Below are positions 1 to 51,832 of a stretch of DNA of 51,832 bases, one piece after another (the stretch's first letter is position 1; the number at the start of each line of letters is the position of its first letter). A program made the position numbers and the translations under genes. The stretch spans positions 1 to 51,832 of the forward strand of contig JAFZKD010000023.1 in NCBI GenBank assembly GCA_017553785.1. Direction: 5' to 3'. The notes beneath the pieces are model-generated. The model worked only from the letters and a program-made list of their open reading frames with translations, was not told the DNA's origin and did no database searches. The DNA is from Muribaculaceae bacterium. Lineage in GTDB: Bacteria > Bacteroidota > Bacteroidia > Bacteroidales > Muribaculaceae.

Positions 1-2
1 AT

Positions 3-188
3 GACGCGCGCCGCGACATTAATGCTCACGACACATTATTGTTCCAACTGTCATCGCAATTCTCCACTGTGGATCGCAGGGAATTGGTCATGTGGGGTGA
101 CATGGGCAACGGCTTCATTTTCATCAATCACGATGACCTTGCTGCCCGTGATTTCTCCCATGCCTATTACTGCTGGGACTGCGGTTGA
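3..188 (+). CDS. DUF1963/YwqG-like protein, C-terminal fragment
   Basis: The window opens inside this gene. Reading from base 3 gives about 61 residues ending at a TGA at 186-188. The peptide has the pattern LLFQLSS, then MWGDMGNGFIFI, then a DDLAARDFSHAYYCWDCG terminus. This resembles the C-terminal end of the YwqG family (DUF1963), where a glutamine/leucine strand is followed by a W-G-D motif and a DL.rrdFs segment. Molecular function of the family is unknown. The other two forward frames give no family-like peptide. The gene converges on the ribonucleotide reductase gene, with a hairpin between them. The call rests on motif resemblance in a short fragment. Confidence 0.65.
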   Translation, partial: DARRDINAHDTLLFQLSSQFSTVDRRELVMWGDMGNGFIFINHDDLAARDFSHAYYCWDCG

Positions 189-210
189 TTGTATCGTGGC
201 TTATGGCAAA

Positions 211-250
211 AAGAGATGCGCTCTGCCAATGAAGGCAGTGCGCATCTCTT
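211..250 (-). terminator. Rho-independent terminator of the ribonucleotide reductase gene
   Basis: An 11-bp arm AAGAGATGCGC pairs with GCGCATCTCTT, with an inner TGCC/GGCA pairing. On the minus strand the stem is followed directly by a T-run (CTTTTTGCC). It lies about 45 bp beyond the stop of the minus-strand gene and may also stop the converging plus-strand gene. Confidence 0.8.
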
Positions 251-295
251 ACTCTACGACTTTCGCCTTGCACTGTATGATTTTTTATTTACTCT

Positions 296-2869
296 TTATC
301 CGCAGCGTGAAGTTCCACAGTTGGTGCAGATGAGGCAACCCTCTTGGTAAACCAGCGATTCCTGTCCGCAGTTGGGGCAGCGTTCGGCTGCGGCCTCACC
401 ATTGTGGATATAGCGCTTGAGGGCACGCTCGACTCCCATCTTCCAAGTGTTGATGGATTGGCTGTCCAGTTCAAGGCTGCTCACGAGCTTGAGCACTTGC
501 GGAATGGGCATACCGTATCGCAATACACCAGAAATGAGTTTAGCGTAGTTCCAGAACTCGGGATTGAATTTCTCGCTCAAGCCCTCGATGGTGGTCTTGA
601 AGCCGCGCTTGTTGATGAACTGGAAGTCATAGCGCTTCACGCCATTCTCACCCACGGCCTTGATGATCTTGCCCTTGGTGACCGATTTGGGGCAGAAGAT
701 GCCCTCATCATCGTCGGCGATACCAGTAAAGATCTCGTAGGGACGTCCGTCAATCAAGCCAATAAAGGCAATCCATTTCTCCTTCTTGTTTTGGAAACGA
801 ACGACATCGGCCTCGAGCTCAACGGGTCGCTTGAGGATGTTCTCAACCTCTGCAATATAGTGACCGCCTTGCTCATCGCTTTTTCCTTGTTCTTTCTCTT
901 TCTCCTTCTTCTTGTCATTATCGCTTAATGCGACGAGCACACCGGTGCGTGAACCGTCACGATAAACCGTGCATCCTTTGCAACCGCTGCGCCATGCCTC
1001 GACATAGAGGCGGCCCACCATTTCCTCGCTGATATCGTTGGGCAGGTTGATGGTCACGCTGATGCTATGGTCCACCCACTTCTGCACCTCGCCTTGCATT
1101 TTCACCTTGTTCACCCAATCAACATCGTTGGCTGTTGCTTTATAGTAAGGTGATTTTTCGACAATCGCGTTAAGCTCCTCTTGGGTGTAGTCACGGCGCA
1201 CGGGAATGTTGTTGGTGTTCATCCAGGTCACCAGCTTGTGGTGATAGACGATGAATTCCTCAAAGGAATCTCCGTTTTCGTCAACCAGGTCAACATGCAC
1301 GTCTTTGTCACTGGGGTTCACCTTGCGACGACGCTTATAGACAGGCATGAATACTGGTTCAATACCCGAAGTAGTCTGGGTCAACAGACTCGTTGTTCCC
1401 GTTGGGGCGATGGTCAGGCAAGCGATGTTGCGGCGACCATATTTCACCATTTCCTCATAGAGCTCGGGCTTTGCCTCACGGATGCGGTTGATATAGGGAT
1501 TATTCTCCTCGCGTTTAGCATCATATATTTCGAATGCGCCACGCTCCTTGGCCATCTGTACCGATGAGCCGTAAGCAGAAAGAGCCAACGCCTTGTGGAC
1601 GCTTACCGAAAACTCTGTGGCCTCAGGAGTGCCGTAGCGCAAGCCCATGGCGGCAATCATGTCGCCTTCACCCGTGGTGCCCACACCCGTACGACGTCCC
1701 TTGAGCGTCTTGCTGCGGATTTTATTCCACAGGTTGAGCTCTGTGGTCTTAACCTCTTTGGTTTCGGGGTCGGACTGGATCTTCTCGAGAATCTTCTCGA
1801 TCTTCTCCATTTCAAGGTCGATGATGTCGTCCATCATGCGTTGGGCACATGCCACATGTTCAGCAAAGAGGTCATAGTCAAAGGAGGCCTCAGGCGTGAA
1901 GGGGTTCTTCACATAGCTATACAGGTTGATGGCAATCAGGCGGCAGCTGTCATAGGGGCACAGGGGAATCTCTCCACAGGGATTGGTAGAGATGGTCTTG
2001 AATCCCAGATCAGCGTAGCAGTCGGGTACCGACTCACGTGTGATGGTGTCCCAGAAAAGGATTCCGGGCTCAGCGCTTTTCCAGGCATTGTGCACGATCT
2101 TGGCCCACAGTCTGGCCGCGTCAGTTTCCTTTTCATAGACAGGTTTGTCGCTGTCAACCGGGTATTGCTGACGATAGGGCTTGTCCTCGATAGCCGCCCT
2201 CATAAAATCGTCATCGATGCGCACCGAGACGTTTGCACCTGTTACCTTACCCTCAATCATCTTGGCGTCAATGAATGATTCAGCGTCGGGGTGCTTGATG
2301 CTTACCGTCAACATCAGTGCTCCACGGCGGCCGTCTTGAGCCACCTCACGGGTACTGTTGCTGTAGCGCACCATGAATGGCACCAGGCCGGTAGATGTGA
2401 GCGCGCTGTTTTTCACTGGAGAGCCTTTGGGGCGGATGTGAGACAGGTCGTGCCCTACTCCACCGCGACGCTTCATGAGTTGCACTTGCTCCTCGTCAAC
2501 CTTAAGGATGCCGCCATAACTGTCTGGCTCGCCGTCTAGTCCCACGACAAAACAGTTGCTTAGTGACCCGACCTGGAAATTGTTGCCAATGCCTGCCATC
2601 GGGCTGCCCTGCGGGACGATGTAGCGGAAATGGCTCATCAAGTCAAACAGGCGGTCCTCGCTCATGGGATTGGGATACTTGTTCTCGATGCGTGCAATCT
2701 CGCGAGCTATTCGGCGGTGCATGTCATCAGGTGTCAACTCATAGAGATGACCAAAAGAGTCTTTCAATGCATACTTGGTCGCCCATACTCTGGCAGCAAG
2801 CTCATCTCCGTCAAAGTACTTCAGCGAAGCCTCGTATGCTTGTTGGTAATTGTAAGTTTTCGGTTCCAT
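296..2869 (-). CDS. nrdJ: Adenosylcobalamin-dependent (class II) ribonucleotide reductase
   Basis: Class II ribonucleotide reductase reduces ribonucleotides to deoxyribonucleotides using adenosylcobalamin, independent of oxygen. From the chosen start (MEPKTYNYQQ) it is 857 residues. The radical-site motif N-P-C-G-E is at residues 296-300 (thiyl Cys298, Glu300, Asn296). The expected redox pair appears as Cys106 (SLSNCFV) and Cys309, 11 residues after Cys298 as in the Thermotoga enzyme. A lysine/glutamate-rich linker leads to a C-terminal TSCPD-type region. The last 25 residues carry two CxxC pairs (CPNCG, CTNCG) plus a final cysteine, a zinc-ribbon tail thought to re-reduce the active site. 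An upstream in-frame ATG at 2899 would add 10 residues; the homolog-like N-terminus favours 2869. A good promoter lies at 2943-2973. I saw no B12-box in the leader. Confidence 0.95.
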   Translation of the reverse strand: MEPKTYNYQQAYEASLKYFDGDELAARVWATKYALKDSFGHLYELTPDDMHRRIAREIARIENKYPNPMSEDRLFDLMSHFRYIVPQGSPMAGIGNNFQVGSLSNCFVVGLDGEPDSYGGILKVDEEQVQLMKRRGGVGHDLSHIRPKGSPVKNSALTSTGLVPFMVRYSNSTREVAQDGRRGALMLTVSIKHPDAESFIDAKMIEGKVTGANVSVRIDDDFMRAAIEDKPYRQQYPVDSDKPVYEKETDAARLWAKIVHNAWKSAEPGILFWDTITRESVPDCYADLGFKTISTNPCGEIPLCPYDSCRLIAINLYSYVKNPFTPEASFDYDLFAEHVACAQRMMDDIIDLEMEKIEKILEKIQSDPETKEVKTTELNLWNKIRSKTLKGRRTGVGTTGEGDMIAAMGLRYGTPEATEFSVSVHKALALSAYGSSVQMAKERGAFEIYDAKREENNPYINRIREAKPELYEEMVKYGRRNIACLTIAPTGTTSLLTQTTSGIEPVFMPVYKRRRKVNPSDKDVHVDLVDENGDSFEEFIVYHHKLVTWMNTNNIPVRRDYTQEELNAIVEKSPYYKATANDVDWVNKVKMQGEVQKWVDHSISVTINLPNDISEEMVGRLYVEAWRSGCKGCTVYRDGSRTGVLVALSDNDKKKEKEKEQGKSDEQGGHYIAEVENILKRPVELEADVVRFQNKKEKWIAFIGLIDGRPYEIFTGIADDDEGIFCPKSVTKGKIIKAVGENGVKRYDFQFINKRGFKTTIEGLSEKFNPEFWNYAKLISGVLRYGMPIPQVLKLVSSLELDSQSINTWKMGVERALKRYIHNGEAAAERCPNCGQESLVYQEGCLICTNCGTSRCG

Positions 2870-2942
2870 TGCTATTTTGATATTCTTTTGTAGGTTCAAT
2901 AGGAAAAATGCGGGGAAACTGCCTCACACGGCAAAATCCTCG

Positions 2943-2973
2943 CAAAATTAATACTATATTTTTGATTAACAAA
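2943..2973 (-). promoter_or_regulatory. Bacteroidetes-type promoter for nrdJ
   Basis: On the minus strand a TTTG (-33) and TAATTTTG (-7) are separated by 19 bp, an ideal match to the Bacteroidetes sigma-ABfr consensus. Transcription would start near 2939, giving a leader of about 70 nt to the chosen ATG. The rest of the 2900-3125 gap is very AT-rich and shows no other feature. Confidence 0.75.
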
Positions 2974-3125
2974 TTTTTTTGAAAGTTTTCTTAAGTTTTC
3001 TAAAAAATTTTATAATTATTTAATTATCAGGATATTAAGTTTTTGATTATTTGAAAAAGTTTTCCAAAACCTAGACGATGACAACTTTAAAGTATCTAAA
3101 AACTAGTAACTTGTGAATAAGAAAC

Positions 3126-3153
3126 GGGTGCCCACTTGGTAAAGCGGACACCC
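3126..3153 (-). terminator. Terminator of the OmpA-like lipoprotein gene
   Basis: A 12-bp stem (two G-T wobbles) with a 4-nt loop sits 30 bp past the stop. On the minus strand it reads GGGTGTCCGCTT, TACC, AAGTGGGCACCC and then GTTTCTTATT, an imperfect T-tract. Confidence 0.65.
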
Positions 3154-3182
3154 AAAAAATCTTTTAAAAACGATGGGTTGAA

Positions 3183-3872
3183 TTACTCGAGCGTACCTTC
3201 TTGAGCAGCCTTAACCATCTCCTCGTTTGCGGTGATGTAAATCTCAACGCGGCGGTTCTGCGCACGGCCAGCCTCGGTGTCATTGCTGGCAACGGGATAG
3301 TCGTAAGCAAGACCCTTGCTGCTGAGACGGGCATTGGGTACACCGGCGTTGGTAAGGAAGTTCTTCACTTCGCTTGCACGAGCGTTAGAAACTTTCTCAT
3401 TGGCTGCACGAGTACCAATATTGTCGGTGTGACCGTAAATCTGCACATCGGTCTGGGGGTTGTTGATCAGTGACTTGGCAAACTCATTCAGTGAGGACTC
3501 TGCCTTTTGGCCCAGTTTAGAGCTGTTGAAAGCGAAGAGGATGCCCTCGTCGAAGGTCACCTTGATACCCTCAAAGCCGTTCACGTCGGTAACGGTGTCA
3601 ACCTGTGCACCTTCGATTTTAGCGAGCTCGCGAGCCTGCTTGTCCATCTTCTTGCCGATGAGAGTGCCTGCAACGCCACCTGCAACAGCACCAATTGCGC
3701 CACCAATGGCAGCACCCTTACCCTTGCCGATGAGGGCACCGATACCAGCACCCAGAGCGCCACCGCCACCAGCACCAATCATACCGCCCTTAGCGGCATT
3801 GTTCAGAGAATCACATCCCGAAATTCCGAGCATCAGAAGTGCGCTCAAAATAAAACATAAAGTCTTTTTCAT
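3183..3872 (-). CDS. OmpA-family lipoprotein with glycine-zipper domain
   Basis: A 229-residue outer-membrane lipoprotein that probably ties the membrane to peptidoglycan. The start MKKTLCFIL gives a type II signal peptide ending in a lipobox (ISGC, Cys20). Residues about 27-75 are a glycine-zipper region (repeated GxGxGAxxG and GAAIGGAIGAVAGG), like the YMGG/Rick_17kDa type. Residues about 105-215 form an OmpA-C domain with the peptidoglycan-binding features IYGHTDNIG and NRRVEI. An in-frame ATG 51 bp upstream lies next to the -7 promoter element and is rejected as the start. It is a single-gene unit with its own promoter and terminator. Confidence 0.9.
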   Translation of the reverse strand: MKKTLCFILSALLMLGISGCDSLNNAAKGGMIGAGGGGALGAGIGALIGKGKGAAIGGAIGAVAGGVAGTLIGKKMDKQARELAKIEGAQVDTVTDVNGFEGIKVTFDEGILFAFNSSKLGQKAESSLNEFAKSLINNPQTDVQIYGHTDNIGTRAANEKVSNARASEVKNFLTNAGVPNARLSSKGLAYDYPVASNDTEAGRAQNRRVEIYITANEEMVKAAQEGTLE

Positions 3873-3920
3873 TGTGTTACAATATTTAAAATTATTAATG
3901 TGAATTGTCATTACAACATG

Positions 3921-3928
3921 CAAATATA
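3921..3928 (-). promoter_or_regulatory. -7 element upstream of the OmpA-like gene
   Basis: TATATTTG on the minus strand matches TAnnTTTG and lies 49 bp upstream of the ATG. No clear -33 TTG is seen at the standard spacing. The following stretch to 4090 holds no gene I can support. Confidence 0.55.
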
Positions 3929-4089
3929 CTAATTTTTTTTATAATTCATCATTTTTGAAGAAAAAAGCACAAAAATGTGTGGCGCATGTCGTGGATTCTG
4001 ACATGCTGGGAGCTTGTATTACCAGAACCGGTTGGGTGGGAGTTACTGATGCAGAGCCTCAATTCATTGCACACATGTGGTGTTGATAA

Positions 4090-4125
4090 AACAATAGGAC
4101 CCTAGGAACCCAGGATCCTACTGTT
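4090..4125 (-). terminator. Terminator of the class III FBPase gene
   Basis: A 13-bp stem with two wobbles and a 10-nt loop lies 17 bp after the fbp stop. On the minus strand the distal arm ends CCTATTGTTTTATC, giving a short T-rich tail. Confidence 0.7.
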
Positions 4126-4141
4126 ATTGTATGTATTCTTT

Positions 4142-6151
4142 CTAGCGCTTGTTGGTGATGGGACGCAGGGTGCGCTCCTTGAGGTCACCTGAGCGGTAAG
4201 CATCGAGTAACTCTTTGAGGTCCTCGATTTGGGACTGCAGTTCGGCACCGATGTCGGTATCCTTAACGTGCATGCGGTGGTTGGTCAGTTCGACCAGGCT
4301 GCGTCTGGACTTGATGTCTTGTCCCAATCTTACGGCCTCATCGATCGATGAGAATGGCTCGTGCTGCACGAGCTCAAAGCCGCGGGAGTGATATACCAGC
4401 GTGTAGCCCGCAATACCTGTCTCAGGTTGATAAGCCTTGGAAAAACCGCCGTCAATCACCATCAGCTTGCCACCAGCCTTAATTGGGTTCTCGCCCTTGA
4501 TGGTCTTGACTGGCACATGCCCGTTAATGATGTGGCGATGCTCTCCTACAACTCCGAACTCGTCAAGAATCATGTCAACCACCTGCGGGTTGTCGCGCAT
4601 GGTATAATAGGAACCCTTGATTTCTTTGTGGGTCTCTTTGTCGGCAATGAAATAGCGCTCAAATGTCGCCATCTTGCTCTTGTCAAATGCGGGCGAATCC
4701 TGTCCGCACCACAAATACCACAGGTAGTCAAGCGCGAATTCCCGCTCTTCCTGGTCTTCGCAGCCGAAGTATGCGCTGCGGATGAGGTTTCCAGCGCGCT
4801 TGAGCAGCGCTTTTCCATGGAATTTCTCGCCACGAATGGACACTTCCTTCAATGTGCCGTCCTCGTTCAGTGGGATAGAAGCATGATAAAGGAGGTTTCC
4901 GTTGGCGATGGTATATAAGCAACCGTTGCGGAAGAGACACTTCATGTGCTTGTGCAGCTTCTCGCTCTCGGTGAACGATTGATGCAGCTTCTTGACGATG
5001 GATTCTTCCTCGGGGGTTAATTCATAAGGATGTTTGGGATCAACTGTGGGGAAAAAGGTGTCCAGCAGCTCGTATTCCTTGCCTTGGATTTTGATGACGC
5101 CCTTTTTGAGGTTCATCTTGTCCAGCAACAAACGGTCTTTCATGTTGAAATCGGGACGACGATTGATAGTGGCGGCTTCAAGCTTGAACTGGATTATGCT
5201 GATGGCCTTGTGCATCTGGGCAACGAGTTGTGCTGTGCGGGCGCGTTCGGGATCCTTGGCGCTGCCGTCTTTAGGCAGGAAGCGTTCGCAGGGATCACCT
5301 GCGTAAGTGTCCATCGCGAATGTGGCCAATGGCAGCAGATTGATGCCGTAACCGTCCTCAAGCACGCCATGGTTGCCGTAACGCAGGGCGATACGCAACA
5401 CATTGGCTATGCTGCAATCGTTACCTGATGCGGCTCCCATCCACAGGATGTCATGATTGCCCCATTGGATATCGAAGTTGTGGAAACCGCACAGGATATC
5501 CATGATTTTGTCGGGACTGGGACCACGGTCATAAACATCTCCCAACAGGTGTAGCATGTCGATGGTGAGCTGCTGAATGAGGTTGCACATGGCAATGATG
5601 AACTCATCAACGCGATGGGTCGAGATGATGGTCTTGATGATCACGTCCACATATGCCTGTTTATTGGGATCGCTGCTATGCTCATGCATCAGCTCCTGGA
5701 TAATATAGGAGAAGTCTTGAGGCAGTGCTTTATGTACCTTGGAACGGCTGTATTTGGAGGAGACGTTGCGGCAAACCCTCACCAGACGGTTGATGGTAAT
5801 GAAATACCAATCATGAAGGTCTTCCTTATCGGTGATTTCTTCTTTTACTAATTCCAATTTCTCGGCTGGATAGTAGATGAGAGTACACAAATCTTTCTGT
5901 TCCCGTGAACCAAGGGAGTCGTTGAAGATTTCACCTACTTTTCGCTTGATTGTGCCGCTGGCGTTGCGCAGTACATGCTGGAATGCCAAATACTCGCCAT
6001 GCAGGTCGGCCAAGAAATGCTCTGTGCCTTTAGGCAGGTTCAAGATGGCCTCCAGGTTGATGATCTCGGTACTGGCGGTTGCTACATTCGGGAAACTGCG
6101 CGAGAGCAGTTTCAGGAAATAGAGGTCTCTTTTTCTTTCTTCGGGTTTCAT
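4142..6151 (-). CDS. fbp: Fructose-1,6-bisphosphatase, class III
   Basis: Hydrolyses fructose-1,6-bisphosphate to fructose-6-phosphate in gluconeogenesis. The length, 669 residues, matches the class III enzyme of Bacillus subtilis (about 670) rather than the about 330-residue classes I/II. The metal-dependent phosphoesterase motifs are in order: ADLHGEYLAFQHVL near residue 48, LGDVYDRGPSP near 205, WGNHDILWMG near 238, and INGHVPVK in the C-terminal half. The start codon is 77 bp downstream of the helicase stop. I saw neither a terminator nor a convincing TAnnTTTG element in that gap, so read-through from the helicase gene is possible. A terminator lies downstream. Confidence 0.95.
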   Translation of the reverse strand: MKPEERKRDLYFLKLLSRSFPNVATASTEIINLEAILNLPKGTEHFLADLHGEYLAFQHVLRNASGTIKRKVGEIFNDSLGSREQKDLCTLIYYPAEKLELVKEEITDKEDLHDWYFITINRLVRVCRNVSSKYSRSKVHKALPQDFSYIIQELMHEHSSDPNKQAYVDVIIKTIISTHRVDEFIIAMCNLIQQLTIDMLHLLGDVYDRGPSPDKIMDILCGFHNFDIQWGNHDILWMGAASGNDCSIANVLRIALRYGNHGVLEDGYGINLLPLATFAMDTYAGDPCERFLPKDGSAKDPERARTAQLVAQMHKAISIIQFKLEAATINRRPDFNMKDRLLLDKMNLKKGVIKIQGKEYELLDTFFPTVDPKHPYELTPEEESIVKKLHQSFTESEKLHKHMKCLFRNGCLYTIANGNLLYHASIPLNEDGTLKEVSIRGEKFHGKALLKRAGNLIRSAYFGCEDQEEREFALDYLWYLWCGQDSPAFDKSKMATFERYFIADKETHKEIKGSYYTMRDNPQVVDMILDEFGVVGEHRHIINGHVPVKTIKGENPIKAGGKLMVIDGGFSKAYQPETGIAGYTLVYHSRGFELVQHEPFSSIDEAVRLGQDIKSRRSLVELTNHRMHVKDTDIGAELQSQIEDLKELLDAYRSGDLKERTLRPITNKR

Positions 6152-6228
6152 AGTTGTTGCTATAGCTTGATAAGTTTAAGGTATAAATAATTGATATCTA
6201 TTTATTAAACGAGAAATCTCCAATAAAA

Positions 6229-7551
6229 TTATTTGAGAATAGAAATTCTCACCTTTTTGCCTTTGATTTTAGCTGACTGAAGTCGCTTGAGCACTTCTTG
6301 GGCCTTTAGTTTGGGCACTGCTGCCAGCGCATAATGGTCCCGCACGTCAATACGTCCGATTTCGGTGGCAGGAATACCGCCGTTCTTGGCGATGAAGCCC
6401 ATGATGTCGGCACGAGACAATTTCTCCTTTTTGCCGGCTTGGAAATAGAGCGACGCCACGGAGGCCTTGATGGTTCTAGCCCTAGGGTGCAAGGTAAAGC
6501 GTTCATCAACAGTAATCCAATCGGGCAAGGTCTCGCCAGAAGCCGTGATGACATAGACCTCACCAGTGGCATCCACACGAGCCGTTCGACCATTGCGGTG
6601 AATATAGGCGTCCTCGCTCACGGGAAGGTGATAGTGTACGATGTAAGACACCCGGTCAATATCCAGACCTCGAGCCGCGAGGTCGGTGGCGACAATGACA
6701 TTGACACTTCCGTTGTTGAGCATGGCGACGGTACATTCTCGTTCTTGCTGCTCCAGCGCGCCGTGGTATATTCCTGAGTCGATACCGTTCTTGTTCAGGT
6801 ACTGGTGAATGCGTTCCACACTCTCACGGTAGTTGACGAACACGATACACTTGCAACCGTCAAGACTCAACAATAGCTGGCGAAGGGTATCCAGTTTGTC
6901 TTTTTCATCGGACAGTACCTGCCACACTTTGATGCGCTCGGCGGGTTGCTCCGTTTTTTCAAGTACATTGACTGTAAACGGGTTATGCAGGCGGACATAA
7001 TCAGGCACGACATCGAGCATCGTTGCAGAGGCAAGGATTCTGCGGTTGATGCGTGGCATTGACTTGAGGAGTTGACGCATCTCTTCCTCAAAGCCCAGTT
7101 CTAATGACTTGTCCATCTCGTCAAGCACCAGCAGACGCGTACCGCTCAGGTCGATATGCCCGCGTTTGTGATGGTCGAGCAAACGGCCAGGAGTCGCGAC
7201 GATGACGTCTGGAGTGACAGCAAGCGAGGCTTTCTCATCGGCTACAGCATGTCCGCCATAACATGGTGTCACCTTATAGCCGGCGGCCAGAAGACGCAGG
7301 ACCTCGGCCGTCTGCATCACCAGTTCCCGTGATGGGGCCAGCATCACCGCTTGCAGTTGCTGCATAGGCGGTTTGAGGGATTGCAGTATGCACATGGCAA
7401 AAGCGAGCGTCTTGCCGGTACCAGTGTGGGAATAGAGCACTAGGTCTCCCCTCCCCGACTTCCATGCGTCAAGTGCTTCACGCTGCATATCGTTGATCGA
7501 GTCAATTCCCATGCGCTCTTTCACTACCTTCAATATTTCCTCTTTTCTCAT
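6229..7551 (-). CDS. DEAD-box-family RNA helicase, DbpA-like
   Basis: ATP-dependent RNA helicase, probably acting in ribosome assembly or RNA turnover. From MRKEEILKVV it is 440 residues. Visible motifs are the Q-motif context (INDMQREAL), motif I SHTGTGKT, Ia PSREL, Ib TPGR, motif II written DEMD instead of DEAD, motif III SAT, motif V ATDLAARGLD and motif VI HRNGRTAR. The final 75 residues end in a KGKKVRIS segment and resemble the small RNA-binding domain of DbpA/CsdA-type helicases. An upstream in-frame ATG at 7641 would place the protein start ahead of the promoter, so it is rejected. The gene lies upstream of fbp on the same strand. Confidence 0.9.
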   Translation of the reverse strand: MRKEEILKVVKERMGIDSINDMQREALDAWKSGRGDLVLYSHTGTGKTLAFAMCILQSLKPPMQQLQAVMLAPSRELVMQTAEVLRLLAAGYKVTPCYGGHAVADEKASLAVTPDVIVATPGRLLDHHKRGHIDLSGTRLLVLDEMDKSLELGFEEEMRQLLKSMPRINRRILASATMLDVVPDYVRLHNPFTVNVLEKTEQPAERIKVWQVLSDEKDKLDTLRQLLLSLDGCKCIVFVNYRESVERIHQYLNKNGIDSGIYHGALEQQERECTVAMLNNGSVNVIVATDLAARGLDIDRVSYIVHYHLPVSEDAYIHRNGRTARVDATGEVYVITASGETLPDWITVDERFTLHPRARTIKASVASLYFQAGKKEKLSRADIMGFIAKNGGIPATEIGRIDVRDHYALAAVPKLKAQEVLKRLQSAKIKGKKVRISILK

Positions 7552-7572
7552 CTCGTCACTCACTTGTTGCCG

Positions 7573-7580
7573 CAAAATTA
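7573..7580 (-). promoter_or_regulatory. -7 element upstream of the helicase gene
   Basis: TAATTTTG on the minus strand lies 21 bp before the chosen ATG and supports the 7551 start over the longer reading frame. No TTG is seen at -33. Confidence 0.5.
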
Positions 7581-7648
7581 CACAAAAATACCGAGACCAT
7601 GGCGAGTCATAAAAAAAAGAAGCGATGATGAGAAAAAACAAAAAATAA

Positions 7649-7680
7649 TTTGTTGAACAAGAATTATTATTCTATATTTG
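7649..7680 (+). promoter_or_regulatory. Promoter of the leucine-rich-repeat protein gene
   Basis: TTTG at 7649-7652 and TATATTTG at 7673-7680 are separated by 20 bp. The predicted start is near 7684, leaving a leader of about 125-130 nt before the ATG at 7813. Confidence 0.7.
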
Positions 7681-7812
7681 TGGCGTAATAAACAAGTAAA
7701 CAAGAGAGCATCTCATTTCTAATCCAGGATCTGAGTAAACTCCCCCTCTCTTGATTGACCCTAAAAAACTGCTGAATTCGGGGGGTTGGAAGCAAATGAA
7801 TGATTTATCCTT

Positions 7813-10038
7813 ATGAAACATTTAAACTCATTTTGGTTAAAAACCTCTTTACTGTTTGCGCTTGTGTTGAGCATCTCGTTCAGCGCGAAGGCTGATTATG
7901 ATTATGAACGGGATGGCGTTTATTATGTTTTCACCTATTATGACGAGGATCTTGATGATTATTACTATTATGAAGGTCCGCATAATGGCTTCCCTCAGGA
8001 TGACAACGGCAACTGGATGTTTGGCGATCCGAACAATAGCACCGTTGCTGTCACTCACGGAGACAATCAATATTCAGGTAGTGTTGAAATTGCAAGCCAA
8101 ATCTACATCAATTGGCTGTGGGCCTTTACGGCAGATGTCACCTCAATTGGCAGTGAAGCCTTTCGAAATTGCTCATCCTTGACTAGTGTTTACATTCCCG
8201 GCTCGATTGAGTCTATTGGCGATTATGCTTTTTTATGGTGTACCAATTTGACAAACGTAACCATTCCAAACAGCGTGGGGCACATCGGAGCCTATGCATT
8301 TGCCAGATGTGAAAGCTTCACCCGGATCAACATACCATCATCGGTAACTACCATTGACGAACATGCTTTCGATGTTTGTTCTAAAGTGACTAGCATAACG
8401 ATTCCTTCGTCGGTCACATCCATTGGAGCATACGCTTTTGCTCATAACCCAAGTCTGACCACTGTGTCGATTCCAAGTTCGGTGAAAACCTTGCCGTCCG
8501 GTATTTTTTATCAATGTACATCGTTAGCTAGCGTGAACATCCCCAATAGTGTTACAAGCATTGGTAGTGCGGCTTTTTATGATTGTCCAAGTCTCAGATC
8601 CATCACATGCCGTGCGATGACTCCCCCCTCGATTACTAACAGCTCGTTTACAACTGACCAGTACAGCAACGCCACGCTGTATGTGCCAGCTGATGCTATC
8701 GAGTCTTATAAAGCAGCTTCTTACTGGAGCAATTTCGCGAATATTGATCGCATCCCCGGTACTGGCATCGACATCAATGCCACCAATTTCCCGGATGCCA
8801 ACTTCCGCAGTTATATGCTTTCACTTTATCCCAAGGGTTATCTCACAACAAGCGACATCAACGGAATAACGAGCCTTAACATCGCTAACAGGAACATCTC
8901 TAACCTCAAGGGACTTGAGTTATTTACCGAATTGAAAGAACTGCGCTGTTGGAACAACTCATTTACCACTCTTAACTTGAGCAGCAACACCAAACTGACC
9001 TATTTGGACTGTGCTCCCAATTCTACCTTAACCTCCCTCAATGTTGCATCCTGCACAAATCTTGAAAGACTGTATTGTTATAATACAAGCATTACCAGCC
9101 TTGGTCTGAACAACTGCACAAATCTCAAGACCCTCAGGTGCTATGGTACCAAGCTCACATCATTGTACGTCTATAATAAGTCTCAGCTTACCGAAATCAA
9201 CATCAATAACACCCCGACACTAAACACACTTGTATGCTATCGCGATGCATTGACGTATTTAGATGTCACAGGTTGTACCGGATTGAATGAGCTGAAGTGC
9301 TATGAGAACGACAATCTCGCAGCGATCACTGGTTTAGCTGACTGCACTGCCATCACCTATCTGGACTGTGAAGATTGTGCCATCACCGACCTTAGCGCCG
9401 TTAATTCGATGACCAATATAACGAATTTATTGGCCCGTAACAACAAGATCACCTCCCTCAGTCTAAATTCCAAGTCAAGCTTAAAATATGTCAGGATAAA
9501 TGGCAACGTGAATCTTAAAGCATTCTATTGTTCATCTAATCCACAACTGTCCGAAATCTACATGTTGAATTGTTCTGCATTGGAAACAGCATGGATGTGC
9601 CAAGACAATTTATCATCGCTAAACGTGTCTGGGTGCACCTCTCTAAGAGATCTTGCTATCTGGCAGAACCACATCAGTGGCGAAGCTATGACGAACTTGA
9701 TATCCACTCTTCCTACTGTCACTGGAAATACACCTGGTCAGCTTGCTGTTCTTGATGACGTCAACGAGTATAATACGATTACCGACGAGCAGGTATTGGC
9801 CGCCAACAGAAAAAATTGGGTTTGCAAGCGATGGGTCAACGGCCACTGGGAAGTGATTGTGGTCAATAAGCCTGGTGACGTAGATGGCGACGGCAGGGTG
9901 AGCATCGATGATGTGACTGCTCTCATTGACATCCTGCTGAGTGGCTCATCTACTGCCACCGCCGATGTGGATGGTAATGGCAGGGTGAACATCGACGACC
10001 TGACATATCTGATTGATATGCTCTTGAATGGCAACTAA
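7813..10038 (+). CDS. Secreted BspA-like leucine-rich-repeat protein with dockerin-like tail
   Basis: A 741-residue exported protein, probably a surface adhesin or interaction protein. A Sec signal peptide (ending about SFSAKA) covers residues 1-27. Residues about 95-290 carry LRR_5/BspA repeats of about 23 residues (IGSEAFRNCSSLTSVYIP, IGDYAFLWCTNLTNVTIP and so on), followed by a TLYVPADAIESYKAA segment. Residues about 310-640 form a second, different leucine-rich series (LTYLDC, LERLYCYN, LKTLRCYG), cysteine-rich and internalin-like. The last 55 residues (9871-10035) hold two calcium-loop repeats (DVDGDGRVSIDDVTALIDILL and DVDGNGRVNIDDLTYLIDMLL) typical of type I dockerin. No cohesin gene is visible in the window. 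It stands alone, with its own promoter and terminator. Confidence 0.9.
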   Translation: MKHLNSFWLKTSLLFALVLSISFSAKADYDYERDGVYYVFTYYDEDLDDYYYYEGPHNGFPQDDNGNWMFGDPNNSTVAVTHGDNQYSGSVEIASQIYINWLWAFTADVTSIGSEAFRNCSSLTSVYIPGSIESIGDYAFLWCTNLTNVTIPNSVGHIGAYAFARCESFTRINIPSSVTTIDEHAFDVCSKVTSITIPSSVTSIGAYAFAHNPSLTTVSIPSSVKTLPSGIFYQCTSLASVNIPNSVTSIGSAAFYDCPSLRSITCRAMTPPSITNSSFTTDQYSNATLYVPADAIESYKAASYWSNFANIDRIPGTGIDINATNFPDANFRSYMLSLYPKGYLTTSDINGITSLNIANRNISNLKGLELFTELKELRCWNNSFTTLNLSSNTKLTYLDCAPNSTLTSLNVASCTNLERLYCYNTSITSLGLNNCTNLKTLRCYGTKLTSLYVYNKSQLTEININNTPTLNTLVCYRDALTYLDVTGCTGLNELKCYENDNLAAITGLADCTAITYLDCEDCAITDLSAVNSMTNITNLLARNNKITSLSLNSKSSLKYVRINGNVNLKAFYCSSNPQLSEIYMLNCSALETAWMCQDNLSSLNVSGCTSLRDLAIWQNHISGEAMTNLISTLPTVTGNTPGQLAVLDDVNEYNTITDEQVLAANRKNWVCKRWVNGHWEVIVVNKPGDVDGDGRVSIDDVTALIDILLSGSSTATADVDGNGRVNIDDLTYLIDMLLNGN

Positions 10039-10074
10039 TCATCACTGACCTTTCACAATCCTGTGTCAATAATC

Positions 10075-10111
10075 ACAAGTGCGTCGCCCACAGATGGTGT
10101 GGCGCACTTGT
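10075..10111 (+). terminator. Terminator of the leucine-rich-repeat gene
   Basis: ACAAGTGCG pairs with CGCACTTGT, with an inner CCACA/TGTGG stem across a small bulge, followed by TTATT. The -33 region of the next promoter overlaps the distal arm. Confidence 0.65.
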
Positions 10112-10137
10112 TTATTGGTCTATTTATTGTAATTTTG
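10108..10137 (+). promoter_or_regulatory. Promoter of the metallophosphoesterase gene
   Basis: TTG at 10108-10110, 19-bp spacer, TAATTTTG at 10130-10137. The start codon is 33 bp downstream. Confidence 0.7.
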
Positions 10138-10169
10138 TCACTTAAATCCAACAAAGCAATATTCGATAT

Positions 10170-11261
10170 ATGGCAAAATTCATAATAATGGCTTTGGCCG
10201 TGATGCTAATTATGCAGGTGTATGTCTCTTGGCATGTGTGGCGTTTGCTGCCCTTTTCTATCCCTGTAAAAGTGATTGCCATCCTGCTTCTGCTGGCTGC
10301 TTTAGCATGCATGGTATTGCAGTTCAAGAGCGATGGCCTGCCTTTTGGAGTGGCCAAGGCGATGTATGTTATTGGTAATTCATGGCTGGTGATCATGTTT
10401 TACTTGCTGATGTTATTTCTGCTTCTCGATATAGGGCGTTTGCTCCATCTGGTACCCGCCTCTTGGCTGAAGGGCAACATGATCACCTTGATAGTTATGA
10501 CAGGAGCGATGTTAACCTTATTTGTTTATGGGAACATCCATTATCATCACAAGCAGCGCCAAGAGATTAACCTGACAACCGACAAACCGTTATCAAAGCC
10601 TCTCAAGATTGTCATGATGAGTGACTTGCATGCGGGATTCCATAACAGCCGGGCTGAGGTCGGACGGTGGGTGAACATGATTAACCATGAGCGGCCCGAC
10701 TTGATCCTTATTGCAGGAGACTTGATTGACGGCAACGTGAGACCCATAATAGAGGAAGGCACCGCTGACGAGTTCAAGAGATTTAATGCGCCATCGGTGG
10801 CTTGTATTGGAAACCATGAATATATCACAGGCATTGACAAGGTGCTTAGTTTCTTGAGCGAGACAGGTATCCGTGTACTGCGCGATGAGGTATTGAGCAT
10901 CAATGGCGTGACCATCATCGGACGAGATGACCGCAGCAATCCCAACCGCAAAAGCTTGGAGCAATTGGTACAGGGTGTGACAAGCAATGACTACATCATA
11001 CTGCTCGATCATCAGCCATATCACTTGGAAGAAGCGCGGGAAAACGGTGTGGACCTGCAATTGAGTGGCCACACCCACCAGGGCCAGGTATGGCCATTGA
11101 ATTGGGTGACAAAGAAAATGTATGAATGTGATTACGGTTTGTTGCACCGTGGCGGAACCGACTATTATATCAGTTCTGGACTCGGGATTTGGGGAGGCCG
11201 GTTCCGTATCGGCACTTCATCAGAGTATGCCGTCATCACCATCACACCATCAAGTCAATAA
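10170..11261 (+). CDS. Membrane-anchored metallophosphoesterase
   Basis: A 363-residue protein with about four N-terminal membrane segments (residues about 3-24, 32-50, 68-88, 104-121) and a calcineurin-like phosphoesterase domain. Metal ligands are visible as SDLHAG (Asp152, His154), AGDLID (Asp184), GNHEY (Asn215, His216), DHQP (His281) and SGHTHQGQ (His301, His303). This is the YaeI/YkuE-like arrangement, a family acting on phospholipid or nucleotide phosphoesters. The true substrate cannot be told from the sequence. It converges on the AraC gene with only 7 bp between stop codons and no terminator hairpin between them. Confidence 0.9.
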   Translation: MAKFIIMALAVMLIMQVYVSWHVWRLLPFSIPVKVIAILLLLAALACMVLQFKSDGLPFGVAKAMYVIGNSWLVIMFYLLMLFLLLDIGRLLHLVPASWLKGNMITLIVMTGAMLTLFVYGNIHYHHKQRQEINLTTDKPLSKPLKIVMMSDLHAGFHNSRAEVGRWVNMINHERPDLILIAGDLIDGNVRPIIEEGTADEFKRFNAPSVACIGNHEYITGIDKVLSFLSETGIRVLRDEVLSINGVTIIGRDDRSNPNRKSLEQLVQGVTSNDYIILLDHQPYHLEEARENGVDLQLSGHTHQGQVWPLNWVTKKMYECDYGLLHRGGTDYYISSGLGIWGGRFRIGTSSEYAVITITPSSQ

Positions 11262-11268
11262 GCAGGGC

Positions 11269-12171
11269 CTACTTCCATTTCTTTGGGGAAATCCCTACGG
11301 CTTCCTTGAAATACTTGCCAAAGAACGACTGGTTCGGGAAATTTAGTTCCGACGACACTTGCTGGACTGTATATCTACCGCTATGCAGCATCGCTTTGGC
11401 ATCAAGAATGACATAGTCTCGAATCCATGCCGACGGATGTCGCCCTGTCTGCTCATGTACGATGTGGGACATGTATTTGAGTGACAGACCCAGCTGACTG
11501 GCATAGAATGAGATCTCACGATGTAGCCGATAGTTCTGGCTTACACTCTCCAAGAAATGCGCTACAATCTCGTCTTGTCGTGTGGTCTTAGAAACCTGTA
11601 CTGTTTTTTGACAGCCATTCTGTAAGATAAGACTCGCCATCAATTCCACACATTTGGCCGCTACTGCCTCATTGCCACAGGCAAATGTTGGCTGACTGAG
11701 TATGGTTCGCAATATCGCATAGCAGTTCATGAGTGCCTGGGCGTGCTCGGCTTGAAGTGATAACAGCATCAACGGTTGAGCGCCAATATGATTGATGACA
11801 TTTTGCAGGGTCGCTGCCAATTCCGGTAAATAATCGTCCATGAAAGACAACACGATTACTTGAGCATTGTCAATATGATTGATGCCTTGCAGAATTGTGT
11901 CCGATGGAATTATGGCGCAAGTGTTGTCGGTTACGTCATAATCACGAAAATTAATACTTATTTTAACGGCACCTTTCACCACAATAATCATTGTGGTGGT
12001 GATCGGTTTCAGGGGAAAACGGCTAGACCATTCGCTTATGTCGTTAGGCGAGAACTGTGTGAATAGTATCCCCAGATTATCCGATACCAATAGTCTGTCA
12101 TCTAACATGAGGACTCTGCCGTTATCGGGAATTAACATTGAATCCAAAAGAATTGTCGTCTGTTCTTTCAT
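11269..12171 (-). CDS. AraC-family transcriptional regulator
   Basis: A 300-residue regulator. The N-terminal part (residues 1-about 190) includes a cupin-like stretch (FPLKPITTTMIIVVKGAVKISINFRDYDV) probably used for ligand sensing. The last 100 residues carry the AraC double helix-turn-helix, with LGLSLKYMSHIVHEQTGRHPSAWI and then VQQVSSELNFPNQSFFGKYFKEAVGISPKKWK-type features. It is divergent from the DUF486 gene across a 252-bp region, so that gene is a possible target, but nothing in the sequence proves it. The long N-terminal domain has no specific signature I can name. Confidence 0.9.
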   Translation of the reverse strand: MKEQTTILLDSMLIPDNGRVLMLDDRLLVSDNLGILFTQFSPNDISEWSSRFPLKPITTTMIIVVKGAVKISINFRDYDVTDNTCAIIPSDTILQGINHIDNAQVIVLSFMDDYLPELAATLQNVINHIGAQPLMLLSLQAEHAQALMNCYAILRTILSQPTFACGNEAVAAKCVELMASLILQNGCQKTVQVSKTTRQDEIVAHFLESVSQNYRLHREISFYASQLGLSLKYMSHIVHEQTGRHPSAWIRDYVILDAKAMLHSGRYTVQQVSSELNFPNQSFFGKYFKEAVGISPKKWK

Positions 12172-12197
12172 TACCGTTTCCAGTTTTTAGTATAACG

Positions 12198-12205
12198 CAA
12201 AATTA
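12198..12205 (-). promoter_or_regulatory. -7 element upstream of the AraC gene
   Basis: TAATTTTG on the minus strand lies 26 bp before the ATG. No standard -33 motif is seen. Confidence 0.5.
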
Positions 12206-12334
12206 TTATAAATTAGCCAAAAATCGCGCTTAAATTATGTGAAAATAAGCAAAACACCGACTTTTTGGCCAAAATCCGCTTGATAATCTGTTTGAGATTG
12301 GCGGTCTGGAAAATAAAAAGTGACAATGTCAACC

Positions 12335-12364
12335 TTGCCGTATGAAATTATTATGCTACTTTTG
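12335..12364 (+). promoter_or_regulatory. Promoter of the DUF486 gene
   Basis: TTG at 12335-12337, 19-bp spacer, TACTTTTG at 12357-12364: a full consensus match. The start codon is 60 bp downstream. Confidence 0.7.
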
Positions 12365-12423
12365 CGCCGCCAATAAGCGTTTACCACTAATGATCGAAAT
12401 CTTATCGATAGACAACTGATGAT

Positions 12424-12795
12424 ATGAAACAATTCTACACAATAGGGCTGCTCCTGGTTGCGAACATCTTCATGACGTTTGCGTGGTACGGACACCTGAA
12501 GCTGCAACAGATCAATGTAATCAAAGACAATACTCCTCTCTACATCATCATATTATTGTCATGGATGCTTGCTTTGCCTGAATACTTTTGCCAGATACCT
12601 GCCAACCGAATAGGCTTTGACGGTAATGGCGGACCGTTCAATATCATGCAGTTAAAGGTAATCCAGGAAGTAATCTCGTTGGCGGTGTTTACCGTGTTTG
12701 TCACCGTGATTTTCAACGGCGAGTCGCTGCATTGGAATCATCTTGCGGCCTTCATCTGCCTGGTGATGGCAGTGTTCTTCGTGTTTTATAAGTAG
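12424..12795 (+). CDS. DUF486 / DMT-family small membrane protein
   Basis: A 123-residue integral membrane protein with four hydrophobic segments (about 4-20, 37-54, 78-97, 105-121). The pattern FMTFAWYGHLK near the start and LPEYFCQIPANRIGF in the middle is typical of DUF486, a short relative of the drug/metabolite transporter superfamily. Transport substrate is unknown. It has its own promoter and lies divergent to the AraC regulator. Confidence 0.85.
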   Translation: MKQFYTIGLLLVANIFMTFAWYGHLKLQQINVIKDNTPLYIIILLSWMLALPEYFCQIPANRIGFDGNGGPFNIMQLKVIQEVISLAVFTVFVTVIFNGESLHWNHLAAFICLVMAVFFVFYK

Positions 12796-12823
12796 ATATC
12801 TGAAGATACGTTATTCCTAATGC

Positions 12824-13375
12824 CTAAAAGAAAAGTGCCGTGACAATGGTAATGTGTTTTGTCAGGGATCCGTCGGTGCTCCATTCCAATTCAACACTCA
12901 GCAGGTCGCGCGCCATGGCAATAACGTCAAATCCTACTGCTTCGAGCGAATGACGCATTTTCCCGGGGTGGCGGCATGGATTCCCCACTGGGCGGGTACA
13001 TCCTTCGGGACACAAGGAGCAACGGAACATAAAACATCGGCTTCCGGGTGTAGTGCGTTCCATCTCATACATGCGCGGTAAAAGTTTTTTCCACACTTGT
13101 GCCATTGCCTCACGACCGGTTGCTGATGCCTGTTCGGGTGTTTTGCAGGCAGTTCTTGTTGCCTCGTCAAATTCGATGATTGTACCCATCAGTTTGACAG
13201 TCTTGAAGCCATCGCTGACAGTACAAGGGTCGAAATCGAAAGGCGGGCAACACCACATCTTACCAAAAGAAGGACACTCGCGGCAAAATGCTTCGATACG
13301 TTCCGCATCACGGTATCGGCGAATGAAATCATCGGCTCCGATGGTTATCTCCTTGCTTGTGACAGTATAGTTCAT
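12824..13375 (-). CDS. DUF2284 cysteine-rich metal-binding protein
   Basis: A 183-residue soluble protein. Two cysteine clusters are present: CRECPSFGKMWCCPPF at residues 32-47, and CFMFRCSLCPEGC with GNPCRHPGKMRHSLEAVGFDV in the C-terminal half. This is the signature of DUF2284, annotated as predicted metal-binding; it may carry an iron-sulfur cluster. The ATG is only a few bases after the predicted -7 element, so the transcript may have nearly no leader. The next in-frame ATG would cut away conserved cysteines, so the first is kept. It is divergent from the HAD hydrolase. Confidence 0.88.
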   Translation of the reverse strand: MNYTVTSKEITIGADDFIRRYRDAERIEAFCRECPSFGKMWCCPPFDFDPCTVSDGFKTVKLMGTIIEFDEATRTACKTPEQASATGREAMAQVWKKLLPRMYEMERTTPGSRCFMFRCSLCPEGCTRPVGNPCRHPGKMRHSLEAVGFDVIAMARDLLSVELEWSTDGSLTKHITIVTALFF

Positions 13376-13379
13376 TGCG

Positions 13380-13411
13380 CAAAATTAAGGGAAACTTATT
13401 ACCTTTGCAAA
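13380..13411 (-). promoter_or_regulatory. Promoter of the DUF2284 gene (near-leaderless)
   Basis: On the minus strand, TTTG (13408-13411) and TAATTTTG (13380-13387) are spaced by 20 bp. The ATG (13373-13375) begins 5 bp after the -7 box. Confidence 0.65.
13400..13407 (+). promoter_or_regulatory. -7 element of the HAD hydrolase gene
   Basis: TACCTTTG on the plus strand lies within the divergent DUF2284 promoter. A TTG lies 22 bp upstream (13375-13377), slightly too far for an ideal -33. Confidence 0.5.
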
Positions 13412-13457
13412 GAATAATCCAAAAATGAGCGTATATATGATTTGTAATAATCACAAG

Positions 13458-14081
13458 ATGCATGTAGTATTTGATTTGGGAGGAGTTGTTTTCCGCCTGA
13501 GTAAAGCCAATGCCATACAGCGTTTTAAGGAGATCGGTGTTGATCAAGTCGAGGAGTATTTGGATGACTATGCCCAAAAAGGCATTTTTGGCGATCTTGA
13601 GGCGGGAAAGCTTACAGCTGAACAATTCCGTGTACAGTTAAGTCAAGATGTCGGGAAAAATCTCACGATGGAGCAGTTGGTATACACATGGACCGGGTAC
13701 GCCGACGAATTGTACCAGCGAAATTTTGATGCATTGCAACGGCTTCGACGCGAGGGCTTCCCTGTTGCCCTGCTATCGAACACAAACCCTTTCATGATGA
13801 GATGGGCACGCAGTAATGAATTTGACGGTCATGGACATGGGCTGGATTATTACTTTGACAGATTGTACCTGAGTTATGAGATGCGTCTCATGAAGCCGTC
13901 GCCCGAGATCTTCGAGGCGATGATCGCCGGAGAGCAGACAGAACCGCAGAATATTCTGTTCATTGATGATAGCGCCCATAACTGCGAAGCTGCCGCCGCA
14001 TTGGGCATCAGCACCCTCAACCCTGATAACGGCAGCGACTGGCGTCCTGAAGTATTCAGTTTTCTGGGAATCGAATTATAA
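13458..14081 (+). CDS. HAD-superfamily hydrolase (subfamily IA, YihX-like)
   Basis: A 207-residue cytosolic phosphatase of the haloacid dehalogenase family. Motif I is FDLGGVVF with nucleophile Asp6; motif II is LLSNTNPF; the lysine of motif III is in MKPSPEIFEAM; motif IV is LFIDDSAHNCEAA. The arrangement resembles YihX, a glucose-1-phosphate phosphatase, but the substrate cannot be read from sequence. Two ATGs lie upstream in frame (13425, 13437). The chosen one puts the nucleophile six residues from the start, as is usual. A strong bidirectional terminator follows. Confidence 0.88.
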   Translation: MHVVFDLGGVVFRLSKANAIQRFKEIGVDQVEEYLDDYAQKGIFGDLEAGKLTAEQFRVQLSQDVGKNLTMEQLVYTWTGYADELYQRNFDALQRLRREGFPVALLSNTNPFMMRWARSNEFDGHGHGLDYYFDRLYLSYEMRLMKPSPEIFEAMIAGEQTEPQNILFIDDSAHNCEAAAALGISTLNPDNGSDWRPEVFSFLGIEL

Positions 14082-14092
14082 CGATATGGATA

Positions 14093-14136
14093 TAATTGAG
14101 ATCAGGGAGGTCAAACGGCCTCCCTGATCTCAATTA
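14093..14136. terminator. Bidirectional terminator between HAD hydrolase and S9 peptidase
   Basis: A perfect 18-bp inverted repeat (TAATTGAGATCAGGGAGG and its complement) with an 8-nt loop sits between two convergent stop codons. The AT-rich arm ends supply the U-tract in either direction. Confidence 0.85.
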
Positions 14137-14152
14137 ATACGATCTATTAGCT

Positions 14153-16363
14153 TTACTTCTCCTCGGCTGTTGCAGCAACAACGGGCTCTGCTGCGGCCTT
14201 TGCTGCATTGATGCTGTCATTCTTTGCTTTGTAGGCCTTAGCGGCTTCACTGTCGGGTTTCAACCAAGTGTCGAGCCAGTTGAAGAACTCGCGTTGCCAC
14301 AGGATGCTGTTCTGCGGTTTGAGGATCCAATGGTTCTCGTCGGGGAAGAGCAGCAACTTAGCGGGCAGGCCCTTAATCTTTGCGGCGTTAAATGCCTGAC
14401 AAGCCTGGGTGAAGACGATGCGGTAATCGAGTTCACCAGCAGTACACATGATGGGGGTATCCCAATTCTGAACATAGTTCTTGGGGTTGGCCTGTGTGTA
14501 AGAGCGTTGAGCAGTAGCGTTGTTCTTATCCCAATACGGGCCACCCAAATCCCATTGAACGAACCACATCTCCTCAGTCTCGAGATATTGTGCCTCAAGG
14601 TTGAAGATACCGGCATGAGCCAGGAAGCAGGCAAAGCGCTTGTTGTGGTTACCTGCAAGGAAGTAAACCGAATAGCCGCCATAACTTGCACCAACGGCGC
14701 CAATATGGTCACCATCGATATAAGGCTCCTTCTTCATGTAATCAACTGCGCTGAGGTAGTCACGCATGTTTTGGCCACCGTAATCGCCACTGATCTGGGC
14801 ATTCCATTCGGTGCCGAATCCGGGCAAACCGCGGCGGTTGGGTAAGATGACGATGTAGCCGTTGCTTGCCATGATGCGCATGTTCCAGCGATAGCTCCAG
14901 AATTGGCTTACGGGAGATTGCGGGCCTCCCTCGCAGAACAGGATGGCAGGATACTTCTTGTTGGGGTCGAAGTTGGGCGGGTAGCATACCCACGTGGTCA
15001 TCAACTTGCCGTCGGTGGTGGGAATCATGCGCTTCTCGATGCCGATGGGATCAACCTGGGCAAGCATCTCGTCGTTGACATGGGTGAGCTGTACAGGCTC
15101 CTTACCCATCTGGATACTGAAGATTTCGTTGGGGGTCTGGTAGCTTTGGCGGCAAGCGATGACGGTATTGTCACCGACAAACGACATACTGTTGAAGTCG
15201 CACACACCCATTGCTATCGTATCGACCTTTTGAGTAGCCACATCCATGCGGAAGATGGGCTGTACGCCCTGGAACGGGCAAATGAAATAGATGGCCTTCT
15301 CATCGGGTGACCAAGCGATGTCGTCAACGCTATAGTCCCAGTCGGCGGTAAGGTCTTTCTTGTTGCCAGCGGCATCCATGAAGAAGATGCGATTCTTGTC
15401 GGCCTCATAGCCGTCATGTTCCATCGAGAGCCAAGCCATCTCACCTTTGCTGTTGATGATGGGATAGGTGTCATAACCCATCATTCCCTGAGTCAGGTTC
15501 TCGGTCTTGCCGGTCTCCAAGTTATACTTGTACAGGTCGCTATTGGTTGAGAAAGCATAATCCTTGCCGGTTTTCTTACGGCAGACGTACACGAGGCTCT
15601 TGCTGTCGGGAGTCCAAGCCAGCGATTCAATGCCACCCCATGGTTTCATGGGCGATTCATAGGGTTCGCCTTCAAGCACATCCTTCACGTTTCCAGCCTT
15701 GCTGCCGTCAAAGTCGGCGACAAAAGGATGAGGAATCGTGGTTACCCACTCATCCCAGTGCTTATACATCATGTTATCATAGATTTTGCCTGTGGTCTTA
15801 TCCAAGTCTGGATAGATGTCTTGAGCGGTCTGGCCATACTTGATCTGTGATATCATGACCACGCGTTTCTCATCGGGCGAGAAAACGAAGCCCTCAATAC
15901 CATCCTCGATATTGCTCACGCAGTTACGACCGCCACCGTCAGCATTCATTGTCCACAACTGGGGTGTCTTGTCCTCGCCTTCGTCCTTGTAGATGAATGC
16001 GATTTTCTTGCCGCCGTCAATCCAAACATAGTTGCTCTCGCTGTTGGGCGTGTTGGTGATTTGACGGGCGTTCTGGCCGTCAACATCCATCACCCACAAG
16101 TCGCAGTTACCCTTGTTGGTCTTGATGTCATAATAAGTTACGCCATAGAGCACTTTCTTGCCGTCGGGGGACACTTGCGGTCCTCCCACTCGGCCCAACT
16201 GATTAAGGAATTCGGGAGTGAACTCTTTCTTTTCCATCGTTGCGGAAGTTTTCTCGGTAGCCGGTGCTTGTCCAGGAGCTGCGGTTTCCTGTTTAGAACA
16301 GGTCGATGAACTCAACAGGGCTAATGCCGCTACCGACATTGCTGTAAACTTTAATAATTTCAT
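14153..16363 (-). CDS. S9-family prolyl oligopeptidase-like peptidase
   Basis: A 736-residue exported serine peptidase, probably of the dipeptidyl/acylaminoacyl peptidase type working on peptides in the periplasm. Residues 1-22 form a signal peptide ending SSSTC, a non-standard lipobox (Thr before Cys22). Residues about 55-430 are WD40-like beta-propeller repeats (SPDGKKVLYG, SPDEKRVVMI, TPDSKSLVYV, SPDEKAIYFI). The C-terminal hydrolase domain carries Ser560 in GASYGGY, Asp646 in AGELDYRI and His678 in DENHWI, a complete triad. The last 35 residues are Ala/Lys-rich low-complexity sequence. It is divergent from satD. Confidence 0.93.
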   Translation of the reverse strand: MKLLKFTAMSVAALALLSSSTCSKQETAAPGQAPATEKTSATMEKKEFTPEFLNQLGRVGGPQVSPDGKKVLYGVTYYDIKTNKGNCDLWVMDVDGQNARQITNTPNSESNYVWIDGGKKIAFIYKDEGEDKTPQLWTMNADGGGRNCVSNIEDGIEGFVFSPDEKRVVMISQIKYGQTAQDIYPDLDKTTGKIYDNMMYKHWDEWVTTIPHPFVADFDGSKAGNVKDVLEGEPYESPMKPWGGIESLAWTPDSKSLVYVCRKKTGKDYAFSTNSDLYKYNLETGKTENLTQGMMGYDTYPIINSKGEMAWLSMEHDGYEADKNRIFFMDAAGNKKDLTADWDYSVDDIAWSPDEKAIYFICPFQGVQPIFRMDVATQKVDTIAMGVCDFNSMSFVGDNTVIACRQSYQTPNEIFSIQMGKEPVQLTHVNDEMLAQVDPIGIEKRMIPTTDGKLMTTWVCYPPNFDPNKKYPAILFCEGGPQSPVSQFWSYRWNMRIMASNGYIVILPNRRGLPGFGTEWNAQISGDYGGQNMRDYLSAVDYMKKEPYIDGDHIGAVGASYGGYSVYFLAGNHNKRFACFLAHAGIFNLEAQYLETEEMWFVQWDLGGPYWDKNNATAQRSYTQANPKNYVQNWDTPIMCTAGELDYRIVFTQACQAFNAAKIKGLPAKLLLFPDENHWILKPQNSILWQREFFNWLDTWLKPDSEAAKAYKAKNDSINAAKAAAEPVVAATAEEK

Positions 16364-16419
16364 AGTGTTCTGATGTTAATTGATATTTAGTTAAATTGGT
16401 TTTCGGTCTTTTCAAACTG

Positions 16420-16427
16420 CAAAAATA
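16420..16427 (-). promoter_or_regulatory. -7 element upstream of the S9 peptidase gene
   Basis: TATTTTTG on the minus strand matches TAnnTTTG, 56 bp before the ATG. No ideal -33 is seen. Confidence 0.5.
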
Positions 16428-16510
16428 ATCAATTATTGCCAACAAACAGCAACGTCAATCGAGAAAATCAGTATGTCACACTGTTTTAATTCTATCTATC
16501 GATTAATGAC

Positions 16511-16597
16511 AACTAAAAACGGTTGTTTTTCAAAAAAGCAACCAAAAACAGTTGTTTTTTGAAAAAACAATTAAAAATGGTTGTCAATTTCAAAAAA
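16511..16597 (+). repeat. Three tandem imperfect 29-bp repeats in the satD promoter region
   Basis: Three adjacent units (16511-16539, 16540-16568, 16569-16597) align without gaps around a shared core of AAAAAnnGTTGT. Units 1 and 2 continue as a T-run then an A-run; unit 3 differs there. Overlapping inverted repeats occur, for example TTGTTTTTT, one base, AAAAAACAA. The TTG of the satD -33 element (16581-16583) is inside unit 3. There are no spacers between units, so this is not a CRISPR. An operator for an autoregulator is the simplest reading. Confidence 0.75.
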
Positions 16598-16611
16598 TAT
16601 GTATAGCTTTG
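16581..16611 (+). promoter_or_regulatory. Promoter of the satD-DUF3307-GH92 run
   Basis: TTG at 16581-16583, 20-bp spacer, TAGCTTTG at 16604-16611. Predicted start near 16615, about 29 nt before the ATG. Confidence 0.65.
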
Positions 16612-16643
16612 CTGCTACAAAAAACAAAAACATCATCAAAATT

Positions 16644-17291
16644 ATGAAAGGAATCATTACAGGCGACATTGTAAATTCTTCCCGCATCAAGCACCAGGAT
16701 AGAGCAGAGTTACTGAACTGCCTAAGCATCATGGGAGATGAATTGCAATGCGTGTCCCCATATACTATGGAACTATTCCGCGGTGACAGTTTTCAATTAT
16801 TGATTGAGAACCCCTGTGAAGCAATGAGAATTGCCATCTTGCTCAGAGCAGGACTCATCCATCACACACTCAATAAAGCAGACGGAGTATGGGATGCCCG
16901 TATTTCGTTAGGCATCGGTAATGTGGAATTCTTGTCAGAAAAAATCGTGACCTCCGACGGCGAGGCATTCCAGTACTCAGGACGCCAGCTTGACAGCATG
17001 GGAAAGCAGCGTCTTGCTGTCATGACCCCTTGGAAAGATGTGAACGAAGAACTGGACTTGTCCACTTCATTTATCGATGACATCATTAATGGCTGGTCCA
17101 GCAAACAGGCAAGGATGATTTACCTGACCCTCAGACAGGATTCGCCCAAAAAAGATGTGGCAAAAGAAATCGGCACTTCGGTACAGAATGTGCGCAACGT
17201 CCTCTCCTCAGCCAAAGAACACCTTGTCAGGAAATACCTTGACCGCTACTACAAGCTCATAGATAGCCATCAAAACAAGACAACAAAATGA
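16644..17291 (+). CDS. SatD-family protein: cyclase-like domain plus helix-turn-helix
   Basis: A 215-residue soluble protein of the SatD family; role unknown. Residues 1-about 130 match SatD (MKGIITGDIVNSS). I also see an order of motifs like class III nucleotide cyclases: GDIVNSS (Asp8), FRGDSF (Asp48), RISLGIGNVEF, then DGEAFQYSGRQLD. There Gln110 and Arg114 sit where the cyclase Asn-x3-Arg would be. That relation is inference. Residues about 160-205 (KKDVAKEIGTSVQNVRNVLSSAKEHLVRKYL) look like a sigma-70 region 4-type helix-turn-helix. A TTG-initiated extension back to 16581 lies within the promoter and is rejected. The stop overlaps the next start (ATGA). Confidence 0.85.
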   Translation: MKGIITGDIVNSSRIKHQDRAELLNCLSIMGDELQCVSPYTMELFRGDSFQLLIENPCEAMRIAILLRAGLIHHTLNKADGVWDARISLGIGNVEFLSEKIVTSDGEAFQYSGRQLDSMGKQRLAVMTPWKDVNEELDLSTSFIDDIINGWSSKQARMIYLTLRQDSPKKDVAKEIGTSVQNVRNVLSSAKEHLVRKYLDRYYKLIDSHQNKTTK

Positions 17292-18010
17292 ATCTGATCA
17301 TATTACTCAAACTGTTGTCTGCTCATATCATTGCCGATTTCTTCCTGCAATTTGATTGGCTATGCCAGGGTAAACAAGAAAAAGGAATCCGTGGTCTGAA
17401 AGCCCAGACCATTCATGCGCTCATCCATGCAGTGTGTGCCTACCTATTGTTGGCAAACTGGGTAGGCTGGCTGATTCCTTTGGTCATTTTCATCACCCAT
17501 TTTATCATCGACATTGTCAAGGTCAAGTGGTTCAGCAAAAGTACTATCGCGTTTCTGATTGATCAAGCGGCACACATTGCCGTGATAGTTGGATTATGGT
17601 GGATGATGTATGCCGACAATGCTACGCTTCAAACTTGGCTTTGCAGCCAAATTCTAACACAAAGGTTTTGGATTTTGTTCATTGGCTATATGCTCATCTT
17701 TAAGCCTGCCTCCCTGCTGATTGGCATGTTCATCAAGGGTTGGGCGCCATCCAACAGCATGCAGTTACAGGGTATGCCCAATGCCGGCAAGTGGATCGGA
17801 TATATCGAGCGTGTATTGGTGCTTACCTTTGTCATCACTGGGAACATCGAAGCCGTCGGCTTTCTGCTGGCAGCAAAATCAATCTTCCGTTTTGGAGACC
17901 TCAACAAGGCACGGGAAATTAAAATTACCGAATATGTCTTGCTCGGGACATTAGCTAGTTTCTCGATTGCATTGCTTATAGGTTTTACGATTAATCTACT
18001 CATTCATTAA
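17288..18010 (+). CDS. DUF3307 polytopic membrane protein
   Basis: A 240-residue membrane protein with about six or seven hydrophobic segments. Polar residues are placed inside or next to the helices: HIIADFFLQ near the N-terminus, THFIIDIVK near residue 75, and DQAAH near 97. These His/Asp pairs are characteristic of DUF3307 and could bind a metal or form an active site; that is inference. A second conserved block is GKWIGYIERVLVLTFV with KSIFRFGDL after it. Its ATG overlaps the satD stop by 4 bp, so the two are translationally coupled. Its stop is 15 bp before the GH92 start. Confidence 0.85.
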   Translation: MNLIILLKLLSAHIIADFFLQFDWLCQGKQEKGIRGLKAQTIHALIHAVCAYLLLANWVGWLIPLVIFITHFIIDIVKVKWFSKSTIAFLIDQAAHIAVIVGLWWMMYADNATLQTWLCSQILTQRFWILFIGYMLIFKPASLLIGMFIKGWAPSNSMQLQGMPNAGKWIGYIERVLVLTFVITGNIEAVGFLLAAKSIFRFGDLNKAREIKITEYVLLGTLASFSIALLIGFTINLLIH

Positions 18011-18025
18011 TAAAGCATCCGAATT

Positions 18026-20194
18026 ATGAAAAGAATCTTCTTAACACTCATAGTACTAATGGGCTGCCTGACTGGTTTTGCCAGTGACAATAGTTTCACC
18101 CAATATGTCAACCCACGCATAGGTACAGGGGGCCACGGGCATGTGTTCCTGGGAGCGAATGTGCCGTTCGGCTATGTGCAGTTGGGCCCCACCGAGCACA
18201 CGCGCGGTTGGGACTGGTGCTCGGGGTATCATGACAGTGATTCGGTGCTCATCGGTTTCGGGCATCAGCACTTGAGCGGGACCGGCATTGGTGATCTGGG
18301 CGACATCGCGTTGTTGCCGGTCACTAGCAAGGATCAGCAGGAGGTTGTGTTCAGTCACCACGACGAGCAGGTTCGTCCCGGCTATTATGCCGTGACACTG
18401 CGCCAAAACGGTGTGCCATATGTCAACGTGGAACTTACTGCGACCCAACGTACCGGCATGCACCGTTATACTTTTGCCCCTGAACAAGAGACGATGCACT
18501 TCATTTTGGATTTGAGTCAGGGCATTGGCTGGGATAGTCCCAAAAAGGTGATGATGCAACAACTCACTCCTCGCATCATTACCGGTATGCGCATTTCTAA
18601 AGGATGGGCTAGGAATCAAACGGACTATTTCGCCATGGAGTTTTCACAAGATGTGACACTGGAAAAATTAAGAAAGGACACAACAGGAATCATTTCCACT
18701 AAAAATACTGGTCAGCCTTTATTAGTTAAAGTAGGATTGTCGGCCGTCAACAGCAAGAATGCCATGGCCAATCTCGTCGCCGAGAATCCTGACTGGGACT
18801 TTAACACAATCGTCAAGAATGCTGATGAATCATGGAACAAAGAACTAAGCAAAATACTCATCAGCACTGATAATGAGGATGACCGCACAGTGTTCTATAC
18901 CGCCCTCTACCACACGATGGTCGCCCCCTCGGTTTTTTGTGATGTGAATGGAGAATACCGTGGCGCAGACGGCAAGGTTCACAAGGGCGACTTCACCAAC
19001 TACACTACCCTATCCCTTTGGGATACCTACCGTGCCGCACATCCGCTGATGACACTTATTCACCGAGAAAAGCAAGCGGATATCGCCCAGACTTTCCTAC
19101 ACATCTATGAGCAACAGGGCAAACTACCCGTGTGGCACCTGATGGGCAACGAGACCGACTGTATGGTTGGTAATCCCGGTGTGCCCGTTCTAGCCGACCT
19201 GGTTTTGAAAGGCTTTGACGTGGATGGCAAGGCGGCTCTAGATGCGATGGTGGGCAGTGCGATGCTAGATGAGCGGTCAATGGGCCTCATCAAGCAGTAT
19301 GGCTACATTCCTTACGACTTGGAGCCTGACAAGGAGACGGTGGCCAAAGGACTTGAGTATGCCCTAGCCGACTGGTGTATCGCCCAAGTGGCACAGAAAG
19401 TGGGCGACCAAGAGAGCTACAATTATTTCATTGACCGCAGTAAGTCATACCGCCATTACTTCGACAAAAAGACGCGTTTCATGCGGGGCAAGGACTCGAA
19501 GGGGAACTTCCGAAATTTGGCGGAATTTGATCCGCTATCGACTAAGCACCGCAATGATGATTATTGCGAGGGCAATGCCTGGCAATATACATGGCTCGTG
19601 CCACATGATGTGCACGGTTTGGTGAAACTTTTTGGCAGTGATAAATCCTTCATCGCAAAGCTCGACTCGCTCTTTGTTATCGAGGGTGACCTGGGTGACG
19701 AAGCCTCGCCAGACGTGACGGGTCTTATCGGCCAGTATGCCCACGGTAACGAGCCGAGTCACCACATCATATACATGTACAACTATGTGGGACAACCATG
19801 GAAGACGGCGCGGCTCATTCGCCAAGTGTTGCATGAACAATACCGCAACAACCAGGACGGTCTGAGTGGCAACGAGGATGTGGGCCAGATGTCGGCATGG
19901 TATGTCCTGTCGTCAATCGGTCTATATCAGGAGGAACCAGCAGGCGGCAAGTATATTATTGGTTCACCATTGTTCAATGAGGCCACCCTCAATGTGGGTG
20001 ATGGTAAGACATTCACCGTGAGGGCGATAAACAACAGCGATGAGAACATCTACGTGCAAAGTGCCACACTTAACGGCGAACAATTTGAGAAGAGCTACAT
20101 TGATTACAGCGACATCATCAGCGGTGGCACCCTTGAGCTTGTCATGGGTCCAGAGCCGTCGAAATGGGGCTCTGTGTCTAAGTACCGCCCATAA
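18026..20194 (+). CDS. GH92-family alpha-mannosidase
   Basis: A 722-residue exported glycoside hydrolase, family 92, calcium-dependent exo-acting alpha-mannosidases that trim N-glycans or yeast mannan. A signal peptide spans about residues 1-19 (FASDN junction). Family landmarks are YVNPRIGTGGHGHVFLGANVPFG at the N-terminus, the GWDWCSGYH region, SLWDTYRAAHPL, and GNEDVGQMSAWYVLSSIGLY with the acidic residues of the active-site loop. The length is normal. It follows DUF3307 by 15 bp with no promoter between, so it is probably transcribed with satD. There is no SusC/SusD pair beside it, unlike most polysaccharide loci. Confidence 0.95.
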   Translation: MKRIFLTLIVLMGCLTGFASDNSFTQYVNPRIGTGGHGHVFLGANVPFGYVQLGPTEHTRGWDWCSGYHDSDSVLIGFGHQHLSGTGIGDLGDIALLPVTSKDQQEVVFSHHDEQVRPGYYAVTLRQNGVPYVNVELTATQRTGMHRYTFAPEQETMHFILDLSQGIGWDSPKKVMMQQLTPRIITGMRISKGWARNQTDYFAMEFSQDVTLEKLRKDTTGIISTKNTGQPLLVKVGLSAVNSKNAMANLVAENPDWDFNTIVKNADESWNKELSKILISTDNEDDRTVFYTALYHTMVAPSVFCDVNGEYRGADGKVHKGDFTNYTTLSLWDTYRAAHPLMTLIHREKQADIAQTFLHIYEQQGKLPVWHLMGNETDCMVGNPGVPVLADLVLKGFDVDGKAALDAMVGSAMLDERSMGLIKQYGYIPYDLEPDKETVAKGLEYALADWCIAQVAQKVGDQESYNYFIDRSKSYRHYFDKKTRFMRGKDSKGNFRNLAEFDPLSTKHRNDDYCEGNAWQYTWLVPHDVHGLVKLFGSDKSFIAKLDSLFVIEGDLGDEASPDVTGLIGQYAHGNEPSHHIIYMYNYVGQPWKTARLIRQVLHEQYRNNQDGLSGNEDVGQMSAWYVLSSIGLYQEEPAGGKYIIGSPLFNEATLNVGDGKTFTVRAINNSDENIYVQSATLNGEQFEKSYIDYSDIISGGTLELVMGPEPSKWGSVSKYRP

Positions 20195-20203
20195 TAAAGG
20201 CAA

Positions 20204-21478
20204 TTATTTAAGATAAATTATATCTCCAATCAAGCCCAACAATAACAATAGAGTTAGGAGGGTTACCCATGAGTGTTGGAAGCGTTTATGGACAAACACC
20301 GCTACCCCAAAAATGATTGCAATCACCCCAAGGTAGATTGCATTAGCAGCTAATGCAGTCAACGTGCTTTTTGTATCAGATAGAGAACTTATATAAACAA
20401 GAGTTGATCCCAAAAGCATTGGAGTCAATAGAACGTAAAAACAGATAATAATGAATGTGTTAAAATATGTGCGGTGAGAATGGATATAATCGGTGAAAAA
20501 CAAGAGAAGAACCACCATGATACCGAACATTCCAATAAAACAAACCGCGTTAGGAATATCCAATGTAACCGAAACCACCAAGAGCGCGGCAAAGGCACAA
20601 TACAATATTGCCATAGCAAATATCACAAGTATCACACGCCAAAGCGCAGATTTCCATGATAATCCATACAACTGATGAAAATCCCACGTTAAAAGCAAGG
20701 GAGTCAATAGTAATAAAGAATCGGGAACAGCATAAGGGAAAAATATCCCCAATGAAAATTCATGGGTCAGTAAAAGAGCAATAATACCCACTATCAAGAA
20801 TTGACTATTGATATATATCTGAGTGAAGAATGTCTCAACAACGTTTAGTTTCCCGATGTGGCGCATGATGAACCATACAACAAACACCAATATGGCATTT
20901 TGGATCAAGATGCGATACAGAATATGGTTATTTAAAAACTCCTCAGCTAATCGGATATAACCTATGATCTCTTTCGGATTAGATTTAATACTGATTAGTT
21001 CTTTGAAATCTATAGAATCTAGGTGGTCAGCGAAAAGTCGTTTCTCTCCTAATACAATATTTATCCCCCACAAATAATTGAGCAACCAACTAATAAAAAT
21101 CAGAAGTACTGTCAACAAGGCTAGTAGCTTGAATGGTGGAAAATAGGATAAATGATGACCTCTCAAGTAGTCACGCATCATGTATCCCGGTCGCCAATAC
21201 AGGTCTCGTATTGTACGGAACATAGGCCGGTTGCCCAACCCCCATATGTCAAGAAAATTCAAGATCAGCAGTTTCCATGTGAAGCGTTGCCATCGTGCGG
21301 GCATCGCACACTTGGGGCAATAGCTGCCCACATAGCTGGTGCCGCAATGCAAGCATTTGTGCTCAGTGCTCGACAACTGCCATACAGGTAAATCCCACAT
21401 CTGACGATGCTCCAGCCGGAGCAATTTGGCTCTGAAATTGCGGTATAATGTGTTCTTTTTTTTGACTGAATTGGACAT
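20204..21478 (-). CDS. DUF3667 zinc-ribbon membrane protein
   Basis: A membrane protein of about 424 residues from MSNSVKKKN (an ATG 33 bp upstream is also in frame). The N-terminal soluble part holds a zinc ribbon (CLHCGTSYVGSYCPKC). Next comes the DUF3667 hallmark, RDLYWRPGYMMRDYLRGHHLSYFPPFKLL, leading into the first membrane segment. About seven further hydrophobic helices follow. Function of the family is unknown. The G+C content looks lower than in the neighbours (many AT-rich codons), which could point to different ancestry. It converges on GH92 with 9 bp between stops. Confidence 0.85.
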   Translation of the reverse strand: MSNSVKKKNTLYRNFRAKLLRLEHRQMWDLPVWQLSSTEHKCLHCGTSYVGSYCPKCAMPARWQRFTWKLLILNFLDIWGLGNRPMFRTIRDLYWRPGYMMRDYLRGHHLSYFPPFKLLALLTVLLIFISWLLNYLWGINIVLGEKRLFADHLDSIDFKELISIKSNPKEIIGYIRLAEEFLNNHILYRILIQNAILVFVVWFIMRHIGKLNVVETFFTQIYINSQFLIVGIIALLLTHEFSLGIFFPYAVPDSLLLLTPLLLTWDFHQLYGLSWKSALWRVILVIFAMAILYCAFAALLVVSVTLDIPNAVCFIGMFGIMVVLLLFFTDYIHSHRTYFNTFIIICFYVLLTPMLLGSTLVYISSLSDTKSTLTALAANAIYLGVIAIIFGVAVFVHKRFQHSWVTLLTLLLLLGLIGDIIYLK

Positions 21479-21516
21479 GTTGACTCTTGAATCTCCTAAT
21501 TGATAAAACAAAACAA

Positions 21517-21552
21517 TTACCCCCGCAATGGTATTGCCATGTGCGGGGGTAA
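21517..21552 (-). terminator. Terminator of the galK-galM-nucleotidyltransferase unit
   Basis: An 11-bp stem (TTACCCCCGCA with TGCGGGGGTAA), with a further ATGG/CCAT pairing in the loop, begins 10 bp after the nucleotidyltransferase stop. On the minus strand it is followed by TTGTTTTG. Confidence 0.85.
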
Positions 21553-21561
21553 ATGCTTTAT

Positions 21562-22467
21562 TTAGAACATTTTATCGGGATAGACACCAGCCGCGTGAAG
21601 TTCGGCGAATTTATCCACTACACCTTGGCGGTCATTGGCGTAGGTCACGCCAAACCACTTGCTCTCGGTGGTGAGGACTTTGACCTGGGCAGTGCCGTCA
21701 GTCACCATTTGGTTCACCACAGTGGGAATGAAAAACTCGGCCTTAGGCTTTTCAATGTTTACTTCAAGGAATTTGATGAATTCTTTCTCGCTATGCTCAA
21801 AATAGTCGGGAGTGAACCCCCAGAAGTTCATGGATACAGGTGTATCAAAGTCTAAATGCTGCACTTCACCGTTCTCGTCGGTGAAAGCGATGTTATGGTC
21901 CTCATCATAGCCAATGCTCGTGCGCTCTACCACGCCCGTGAGCAGGCCGTTGCTGGTCTCGCAAACACCGCGCGCTACCGTACCGCTTTCGCTCATGGTG
22001 TTGCCCACCTTGAAGCCCACCATGCTGTAATGGCCTTTACTGCCCTCGGGCAGTGACGACAGTTCGTCAGCCATGACCTCGAAACTGTTGCGGCCATAGT
22101 AGTCATCGGCATTGATGATGGCAAACGGCTCGTTGATCACGTCTTTTCCCATCAGCAGGGCATGATTGGTGCCCCATGGTTTTACGCGATCTGCCGGGCA
22201 GGTAAAGCCTTCGGGCAGGTCATTCAGACCTTGAAATACGAGTTCTACAGGGATATGACCCTCGTATTTGGATAAAATCTTCTCACGAAAGTCAGCCTCG
22301 AAGTCCTTGCGGATTACAAAGACCACTTTACCGAATCCGCTCTGGATGGCGTCATAAATCGAATAATCCATGATGGTCTCGCCGTGAGGGCCAAGTCCAT
22401 CGAGTTGCTTGAGGCCGCCATAACGGCTGCCCATGCCTGCAGCAAGCACAAATAATGTAGGTTTCAT
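21562..22467 (-). CDS. Sugar-nucleotidyltransferase family protein
   Basis: A 301-residue NTP_transferase protein. The nucleotide-binding signature GMGSRYGGLKQLDGLGPHG is at residues 11-29, with the metal-site Asp in AIINADDYYG near 120. The family joins a sugar-1-phosphate to a nucleoside triphosphate. Its exact sugar is not readable. It follows galM by 22 bp in a galK-galM-nucleotidyltransferase order and precedes a strong terminator. No galT is present in the window, so a role as the enzyme that activates galactose-1-phosphate is attractive but unproven. The length is close to that of glucose-1-phosphate uridylyltransferases. Confidence 0.85.
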   Translation of the reverse strand: MKPTLFVLAAGMGSRYGGLKQLDGLGPHGETIMDYSIYDAIQSGFGKVVFVIRKDFEADFREKILSKYEGHIPVELVFQGLNDLPEGFTCPADRVKPWGTNHALLMGKDVINEPFAIINADDYYGRNSFEVMADELSSLPEGSKGHYSMVGFKVGNTMSESGTVARGVCETSNGLLTGVVERTSIGYDEDHNIAFTDENGEVQHLDFDTPVSMNFWGFTPDYFEHSEKEFIKFLEVNIEKPKAEFFIPTVVNQMVTDGTAQVKVLTTESKWFGVTYANDRQGVVDKFAELHAAGVYPDKMF

Positions 22468-22489
22468 GTTGGATTATAGTTGTTAGTTT

Positions 22490-23542
22490 TTAGTTGAGAG
22501 TTTTGAAATCGAAGAGAATGATGCGGCGGTACTCCTCGTCGGGGCGCAGCATCTGCGACGGGAAATTGGGATGATTGGGCGCATCAGGCATACCCTGGCA
22601 CTCGATGGCCACACCGTCATAGTCATGATAGGCTTTTCCGCTCTTGCTAATCGGGCTGCCCTCAAGCCAGTTGCCGGTATATACCTGTGCTGCAGGTTGG
22701 TCGGTGCTGATTTCCACAACACGTCCCGAGGCCACGTCAGCCAGCACAGCCGCAAGATGCAGGTCGCCGTCCTCATAGCCATCGATCACCCAGCAGTTGT
22801 CGTATCCCTTGCCGTAGTTCAAGGCCGGAAAATCCTGCTTGATGTCCTTACCAACGACCTTGGGCTGGGTGAAGTCCATCGGAGTGCCTTCAACAGGTGC
22901 CATCTCGCCTGTAGGAATGAGCGTGTCATCGGTAGGCAGGTAGCGGGAACAATTGAGTTGAAGTACCTGGTCAAGAGCCGTCCCTTCCCTATCCTCGCCT
23001 GCCATATTGAAATAGGTGTGGTTAGTGAGATTGACAGCAGTGGGTGCGTCGGTCACAGCGCCGAGCTCGATTTTCAGCACGTTGTCATCGTTCCAAGTAT
23101 ATGCTATGCGTGCGTTGAGGTTGCCAGGATAGTTCTCATCTCCGTCAGGGCTTTCCAGGGAAAACACCACGGTATCTCCATCCATCTCACAGTCCCAGAT
23201 TTTGTTCGAGAAATTCTCGGGACCACCATGCAGGTGGTTGGGGCCGTTGTTGATATTCAACTGATATATTTTTCCGTCAATGTCGAGATGACCTTTGCCG
23301 ATGCGGTTGGCATAGCGGCCAGGCACTTTTCCTGCACATGGCCCGTCATAAAAATAATCCTCAATGGCCTCGTAACCCAGCACAACATCCGCTAGCTTGC
23401 CCTCACGGTCAGGCACCTTGATTTCAAGGATACCGGCTCCCAGCGATGACAGTTTCACGCTCGCTCCGCTGGCATTGATCAGTTCATAGGTGGTGATTTC
23501 ACCACGCTCTGTCTCAAAAGTGTCAATTCTAATACTTTTCAT
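22490..23542 (-). CDS. galM: Aldose 1-epimerase (galactose mutarotase)
   Basis: Interconverts alpha and beta anomers of galactose and other aldoses at the head of the Leloir pathway. It is 350 residues, the usual length. Landmarks are GRYANRIGKGHL (substrate-site Arg), NGPNHLHGGPENF with the catalytic His, NLTNHTYFNMAG with the second His, and a C-terminal VAIECQGMPDAPNHPNFPS with the catalytic Glu. No signal peptide is seen, so it is cytoplasmic. It starts 1 bp after the galK stop, a tightly coupled operon. Confidence 0.95.
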   Translation of the reverse strand: MKSIRIDTFETERGEITTYELINASGASVKLSSLGAGILEIKVPDREGKLADVVLGYEAIEDYFYDGPCAGKVPGRYANRIGKGHLDIDGKIYQLNINNGPNHLHGGPENFSNKIWDCEMDGDTVVFSLESPDGDENYPGNLNARIAYTWNDDNVLKIELGAVTDAPTAVNLTNHTYFNMAGEDREGTALDQVLQLNCSRYLPTDDTLIPTGEMAPVEGTPMDFTQPKVVGKDIKQDFPALNYGKGYDNCWVIDGYEDGDLHLAAVLADVASGRVVEISTDQPAAQVYTGNWLEGSPISKSGKAYHDYDGVAIECQGMPDAPNHPNFPSQMLRPDEEYRRIILFDFKTLN

Positions 23543-23543
23543 G

Positions 23544-24680
23544 TCAATCCACCACTTTGTGAGCGCCGTCGCTGATAATCACGTTTATCACCTCGGGCTC
23601 ATGTCCGTATTTAGCGTTAAACTTCGCCTTGGCAGTCGCGATGAAGTTGTCGTAGCGGTCATCCTTCACCAGGTTGATGGTGCAGCCACCAAAGCCGCCA
23701 CCCATGATGCGCGAACCGGTCACACCGCATTCGCGGGCCACGTCGTTGAGGTAGTCCAACTCTTCGCAGCTCACCTCATAGTCACGGGACAGACCGTCAT
23801 GAGTCTCGAACATGCAACGTCCGACAGTCTCATAGTCACCACGCTCCAGTGCGTCGCACACATCAAGCACACGCTGTTTCTCACCGATAACGAAACGGGC
23901 ACGACGGTAATCCTCATCGCTCACCTTGTCACGCACGTCGGCCAGCATGGTGTAGGTCGCGTCACGCAGTGTCTCCACACCTAATATTGCCGCTACACGC
24001 TCACATGATTCGCGGCGCTTATTATATGGCGAGTCCACCAGTTCGTGTTTTACCTTGCTATTGAGCAGGACAAGCTTGTAGCCCTCGGGATGGAAGGGGA
24101 AGTACTCGTGCTCGAGTGAGCGGCAGTCAAGACGCATGAGGCAATCCTTCTTGCCAAACACACTGGCGAACTGATCCATGATGCCGCAATTCACGCCACA
24201 ATAGTTGTGTTCGGTGCTTTGGCCGATTTTAGCCAATTCGAACTTGTCGATCTTGTTGTCGTTAAAGATGTCGTTAAGGGCGAAAGCGAAACATGACTCC
24301 AAAGCCGCCGAAGATGACAGACCTGCACCAAGAGGCACGTTTCCGGCAAAGACGGTATCAAAGCCCTTGACAACGCCACCGCGCTTGATGGTCTCACGGC
24401 ACACGCCAAAGATATAGCGTGCCCACTGCTCCTTGGGGGCATCTTCCTCGTTGAGCCCGAATTCGCAATAAGCATCCATATCCATACTATAGACGCGCAC
24501 CTTGTCGGTTCCGTTAATGTTGATGGCAGCCATGATATATTTATCAATAGCACCAGGGAAAACGAAACCGCCATTGTAGTCGGTGTGCTCGCCAATTAGG
24601 TTGATGCGACCAGCCGAAGCATACACCACGCATTCGGTTCCGAAGCGTTGTTTGAACTGTTCTTGAATCTTCTTTTTCAT
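23544..24680 (-). CDS. galK: Galactokinase
   Basis: Phosphorylates galactose to galactose-1-phosphate with ATP. It is 378 residues and GHMP-fold. Motifs are GRINLIGEHTDYNGGFVFPGAID (galactokinase signature), VPLGAGLSSSAALE (ATP-binding), NCGIMDQFASVFG with the catalytic Asp, and GSRIMGGGFGGCTINLV. First gene of the galK-galM-nucleotidyltransferase unit. The 149-bp gap upstream contains a short hairpin and only a near-match (TACTTTTC) to the -7 consensus, so its promoter is uncertain. Confidence 0.96.
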   Translation of the reverse strand: MKKKIQEQFKQRFGTECVVYASAGRINLIGEHTDYNGGFVFPGAIDKYIMAAININGTDKVRVYSMDMDAYCEFGLNEEDAPKEQWARYIFGVCRETIKRGGVVKGFDTVFAGNVPLGAGLSSSAALESCFAFALNDIFNDNKIDKFELAKIGQSTEHNYCGVNCGIMDQFASVFGKKDCLMRLDCRSLEHEYFPFHPEGYKLVLLNSKVKHELVDSPYNKRRESCERVAAILGVETLRDATYTMLADVRDKVSDEDYRRARFVIGEKQRVLDVCDALERGDYETVGRCMFETHDGLSRDYEVSCEELDYLNDVARECGVTGSRIMGGGFGGCTINLVKDDRYDNFIATAKAKFNAKYGHEPEVINVIISDGAHKVVD

Positions 24681-24778
24681 TGTTGTTGGGATTTATTATG
24701 ATTGTTGTTGATTAAGTCAATGTTGTCTTGATAACCTGACCAATGAGCTGATGGAAAAGTAAACATGCAACATCACGG

Positions 24779-24802
24779 GGAATGTGCCGAATCGGCCATT
24801 CC
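24779..24802. terminator. Hairpin between the DUF4252 gene and galK
   Basis: A 10-bp stem with one bulged base and a 3-nt loop (GGAATG and GCCG arms) lies 28 bp past the DUF4252 stop. No T-tract follows on the minus strand, so termination is doubtful; it may instead mark the mRNA end or an operator. Confidence 0.35.
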
Positions 24803-24829
24803 TTAACTTTCCTGAATCACGATTGAAGG

Positions 24830-25309
24830 CTACTTGATAAAGTAGTTGCTTTGATCGTTGATGATTCGCTGCACATTATCGAGGTTGATGCGACCGTTAA
24901 TGACCACCATCGCATCGGTCATGTCGCTCGCATTGGCGAGAACAATTTCGCTGACGTACTGGCCATCGCGACGAACAAGTACCGTAAGATTCTCATGTCC
25001 ACGCTGGTTGGTTATGATTTCCTCATAGTAGCGCGCCTTATAGAGATTCTGGATACGTTTGCGGAATTTGTCGCGAACGTTACCGCTGCACTTGCTCAAA
25101 TCAAGCACTTGCACCGAATTGATGCCAAGACCCGCCTCGGACAAAGTGGGTGAGATCAAGCGCCCGAGACCGAGCAGACCGCTACCAACATTCACATACT
25201 GCGCGTGCCTGGCATCACGCAAGTCGTTAATGATGTCATCGGCATTGCGGGTTAACATGCTGCAGGACATCACAAGCATCGACAGCAACAACATGGTTAC
25301 TGTTCTCAT
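24830..25309 (-). CDS. DUF4252 lipoprotein
   Basis: A small predicted outer-membrane or periplasmic lipoprotein, about 159 residues from MRTVTMLLL. The signal peptide ends in LVMSC, a lipobox. The mature part (DDIINDLRDARHAQYVNVGSGLL and later ENLTVLVRRDGQYVSEIVLANASD) resembles DUF4252, common in Bacteroidetes. Function unknown. Upstream in-frame ATGs at 25336 and 25321 exist; the chosen start gives a normal-length signal sequence. Confidence 0.75.
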   Translation of the reverse strand: MRTVTMLLLSMLVMSCSMLTRNADDIINDLRDARHAQYVNVGSGLLGLGRLISPTLSEAGLGINSVQVLDLSKCSGNVRDKFRKRIQNLYKARYYEEIITNQRGHENLTVLVRRDGQYVSEIVLANASDMTDAMVVINGRINLDNVQRIINDQSNYFIK

Positions 25310-25358
25310 TGTTTTGTTCATTGGATTTATTTTCATATCGATAATGATTTATAGATGA

Positions 25359-25366
25359 CAAAAGTA
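25359..25366 (-). promoter_or_regulatory. -7 element upstream of the DUF4252 gene
   Basis: TACTTTTG on the minus strand lies 49 bp before the chosen ATG. The -33 region shows no TTG at standard spacing. The rest of the gap up to the pgk promoter has only a small hairpin (ATGCTT, three bases, AAGCAT at 25430-25444). Confidence 0.5.
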
Positions 25367-25564
25367 TGAAAAAATGTGCGATTCTTCCTACTTTCATTTC
25401 TTAAAATTCCCAAAAACACATGATTGTCCATGCTTTTTAAGCATAAAGCCATAAATGATGTACAGAAACCGCAAATTGATGTGTAAATAAATACCATATA
25501 GGCTATTTTGTTACTCAAATATCGATTTATGAGGCAAATACTCGGCCAAGTACTTTTTTTTTAG

Positions 25565-25572
25565 TACATTTG
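25565..25572 (+). promoter_or_regulatory. -7 element of the pgk promoter
   Basis: TACATTTG on the plus strand, about 60 bp before the pgk ATG. No clear -33 box. Confidence 0.5.
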
Positions 25573-25632
25573 CGGTCAACTATTAGAACATTATTTAGAG
25601 CATTATAACCATATTAAATACAATCGCAAGAA

Positions 25633-26886
25633 ATGGCTACTATTAAAGATTTTAATTTTGCCGGTCTCAAGGCAATCGTGCGCGTTGACTTCAACGTGCC
25701 TCTGAACGAAAAAGGTGAAATCACCGACGACACACGTATCCGCGGTGCAGTCCCCACCCTGAAGAAAATCCTCGCCGACGGAGGCGCCCTTATCATCATG
25801 TCACACATGGGCAAGCCCAAGGGTAAAATTAATCCCAAGCTGTCGTTGAGCCAAATCTCAAGTGCTGTGGCTGCTGCTCTGGATTGTCCCGTACAGTTCG
25901 CACAGGACAGCGCTGATGCCACGAAGCAAGCCGACGAGCTCAAGCCCGGTGAGGTGCTGTTGCTCGAGAATCTGCGTTTCCATCCTGAGGAAGAAGGCAA
26001 GCCCGTGGGCATTGAGAAAGACGATCCCAACTATGACGCTGCCAAAAAGGAGATGAAAGCCCGTCAGACCGAGTTTGCCAAGACCCTGGCCAGCTATGCC
26101 GACGTATATGTGAACGATGCCTTTGGCACTGCTCACCGTCGTCACGCATCGACCGCCGTTATCGCCGATTTCTTCGATGACGGATACAAGATGCTTGGAT
26201 ACCTGATGGAGAAGGAAGTGACTGCCATCGACAATGTGATGAAGAACGCCCAGCATCCTTTCACCGCTATCATTGGCGGCAGCAAGGTGTCAAGCAAGCT
26301 GTCGGTCATCAAGAACCTGCTTGATAAGGTGGATAACCTCATTATCGGCGGCGGAATGGGCTTCACCTTCATCAAGGCCCAGGGCGGTCACATCGGTGAC
26401 TCGTTGCACGAGGACGACCTCATGCCCGAGGCGTTGAATGTAATAGCAGCAGCCAAGGAAAAAGGCGTTAACCTGAGCCTATCAGTTGCCACTGTTGCCG
26501 GCGACCGTTTTGATAACGACGCCAACCGTCAGACGGTGGATATCTATAATATCCCCGACGGATGGGAGGGCATGGATGCCAGTGAAGCATCGCTTGAGAA
26601 CTGGAAAAAAATCATCCTTGACAGTAAAACCATCCTTTGGAACGGACCCGTTGGCGTGTTTGAGTTCGAGAACTTTGCACACGGCACCGGAGAAATCGCC
26701 AAGTATGTGGCCGAGGCCACTCAGAACGGAGCCTACTCGCTTGTGGGTGGAGGCGACTCTGTAGCTGCTGTCAACAAGTTCGGCTTGGCCAATCAGGTGT
26801 CCTACGTCTCGACCGGTGGCGGTGCCATGCTCGAAGCCATCGAGGGCAAAACCCTGCCCGGAGTGGCTGCCATCCTTGGTGAGTGA
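25633..26886 (+). CDS. pgk: Phosphoglycerate kinase
   Basis: Transfers the acyl phosphate of 1,3-bisphosphoglycerate to ADP, making ATP in glycolysis; reversible in gluconeogenesis. It is 417 residues, a normal length. Visible motifs are [23 protein letters not shown] (N-terminal signature), [41 protein letters not shown], the hinge [26 protein letters not shown] and the terminal GGGDSVAAV and STGGGAMLE loops. It is cytosolic. A hairpin terminator follows, so it is probably monocistronic. Confidence 0.97.
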
Positions 26887-26912
26887 CACTTTTTGATTTA
26901 TATGAATGATTA

Positions 26913-26937
26913 ACCGTCCTGCAAAGGGCGGTTTTTT
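26913..26937 (+). terminator. Terminator of pgk
   Basis: ACCGTCC pairs with GGGCGGT around a 6-nt loop, followed by TTTTTTGTTTTT. It lies 27 bp after the stop. Confidence 0.85.
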
Positions 26938-27039
26938 GTTTTTAAAGCAGTTTTTTGATTCACGTCAAGATTTAACAATTCACGCGATTTTTATATGAAA
27001 AAACGGCGTATTGCTACATTATAAAAAATATTTTTTTTG

Positions 27040-27047
27040 TAATTTTG
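27040..27047 (+). promoter_or_regulatory. -7 element of the methylmalonyl-CoA operon promoter
   Basis: TAATTTTG on the plus strand, 60 bp before the mce ATG. A T-run precedes it and no TTG is at -33. Confidence 0.5.
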
Positions 27048-27106
27048 TACGAAATTTTGACAATTCACTTAATTCCATTAAATAACAATCTAAAAAACAG
27101 AAAGTT

Positions 27107-27526
27107 ATGAACATTTCGCACATCGAACACGTGGGAATTGCCGTCACCTCGCTCGAGGAGGCTATCCCTTTCTATGAGAAAATGCTGGGCTTCAAGTGCT
27201 TTGCAATTGAAGAAGTTGCTGACCAAAAGGTAAAGACTGCCTTCTTTATGGTGGGTCAGACCAAGATTGAGCTCCTGGAGGCTACCGCCCCCGAGAGCGC
27301 GATCGCTAAATTCATTGAAAAGAATGGTGGCCGTGGCGGCATCCAGCACATCGCATTTGCCGTTGAGGACGGTGTCGCAAACGCACTCGCCGAGGTACAG
27401 GAGAAGGGCGGCCGCGTTGTTGACGCTGTTCCCCGCAAGGGCGCCGAGGGCCTGAACATCGCCTTCCTTCATCCCAAGACCACCTGTGGCGCACTTGTTG
27501 AACTCTGTGAGGATCCTAATAAGTGA
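27107..27526 (+). CDS. mce: Methylmalonyl-CoA epimerase
   Basis: Interconverts (R)- and (S)-methylmalonyl-CoA between the mutase and decarboxylase steps of the succinate-to-propionate route. It is 139 residues with the VOC fold. Metal ligands are visible: His in ISHIEHVGIAV (residue 6), Glu in KIELLEATAPES, His in GGIQHIAFAVED, and the terminal Glu in CGALVELCED. First gene of a five-gene plus-strand operon with short gaps; the next start is 49 bp away. Confidence 0.95.
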   Translation: MNISHIEHVGIAVTSLEEAIPFYEKMLGFKCFAIEEVADQKVKTAFFMVGQTKIELLEATAPESAIAKFIEKNGGRGGIQHIAFAVEDGVANALAEVQEKGGRVVDAVPRKGAEGLNIAFLHPKTTCGALVELCEDPNK

Positions 27527-27575
27527 TCAGCTATTAGCCATCAAGCAAATTACACTTTAATCAACATAGTTTGAA

Positions 27576-29189
27576 ATGGGAAAACAATTAGAGAAAATCC
27601 AAGAGCTGATCGAGCGTCGCGAAAAAGCACGCATGGGTGGTGGCGAGAAGGCCATTGCCAAGCAGCATGAGAAGGGCAAATTCACTGCCCGTGAGCGCAT
27701 CAATATGCTCCTTGACGAGGGCAGCTTTGAGGAACTGGACATGTTTATCCAGCACCGCTGCACCAACTTCGGCATGGACAAGAAGACGTTTGACGGCGAC
27801 GGCGTTGTGACCGGTTTCGGAACCGTTGACGGCCGTTTGGTTTATGTGTTTGCACAGGATGCTACCGTCATCGGCGGTTCATTGGGTGAGACCATGGCGC
27901 TGAAGATGTGTAAAGTGATGGACCTTGCCATGAAGCAGGGCGCACCTGTAGTGGGTCTGAATGACTCGGGTGGTGCCCGCATCCAAGAGAGCGTAAACGC
28001 TCTTGCCGGATATGCCGAGATCTTCCAGCGCAACATCAATGCATCGGGTGTGATTCCCCAGATCAGTGCTATTCTGGGTCCCTGTGCCGGTGGTGCTGTT
28101 TATTCCCCTGCCCTAACCGATTTCATCATTATGGCTAAGGGCATATCCTTCATGTTCCTTACTGGTCCCAAGGTGGTTAAGACCGTGACTGGTGAGAACG
28201 TGACCCAAGAGCAGTTGGGTGGCGCCGGTGTTCACGCCAGCAAGAGCGGTGTGGCACACTTTGCCGCCGAGACCGAGGAAGAAGCTATCACCATTATCCG
28301 TCAGCTGTTGAGCTACATGCCCAGCAACAACATGGAAGAGACGCCCCGACAGGAGTGCACCGATCCCATAGACCGAGTAGAGGATTCCTTGAACAACATC
28401 ATCCCCGAGAGCGCCAATGATCCCTATGACATGTATCAGGTCATCAGTGCTGTCGTCGATAACGGAGAGTTCCTTGAGGTGCACAAAGACTTTGCCAAGA
28501 ACATCATCGTGGGCTTCGCCCGCTTCAACGGTCAGGCCGTTGGTGTTGTCGCCAACCAGCCTAACTGCATGGCAGGTGTGCTTGACGTGAATGCCTCGAA
28601 GAAGGGTGCACGCTTCGTACGTTTCTGCGACTCGTTCAATATTCCTTTGGTAACTCTGGTTGATGTGCCCGGCTTCCTGCCCGGAACCGGTCAAGAGTAC
28701 AATGCTGTCATCATGAACGGTGCCAAGTTGCTCTATGCCTACGGTGAGGCTACCGTTCCCAAGGTGACCGTTACCCTTCGCAAGAGCTATGGTGGCTCGC
28801 ACATCGTGATGAGTTGCAAGCAGCTGCGTGGTGACTTGAACTATGCATGGCCCAGCGCCGAGATCGCCGTGATGGGTGCCGCCGGTGCTGCCGAAATCCT
28901 CTATGCCAAGGAGAGCAAGAACTTCAAGGTTCAGGCCGATGAGGCCAAGGAAGCAGGCGACGAAGCCAAGGCTAAGGAATTGCTCGAGGCCGGCAAGAAG
29001 TTCGTTCAGGACAAGGAAGACGAGTACAACAACCTGTTCTGCACACCTTACAATGCAGCCCGTTATGGCTACATCGATGACGTGATTGAGCCGAGGAATA
29101 CCCGCTTCCGCGTAATTCGCGCACTGGAAGTGCTCCGCACCAAGAAATTGACCAACCCTGCCAAGAAGCACGGTAATATTCCCTTGTAA
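27576..29189 (+). CDS. mmdA: Methylmalonyl-CoA decarboxylase / acyl-CoA carboxylase carboxyltransferase subunit
   Basis: Carboxyltransferase subunit that moves CO2 between (S)-methylmalonyl-CoA and biotin. It is 537 residues, cytosolic and membrane-associated through its partner subunits. Crotonase-type carboxyltransferase features are VFAQDATVIGGSLGE, VVGLNDSGGARIQE, ILGPCAGGAVYSPALTDF, LVTLVDVPGFLPGTGQEY and the C-terminal RYGYIDDVIEPRNTR. A charged helical insert (about residues 449-478, AKEAGDEAKAKELLEAGKK) is also seen in relatives from this phylum. With OadG-like, biotin and OadB subunits downstream, it is likely a sodium-pumping decarboxylase rather than a propionyl-CoA carboxylase, but the reverse reaction cannot be excluded. 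Confidence 0.93.
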   Translation: MGKQLEKIQELIERREKARMGGGEKAIAKQHEKGKFTARERINMLLDEGSFEELDMFIQHRCTNFGMDKKTFDGDGVVTGFGTVDGRLVYVFAQDATVIGGSLGETMALKMCKVMDLAMKQGAPVVGLNDSGGARIQESVNALAGYAEIFQRNINASGVIPQISAILGPCAGGAVYSPALTDFIIMAKGISFMFLTGPKVVKTVTGENVTQEQLGGAGVHASKSGVAHFAAETEEEAITIIRQLLSYMPSNNMEETPRQECTDPIDRVEDSLNNIIPESANDPYDMYQVISAVVDNGEFLEVHKDFAKNIIVGFARFNGQAVGVVANQPNCMAGVLDVNASKKGARFVRFCDSFNIPLVTLVDVPGFLPGTGQEYNAVIMNGAKLLYAYGEATVPKVTVTLRKSYGGSHIVMSCKQLRGDLNYAWPSAEIAVMGAAGAAEILYAKESKNFKVQADEAKEAGDEAKAKELLEAGKKFVQDKEDEYNNLFCTPYNAARYGYIDDVIEPRNTRFRVIRALEVLRTKKLTNPAKKHGNIPL

Positions 29190-29197
29190 ACCAATCA

Positions 29198-30214
29198 ATG
29201 CATCCCGTTATGAGTAAAAGAGCATTGACATTAATACTGCTGTGTGCCATCCTCGCACTGCCCTCGTTTGCCCAAGGGCGTAAAAACGTGCGCATCAACG
29301 AGGTGATGGTTCAGCAGGACAGCACGGGCGGCAACGGATGGGTCGAGTTCTACAACTCTTCCTATTCCTCCACTGCCGTCGAGCAGATGTTCATCACAAC
29401 ACTCAGCCGTGATGACATCCAGAACGTCTTCAACAAGAACAAGGGCAACAAGAAAAAGCCCAAACAGATTCTGGTTGAATTGTGTGAGGCACAGCCTGGT
29501 GATATCTACGAGATTCCCCGTGGTGACGAGCGTCACACTAAGATTGCGCCGCGCACCCACTTTGTCATGGAAGCTGACGGTGACCCCAAGTCAGGCACGT
29601 TCCATATGCCTTTCACTTTCACCAATGGCAAGGACAATTACATTGCCCTGTATGATGTGAATGGTGATCTGGTCGATGACGTGACTATTCCCGCATCACT
29701 CAAGCCTGGTGAGACCTACGCTATCAAGGCCGAAGGACGCCTTCCGAGCATTCTTGGCGACGGACAAACCGAGTGGACCGTGAAAGACGGCAAGACCCTC
29801 GAGACAGCTATCACAAAGGGTAACTACAACATCCGCGAGGTGAATGAGAACATCGAGGCCTTCCACATCAAGGACCCGCATGGTTTCTGGATTGCGTTGT
29901 TGGCTATGTCGGTTGTATTCAGTGCCCTGGCACTGCTTTACATCTTATTCAAACTCTTTGGTACGTTCGCCAGCAAGAACCTGTCTAACGAGAAGAAAGA
30001 GCAGGAAGTTGCTACAGCCGCTGCACCCGCTGCTGCAGCTGTTCCCGCCAGCGGTGACACCGATGGAGAGACGATGGCTGCCATCTGTTTCGCATTGTAT
30101 CAGCACCTGAATGCCCACGACAACGAGAGCGGCGTGTTGACGCTGGCTCCCCGTGACGGCTCGACATGGGCCGCCAAGACCGGGCTGATGCGTGAATTAC
30201 CCGTAAAAAAATAA
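29198..30214 (+). CDS. OadG-family small-subunit protein with lamin-tail-like domain
   Basis: A 338-residue membrane protein likely to be the gamma/delta-type anchoring subunit of the decarboxylase. A signal peptide (ending SFAQG, about residues 1-26) is followed by a region beginning VRINEVMVQQD and GWVEFYNSS. That has the look of a lamin-tail domain (LTD), covering about residues 28-210. A single membrane helix lies at about 228-252 (GFWIALLAMSVVFSALALLYILFKLF), the OadG signature, followed by an Ala/Pro-rich linker and a cytoplasmic tail. A second in-frame ATG at 29210 is possible. The next gene is 25 bp on. OadG in other phyla is about 80 residues, so this is an expanded version. Confidence 0.82.
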   Translation: MHPVMSKRALTLILLCAILALPSFAQGRKNVRINEVMVQQDSTGGNGWVEFYNSSYSSTAVEQMFITTLSRDDIQNVFNKNKGNKKKPKQILVELCEAQPGDIYEIPRGDERHTKIAPRTHFVMEADGDPKSGTFHMPFTFTNGKDNYIALYDVNGDLVDDVTIPASLKPGETYAIKAEGRLPSILGDGQTEWTVKDGKTLETAITKGNYNIREVNENIEAFHIKDPHGFWIALLAMSVVFSALALLYILFKLFGTFASKNLSNEKKEQEVATAAAPAAAAVPASGDTDGETMAAICFALYQHLNAHDNESGVLTLAPRDGSTWAAKTGLMRELPVKK

Positions 30215-30239
30215 TCAACAATTAAAATCATACACTCCA

Positions 30240-30674
30240 ATGAAGGAATACAAATATAAAATCAATGGCAACGAGTATAATGTTGCTGTCGATAACATTG
30301 AGGGCAACATCGCCCACATCCAGGTCAATGGTGTAGCCTATGATGTTGAGTTGCCCGAGCAGCCCAAGGCCGCTCCTGCCGTGAAGCGTGTAGCCGTGAG
30401 CGAGGTTCCTGCTGCCGCTCCCAAGCCTGCCGCCCGCAAGGCCGCTCCTGCCGCTGGTGGAGGTCATGTGATTGAGTCACCGCTGCCCGGCGTGATCAAG
30501 GACATCTTTGTCAAGGTGGGTCAGCAAGTTAAGGCCGATGATGTTGTGTGCATTCTCGAAGCCATGAAAATGGGTAACGAGATTCACGCTGGCGTTGACG
30601 GCACAGTCAAGAGCATCGAGGTATCGAAGGAGGATTCGGTACTCGAGGGTAACACAATCATGGTAATCGGATAA
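30240..30674 (+). CDS. Biotin carrier protein of the decarboxylase
   Basis: A 144-residue biotinyl carrier that shuttles carboxybiotin from the carboxyltransferase to the membrane subunit. An N-terminal about 40-residue domain is followed by a Pro/Ala-rich hinge (residues 41-75). The biotinyl domain spans about 76-144, with Lys110 in EAMKMGNE as the biotinylation site and PLPGVIKDIFVKVGQQV upstream. It is the fourth gene of the operon. The following 104 bp before oadB is longer than the other gaps and contains repeated CTAGAAAC motifs. Confidence 0.95.
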   Translation: MKEYKYKINGNEYNVAVDNIEGNIAHIQVNGVAYDVELPEQPKAAPAVKRVAVSEVPAAAPKPAARKAAPAAGGGHVIESPLPGVIKDIFVKVGQQVKADDVVCILEAMKMGNEIHAGVDGTVKSIEVSKEDSVLEGNTIMVIG

Positions 30675-30778
30675 ATAAGTTTATGGTCCACAGTTTCTAC
30701 TCCTTAGTTGGCATCCGCCTTTTAGCGACTCAAAACTAGAAACAAGGGACCTGAGACTAGAAACTAAAAAAGAAAACC
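30675..30778 (+). repeat. Intergenic ACTAGAAAC/GTTTCTA repeat stretch inside the decarboxylase operon
   Basis: Two direct copies of ACTAGAAAC (around 30735-30744 and 30755-30764) and one inverted partner AGTTTCTA (about 30693-30700) occur in a 104-bp gap between biotin carrier and oadB. No promoter or reading frame is apparent. Coordinates of the short motifs are approximate. Confidence 0.4.
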
Positions 30779-31933
30779 ATGGTACTGCTTGACAATTTCC
30801 TGTTCACAAAGTTGTTGGATTTCTGGCATTTTACCGGATTCTACAACTTTGACTACACTAACCTGATCATGATCTTGGTGGGTTTGTTCTTCATCTACCT
30901 CGCCATCAAACATGATTTTGAGCCCATGCTGCTCGTGCCCATCGGCTTTGGTATCCTGATCGGTAACATTCCGTTCCAGCCGGGTAACGAGATAGGCATC
31001 TATGAGGATGGGTCAGTGCTCAACATCTTGTATCAAGGTGTGCGCAATGGCTGGTACCCGCCATTGATTTTCCTGGGTATCGGCGCAATGACCGACTTTA
31101 GCGCATTGCTTGCGAATCCTAAGCTGATGCTTGTGGGTGCTGCGGCACAGTTCGGTATATTTGGTGCCTATATGATTGCCCTGTTCTTGGGCTTCATGCC
31201 CGACCAGGCTGGTGCCATCGCCATCATTGGTGGCGCTGATGGTCCCACTGCAATCTTCCTGTCATCTAAACTAGCACCGAACCTGATGGGTGCGATTGCC
31301 GTGAGTGCCTACAGCTATATGGCGCTTGTTCCGGTGATCCAACCGCCCATCATGCGACTGTTGACGACCAAGAAAGAGCGCTTGATGCGCATGAAACCCG
31401 CCCGCAAGGTCAGCCAGCTGGAGAAGATTGTATTCCCCATCTTCGGCCTGTTGCTTACCTGCTTTGTGGTTCCCTCGTCTATTCCTCTGCTGGGCATGCT
31501 GTTCTTCGGCAACCTGCTGCGTGAGAGCGGTGTGACCAAACGCCTGGCCCACACTGCCAGCAACGCGATGACCGACATCGTGACCATCCTGCTGGGTATG
31601 ACGGTGGGTGCTTCGACCCAGGCCTCGCAGTTCCTGACCAAGGAAACCATCTTTATCTTCTTCCTTGGATTCTGCGCCTTCATCATCGCAACATGCTCAG
31701 GTGTGCTGTTTGTGAAGATCTTTAACCTGATTTTGCCCAAGAGCAAGAAGTTGAACCCGCTGATTGGTAATGCCGGTGTTTCGGCTGTGCCTATGGCAGC
31801 ACGCATCAGCAACGACCAGGGTCTGAAGGCAGATCCCAGCAACTACCTGCTCATGCACGCCATGGGTCCCAACGTGGCCGGTGTGATCGGCTCGGCAGTT
31901 GCCGCTGGTGTTCTCCTGGGCTTCCTGGGATAA
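30779..31933 (+). CDS. oadB: Sodium-translocating decarboxylase beta subunit
   Basis: Integral membrane subunit that decarboxylates carboxybiotin and exports sodium. It is 384 residues with about nine to eleven hydrophobic segments. Family landmarks are PLIFLGIGAMTDFSALLANP, the sodium-site GGADGPTAIFLSSKLAP with its Asp, the YSYMALVPVIQPPIMRLL loop, and a second GNAGVSAVPMAARISNDQG region. It is the last gene of the mce-mmdA-OadG-biotin-oadB run. A hairpin terminator follows. Confidence 0.95.
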   Translation: MVLLDNFLFTKLLDFWHFTGFYNFDYTNLIMILVGLFFIYLAIKHDFEPMLLVPIGFGILIGNIPFQPGNEIGIYEDGSVLNILYQGVRNGWYPPLIFLGIGAMTDFSALLANPKLMLVGAAAQFGIFGAYMIALFLGFMPDQAGAIAIIGGADGPTAIFLSSKLAPNLMGAIAVSAYSYMALVPVIQPPIMRLLTTKKERLMRMKPARKVSQLEKIVFPIFGLLLTCFVVPSSIPLLGMLFFGNLLRESGVTKRLAHTASNAMTDIVTILLGMTVGASTQASQFLTKETIFIFFLGFCAFIIATCSGVLFVKIFNLILPKSKKLNPLIGNAGVSAVPMAARISNDQGLKADPSNYLLMHAMGPNVAGVIGSAVAAGVLLGFLG

Positions 31934-31957
31934 GGACCGACAGTTAATAGTTAAAAG

Positions 31958-32006
31958 AGAATAGTTGATAGTTGTGGCTACCGCCCGCTATTGACTATTC
32001 TATTTT
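31958..32006 (+). terminator. Terminator of the decarboxylase operon
   Basis: GAATAGTTGATAG pairs with CTATTGACTATTC (two wobbles, plus an outer A-T), with a short inner GTGG/CCGC stem, and is followed by TATTTTAT. It is 25 bp after the oadB stop. Confidence 0.75.
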
Positions 32007-32077
32007 ATACTGGTAGTAACAGCACAAAGAACAGACCCTCGCAAATTTACAAGGGCATTAAGAGTGTAGCTTGCGTT

Positions 32078-32542
32078 TTAGTGCTTGAACATGCGGTCGA
32101 TGGTGCGCTTGTCCTCGCGCTCCTTGATGGACTGGCGCTTGTCATACTGGCGCTTACCCTTGCCGATGGCGATGACCAGTTTTGCCAGCCCCCGTTCGTT
32201 GATGAAGAGTCTCAATGGAATGATCGAGAAACCGGGTTGCTGCGTGTCTCGGGCAATGCGACGGATCTCTTTTCGGTTCAGCAACAGCTTGCGGTCACGG
32301 TGGGTCGTGTGGTTGTTGTATGAACCGTAGCTGTATTCGGCGATATACATACTTTTGACCCAAATCTCTCCATTGATAACCATGCAATAGGTATCAGTCA
32401 GACCACATTTGCCCTGACGAATTGACTTGATTTCGGTGCCGGTGAGCACGATGCCTGCAGTGAAGGTCTCGATAATCTCGTAATCGAAAGTAGCCTTTCG
32501 ATTCTTGATGTTGATGGTATTGTGATTGTTATTGGCAGCCAT
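32078..32542 (-). CDS. smpB: SsrA-binding protein
   Basis: Binds tmRNA and takes part in trans-translation rescue of stalled ribosomes. It is 154 residues. Family motifs are [69 protein letters not shown] and the basic [17 protein letters not shown] tail. It lies 12 bp downstream of the Yip1-like gene and is probably transcribed with it. The gap between its stop and the oadB terminator shows no convincing terminator of its own. Confidence 0.96.
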
Positions 32543-32554
32543 AACTCAAATTCC

Positions 32555-33103
32555 TCATTTGATAACAAACAGGTCTAATACGGTCTTCAATGCAAGTGGC
32601 AATCCCAGCAGGAGTGCTGACGAGATGAAGACAAACTTGGCGACCTTATCTTTCTTGACGAATAGGTGGTCCGTCCCCCGATAGGCCATCCATGGCAGAT
32701 ATACCATCAGGAATAGCACTGGCGTGAAATCGCTGGGCAAGAGGTTGCGCAATATGATCAACAGTACCAGGAAGATAAGGTTGTACAGGATATAATCATT
32801 CAAGCGCGCTGTCGCGCCTTCGGTCTTAACCAGCTCAGGATAGAATCCGCCTAGCAGGTAGATGATGATATAATAGCTGATGAAATAGGTCGAGAACATC
32901 ACAATTCCACTCATCAGAGAATAGCTGAATGTGATGGTGCTGTCATAAATCTTGGGCACAAAACAAGACAGGGCCAATACCACGAGCAGAGGAATATAGG
33001 CACTCCTCAAAACCTTGCCCACAGGGATATTGGACTCGTTAATCACCTCCCAGCCGTATTTGGGAGCGGTAATCACACAAAATATGTTGCGCCAGATGCT
33101 CAT
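32555..33103 (-). CDS. Yip1-family membrane protein
   Basis: A 182-residue inner-membrane protein with five predicted helices (about 32-50, 62-85, 105-120, 125-140, 158-178). The opening IWRNIFCVITAPKYGWEVINES resembles the soluble lead-in of the Yip1/DUF1282 family, and the P-W-M-A-Y-R-G segment is also typical. Function unknown. It has a good promoter, and smpB follows at 12 bp. Confidence 0.75.
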   Translation of the reverse strand: MSIWRNIFCVITAPKYGWEVINESNIPVGKVLRSAYIPLLVVLALSCFVPKIYDSTITFSYSLMSGIVMFSTYFISYYIIIYLLGGFYPELVKTEGATARLNDYILYNLIFLVLLIILRNLLPSDFTPVLFLMVYLPWMAYRGTDHLFVKKDKVAKFVFISSALLLGLPLALKTVLDLFVIK

Positions 33104-33122
33104 ACCAGATTTTTTGCGGGTG

Positions 33123-33152
33123 CAAAGTTACACAATTATTTACAAATACAAA
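33123..33152 (-). promoter_or_regulatory. Promoter of the Yip1-like/smpB pair
   Basis: On the minus strand TTTG (33149-33152) and TAACTTTG (33123-33130) are separated by 18 bp; the ATG is 20 bp further. Confidence 0.65.
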
Positions 33153-33218
33153 CTGGATTGACCAATAATATCGATATGCAAAATTTGAGGTATTTTTTAT
33201 GAATCCGTAAAAAAGAGT

Positions 33219-33226
33219 TATCTTTG
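33219..33226 (+). promoter_or_regulatory. -7 element upstream of the A1S_2505-like gene
   Basis: TATCTTTG on the plus strand, 30 bp before the ATG; -33 not clear. Confidence 0.5.
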
Positions 33227-33255
33227 CAAACAAAGAATCCAATTTCTTTGATACT

Positions 33256-33675
33256 ATGGACAATATTAACAATAAGAATTGCGGTAGCTTGGGTGAATTC
33301 ACCCCTGAGATGATCAGCCATTTGGAAGAGAACGAGGTATTTGTTTTCGGGAGCAATTTGGGTGGCTTTCATGGTGGAGGAGCAGCCCGTGCCGCCATGA
33401 AACTGTTTGGCGCCATTTGGGGCCAGGGTGTCGGACTTCAGGGTCAGAGTTATGCCATCCCGACGATGCAAGGCGGTGTCGAGACCATCAAGCCCTTTGT
33501 TGACGAGTTTATCGCATTTGCGCAATCCCGACCCGACCTGTTCTTTTATGTCACACGGATTGGTTGTGGTATCGCCGGATTCCGTGATGAGGAAATCGCT
33601 CCACTGTTCGATGCGGCCATATCTTTGCCCAACGTCGCATTGCCCAAGTCGTTTTATGACCTCTTGACAAACTGA
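33256..33675 (+). CDS. A1S_2505-like small protein
   Basis: A 139-residue soluble protein. The sequence reads like the A1S_2505 family, first annotated as a phage non-structural protein: VFVFGSNLGGFHGGGAARAA, then WGQGVGLQGQSYAIPTM, then FYVTRIGCGIAGFRDEEIAPLF. The glycine-rich GSNLGGFHGGGAA loop and the GCGIAGF loop call to mind macro-domain (ADP-ribose-binding) proteins. That relation is my inference. It has its own -7 element and is 38 bp upstream of the nitroreductase gene, perhaps in one transcript. No other phage genes are seen nearby. Confidence 0.75.
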   Translation: MDNINNKNCGSLGEFTPEMISHLEENEVFVFGSNLGGFHGGGAARAAMKLFGAIWGQGVGLQGQSYAIPTMQGGVETIKPFVDEFIAFAQSRPDLFFYVTRIGCGIAGFRDEEIAPLFDAAISLPNVALPKSFYDLLTN

Positions 33676-33713
33676 TATAACCAATTATTATTCACTCATT
33701 CAATTACTTAACA

Positions 33714-34358
33714 ATGAAAAAAATCCTTTATTCCTTTTCAGTCGCCTTATTGGCGTTGTGTGCTTGTACAGCCCCTAGTGGTGAAGATCAGCAAACCACT
33801 ACAGCCGACAATGCTGACAACAACGGACAAGCGGCTATCGAGAACATCATGACGCGCACAAGCATCCGCCAGTACAAGGACCAGCCCATTGAGCAAGAGA
33901 AGATCGACATCATGCTCAAGGCGGCTATGGCTGCTCCTACCGCAGTCAACCTACAGCCCTGGCACTTTATCGTCATCGATGACAAAAAGACGATTGACAT
34001 GCTTTCTGGCCCTCGTCCCACCAACGCTCCGTTGCTGATTGTCGTGTGTGGCGACACCGACAAGACCACCATGCCTGACGGAAAGGGCAAACTGCCTGAG
34101 TTCTGGGTACAGGATGTGTCGGCCGCTACCGAGAACCTGTTGCTTGCTGCCCATGCCCTTGGCCTTGGTGCCGTATGGACCGGAGTTTACCCTGCAATGG
34201 AACGAGTGGCCGAAGTCGCCAACGTATTGAATTGCCCCAAAAACATCATTCCGCTGGCTGTAGTGCGCATCGGTTATCCGGATGAATCACCCGAACCCAA
34301 GAACAAGTTCAAAGAGGAGAACATCAGCTACAACAAGTTTGGCGGCAAGAAAGAGTAA
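33714..34358 (+). CDS. Nitroreductase-family lipoprotein
   Basis: A 214-residue FMN-dependent NAD(P)H oxidoreductase-like protein carrying an N-terminal lipoprotein signal (LALCAC, Cys18). Residues about 43-210 are a nitroreductase domain, with RTSIRQYKDQPIEQEKI, AAPTAVNLQPWHFIVI, and AAHALGLGAVWTGVYP. Most nitroreductases are cytosolic, so the lipobox points to an exported form found in Bacteroidetes. The substrate is unknown. A terminator follows. Confidence 0.9.
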   Translation: MKKILYSFSVALLALCACTAPSGEDQQTTTADNADNNGQAAIENIMTRTSIRQYKDQPIEQEKIDIMLKAAMAAPTAVNLQPWHFIVIDDKKTIDMLSGPRPTNAPLLIVVCGDTDKTTMPDGKGKLPEFWVQDVSAATENLLLAAHALGLGAVWTGVYPAMERVAEVANVLNCPKNIIPLAVVRIGYPDESPEPKNKFKEENISYNKFGGKKE

Positions 34359-34381
34359 CCCGCCCATCATGCCAATACAAG

Positions 34382-34413
34382 AAAGACCGCCTCTTGCTTG
34401 AGACGGTCTTTTT
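34382..34413 (+). terminator. Terminator between the nitroreductase and EpsG-like genes
   Basis: AAAGACCG pairs with CGGTCTTT, with an inner CTC/GAG after one mismatch, then a T-run. The hairpin lies between convergent stops and could serve both strands. Confidence 0.8.
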
Positions 34414-34434
34414 GTATTTGAATGGCACCTGCCG

Positions 34435-35598
34435 CTAGAACAGGAACGTGTGGTAGAGTTCAGGCTCATAAATGCTGCCAGTCTTGACCACAGCCTTGAT
34501 AATCTCATAATAAATGTAGTGGAAGTTGCACAAAGCCATGACGACCAGTGGTAACCACTTGCGTTCACGCCACAAATAATGCATGGTGTAACATACCATA
34601 ATCAGGAAACATCCTCTCATGAGATCTCCGGGACGGCTCAAGTATTGGGTTGTGTTGGCCATGAGATTGAGATATGCCAGATGCAACAACGTGAAACGGT
34701 AAAGTGCAGGCATGTACCTGTCATGATGGAACATCCGCTTGATTTCAGGGTAATACCAAATGAGAATGAACCCCGAGATCAAGGGGCAGAGACGAGTGGG
34801 ACCGATTACCGACCTGAAGGCATACATCGAATTGGTCGTGAACAGGCGGTAATAGTGGCCATAGCCCAAGAGTTCGGCGAAGCGTCCCAAATGGTCGAAC
34901 ATGAGCTGAATCCACTGCGGGAATGAGCCGAGCACCACGCACAGGATGAGCAAAGCCATTGGCATCCATCGCTTGGCAATGCGCACCTTGATGAGCGGCA
35001 CAAAGTATAACGGAATCAGCACAATCGACATCTTATGTAACGTCATGGCAAGCAATGATAGCAGGAGATAGATCCAAAACTTGCGTCTCACAATCAGTTC
35101 TACCATGAGAACAAACAGGCATTCGACCACCGCTTGACGCAAAGTGCTCATCCATTGCACATAGTATGGACCTGTGAAAATGCACAAGGCAATCCACGGC
35201 AACAACACCTTGCGATGCCTTAACGAATAATACAGCAGCCCGATCTGCAACAATGCCCAAAAAGCGAAATAGAAGGCAAAATGCAACCCTGAGCGAGCCA
35301 TGGCCTGGGTAATGAGCATGAATCCCGGCTCAAAGTTCTCTCGCGATGATTCACCCATGGACTGCATGGTGACATAGTAATTATAGTACATGTTATAGTC
35401 CCAAGAGGTGAGCCACCTCAATGAAGAGACTATAACATATAGGGCAATTGCAGCCATAATCTCCCATGCCACAAGGGACAGTTCTGCCCCACCCTGCCTC
35501 ATGACGCGTTGTTCACGCTGGCTCACAAGCCATCCCAGCCAAGCCATCAAAATAGCGGTGCCAGTATATACAGTGATACTCAGAATCATGACATACAA
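34435..35598 (-). CDS. EpsG-family membrane protein
   Basis: A polytopic membrane protein of 384-387 residues with about ten helices, resembling EpsG/Wzy-like polysaccharide polymerases. Clear family signs are WDYNMYYNYYVTM, ENFEPGFMLITQAMARSG, the conserved STLRQAVVECLFVLMVELI loop, and MTLHKMSIVLIPLYF. Such proteins join oligosaccharide units of exopolysaccharide. The second ATG (35589) is an alternative start. It starts 2 bp after the sprA stop, so it is the last gene of that operon. No other polysaccharide genes surround it. Confidence 0.85.
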   Translation of the reverse strand: MYVMILSITVYTGTAILMAWLGWLVSQREQRVMRQGGAELSLVAWEIMAAIALYVIVSSLRWLTSWDYNMYYNYYVTMQSMGESSRENFEPGFMLITQAMARSGLHFAFYFAFWALLQIGLLYYSLRHRKVLLPWIALCIFTGPYYVQWMSTLRQAVVECLFVLMVELIVRRKFWIYLLLSLLAMTLHKMSIVLIPLYFVPLIKVRIAKRWMPMALLILCVVLGSFPQWIQLMFDHLGRFAELLGYGHYYRLFTTNSMYAFRSVIGPTRLCPLISGFILIWYYPEIKRMFHHDRYMPALYRFTLLHLAYLNLMANTTQYLSRPGDLMRGCFLIMVCYTMHYLWRERKWLPLVVMALCNFHYIYYEIIKAVVKTGSIYEPELYHTFLF

Positions 35599-35600
35599 GG

Positions 35601-38600
35601 TTATTTAACTAGTGACATGTTGATGGAGAGACCATAGTTGGTATTTGAAGTCGGATAGGCCGATGTTGACACTAGCGGCATGTTGCTCGTGTAATCAAAG
35701 AATGCTCCCACTCTAATGCGTTTGCTCACAACATAATCGGCTTTGAAGTCAATGTTCCAAGATCGAGTGCCACTAGTCGCACGGGCTGTATTGGTCTCAC
35801 TATCGGTCTCACTATTAGTGCCAAAGTTACGAATCAGTGCAGTGCTGCTATTCATACTGGCATTGAGTGTGAACTTGAGGTCATTGCTCACATTCTTTTG
35901 TTGTGTCTTGAGTTTGAGCACTTGATTGAAGTTGGCGATCGTGTAACTGCCACCTAAAGTGAATTTCTTATTCGAAGCCTCAAGCAACTGTCCTGCTGAA
36001 GAGTTAAGCGTGAGGGTTCGGCCGATCTCGTACTTGGCGTCAATCGTCAAATCGTTGTAAAGCGTTGCGGTTAGTCCAATGAGCGGTGCAAACCTTTCAT
36101 CAACTTTGACTGAGGAGATATTATAGGGAGATGAGGGAATCACTTGATCGGTGAGCTCGTCCCTTGTGAAACCAAGTCGATCACCTATAGTTACCCAATC
36201 ACTGAATGAAGTGAATGAGCCGACCTCATATTTGCATTCATAAGTATGAGTCAAGCTGAAGGTCTTAAACAGTTTCTTGAAGAACGGGATTTGGGTTAAT
36301 CCGTCATAAGTAATGCGCCAGTTGGGCAGAATTGACTTAATACCAGGGAATGGGTTCAAATCAACCTTATTGGCATTCTTGCCAGAATAAGCAGCAAGGA
36401 AAGCAGGAATCAGCACATCGCTGCTCCATTTGTTGATCTCGCCATGCTCTGTACTATAGGTCTTACCGGGCAGTAGGGTACCTTTCAGGAAGCCTGCATC
36501 GGGATAAGTTGTACCCATGTATTTTTGCTGTAGGCGTTCGGCTACCAAAGGAATATTGCTCAAGAACTGGTCAAATGTCTCGCTCTTGTAATTTTCCTCA
36601 GCGCCCTTGAATCCCTTGAATGCAGTAGCCAATGCGATGTGGGATTTTTCATAACGTCCACCGTAGATAATCATCGGATTATCATACATGAACTGAATCT
36701 GGTTGTCACGCCGGTCTTTTTGGTTACCAGCGAGTGTTATCTTAAGACCAGCTATCGGCTCAAGCACGACATGGGCTTCAATTTCCAGATTATTTGAATA
36801 GGCTGCAGGTGTTGTCTGGCTCCTGTCACCCAAGAGCCAACCATTGTCTCTCGCCTTCTCGATATAGGAATCATCAACAAAACCAAAAGCGAAATCGAGA
36901 CCAGGAGATAATAGATTATTGAGCCTCGTTTGACCGAATGCATCACCAATATCGGGGACGAACTGAGGCAACATCAGCGATGTTATCTTCTTAACCTTGA
37001 GATCGGCGTTGCGCACGCTCATGAGCACACGGGCGGTGTATTGGGCCGCCTCGGTAAAGAAAGTCTTGCGCATCTCTTTCTGAACCTCGGTAACCGTGAA
37101 CTTGAGGTTGTCCTGACCTAGCGTCTCGATGACAACATTATCCTTGTCCTTGACCTTGTATTCGATTTTGAACGGCTTATCGTCGGTGGTGGTAGCTGTC
37201 ACCTTGACATTCTTCACTCCCAACTTGTGGTTAATGATTGTAGCCGAGTCAGGGTTAAGCTTGATCGTTCGGCTGAACTTCTTAGGCTTTTCCTTCTTAG
37301 TGGTCTGCTTACTACGATTGGTGTTCTTGCTCGAGAAACGATCGTTAACCTTCTTGAGGTATGGCACCTTTCCATAGAACTGCTCCAGGTTGAATTTGGC
37401 ATCGAGTTGCCTAGTGGTCTGGTTTTTGATGGTATTACCCGACGAAATGTCGTCGATAACCGTACCACGGTTCCATTCATAGGATGAATTATAAGTAGCG
37501 CTAGCGTTAATCCAACTCAAAATGGGAATTTGGTTGAACGGGGCAGTATATTTGGCAGTAAATGTCTGGTCATATGTCCAAGGAGTACCCATATCCTTGA
37601 TCGACTGGATAACAGAGTCGCGCCATATACGATAATCATCAGGAAACAGACTCTTATTGACTTGAGCGCCACTTTCAAGACCGGCATATTCAAGAATATG
37701 GGCAAAGGTCTTGCTGGTGAACGAAACCATCAACGACTTAGTAAAATTCCACGTGAGACCGAACTGGCGTTCCCAATTGAAATTCCTGCTGACCGAAACA
37801 GGTAACTCGATTTCTGCTATACCCGTCTCGTTGCGCGTTTGCTGTTCATGATAAAACCTTGAGATATCCGATCTGAACGAGATGTTATTGGGTAGCCAGT
37901 GAAATTCCCAATCGCGGAAGAACTTCATGTTCTTGTTCTTCTCATTGACAAAGCGTGACAATGGTTTAAATGGCTTGGCATAAGGTGTCCAGTTATACTC
38001 CAGGCTGCCACGGTAGTCATTGGTGTTATCATATTCATTTTCAGGATCGTTGAGATGCTGCTTGGAGAAAGAATAACTGAATGAGAAGTTAGAGGGATCC
38101 CAAGGCATGGGATTCTTCATGGTCTTCACATCAAACTTCATGCCCGTGATAGAGAAGTTTTGCGCCGTGCGCTGGGTCACAGCGAAATTCATGATACTGT
38201 CTTTTTGATGCTTTGTCTCACAAATCTCTACCGCTTCGTCCAATTCCACGTCCTGATCCAACGGGTTATACTTAGGTGTAATTCTTTCGTTGTTGTAAGA
38301 ATAATAGATGGGTGCATGCAGCTTGGCTTTTTCAGGAATGAAACGGCCTAAATCGGTCTGCATCGCGATATTATATTGGTTGTAATTATCGAGACGACGC
38401 ATCGACAGGCCTTGATCCACCGAGCCGAATCCTTCGGTCTCCTTATGGAATCCAGCATTGATGGTGGCGATATCACTCATGGTCAGCGTCATGGATGATT
38501 TAGCAGCCCAGCCGCCTTCGCTGTCAAAATCGGTCATACGCAACTCATCAACCCAAACTACACAACTCTTGGTCGTGGGAGAATTATTGCGAATACCGAT

Positions 38601-41600
38601 GAGCATCACGCGCACCTTGCTGAGCGAAGGATTTCCGACCACATAGACCTTGTTATTGGGGTGTTCCTCATCAACATCCTGATAACGAATTGCATAGCCC
38701 ACACCTGAAAGACCTGCCATCTTGTCGGCATTGCGGTGCTTCTTGGCATCGACAAGAACATCAAGATTAATGTCCACCATATTCTCCTCGGGCCATACTA
38801 CGAGACGGTGTGCTGAGTTGTTGGTACTGTATTTTCCAGGAGGCGTCACGGTCAACGGAACCTCATACTCATAATAGTTGTTCTTGACATCAGAACCCAA
38901 GCGTATAAACAATGACACGTCACCATTGCGAAGATTAGACTCGTTGCCAATCGTTGCCTCGTTGTGGACATACATCTGAAGACGCTTATATGTGCGCAAA
39001 TCCAGGTCAGTGTTACGATACACACCACGGGCATCACCAGCTTCAAGATTATCAACACTGAGTTGCATAGACTGCTCATTGAGCTGGGTAATCTGTGACG
39101 AACCACTATCGATGATTCGTGACACGTCAGGAGGTAAAACATAATTCACTGGTTCGCGTGACGCATTCTCCTCGATATTCACCTTATTTACACTGATAGA
39201 ACCGTTAGCGGGATGATCGCCACGCGTGTTGAGATTAAACTTGTAATTGCGCCATTCACCACGCACCAGCTCAAGCGAAGCAAAACGCAAGTGCGTCGTG
39301 TTCTTGAAACCAGTCATGAACATGCGTATGAAGCGGATGGTGGAGAAATCCTGGATAGAACCTACCTTCTTATAATCGGCAAGGGGAATGGTAAACTGGT
39401 ACCACGTAGCCTTCTGGACATCACCATTGCGGGTCTTCACATTAGCCACCTGCTTGTCGGTGACATAGTTCATACCCACCTCAAGAGAGTCGGGATGAAT
39501 CGCTACACGGTACTGGAAATAGCGCTCATACTCATTCAAAGTGTTATCTTGGTTGATGTCCTCGACATCGGGCGTGGATCGTGCTGTTTGATATTGACCA
39601 TCGCTGGCATCACTCTGTGACAACGAGTTTCCGTCAGTTCCGTTGTAGTGTTTATATCGTTCATTAATCGTGGACTTGTTGAGGTCGTAGTAACCATGAC
39701 GATAAAAGGCGTAATTGTCACCTGCGGGGTCATTGAAAGGTGAGAACGGGTCCTCATCCATCTTGGCTTTTGTAGCATCAGACAGAACATTACTCAACTT
39801 GTCAACGAAATTCTTATATGACACATAATTTTGTTCCTCGTCATCGGACAGTCCGTCCAGGCCAACGTCTTGCAGCTTGCGGGAACCAGCATTGTTGTCA
39901 AATGCATAGGTGTACGATGGTTGCGAAGATACTTTACCCCAAACGGTAGTGGACACGTAGGTCGAATCGCCGTTAATGGGCAGACCGCTCTCATAACTCT
40001 TGAGACCGTCTTTAAGGATGTCTTCACTTACCTCACCCAAGTTAAAGTACAGGGAACCACCGTCACGATTGTCCAGTTCTGGATCCATGAACGGATCAAG
40101 CATCCAGAATTGGATATACTCGATGTTGCTTTGCTCAAAGTTGGTGTTTTCGATCTTGCGCATGATACCACCCCATCGTTTTTGGGGGTTGAGCAAGTAA
40201 CCGTCAGCATCAATACTATCGGCATCCAGATTATATGGTCCACGCTCACGGGGATAGAACGAGAGGTTCAGGGTTTGGATGAGAGAAGATTCACCATAAT
40301 TAAGCTCTCGGCCAGGGAACACCTCGTTGTAATTGACTTCGCGGGCATAGGGATATGACAAAGCGTCCAGATCGCTCTTGATGTAACCGGGCGCATAAGA
40401 AGAATTGCGTTGCGTAAACAAACGGTCAATCGTGTACCATGAGAGCAAGGCCCTGTTTTTGCCATAGTCGATACTGTTATTATAGGCCGCCTCGGGGAAC
40501 AAGGCATCCGCCGATGGGTCATAAGGGGTAGCCGACAAAGACCAGGAGAATGGTGATTTGATATCATTACCGGTTTGTGTGGTCTCAAAATCGTCGATAT
40601 ATGAGCTACCGGTTTTTGATCCAGTCTTGGCCTGGTGAGGCATCAATTGCGCGAATTCACCCTGGAATCTCACGGTAGAAGGAGCCACGGCGTTCACCGT
40701 GGGAATCTTATTCAACAGATTCGTCAGCCACATGAATTGGGTGTAATAGGAAAAATTCAAACCCCAGATGGTGTTGTTAACCAACTCGCTACCAATCGGT
40801 ACCTTGTTGCCAATAGCCTTTTGGCTATAATGCATGATGGTACCACCTATATGGAAATTAGGATTGATCGCATAATCTAGATCCAATCCGAGCAGTGTCT
40901 TGCGTTGCTGGCTAAAGTTGGATTGGTCCTCAAGGGAGACATTGATGTCAGTGCCAGCTTCAATAATGCTTGTATTGGTAATCGTGACTTCACCCGTGGT
41001 GTAATTCACATAGTAGTCGCTGCCCTCGTTAAGGGTCACACCGCCAGCCGTGACAACAACCGACCCTTTAGCGACATTGGTGGCATTCAGTTGAATCACG
41101 TTGCCACCGTTACCGTTAGCGCCTTGATACTCACCGGCAAGTACGAATTTGTTCTTGTCACTGAACTGTTGGGCGACAATCAATGTGGAGTCATACAACT
41201 CGGTGTAGATATATTTTTTAGCGATATTATCATCGTCGAACTGTTTACGCAAATGCTCACCAAACGGTTCAGCAACTGGGAAGATGATTTTACCGTACGA
41301 GGATTTAACAGTGAAACCTTCCAGGTAGTCGAACCGACCGTCAATGTTGGATTCCTCATTAGCGTCCAAACGGTCGAGGTTCATCACTTGCAACAACTGC
41401 TTGTCTTTGATCTTACCCTCAGGAATGTAAGTCAGTTCATTACCTGTTGTGTCACTCAAATATTTAATATTCAGTTTAAATTTCTCCTTTTGAAATGAGT
41501 TTGCACCAATGGAATAGACATTTTTCATCGCCAAGTCCCACATGGGGAATTCAGGTGATGATGTCGTTCCCTTCAACAGCTTTAAGTATAGCGATTGATC

Positions 41601-43118
41601 GTTAGAAGTCACATCACTGGAAAACTCGCCAACTTTATAGGTTTCACCACCATAAGTGTACTCATAGGCCACAGCCAGGATCTCATCGCTGGCCAATGCG
41701 GTCTTGAGCATGATGTAACCAAGCGTCGTGTTCACAGTATAATCGCTTGATTGCAGAAGGCGTGCACTCTCAATTTTCTCATAGTCCTTACCTCCATCAA
41801 AACCATAAGCCTTTAACGGCAACAAAGCCGTTGAAGCCTTGCTCATTAATCGAGCGTCAGGGTAATTCTGCTTGATTTCTTCCAGCAGGTTGTTGGATTT
41901 GTTAGATGGCATCCCATTACCGGTACCAATCCAATGGGGATTGTTGATGTTGACAGGATCACCCTCACCCACATCCATGAAAGCCATGATATTGCGTGCC
42001 CCATTATAGTTGTTGCGCTTGTTTGTTACCCAAACCTCGATGCGTGTGATTTGGATACCCGATATTGTCAGAGGCAGTTTGGAGCACCAAGTGTCATAAT
42101 TCTCACGGAAATAATGGGATAGGAAGAAGTTGCGGTTTTGGTCGTATTTATCGGCCGAGATATAGAACTCCGTCGTTTGTGATCCACCCTTGCTGCTTAC
42201 TGATTGGGTTTCACTCTTCTGCTGTGAGACGAGTGCAGTCGCTGTGAGTTTGCCGAACTGCAATTTGGTCTTGATACCAAACAATGCGGCGCTACCATGA
42301 ATGAGCGAGGAACCGGTTGTCATGCTCACATTACCGGCCTCGATATTCTTGATGATCTCATCTTCTTTTCCCTCATAGGCCAGTTTCAGGCTCTGGGCAT
42401 CGAAGTCAAACGTCGCACCAGTGTTGTAATTCATGTTGAAACGCATCTTGTCGCCCACCGTCGCATTGACGTTGGCCTGAATCTGCTGGTCAAAATCGAA
42501 ATAGGTCTTACGGCGTTGAGAAATGGAGAGCGCAGGATTGTCGGTCATATTGCTCTTGACGCCCATCTTGATGTCAATCGCACCCGTCGTCTTGAGTGAC
42601 AGATTGCCGCCAAAAATCGATTCGGCCTGTCCCAAGCCGAACTGCATGTCGAGGAAGTTGAACGGGTCTTTCTCTTCTCCCTGTGCGCTTTCGGCGTTCT
42701 TTTGCCGATAATACTCCATCATGGATCTTCTGAAATCCACATTGTTGTATTCGTCGGGCGACATGATGTATGGAGTCACGATGTCATAATCACCCAACTT
42801 GGTGTGGATGATATAACAGCCGGTCTCAGGGTCATATTCAACTTCACTGGAGATATTAGAGGGATCCTTGAGGTCGGCAGAATACTCTCCTAACCCTTTG
42901 ACATCGTCATAGGTCTGGGGAATAGTCGGCTTGACGTTAAAATGAAGATCGAGTTTAGGCGTTTGTTGCTGTTTAGCCGAGGGACGTGTGTCAGGAGGCG
43001 GAGGAGGCGGGGGCAACGTACTGGTCACATATTGTGCCAGCGCAAAATCCATGCCTGCCCATAATCCAATGAGCACGCCGATAACGACTGAAAATATAAG
43101 TTTTTTTCTATTCAGCAT
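35601..43118 (-). CDS. sprA: Type IX secretion outer-membrane translocon SprA
   Basis: The 2505-residue SprA (Sov) forms the very large beta-barrel pore of the type IX secretion system. The N-terminal segment (MLNRKKLIFSVVIGVLIGLW) is a signal peptide, followed by a poly-proline run near residue 35. The family features NLSLKTTGAIDIKMGVKSNMTDNPALS and the tandem VTTGEV-type plug region are visible. The C-terminus shows alternating aromatic beta strands and ends in FDYTSNMPL and YGLSINMSLVK. Length matches the family (about 2,400-2,500). It lies 48 bp downstream of ruvA, an order also known from Flavobacterium and Porphyromonas. It implies that this organism exports proteins through T9SS. Confidence 0.96.
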   Translation of the reverse strand: MLNRKKLIFSVVIGVLIGLWAGMDFALAQYVTSTLPPPPPPPDTRPSAKQQQTPKLDLHFNVKPTIPQTYDDVKGLGEYSADLKDPSNISSEVEYDPETGCYIIHTKLGDYDIVTPYIMSPDEYNNVDFRRSMMEYYRQKNAESAQGEEKDPFNFLDMQFGLGQAESIFGGNLSLKTTGAIDIKMGVKSNMTDNPALSISQRRKTYFDFDQQIQANVNATVGDKMRFNMNYNTGATFDFDAQSLKLAYEGKEDEIIKNIEAGNVSMTTGSSLIHGSAALFGIKTKLQFGKLTATALVSQQKSETQSVSSKGGSQTTEFYISADKYDQNRNFFLSHYFRENYDTWCSKLPLTISGIQITRIEVWVTNKRNNYNGARNIMAFMDVGEGDPVNINNPHWIGTGNGMPSNKSNNLLEEIKQNYPDARLMSKASTALLPLKAYGFDGGKDYEKIESARLLQSSDYTVNTTLGYIMLKTALASDEILAVAYEYTYGGETYKVGEFSSDVTSNDQSLYLKLLKGTTSSPEFPMWDLAMKNVYSIGANSFQKEKFKLNIKYLSDTTGNELTYIPEGKIKDKQLLQVMNLDRLDANEESNIDGRFDYLEGFTVKSSYGKIIFPVAEPFGEHLRKQFDDDNIAKKYIYTELYDSTLIVAQQFSDKNKFVLAGEYQGANGNGGNVIQLNATNVAKGSVVVTAGGVTLNEGSDYYVNYTTGEVTITNTSIIEAGTDINVSLEDQSNFSQQRKTLLGLDLDYAINPNFHIGGTIMHYSQKAIGNKVPIGSELVNNTIWGLNFSYYTQFMWLTNLLNKIPTVNAVAPSTVRFQGEFAQLMPHQAKTGSKTGSSYIDDFETTQTGNDIKSPFSWSLSATPYDPSADALFPEAAYNNSIDYGKNRALLSWYTIDRLFTQRNSSYAPGYIKSDLDALSYPYAREVNYNEVFPGRELNYGESSLIQTLNLSFYPRERGPYNLDADSIDADGYLLNPQKRWGGIMRKIENTNFEQSNIEYIQFWMLDPFMDPELDNRDGGSLYFNLGEVSEDILKDGLKSYESGLPINGDSTYVSTTVWGKVSSQPSYTYAFDNNAGSRKLQDVGLDGLSDDEEQNYVSYKNFVDKLSNVLSDATKAKMDEDPFSPFNDPAGDNYAFYRHGYYDLNKSTINERYKHYNGTDGNSLSQSDASDGQYQTARSTPDVEDINQDNTLNEYERYFQYRVAIHPDSLEVGMNYVTDKQVANVKTRNGDVQKATWYQFTIPLADYKKVGSIQDFSTIRFIRMFMTGFKNTTHLRFASLELVRGEWRNYKFNLNTRGDHPANGSISVNKVNIEENASREPVNYVLPPDVSRIIDSGSSQITQLNEQSMQLSVDNLEAGDARGVYRNTDLDLRTYKRLQMYVHNEATIGNESNLRNGDVSLFIRLGSDVKNNYYEYEVPLTVTPPGKYSTNNSAHRLVVWPEENMVDINLDVLVDAKKHRNADKMAGLSGVGYAIRYQDVDEEHPNNKVYVVGNPSLSKVRVMLIGIRNNSPTTKSCVVWVDELRMTDFDSEGGWAAKSSMTLTMSDIATINAGFHKETEGFGSVDQGLSMRRLDNYNQYNIAMQTDLGRFIPEKAKLHAPIYYSYNNERITPKYNPLDQDVELDEAVEICETKHQKDSIMNFAVTQRTAQNFSITGMKFDVKTMKNPMPWDPSNFSFSYSFSKQHLNDPENEYDNTNDYRGSLEYNWTPYAKPFKPLSRFVNEKNKNMKFFRDWEFHWLPNNISFRSDISRFYHEQQTRNETGIAEIELPVSVSRNFNWERQFGLTWNFTKSLMVSFTSKTFAHILEYAGLESGAQVNKSLFPDDYRIWRDSVIQSIKDMGTPWTYDQTFTAKYTAPFNQIPILSWINASATYNSSYEWNRGTVIDDISSGNTIKNQTTRQLDAKFNLEQFYGKVPYLKKVNDRFSSKNTNRSKQTTKKEKPKKFSRTIKLNPDSATIINHKLGVKNVKVTATTTDDKPFKIEYKVKDKDNVVIETLGQDNLKFTVTEVQKEMRKTFFTEAAQYTARVLMSVRNADLKVKKITSLMLPQFVPDIGDAFGQTRLNNLLSPGLDFAFGFVDDSYIEKARDNGWLLGDRSQTTPAAYSNNLEIEAHVVLEPIAGLKITLAGNQKDRRDNQIQFMYDNPMIIYGGRYEKSHIALATAFKGFKGAEENYKSETFDQFLSNIPLVAERLQQKYMGTTYPDAGFLKGTLLPGKTYSTEHGEINKWSSDVLIPAFLAAYSGKNANKVDLNPFPGIKSILPNWRITYDGLTQIPFFKKLFKTFSLTHTYECKYEVGSFTSFSDWVTIGDRLGFTRDELTDQVIPSSPYNISSVKVDERFAPLIGLTATLYNDLTIDAKYEIGRTLTLNSSAGQLLEASNKKFTLGGSYTIANFNQVLKLKTQQKNVSNDLKFTLNASMNSSTALIRNFGTNSETDSETNTARATSGTRSWNIDFKADYVVSKRIRVGAFFDYTSNMPLVSTSAYPTSNTNYGLSINMSLVK

Positions 43119-43166
43119 TAGCGATATTATTACAACACATCAGGTCATCCGCCTCATTTACTGTTG

Positions 43167-43760
43167 TCACATCATCTTGAGTGCCAGTTTAATGGCCTGT
43201 TCAACACTTAGCGAGGAATCCTTGGCAAAAAGGGACTTAAGCACCTTTTGCGACGCTTGCTGGGAAAAGCCCAGCATGACCAGTGCGGCAAGAGCCTCGT
43301 CAAAATGTTCGCCAGTGGCAGATTTATCTGATTGTATTAATAACGTATCATCTGCCAGTTTTATTTTATCTTTTAGGTCAACTATTATGCGTTGGGCCGT
43401 TTTTGCGCCCACACCCTTGACCGATTTGAACATTGCGACGTTGTTTCCGGCAATCGCCTGGTTGAATTCGTCGACACTCATCGATGACAGGATCATACGA
43501 GCAATATTGGGTCCCACACCAGACACAGAAATCAGGAGCATGAATGCCTCACGCTCTTTTTTTGAGGCAAAGCCATAGAGTAGATGCGCATCCTCACGAA
43601 TGGCCTCATAGACATAAATCAGGGCTTCTTTCTGCCCGTTTTTGTTCAATGAGTCGTAGGTGGAAAGCGATATATTCACCATATAGCCCATTCCATGGTT
43701 GTCAACCACGACATAGGTCGGATTCAGCTCAGTAATTGTTCCTTTGATATAATCTATCAT
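43167..43760 (-). CDS. ruvA: Holliday junction helicase subunit RuvA
   Basis: Binds four-way DNA junctions and recruits RuvB. It is 197 residues. The OB-fold start MIDYIKGTITELNPTYVVVDNHGMGYMVNI is clear, with the tandem helix-hairpin-helix at LISVSGVGPNIARMIL and FKSVKGVGAKTAQRIIVDLKDK. The C-terminal domain III is EALAALVMLGFSQQASQKVLKSL. It sits between the S8 peptidase (10 bp upstream) and sprA (48 bp downstream) and is likely in the same transcript. Confidence 0.96.
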   Translation of the reverse strand: MIDYIKGTITELNPTYVVVDNHGMGYMVNISLSTYDSLNKNGQKEALIYVYEAIREDAHLLYGFASKKEREAFMLLISVSGVGPNIARMILSSMSVDEFNQAIAGNNVAMFKSVKGVGAKTAQRIIVDLKDKIKLADDTLLIQSDKSATGEHFDEALAALVMLGFSQQASQKVLKSLFAKDSSLSVEQAIKLALKMM

Positions 43761-43770
43761 AGTTTTATAA

Positions 43771-45867
43771 TTATTTTAGCAACAAGTCTATTACCTCATT
43801 CATATCGGAAAACAGGATTTCCCGATCACAATTCACATCACATCGTATCATCGTTAACGCATCATCATCTTTTGAACCGCACAAGATGATGTCGAGAATG
43901 CTCATGATATCGCTGATATTCACTTCATCATCTCCGTTCACATCGCCCTTCAGGAATGTGTTGCGGAGCACAGCCTCAATGGCCGACATGCCATCCACCT
44001 TGCCACCACCCCACCTGGAAGCATCACCAGATAGAACAAAGGAATCCTTGTAAGCGGTTGAAATAAGCGCTTCGCGCACTGCCGAAGGCGTTAAACCCGG
44101 ATTCACTTGCAGCATCAATGAGATCAGGCCAGAGACAACAGGGGCCGACATGGACGATCCTTTGTTGGCATAGTAGGGGTATTCCACACCATCGACAACA
44201 GCTGGTTCCATCCATCTGTTCCTATCGGCTTTTTCGTCATAGCGGTTGGCCGATGAGACCACCGACAACCCTGGCGCGCATACATCAGGACGAGAAACGC
44301 CGAGTTCGTCGGGACCGTAAGAAGAGAAATATGCGATGTCGGTCAGGACACATGACGCGTCGGTGTCAATCACCCCTTGGTCATTGCTCACCCAACGGCG
44401 AGAACAATATGCCCCAACAGATATCACACTGTCAGTTGTCGCCATGTCACTTATCGAGCCGACCGAAGAACCACCTGTGATTCCATCGATCCCGAAAGTG
44501 TAGAAATAGGTCTGTTTTGAGCACCACCCCACAAGCTCCGAGGGTTCATCCACAACATACTGCAAACCAATCAGATGACCGGATTCAACTGAAGTCACAT
44601 CAAAGAGCCAATAAGAGTGGAAACGCTCCTCGGAACGTGACGGCTCTAACGCACTGGCAAACTGAATCTCTCCTTGATAATACTTCCCGAAAAACTCATC
44701 CGTCTCATGGGATAACGTATAGACGCTGTCCTCGGGCAGAAAGCCTACTACGGGCGAAGTGTATTCAATCTCGTGGGTTGACCTGTTCATGATCACGACA
44801 CGCGTCCGATGCTCTTGAGATCCCTCGCTCCACATGCTGACAAATCCATTTCGGTTCAGGCCACCCCACTGATTGCGGAGCAGAGTAGTGACGGTGTCCC
44901 CTACTCCCATCATCGTCTTGCTGAAACGAATAGGCGCATTACCGTCATTTCCTGCCGCAACAACACAAATGCGGCCAGGTCCCGATAAAGATTCAAACGA
45001 CTTGCACAAAAAAGAAGAGCCGTCGTTCGGGCCACCGTTAGAAGCGATGCTCATGTTGATGACACAAGGCTTGCCCACCCTGTCGGCATAGTTGAAGATA
45101 TACTTGACTGCGTTAACGATATTCACATCAGTGAGTTGGTCGTCAGGCATTCCACATGCCACGATGTCGGCTTGTGGTGCGATGCCATACCAGTCATTGC
45201 CCAGATATCCGCCTGCAGCAGTTCCTGATGTGTGAGTACCATGGGAAGACCCTGTGAAATCGGTCGTTAACGCAGCAATCTGCTCAGGGGTCTCATAGCA
45301 ACTTCCAGGTAAGACTTCATCATTAACTACTGGTGCGGTTCCAGTATCATCACAAGGCAGATAGACGGCCTTTACCCTAGGTTTTCCTTTTTCATCGCAC
45401 AGGTTGATGTGGTTGAAGTCAATGCCGACATCAATCATGCCGACAATCACCCCTCTGCCTGTCAAAGGCGCAATCAGGTTTTCGGCAGTATGCAAAGGAT
45501 TTACCAGGCTCAGATACCTGGCACTATCATTGCACAAGTGAAGGGGCTGTGAGAAGGAGACGAAATCCACCCCATCAATATCAGCCAGATCCGCTAAAGC
45601 ATGCACCGGTACCGATGCGGTCACAAAACCGTCGAACCGCCCGTTTACAGTCACACCGCAATCCCTCAGCCGATGAATCGCCTGGTCATCGCTCACTTTT
45701 ATAAAAGCCTGAAAAAGAGAAGCGGAATCCCTTGCGGAAGCGAACTTACACGAATGGGGCGAATGTGTCATTAGACGCATCTTGGATGCGGCACTGTATT
45801 GCACCGCAGCCCAACAGGCGACAGGCATGAACAGTGCCGTCAAAAGAAACAAGATGCGTTTAGTCAT
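43771..45867 (-). CDS. S8 subtilisin-like peptidase with dockerin-like tail (downstream copy)
   Basis: A 698-residue exported serine protease. Residues 1-20 are a signal peptide (VACWAA). Residues 50-108 form a prodomain-like block (LFQAFIKVSDDQAIHRLRDCGVTVNG). The catalytic triad is complete: Asp146 in GMIDVGIDFNHINL, His209 in GSSHGTHTSG and Ser572 in GSSMSAPVVSG. A long insert (about 310-510) separates His and Ser halves. Residues 640-698 (43774-43950) are two dockerin-like calcium loops; the second, DVNCDREILFSDM, is degenerate. It is a paralog of the next gene upstream, which starts 16 bp away, and is followed by ruvA at 10 bp. Confidence 0.92.
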   Translation of the reverse strand: MTKRILFLLTALFMPVACWAAVQYSAASKMRLMTHSPHSCKFASARDSASLFQAFIKVSDDQAIHRLRDCGVTVNGRFDGFVTASVPVHALADLADIDGVDFVSFSQPLHLCNDSARYLSLVNPLHTAENLIAPLTGRGVIVGMIDVGIDFNHINLCDEKGKPRVKAVYLPCDDTGTAPVVNDEVLPGSCYETPEQIAALTTDFTGSSHGTHTSGTAAGGYLGNDWYGIAPQADIVACGMPDDQLTDVNIVNAVKYIFNYADRVGKPCVINMSIASNGGPNDGSSFLCKSFESLSGPGRICVVAAGNDGNAPIRFSKTMMGVGDTVTTLLRNQWGGLNRNGFVSMWSEGSQEHRTRVVIMNRSTHEIEYTSPVVGFLPEDSVYTLSHETDEFFGKYYQGEIQFASALEPSRSEERFHSYWLFDVTSVESGHLIGLQYVVDEPSELVGWCSKQTYFYTFGIDGITGGSSVGSISDMATTDSVISVGAYCSRRWVSNDQGVIDTDASCVLTDIAYFSSYGPDELGVSRPDVCAPGLSVVSSANRYDEKADRNRWMEPAVVDGVEYPYYANKGSSMSAPVVSGLISLMLQVNPGLTPSAVREALISTAYKDSFVLSGDASRWGGGKVDGMSAIEAVLRNTFLKGDVNGDDEVNISDIMSILDIILCGSKDDDALTMIRCDVNCDREILFSDMNEVIDLLLK

Positions 45868-45883
45868 CGGGCAGGATTAAAAA

Positions 45884-47914
45884 TCACAAACCAAGAATGA
45901 TGTCAATAACGGCACTGATGTCCGAGATATTGATCTCACCGTCATTGTTCACGTCAGCCTGATAGATATAATCTGCGACCAGCGCAGGATTCAGAATGAG
46001 GTCAATCAGCATGCTGATATCTGAGATGTTAACCTCGCCGTCACCGTTAGCATCACCTGCTACGGATGATACATTCAGCACACAGCGCATGCCCGCATTC
46101 ACATCCAACTTGCCGAAACCCCAACGGCTAGGATTACCTTCCCTAACGTATTCGTCTTTATATGAAGAGCGTCGAAGGATATCACGCACATCTGCAGCGG
46201 TCAAGTTGGGATTGGCTTGCATCCACAAGGCAACAGCACCGGCTACGACAGGCGCCGACATCGATGTGCCCAAGTCGGGGCAATAGGGATACTCAACACC
46301 ATCGACAAAGGCCGAAGGCTGCCAGAGTGCCAAGTTGTGAGGATGAGTGTCATATCGGTTACCAGACGCCAACACCATGCTGCCAGGAGCGCAAACGTCA
46401 GGACGTGAAATGCCGTTTTCATCAGGACCATAGGCCGAGAAATAGGACATTTCCACCGGAGCGCTTTGTGAGCGCCAGTAGATCGTGCCATCACGCAACG
46501 GGGCCGTCTGCCTGGTATTGTAGGAGCCGACCGAGATGATGCTGTCGCTTGTCACCAAATCGTTGATGGAACCGGCCGAAGTGCCAATCTGAGCCCAATC
46601 ATAACCATAATTCCTGAAATAAGCGAACTGCGATGTCCACAGGGTCAGGTCGCAAGGATCGTTCGAGAAGTACTGGAGACCCATGACATATTTCTTGTTT
46701 TTGGCCGTCATACTCATGTCACACAAAATCATGGGACGATCATTATACTCAACCATCGACCTCATTTCAACACGGCCTTTATAGTACTGCGCCAATTGTG
46801 CGTCATTCTCAGTTGAGCACTCGACAATCGTTTGGCAAGACGGGGAAACGGCCAAGGGCTCGGAGGTATATACCCATTCATTCGTCTGGTTGTCAATGAC
46901 GAACAAACGAGCACTGAACGGCTTGTCCTTTTCACCCCATGCGCTCAAGAAACCGCTTCGTGACGTACCGCCACCATATCCGCTAATCAGAGTGGTGACC
47001 GTGTCCTGTTCGTTCTGGATTGATGTGTGCATGCACACGTTGGAGTGGCCGTCATTACCTGCCGAAATCACAAATACCCTACCAGGACCCGAGAACTGCT
47101 CACAGACACGTACGAGATAGGATGATCCATCATGGGGGCCGACGTTGGATCCCAAGCTGATGTTGATCACACAGGGTTTACCCACGCGATTGGCATAATC
47201 AATGATATAACTGATGCAGTTTGCCACCCTCACGTCGGTCAATTCGGTTTCCAGCATGGCGCAAGCCACGATCTCGGCATCAGGGGCCACTCCATACCAG
47301 CCGTTCTCGCGATAGGCACCGGCAGCGATGCCAGCTGTCTGGGTGCCGTGGGTGGTCAAGGGGTCATCGGTAGTGAGCGCTGCGATCTCCTCGGGAGTCT
47401 CATAGCAGCTGCCAGGCAGTTGGCAATGTCCGATTACCGGCTGATTACCGGTCGTGTCGAGCGGCATGTAAACCGCCTTGACACGAGTCAAGCCGTTATC
47501 ATCACACAAATTGATGTGGTTGAAATCAAATCCACAGTCAATGACGCCCACAATAACACCTTTTCCAGTATAGGGCTTATCCAGATTGGTACCTTCATGC
47601 ACTTTAGCTACGCGAGAATAGTATCGCGCGCTGTCGCAGCATGTGAGCAAAGTGACAGCAGGCGACACGTGCTCTACACCGCTAACGGTCTTTAAAGACA
47701 TCGGGTCGATGCCGGCATTGACACGCGCGGTATAGAAACCATTGTATTTCGCGGTAATGAGCACCCCCGCGTTTTCCAATTGATGATCAACCAGCGCATC
47801 ATTCACCTTGATGAAAGCTTCATAGAAACTGTTATCAAGACTTTGTGCCGATGTCATCAAACCATTTCCCAGCACCAGAATGCTGGCAACAAACCATAAA
47901 TACGTTTTTTTCAT
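45884..47914 (-). CDS. S8 subtilisin-like peptidase with dockerin-like tail (upstream copy)
   Basis: A 676-residue exported serine protease, first gene of the likely operon leading to sprA. The signal peptide ends at TSAQ (residue 24). A prodomain-like region FYEAFIKVNDALVDHQLENAGVLITAKYNGFYTARV follows. The triad is Asp126 in GVIDCGFDFNHINL, His189 in TTHGTQTAG and Ser551 in LGTSMSAPVVAG. The usual HGTH motif is HGTQ here, with the catalytic His kept. Residues 619-676 (45887-46060) are two well-formed dockerin-like loops (DANGDGEVNISDI, DVNNDGEINISDI). It is clearly a tandem paralog of the downstream copy. A promoter lies about 50 bp upstream. Confidence 0.92.
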   Translation of the reverse strand: MKKTYLWFVASILVLGNGLMTSAQSLDNSFYEAFIKVNDALVDHQLENAGVLITAKYNGFYTARVNAGIDPMSLKTVSGVEHVSPAVTLLTCCDSARYYSRVAKVHEGTNLDKPYTGKGVIVGVIDCGFDFNHINLCDDNGLTRVKAVYMPLDTTGNQPVIGHCQLPGSCYETPEEIAALTTDDPLTTHGTQTAGIAAGAYRENGWYGVAPDAEIVACAMLETELTDVRVANCISYIIDYANRVGKPCVINISLGSNVGPHDGSSYLVRVCEQFSGPGRVFVISAGNDGHSNVCMHTSIQNEQDTVTTLISGYGGGTSRSGFLSAWGEKDKPFSARLFVIDNQTNEWVYTSEPLAVSPSCQTIVECSTENDAQLAQYYKGRVEMRSMVEYNDRPMILCDMSMTAKNKKYVMGLQYFSNDPCDLTLWTSQFAYFRNYGYDWAQIGTSAGSINDLVTSDSIISVGSYNTRQTAPLRDGTIYWRSQSAPVEMSYFSAYGPDENGISRPDVCAPGSMVLASGNRYDTHPHNLALWQPSAFVDGVEYPYCPDLGTSMSAPVVAGAVALWMQANPNLTAADVRDILRRSSYKDEYVREGNPSRWGFGKLDVNAGMRCVLNVSSVAGDANGDGEVNISDISMLIDLILNPALVADYIYQADVNNDGEINISDISAVIDIILGL

Positions 47915-47959
47915 ATTAGAATATTAGTGTTTATTGATATTTCAAAATCATTCAAACTG

Positions 47960-47967
47960 CAAAATTA
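47960..47967 (-). promoter_or_regulatory. -7 element upstream of the S8 peptidase-ruvA-sprA operon
   Basis: TAATTTTG on the minus strand, 45 bp before the ATG of the upstream S8 copy. The -33 region lacks a TTG at standard spacing. Confidence 0.5.
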
Positions 47968-48037
47968 CAACAAATTGCGGGTATAACACATTATTTAATA
48001 GTAAAAAATATTAACCGCTACTGAAATATATGACAAA

Positions 48038-48066
48038 GCGGGCAACCGCTTGTCGCAGCTGCCCGC
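48038..48066 (-). terminator. Terminator of the TPR gene
   Basis: GCGGGCA pairs with TGCCCGC across a 15-nt loop, followed by TTTGTC on the minus strand. It is about 27 bp after the stop. Confidence 0.6.
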
Positions 48067-48092
48067 CATGATATAGATTTATTTGATGAATA

Positions 48093-49718
48093 TTACTTCA
48101 AACTGTTCACATAGTTGCGAAGAGATTCGTTTTCGGGGTCATTCTCTAACCACTTCTGATAGTATGACTTGGCTGTAGCCTTGTCACCCTTGTTGAAGTA
48201 GTAGGTAGCAAGGTAGTTGTAAGCATACTTGTAGTAGCGGGTGTAGTCGGACTTGTTCTCTTTAGCGTCAAGGATGTTCAGCAACTCGTTGTAAGCGGCC
48301 AGAGCGGCGCCATTGTTGTTCTCACCTTCACGGAACTTGGCAATCTTAGCCTTCTGGTTTACAATCTGCACGTTGCCGGGAACCAGCTTGTCCACCTCAT
48401 CGATATACATCTGCGATTTTGTCAGAGCTGATGCCTTGGTTGTGGCATCGAGGCTGTCGGTGCTGGCAATGCCCAGGTAGTAGTTCGAGAGCGTGAATAG
48501 GTCGTTTGACTTGTTGTTGCCATCATCGACAAGACGCTGGTAGTATTCAGCGGCCTTAACGAAGTTGCCTGCATCGGCATAGGTGTCACCCAGGTTACGG
48601 ATCAGGTCGGTGTTCTTGGGATTGAGATCAATAGCCTTGTTGTAGGCAACGATGGCCTCTTCGGGATAACCGGCGGTCTGCAGAGCCTCACCATAGTCGG
48701 TGTAGTCCCTTACCTCATAGTTGGTACCCTTGGGTAACGCATTCGAGAAGAATGAGCGTCCAGCCTCTACAGCCTCGGGCCACTTCTGAAGCATCACCAG
48801 GTTGTAGAGCTGCATGCGCTTCATAAAGAACACTTTGCTATCAGCAGGGTTGAGCTTCTTGACAAGGCTGGAAGCCAGGTCATAAGAATCCTGGTACTTC
48901 TCGCCGAAGAACAGCAGCTGCACATAGCGCACTTCATCCTGTGCGAAGTGGTTGGGGTTCTTGATGTATTTGCCATACTGCTCAGCAGCTTTGGCACCCA
49001 GGTTGTCAGCATAGTACTTCTCGGCGAGCTCGCGCTGAACCAGTGCCGAGTTGGGGACTTTGCTTTGCAACTCCTCGAGGCGCTCAATAGCCATCTGGGG
49101 GTTCACATTGAAGTAGGTGTCGGCATATTTCACGTAGGCCTCAATGTTGTTGGGGTCCTTGTCAAATGCCAGCTCATAGATACCGGCAGCGTTTCCCCAG
49201 TCCTTCTTGTCGGCCTTGGTGTCAGCCTCGAAGATATAGCTATTGGGATCATCAGGGTTCCACTTGCGGGCATTCTTGATACACTTCTCAATATCCTTAG
49301 CATAGGTGATAGGATTAGCATCATAGTAAGCGCGTGCAATTTCCATCTCCAGTTTAGCGTCCTTCTTGGTCAACTTGCGGGCCTTCTCAAGGAGCGTCTT
49401 AACGTCGCCACCGTTCTTGAGGGCAATAGCTGCCTGTCCCACATAATTGTAAGGATTCATGGCGTCGGCAGCAATACCTTTCTCGAAGTTAGCGGCTGCC
49501 TCAGCCACTTTGCCCTGGTGCAAAGCAATCTGGCCCAGATAGTAGAAGGCCTCAGCTTTGTCGGTGGAAGGAGCGTTCAGATTACGCTCGAGCAATTCCT
49601 TGGCATTGTCAAGTTTGTCAACCTTGTAGTACTCAATACCGTCCTTGTAGCCCTGTGCGTTTGCTACGAGGGATGCACCCATCAACATGAGTGATGCAAA
49701 AAAGAATTTACGTTTCAT
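48093..49718 (-). CDS. Exported TPR-repeat protein
   Basis: A 541-residue periplasmic or outer-membrane-associated protein with a signal peptide (ending VANAQG, about residue 21). Tetratricopeptide repeats run nearly through the whole protein, with typical A-x-x-Y-x-x-G pairs (AEAFYYLGQIALHQGKVAEAAANFEKGI; EEAIVAYNKAIDLNPKNTDLIRNLGDTYADAGNFVKAAEYYQRLV; FNKGDKATAKSYYQKWLENDPEN). It probably acts as a scaffold. In other Bacteroidetes a TPR gene of this kind follows a PstS-like gene in a TonB/ExbBD-type cluster, as it does here. The gene starts 83 bp after the PstS-like stop, with no promoter seen between. Confidence 0.9.
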   Translation of the reverse strand: MKRKFFFASLMLMGASLVANAQGYKDGIEYYKVDKLDNAKELLERNLNAPSTDKAEAFYYLGQIALHQGKVAEAAANFEKGIAADAMNPYNYVGQAAIALKNGGDVKTLLEKARKLTKKDAKLEMEIARAYYDANPITYAKDIEKCIKNARKWNPDDPNSYIFEADTKADKKDWGNAAGIYELAFDKDPNNIEAYVKYADTYFNVNPQMAIERLEELQSKVPNSALVQRELAEKYYADNLGAKAAEQYGKYIKNPNHFAQDEVRYVQLLFFGEKYQDSYDLASSLVKKLNPADSKVFFMKRMQLYNLVMLQKWPEAVEAGRSFFSNALPKGTNYEVRDYTDYGEALQTAGYPEEAIVAYNKAIDLNPKNTDLIRNLGDTYADAGNFVKAAEYYQRLVDDGNNKSNDLFTLSNYYLGIASTDSLDATTKASALTKSQMYIDEVDKLVPGNVQIVNQKAKIAKFREGENNNGAALAAYNELLNILDAKENKSDYTRYYKYAYNYLATYYFNKGDKATAKSYYQKWLENDPENESLRNYVNSLK

Positions 49719-49801
49719 TGCAGTAACAATTTAATGTTAATATTTATTAGTTCGTTTTGTTTGATTATTCGTTTAGCAAATTCCGTGCCAACTGTGTCGG
49801 A

Positions 49802-50791
49802 TCACTGTACTTCAACGTACCTGACGGGTTCGGCAGCGGGTAGGATTCCGGTTTGAAGAATGATCTTCTGTCCAATGGCTCCAGTAAGGAAAGTAAAGAA
49901 ACCGTGATCCAGCATTCCGTTATAGGAAGCATCGATGGCCCAGATGGTGCGAACCAGCGGATAATCGCCGCTATTGATGTGTACCTGATAGGGCTTGACA
50001 CCCTGGACCTTATCGTCATCACGGATTGGCATGACCTTAATGCGGTCGGTGAAATCGATGACGCTCACCTCGTTTTTGGTCTTGAGCTCCTCATATTTTT
50101 GTTCAATTGGCATCTCGGCCGATTTTAGATCGCTGGTAATCCAGCTGACCCCGATGAAACCGATCACATTCTTGTAATCTTCAACTGCTTTGAACACATC
50201 CTGGCTGCTTTTTCTTGCATAAACATTAGATGAGAAACTGCCGCCATTCAGGAATTTCTCCTTCATGTAATGTACCACGCCTGTGCCAGAGCCATCGAAC
50301 ATCACTTTGATGGAGTCGTTCTTGAGCTTTGTGGGGAACACTTCTCCCCAGCGTTTCACCTTGCCGCTAAAGATGTCGCGGAGGTCATCCATCGACAACT
50401 CGTCAATATCATTCTGCTTATTGACAATGACAGCGATGGCATCAACAGCAATCATCTTCGAACGATAGCCACGCCCGATTTTCTTCAGGATCTTCTTTTG
50501 TTCGGCTGTCAGGTCGTGAGAGATGATAATCAGGTCGACCTTGTTATTAAAGAGCGAATCGAGAGCGTCATGCTCATTGATGTACTCGGGCATGATGCTA
50601 GCCTCGGGATACTGATACTCAAACACAGCAATCTCCTGCTCGAGAACACTCTCGAACGACTCTTCACACATGATTTTGGCAAGTCCTCGAGTGCTTGTGC
50701 TCTTAGGCATCTTCTTTCCGCATGCCCCCATGATGAGCGCCAGTATGACGGCTGCCGCCATCATCATAGTGATATTACTTTTTCTCATCAT
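49802..50791 (-). CDS. PstS-like periplasmic substrate-binding lipoprotein
   Basis: A 329-residue lipoprotein with lipobox IMGAC (Cys at residue 25). The mature part resembles the phosphate-binding PBP family: VDLIIISHDLTAEQKK, AVDAIAVIVNKQNDI, LRDIFSGKVKRWGEVF, then DGSGTGVVHYMKEKF with the S-G-T motif that contacts the oxyanion, and VIGFIGVSWI. No pstC/A/B transporter genes accompany it. The preceding small membrane gene overlaps its start by 17 bp, and the TPR gene follows. In relatives this cassette goes with ExbB/ExbD-like genes, so a role in energy-coupled transport or phosphate sensing is possible but unproven. Confidence 0.87.
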   Translation of the reverse strand: MMRKSNITMMMAAAVILALIMGACGKKMPKSTSTRGLAKIMCEESFESVLEQEIAVFEYQYPEASIMPEYINEHDALDSLFNNKVDLIIISHDLTAEQKKILKKIGRGYRSKMIAVDAIAVIVNKQNDIDELSMDDLRDIFSGKVKRWGEVFPTKLKNDSIKVMFDGSGTGVVHYMKEKFLNGGSFSSNVYARKSSQDVFKAVEDYKNVIGFIGVSWITSDLKSAEMPIEQKYEELKTKNEVSVIDFTDRIKVMPIRDDDKVQGVKPYQVHINSGDYPLVRTIWAIDASYNGMLDHGFFTFLTGAIGQKIILQTGILPAAEPVRYVEVQ

Positions 50792-51089
50792 TCTCCTCCT
50801 CTATTTTCTTTAGTCGATCCATATATGTTGTATACTCCTCGTCCTCATTGTCATCTTGTATGCGCATACCATAACTGTGATCGCCATTAATCTCGCGATA
50901 GCAACGAAACAGGCCATACGCTCCTAAAACGATAGCGATAAGCCACCGGATGGCAGTCCACTGCGGAGTGTTTGACCACTGCATCAGGTTAAGCGCCATA
51001 ACAACAGCCATGCCCAGATAAATCAGCACCATAAAAAAGCCGAAGAACATCTTCAACCAATTGGTTATGCCATTTTGTTTCTTGTTCAT
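50775..51089 (-). CDS. Small two-helix membrane protein
   Basis: A 104-residue protein with two hydrophobic helices (about 11-34 and 47-61) and an acidic, lysine-rich tail (DDNEDEEYTTYMDRLKKIEEENDEKK). No named family recognised. It overlaps the PstS-like gene by 17 bp, so the two are coupled. A TAATTTTG element lies 69 bp upstream. Orthologs may sit in ExbBD-PstS-TPR clusters. Confidence 0.75.
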   Translation of the reverse strand: MNKKQNGITNWLKMFFGFFMVLIYLGMAVVMALNLMQWSNTPQWTAIRWLIAIVLGAYGLFRCYREINGDHSYGMRIQDDNEDEEYTTYMDRLKKIEEENDEKK

Positions 51090-51157
51090 GTCAATTTTAG
51101 AGTCATTCTCAGCCGTTAGACTGACTAAAAACAGAATAGTTTATAACTACCAAACGA

Positions 51158-51165
51158 CAAAATTA
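51158..51165 (-). promoter_or_regulatory. -7 element upstream of the small membrane protein-PstS-TPR genes
   Basis: TAATTTTG on the minus strand, 69 bp before the ATG; no clear -33. Confidence 0.5.
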
Positions 51166-51220
51166 ACAATTTATCCTGATAAATGGTGTTAATTCACAAA
51201 AAAAGTCGCCTGAAAAACGT

Positions 51221-51293
51221 ATTTTTCTTGAAAAATATTTATCCTCAAGGAATCCTTGTTATGCAAAATAGCTCTGATAACAGTAGAAACTGT
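51221..51293. other. Cluster of short palindromes in the gene-free stretch
   Basis: Three short inverted repeats lie upstream of the candidate small-RNA promoter: ATTTTTC/GAAAAAT (51221-51236), CAAGGA/TCCTTG (51246-51258) and ACAGT/ACTGT (51280-51293). They could be binding sites; in AT-rich DNA chance is also possible. Apart from them, 51090-51652 holds no gene. Confidence 0.35.
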
Positions 51294-51311
51294 ACATTTT
51301 TATTAAAAAAG

Positions 51312-51342
51312 TTGCACATTTTAGAAATTATAAATATATTTG
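51312..51342 (+). promoter_or_regulatory. Promoter of the candidate small RNA
   Basis: TTG at 51312-51314, 20-bp spacer, TATATTTG at 51335-51342. No credible reading frame follows; a hairpin terminator lies about 45 bp downstream. Confidence 0.65.
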
Positions 51343-51345
51343 CAC

Positions 51346-51417
51346 CACCTTAAATCAAACTTTTATTCATACTATTTTTTCCTAGGGCACCTTCGTTGTG
51401 AAACGAAGTGCTTTTTT
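51346..51417 (+). ncRNA. Candidate small RNA of about 72 nt
   Basis: The stretch runs from the predicted start after TATATTTG to the end of a T-run. Its 3' half is a hairpin (GCAC plus TTCGTT pairing with AACGAAGTGC, one bulged C; 51387-51411) followed by TTTTTT at 51412-51417. The 5' half is unstructured and pyrimidine-rich. No downstream plus-strand gene is present that could be regulated by attenuation. Start and existence are predicted only. Confidence 0.45.
51387..51417 (+). terminator. Intrinsic terminator in the gene-free stretch
   Basis: A 10-bp stem with one bulge and a 4-nt loop, followed by six Ts. Confidence 0.75.
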
Positions 51418-51429
51418 ATCACCCCATAC

Positions 51430-51519
51430 CCTGGAGAGACTGGACGGACTGGAGAGACTGGACAAACTGGACGGATTTCACGGAGTGGACGGATGAGACG
51501 GATGGGACGGAGTGGACGG
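51430..51519 (+). repeat. Ten-unit 9-bp tandem array
   Basis: Ten consecutive 9-bp units without gaps. The first five are variants of ACTGGACGG/ACTGGAGAG; the last five drift to ATTTCACGG, AGTGGACGG, ATGAGACGG, ATGGGACGG and AGTGGACGG. The array is purine-rich on the plus strand and lies between the candidate small RNA and the proS terminator. The unit length is a multiple of three, so one frame looks collagen-like (G-x-T), but no gene start fits. Confidence 0.8.
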
Positions 51520-51567
51520 ATTATTAGCTTCATTAGCATTGAACGATGGGACTGGGGTGGGCAAATA

Positions 51568-51605
51568 TAAAAAAGGTTACGGAAATCTCACGACTTCCGT
51601 AACCT
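51568..51605 (-). terminator. Terminator of proS
   Basis: AGGTTACGGAA pairs perfectly with TTCCGTAACCT around a 10-nt loop, followed on the minus strand by TTTTTTAT. It is about 48 bp after the stop. Confidence 0.88.
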
Positions 51606-51652
51606 CAAAAATCATAAAGAAATATTTACAGTTTTGTTTTTATAAAACCTTT

Positions 51653-51832
51653 CTAATAATTGCGGGCGAAGATGACGCGGCGCTTGCTGGGCTTGCCGGT
51701 GTAGATACACTTGCCCTCCTCCTCGGGCGCATCCAGAGGGATGCAGCGGATGGTCGCCTTGGTCTCTTCCTTGATTTTGTCCTCGGTCTCGCTGGTACCG
51801 TCCCAATGTGCGAGGATGAAACCGCCCTTCTC
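51653..51832 (-). CDS. proS: Prolyl-tRNA synthetase, C-terminal fragment
   Basis: The last 59 residues of the gene; the rest lies beyond the window. Reading from 51832 gives [18 protein letters not shown], then [21 protein letters not shown], then [10 protein letters not shown] and a TAG. The C-terminal zinc-binding-like domain ending in a tyrosine at the carboxyl end is characteristic of the archaeal/eukaryotic-type ProS used in Bacteroidetes. It charges tRNA-Pro with proline. Confidence 0.9.

Follow-up and report, generated by a model that had tools for sequence, protein, structure and literature searches.

A SatD-like protein of a Muribaculaceae bacterium as a putative nucleotide-gated autorepressor of a two-gene membrane module

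Introduction

What is the role of a small protein in which motifs reminiscent of a nucleotide cyclase precede a DNA-binding domain? The question is raised by a satD-like gene in contig JAFZKD010000023.1 of a Muribaculaceae bacterium (assembly GCA_017553785.1), the 51,832 nt of which we refer to as the window. A preliminary description of this DNA had proposed that the protein may be a degenerate class III nucleotide cyclase fused to a helix-turn-helix, one reading being a nucleotide-binding sensor that controls its own transcription. Here we follow that proposal through the protein, its promoter and its downstream neighbor.

Results

The gene and its name

The translation of the gene contains GDIVNSS (Asp8), FRGDSF (Asp48), RISLGIGNVEF and GEAFQYSGRQLD (Gln110, Arg114), that is, every motif quoted in the preliminary description and in the order given there. 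A longer alternative frame opens with a TTG at 16581; because translation from there would begin ahead of TAGCTTTG, the putative -7 box, we consider the ATG at 16644 the likely start (Table 1).

Is the protein a SatD at all? It gives no match to the Pfam SatD model PF16264 at E values up to 10 and so does not reach the Pfam cut-off for membership, whereas 30 of the 71 members of our alignment, which comprises the window protein and 70 of 80 loci, do match the model (E up to 1; best 2.3e-12), and these intermediates tie the window protein to SatD. Judged by sequence relationships, the name it had been given is right only in a wide sense, holding through its relatives and not through a match of its own.

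Table 1. Features of the satD-DUF3307 locus in the window
Feature	Position	Strand	Basis
Distal palindrome CAACTAAAAACGGTTG, putative operator	16510..16525	+	sequence
Middle palindrome CAACCAAAAACAGTTG, putative operator, 29 nt on from distal	16539..16554	+	sequence
Proximal palindrome CAATTAAAAATGGTTG, putative operator, 29 nt on from middle	16568..16583	+	sequence
Putative Bacteroides-type -7 box TAGCTTTG (TAnnTTTG), 20 nt past proximal palindrome	16604..16611	+	
satD-like gene P0001, 215 aa	16644..17291	+	open reading frame and translation
Class III cyclase/GGDEF/Cas10-type palm domain, residues 1-130	16644..17033	+	profile match and structure model
Asp8 codon	16665-16667	+	within palm domain
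Asp48 codon	16785-16787	+	within palm domain
C-terminal helix-turn-helix, residues 151-198	17094..17237	+	model, Pfam and operator covariation
DUF3307 (PF11750) membrane protein, 240 aa; start overlaps satD stop by 4 nt	17288..18010	+	

The palm domain and its metal site

A profile of the 71 sequences matches the PDB class III cyclase Ma1120 (E 1.9e-4), with Asp8 and Gly47-Asp48 lying over the cyclase metal aspartates and RISLGIG over RIGIHMG, and the structure predicted for the window protein is a cyclase-type fold whose core matches that of solved cyclases, which places it in the class III cyclase-type palm superfamily. The preliminary description had named a structure without this core as grounds for abandoning its proposal; the core was found, and the union of a cyclase core with a helix-turn-helix stands. 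The hhalign probability is only 22.6%, and in fold comparison the scores of Cas10 and GGDEF proteins equal those of class III cyclases.

Asp8 and Asp48 are invariant in all four sets of homologs, comprising 78/78 of window type, 30/30 of PF16264 type, 30/30 found through DUF3307 and 16/16 distant members, or 154 of 154 unthinned rows, the distant ones being read off the alignment; in part of the distant set His replaces Gly47. The predicted conservation of the two aspartates among SatD homologs is thereby borne out. That of Arg114 fails outside the window type: it is present in 78/78 window-type sequences, a set retrieved with a peptide pattern that already contains SGR, but in only 8/30 of the DUF3307-found set, where 15 members have Glu, and in 3/30 PF16264 members, where an Arg stands one residue earlier in 28/30. 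Position 110, Gln in the window protein, is variable across the family. The transition-state Asn-Arg pair, spaced four residues apart and found in most class III cyclases, is not maintained in SatD, so the term degenerate suits the transition-state positions and not the metal site.

We regard the fold and the metal site of SatD as close to certain. Because the two-aspartate site is kept, the N-terminal domain most likely binds a metal-nucleotide, and we read the alignment as indicating that SatD retains such binding without standard cyclase chemistry. Arg114 is invariant within the window type, so an enzyme is still conceivable.

The helix-turn-helix and the putative operator arrays

The modeled C-terminal helix-turn-helix has helices at residues 153-165, 169-176 and 180-189. 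Its likeness to sigma-70 region 4, which had been noted earlier, is borne out by 27 of the 71 alignment members, which match Sigma70_r4_2 (E up to 1; best 2.2e-5), while the window protein's own match is weak and below the cut-off (E 0.0065). SatD thus carries a sensor-like domain and a helix-turn-helix in one chain, the arrangement of a one-component regulator.

To which DNA would such a regulator bind? The three palindromes upstream of the gene share the form CAAY-N8-RTTG, and the final TTG of the proximal one (16581-16583) occupies what we take to be the place of a -33 element. The box beyond it follows the Bacteroides-type -7 consensus (PMC4747536). Lone sites of this form occur in the window at chance level (6 found, 5.9 expected), and a tandem 29-nt pair without mismatch is unique to the satD promoter within its own genome, which is about 80% complete; at one mismatch there is a single further place with such a pair. 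The 250 nt upstream of 59 thinned window-type loci hold 94 sites, compared with 25 in 342,086 control bases. At least two sites are found in 32 of these 59 loci, a spacing of 28 or 29 nt accounts for 49 of the 57, and in 26 of 37 site-bearing loci a TAnnTT[T/C]G box follows the end of the last site after 19 or 20 nt.

Most loci of three sets show the period. The best lag is 28 or 29 in 52/59 window-type loci (49/1639 control tiles), in 22/26 PF16264-type loci (14/380) and in 27/30 DUF3307-found loci, which were unthinned and of which the other three have lags of 56-58 (10/392); control tiles with this period amount to 2.6-3.7%, and the thinned upstream regions lacking it number 7/59 and 4/26 for the window and PF16264 types, respectively. 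Other clades have different palindromes, for instance with CCTTATAA- or TGAAACAA-type half sites, at the same period. Among the 16 distant SatD loci of the weak DUF3307 set, for which the upstream limits were coarse, only 4 show the period; the helix-turn-helix is still present in them, with an insertion in 11.

Operator similarity tracks helix-turn-helix similarity given palm similarity (partial Mantel 0.365, 0/999, 70 loci), with a smaller leftover link to the palm domain (0.137), in a test that does not fully remove shared ancestry. On this evidence SatD likely binds its own operator array, and the suggestion that it controls its own transcription has gained statistical support, the arrays tracking the protein's own helix-turn-helix. 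By eye, several promoters of the -35/-10 type have the proximal palindrome over the spacer and the -10 element, a position that favors repression by occlusion.

The DUF3307 membrane partner

The gene after satD matches Pfam DUF3307 with an E value of 1.3e-18. DUF3307 lies directly downstream of SatD in 86 of 89 loci, 5 being duplicate contigs, as counted with a profile seeded from 15 of the genes counted, and is missing from the other three; of the downstream proteins, 58 were compared with Pfam, and every one of them matched PF11750. The pairing is also seen from the other side. With PF11750 as the sole starting point, DUF3307 was found in 77 of 296 genomes, and a reverse search that covered the best 30 and the weakest 20 of these 77, plus the window, placed SatD directly upstream in 30/30 of the best and 16/20 of the weakest loci, the remaining four having no SatD neighbor.

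The DUF3307 model (pLDDT 90.6, pTM 0.70) consists of twelve helices and gave no convincing match when compared with the PDB. Pfam recognized no nucleotide-binding domain in the 58 members, other matches being weak and confined to one to three members. Invariant polar residues, including His13, Asp17, His71, Asp75, Asp92, Glu174 and Arg175, would fit an active or binding site embedded in the membrane. The DUF3307 protein of the window also matches PHROG 2470 (E 4.2e-18), a family of phage membrane proteins in the host-takeover category, though tblastn found no phage record; DUF3307 is also named in a jumbo phage paper (PMC8504454).

In many PF16264-type loci the product of the next gene is either short, at about 105-115 aa, and hydrophobic in appearance (L022-L040) or about 240-250 aa long (L011-L021), and the SatD regulator may there have swapped membrane partners. 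Eight genomes carry two SatD copies, and in the seven of them having DUF3307 it adjoins the copy with the lower PF16264 score; two regulator-partner pairs may thus stand side by side. In genome family f18 (L158-L163, L168-L172, L176-L177) the SatD copies have an insertion in the helix-turn-helix region and His-Asp replacing Gly-Asp, and a 29-nt array is not evident; in two loci of this family (L160 and L163) DUF3307 occurs without SatD, by eye behind a ThiF/HesA-like gene.

Distribution and plasmids

The distribution is patchy, with matches in 10 of 119 genomes of the family, one of them false, and, among the seven genomes listed for the genus, in the window's own genome and one other. A relative is present in 15 plasmid records (E up to 1e-3); six of these plasmids come from E. 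coli or Klebsiella pneumoniae and measure 3,770 bp, and all four plasmids opened have DUF3307 annotated directly after it. In these two hosts the pair is a main cargo of a 3.8-kb plasmid (L124; NC_019077.1, 1792-3481) and a 4.4-kb plasmid (L125; NZ_LR890364.1, 278-1937). According to gene tables that are incomplete, the pair on pEC34A is accompanied by Rop, MobA and a single short ORF, and a YdgH-like gene and a small helix-turn-helix gene are listed as well for the 4.4-kb plasmid. The lag test put the best lag at 28 or 29 for the plasmid copies L124 and L126 and not for L125 and L127; in L127, from Enterobacter kobei, a pair of TCAACC-N5-GGTTGA sites separated by 29 nt can nevertheless be seen by eye. 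The pair is also present in a contig titled Methanomassiliicoccus sp. UBA6, an archaeal label.

Discussion

How would these parts work together? With somewhat better than even confidence, we propose that SatD is a one-component autorepressor gated by a nucleotide, and that the module under its control consists of two genes, satD and the gene of the membrane protein DUF3307. The palm domain would bind a metal-nucleotide, either an NTP or a nucleotide signal, and the C-terminal helix-turn-helix would bind the tandem palindromes of its own promoter, 28-29 bp apart and in two to five copies, presumably as a dimer on each. The proximal palindrome would cover core promoter elements, so that bound SatD would block RNA polymerase, and the even spacing of the copies would let SatD load cooperatively. 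How tightly SatD holds DNA would be set by the nucleotide state of its palm, and release of SatD would switch on satD and DUF3307 together; DUF3307 left uncontrolled would, we assume, be costly to the cell. Within this scheme both repression and a nucleotide as the ligand are probable.

Could the same arrays serve activation instead? Arrays that end at -33 and leave a gap of 19-20 nt to the -7 box, as in 26/37 CAAY-N8-RTTG loci, have a layout that activators use, but the several -35/-10 promoters in which, by eye, the proximal palindrome occupies the spacer and covers the -10 point to occlusion, and we consider positive autoregulation unlikely. Still further from our expectation, and in our view highly improbable, is a palm domain that has lost nucleotide binding and serves only as a structural dimerization module: the variation at the transition-state Asn and Arg positions would agree with it, whereas the retention of both metal aspartates in all 154 rows of the four sets would not.

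A fairly unlikely alternative is that SatD is an active synthase that employs its two aspartates in the manner of mCpol or GGDEF and whose cyclic or linear nucleotide product acts on DUF3307 as a membrane effector, in a Panoptes-like pairing, the helix-turn-helix providing only dose control. It would account for the invariance of the metal aspartates beside a varying class III Asn/Arg pair, for Cas10 and GGDEF scores equal to those of class III cyclases, and for the pairing with a membrane protein and the presence on very small plasmids; moreover, the mCpol of Panoptes, with two active-site aspartates, is described as paired with a transmembrane effector (PMC12657218), and Ma1120 as an active cyclase whose Asn position holds Ala (PMC4215837). 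Yet DUF3307 has neither a domain for nucleotides that Pfam recognizes in the 58 members nor a convincing PDB match, PADLOC gave no match for DUF3307 or the palm domain in the 4 proteins scanned, and an operator array at most SatD genes would be superfluous for a pure synthase. We are equally doubtful, while finding it worth stating, that the pair is a mobile two-gene guard in which the palm, as producer or reader of a nucleotide signal, holds the promoter, the membrane protein or both off. Disturbance of that signal by phage or nucleotide stress would then release DUF3307 to act on the cell envelope. The logic would resemble that of Panoptes, with the sensor doubling as a DNA repressor.

Under the autorepressor reading, two families without assigned function, SatD and DUF3307, would become one module for which a fold, a metal site, an operator and a partner can be named, and a cyclase-type nucleotide-binding domain would join the sensors of small one-component repressors. 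Since the pair also occurs on very small plasmids, whether the host gains or loses by it is a direct question.

How does SatD compare with known systems? GTP cyclohydrolase III MJ0145 (2qv6) is an enzyme without a DNA-binding tail, unlike SatD. Ma1120 (4wp8/4wp9) shares with SatD the palm fold, the first metal Asp, the second Gly-Asp and the R-I-x-I strand, all in register; its matched structure has no helix-turn-helix, and its base-specifying Lys101 and Asp157 correspond, mapped by spacing, to Leu44 and Thr103 of the window protein. As described in PMC4215837, this active cyclase keeps Arg168, whereas the equivalent Arg is not family-wide in SatD. The mycobacterial mclx proteins (Rv0386, Rv1358, Rv2488c), as portrayed in PMC4452763, likewise join a cyclase homology domain to a C-terminal helix-turn-helix, and two of them, missing some canonical cyclase residues, are considered possible regulators there, so the SatD combination has precedent. 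They differ in a possible AAA/NB-ARC domain in between and a LuxR-type tail, and the mclx descriptions in that paper mention no membrane partner or operator array of the kind proposed for SatD.

GGDEF, Cas10 and mCpol (OptS of Panoptes) belong to the same fold class and have two metal acids; SatD adds a DNA-binding tail and, in the window protein, has RGDSF and not GG[D/E]EF. According to PMC12657218, the mCpol active site consists of Asp6 and Asp57, mutation of which abolishes the product, so that SatD may still be an enzyme, and OptS is paired with its membrane effector in a two-gene operon, as SatD is with its membrane protein. A nucleotide-binding domain such as S-2TMbeta, CARF or SAVED would mark the effector of a Panoptes/mCpol two-gene defense; in the 58 DUF3307 members Pfam shows DUF3307 in every case and otherwise only weak matches.

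The PF16264 SatD family, that of the Streptococcus sat operon, has the same motif order and 29-nt arrays as the window protein, and differs in the Arg one residue earlier and, at many loci, in the next gene. Published mentions include the annotation of a SatD protein in a Fusobacterium paper (PMC10326533) and an entry in an expression table for Streptococcus gallolyticus (PMC5786311). In S. pyogenes, satD is reported as essential in emm1, emm28 and emm49 strains and as present in 178 of 249 genomes, that is, as accessory (PMC11323703). By analogy, essential yet accessory is the pattern one expects of a putative repressor or antitoxin for a costly neighbor, and, if the autorepressor reading is true, a candidate reason for it is that satD encodes a repressor guarding the cell against its own neighbor.
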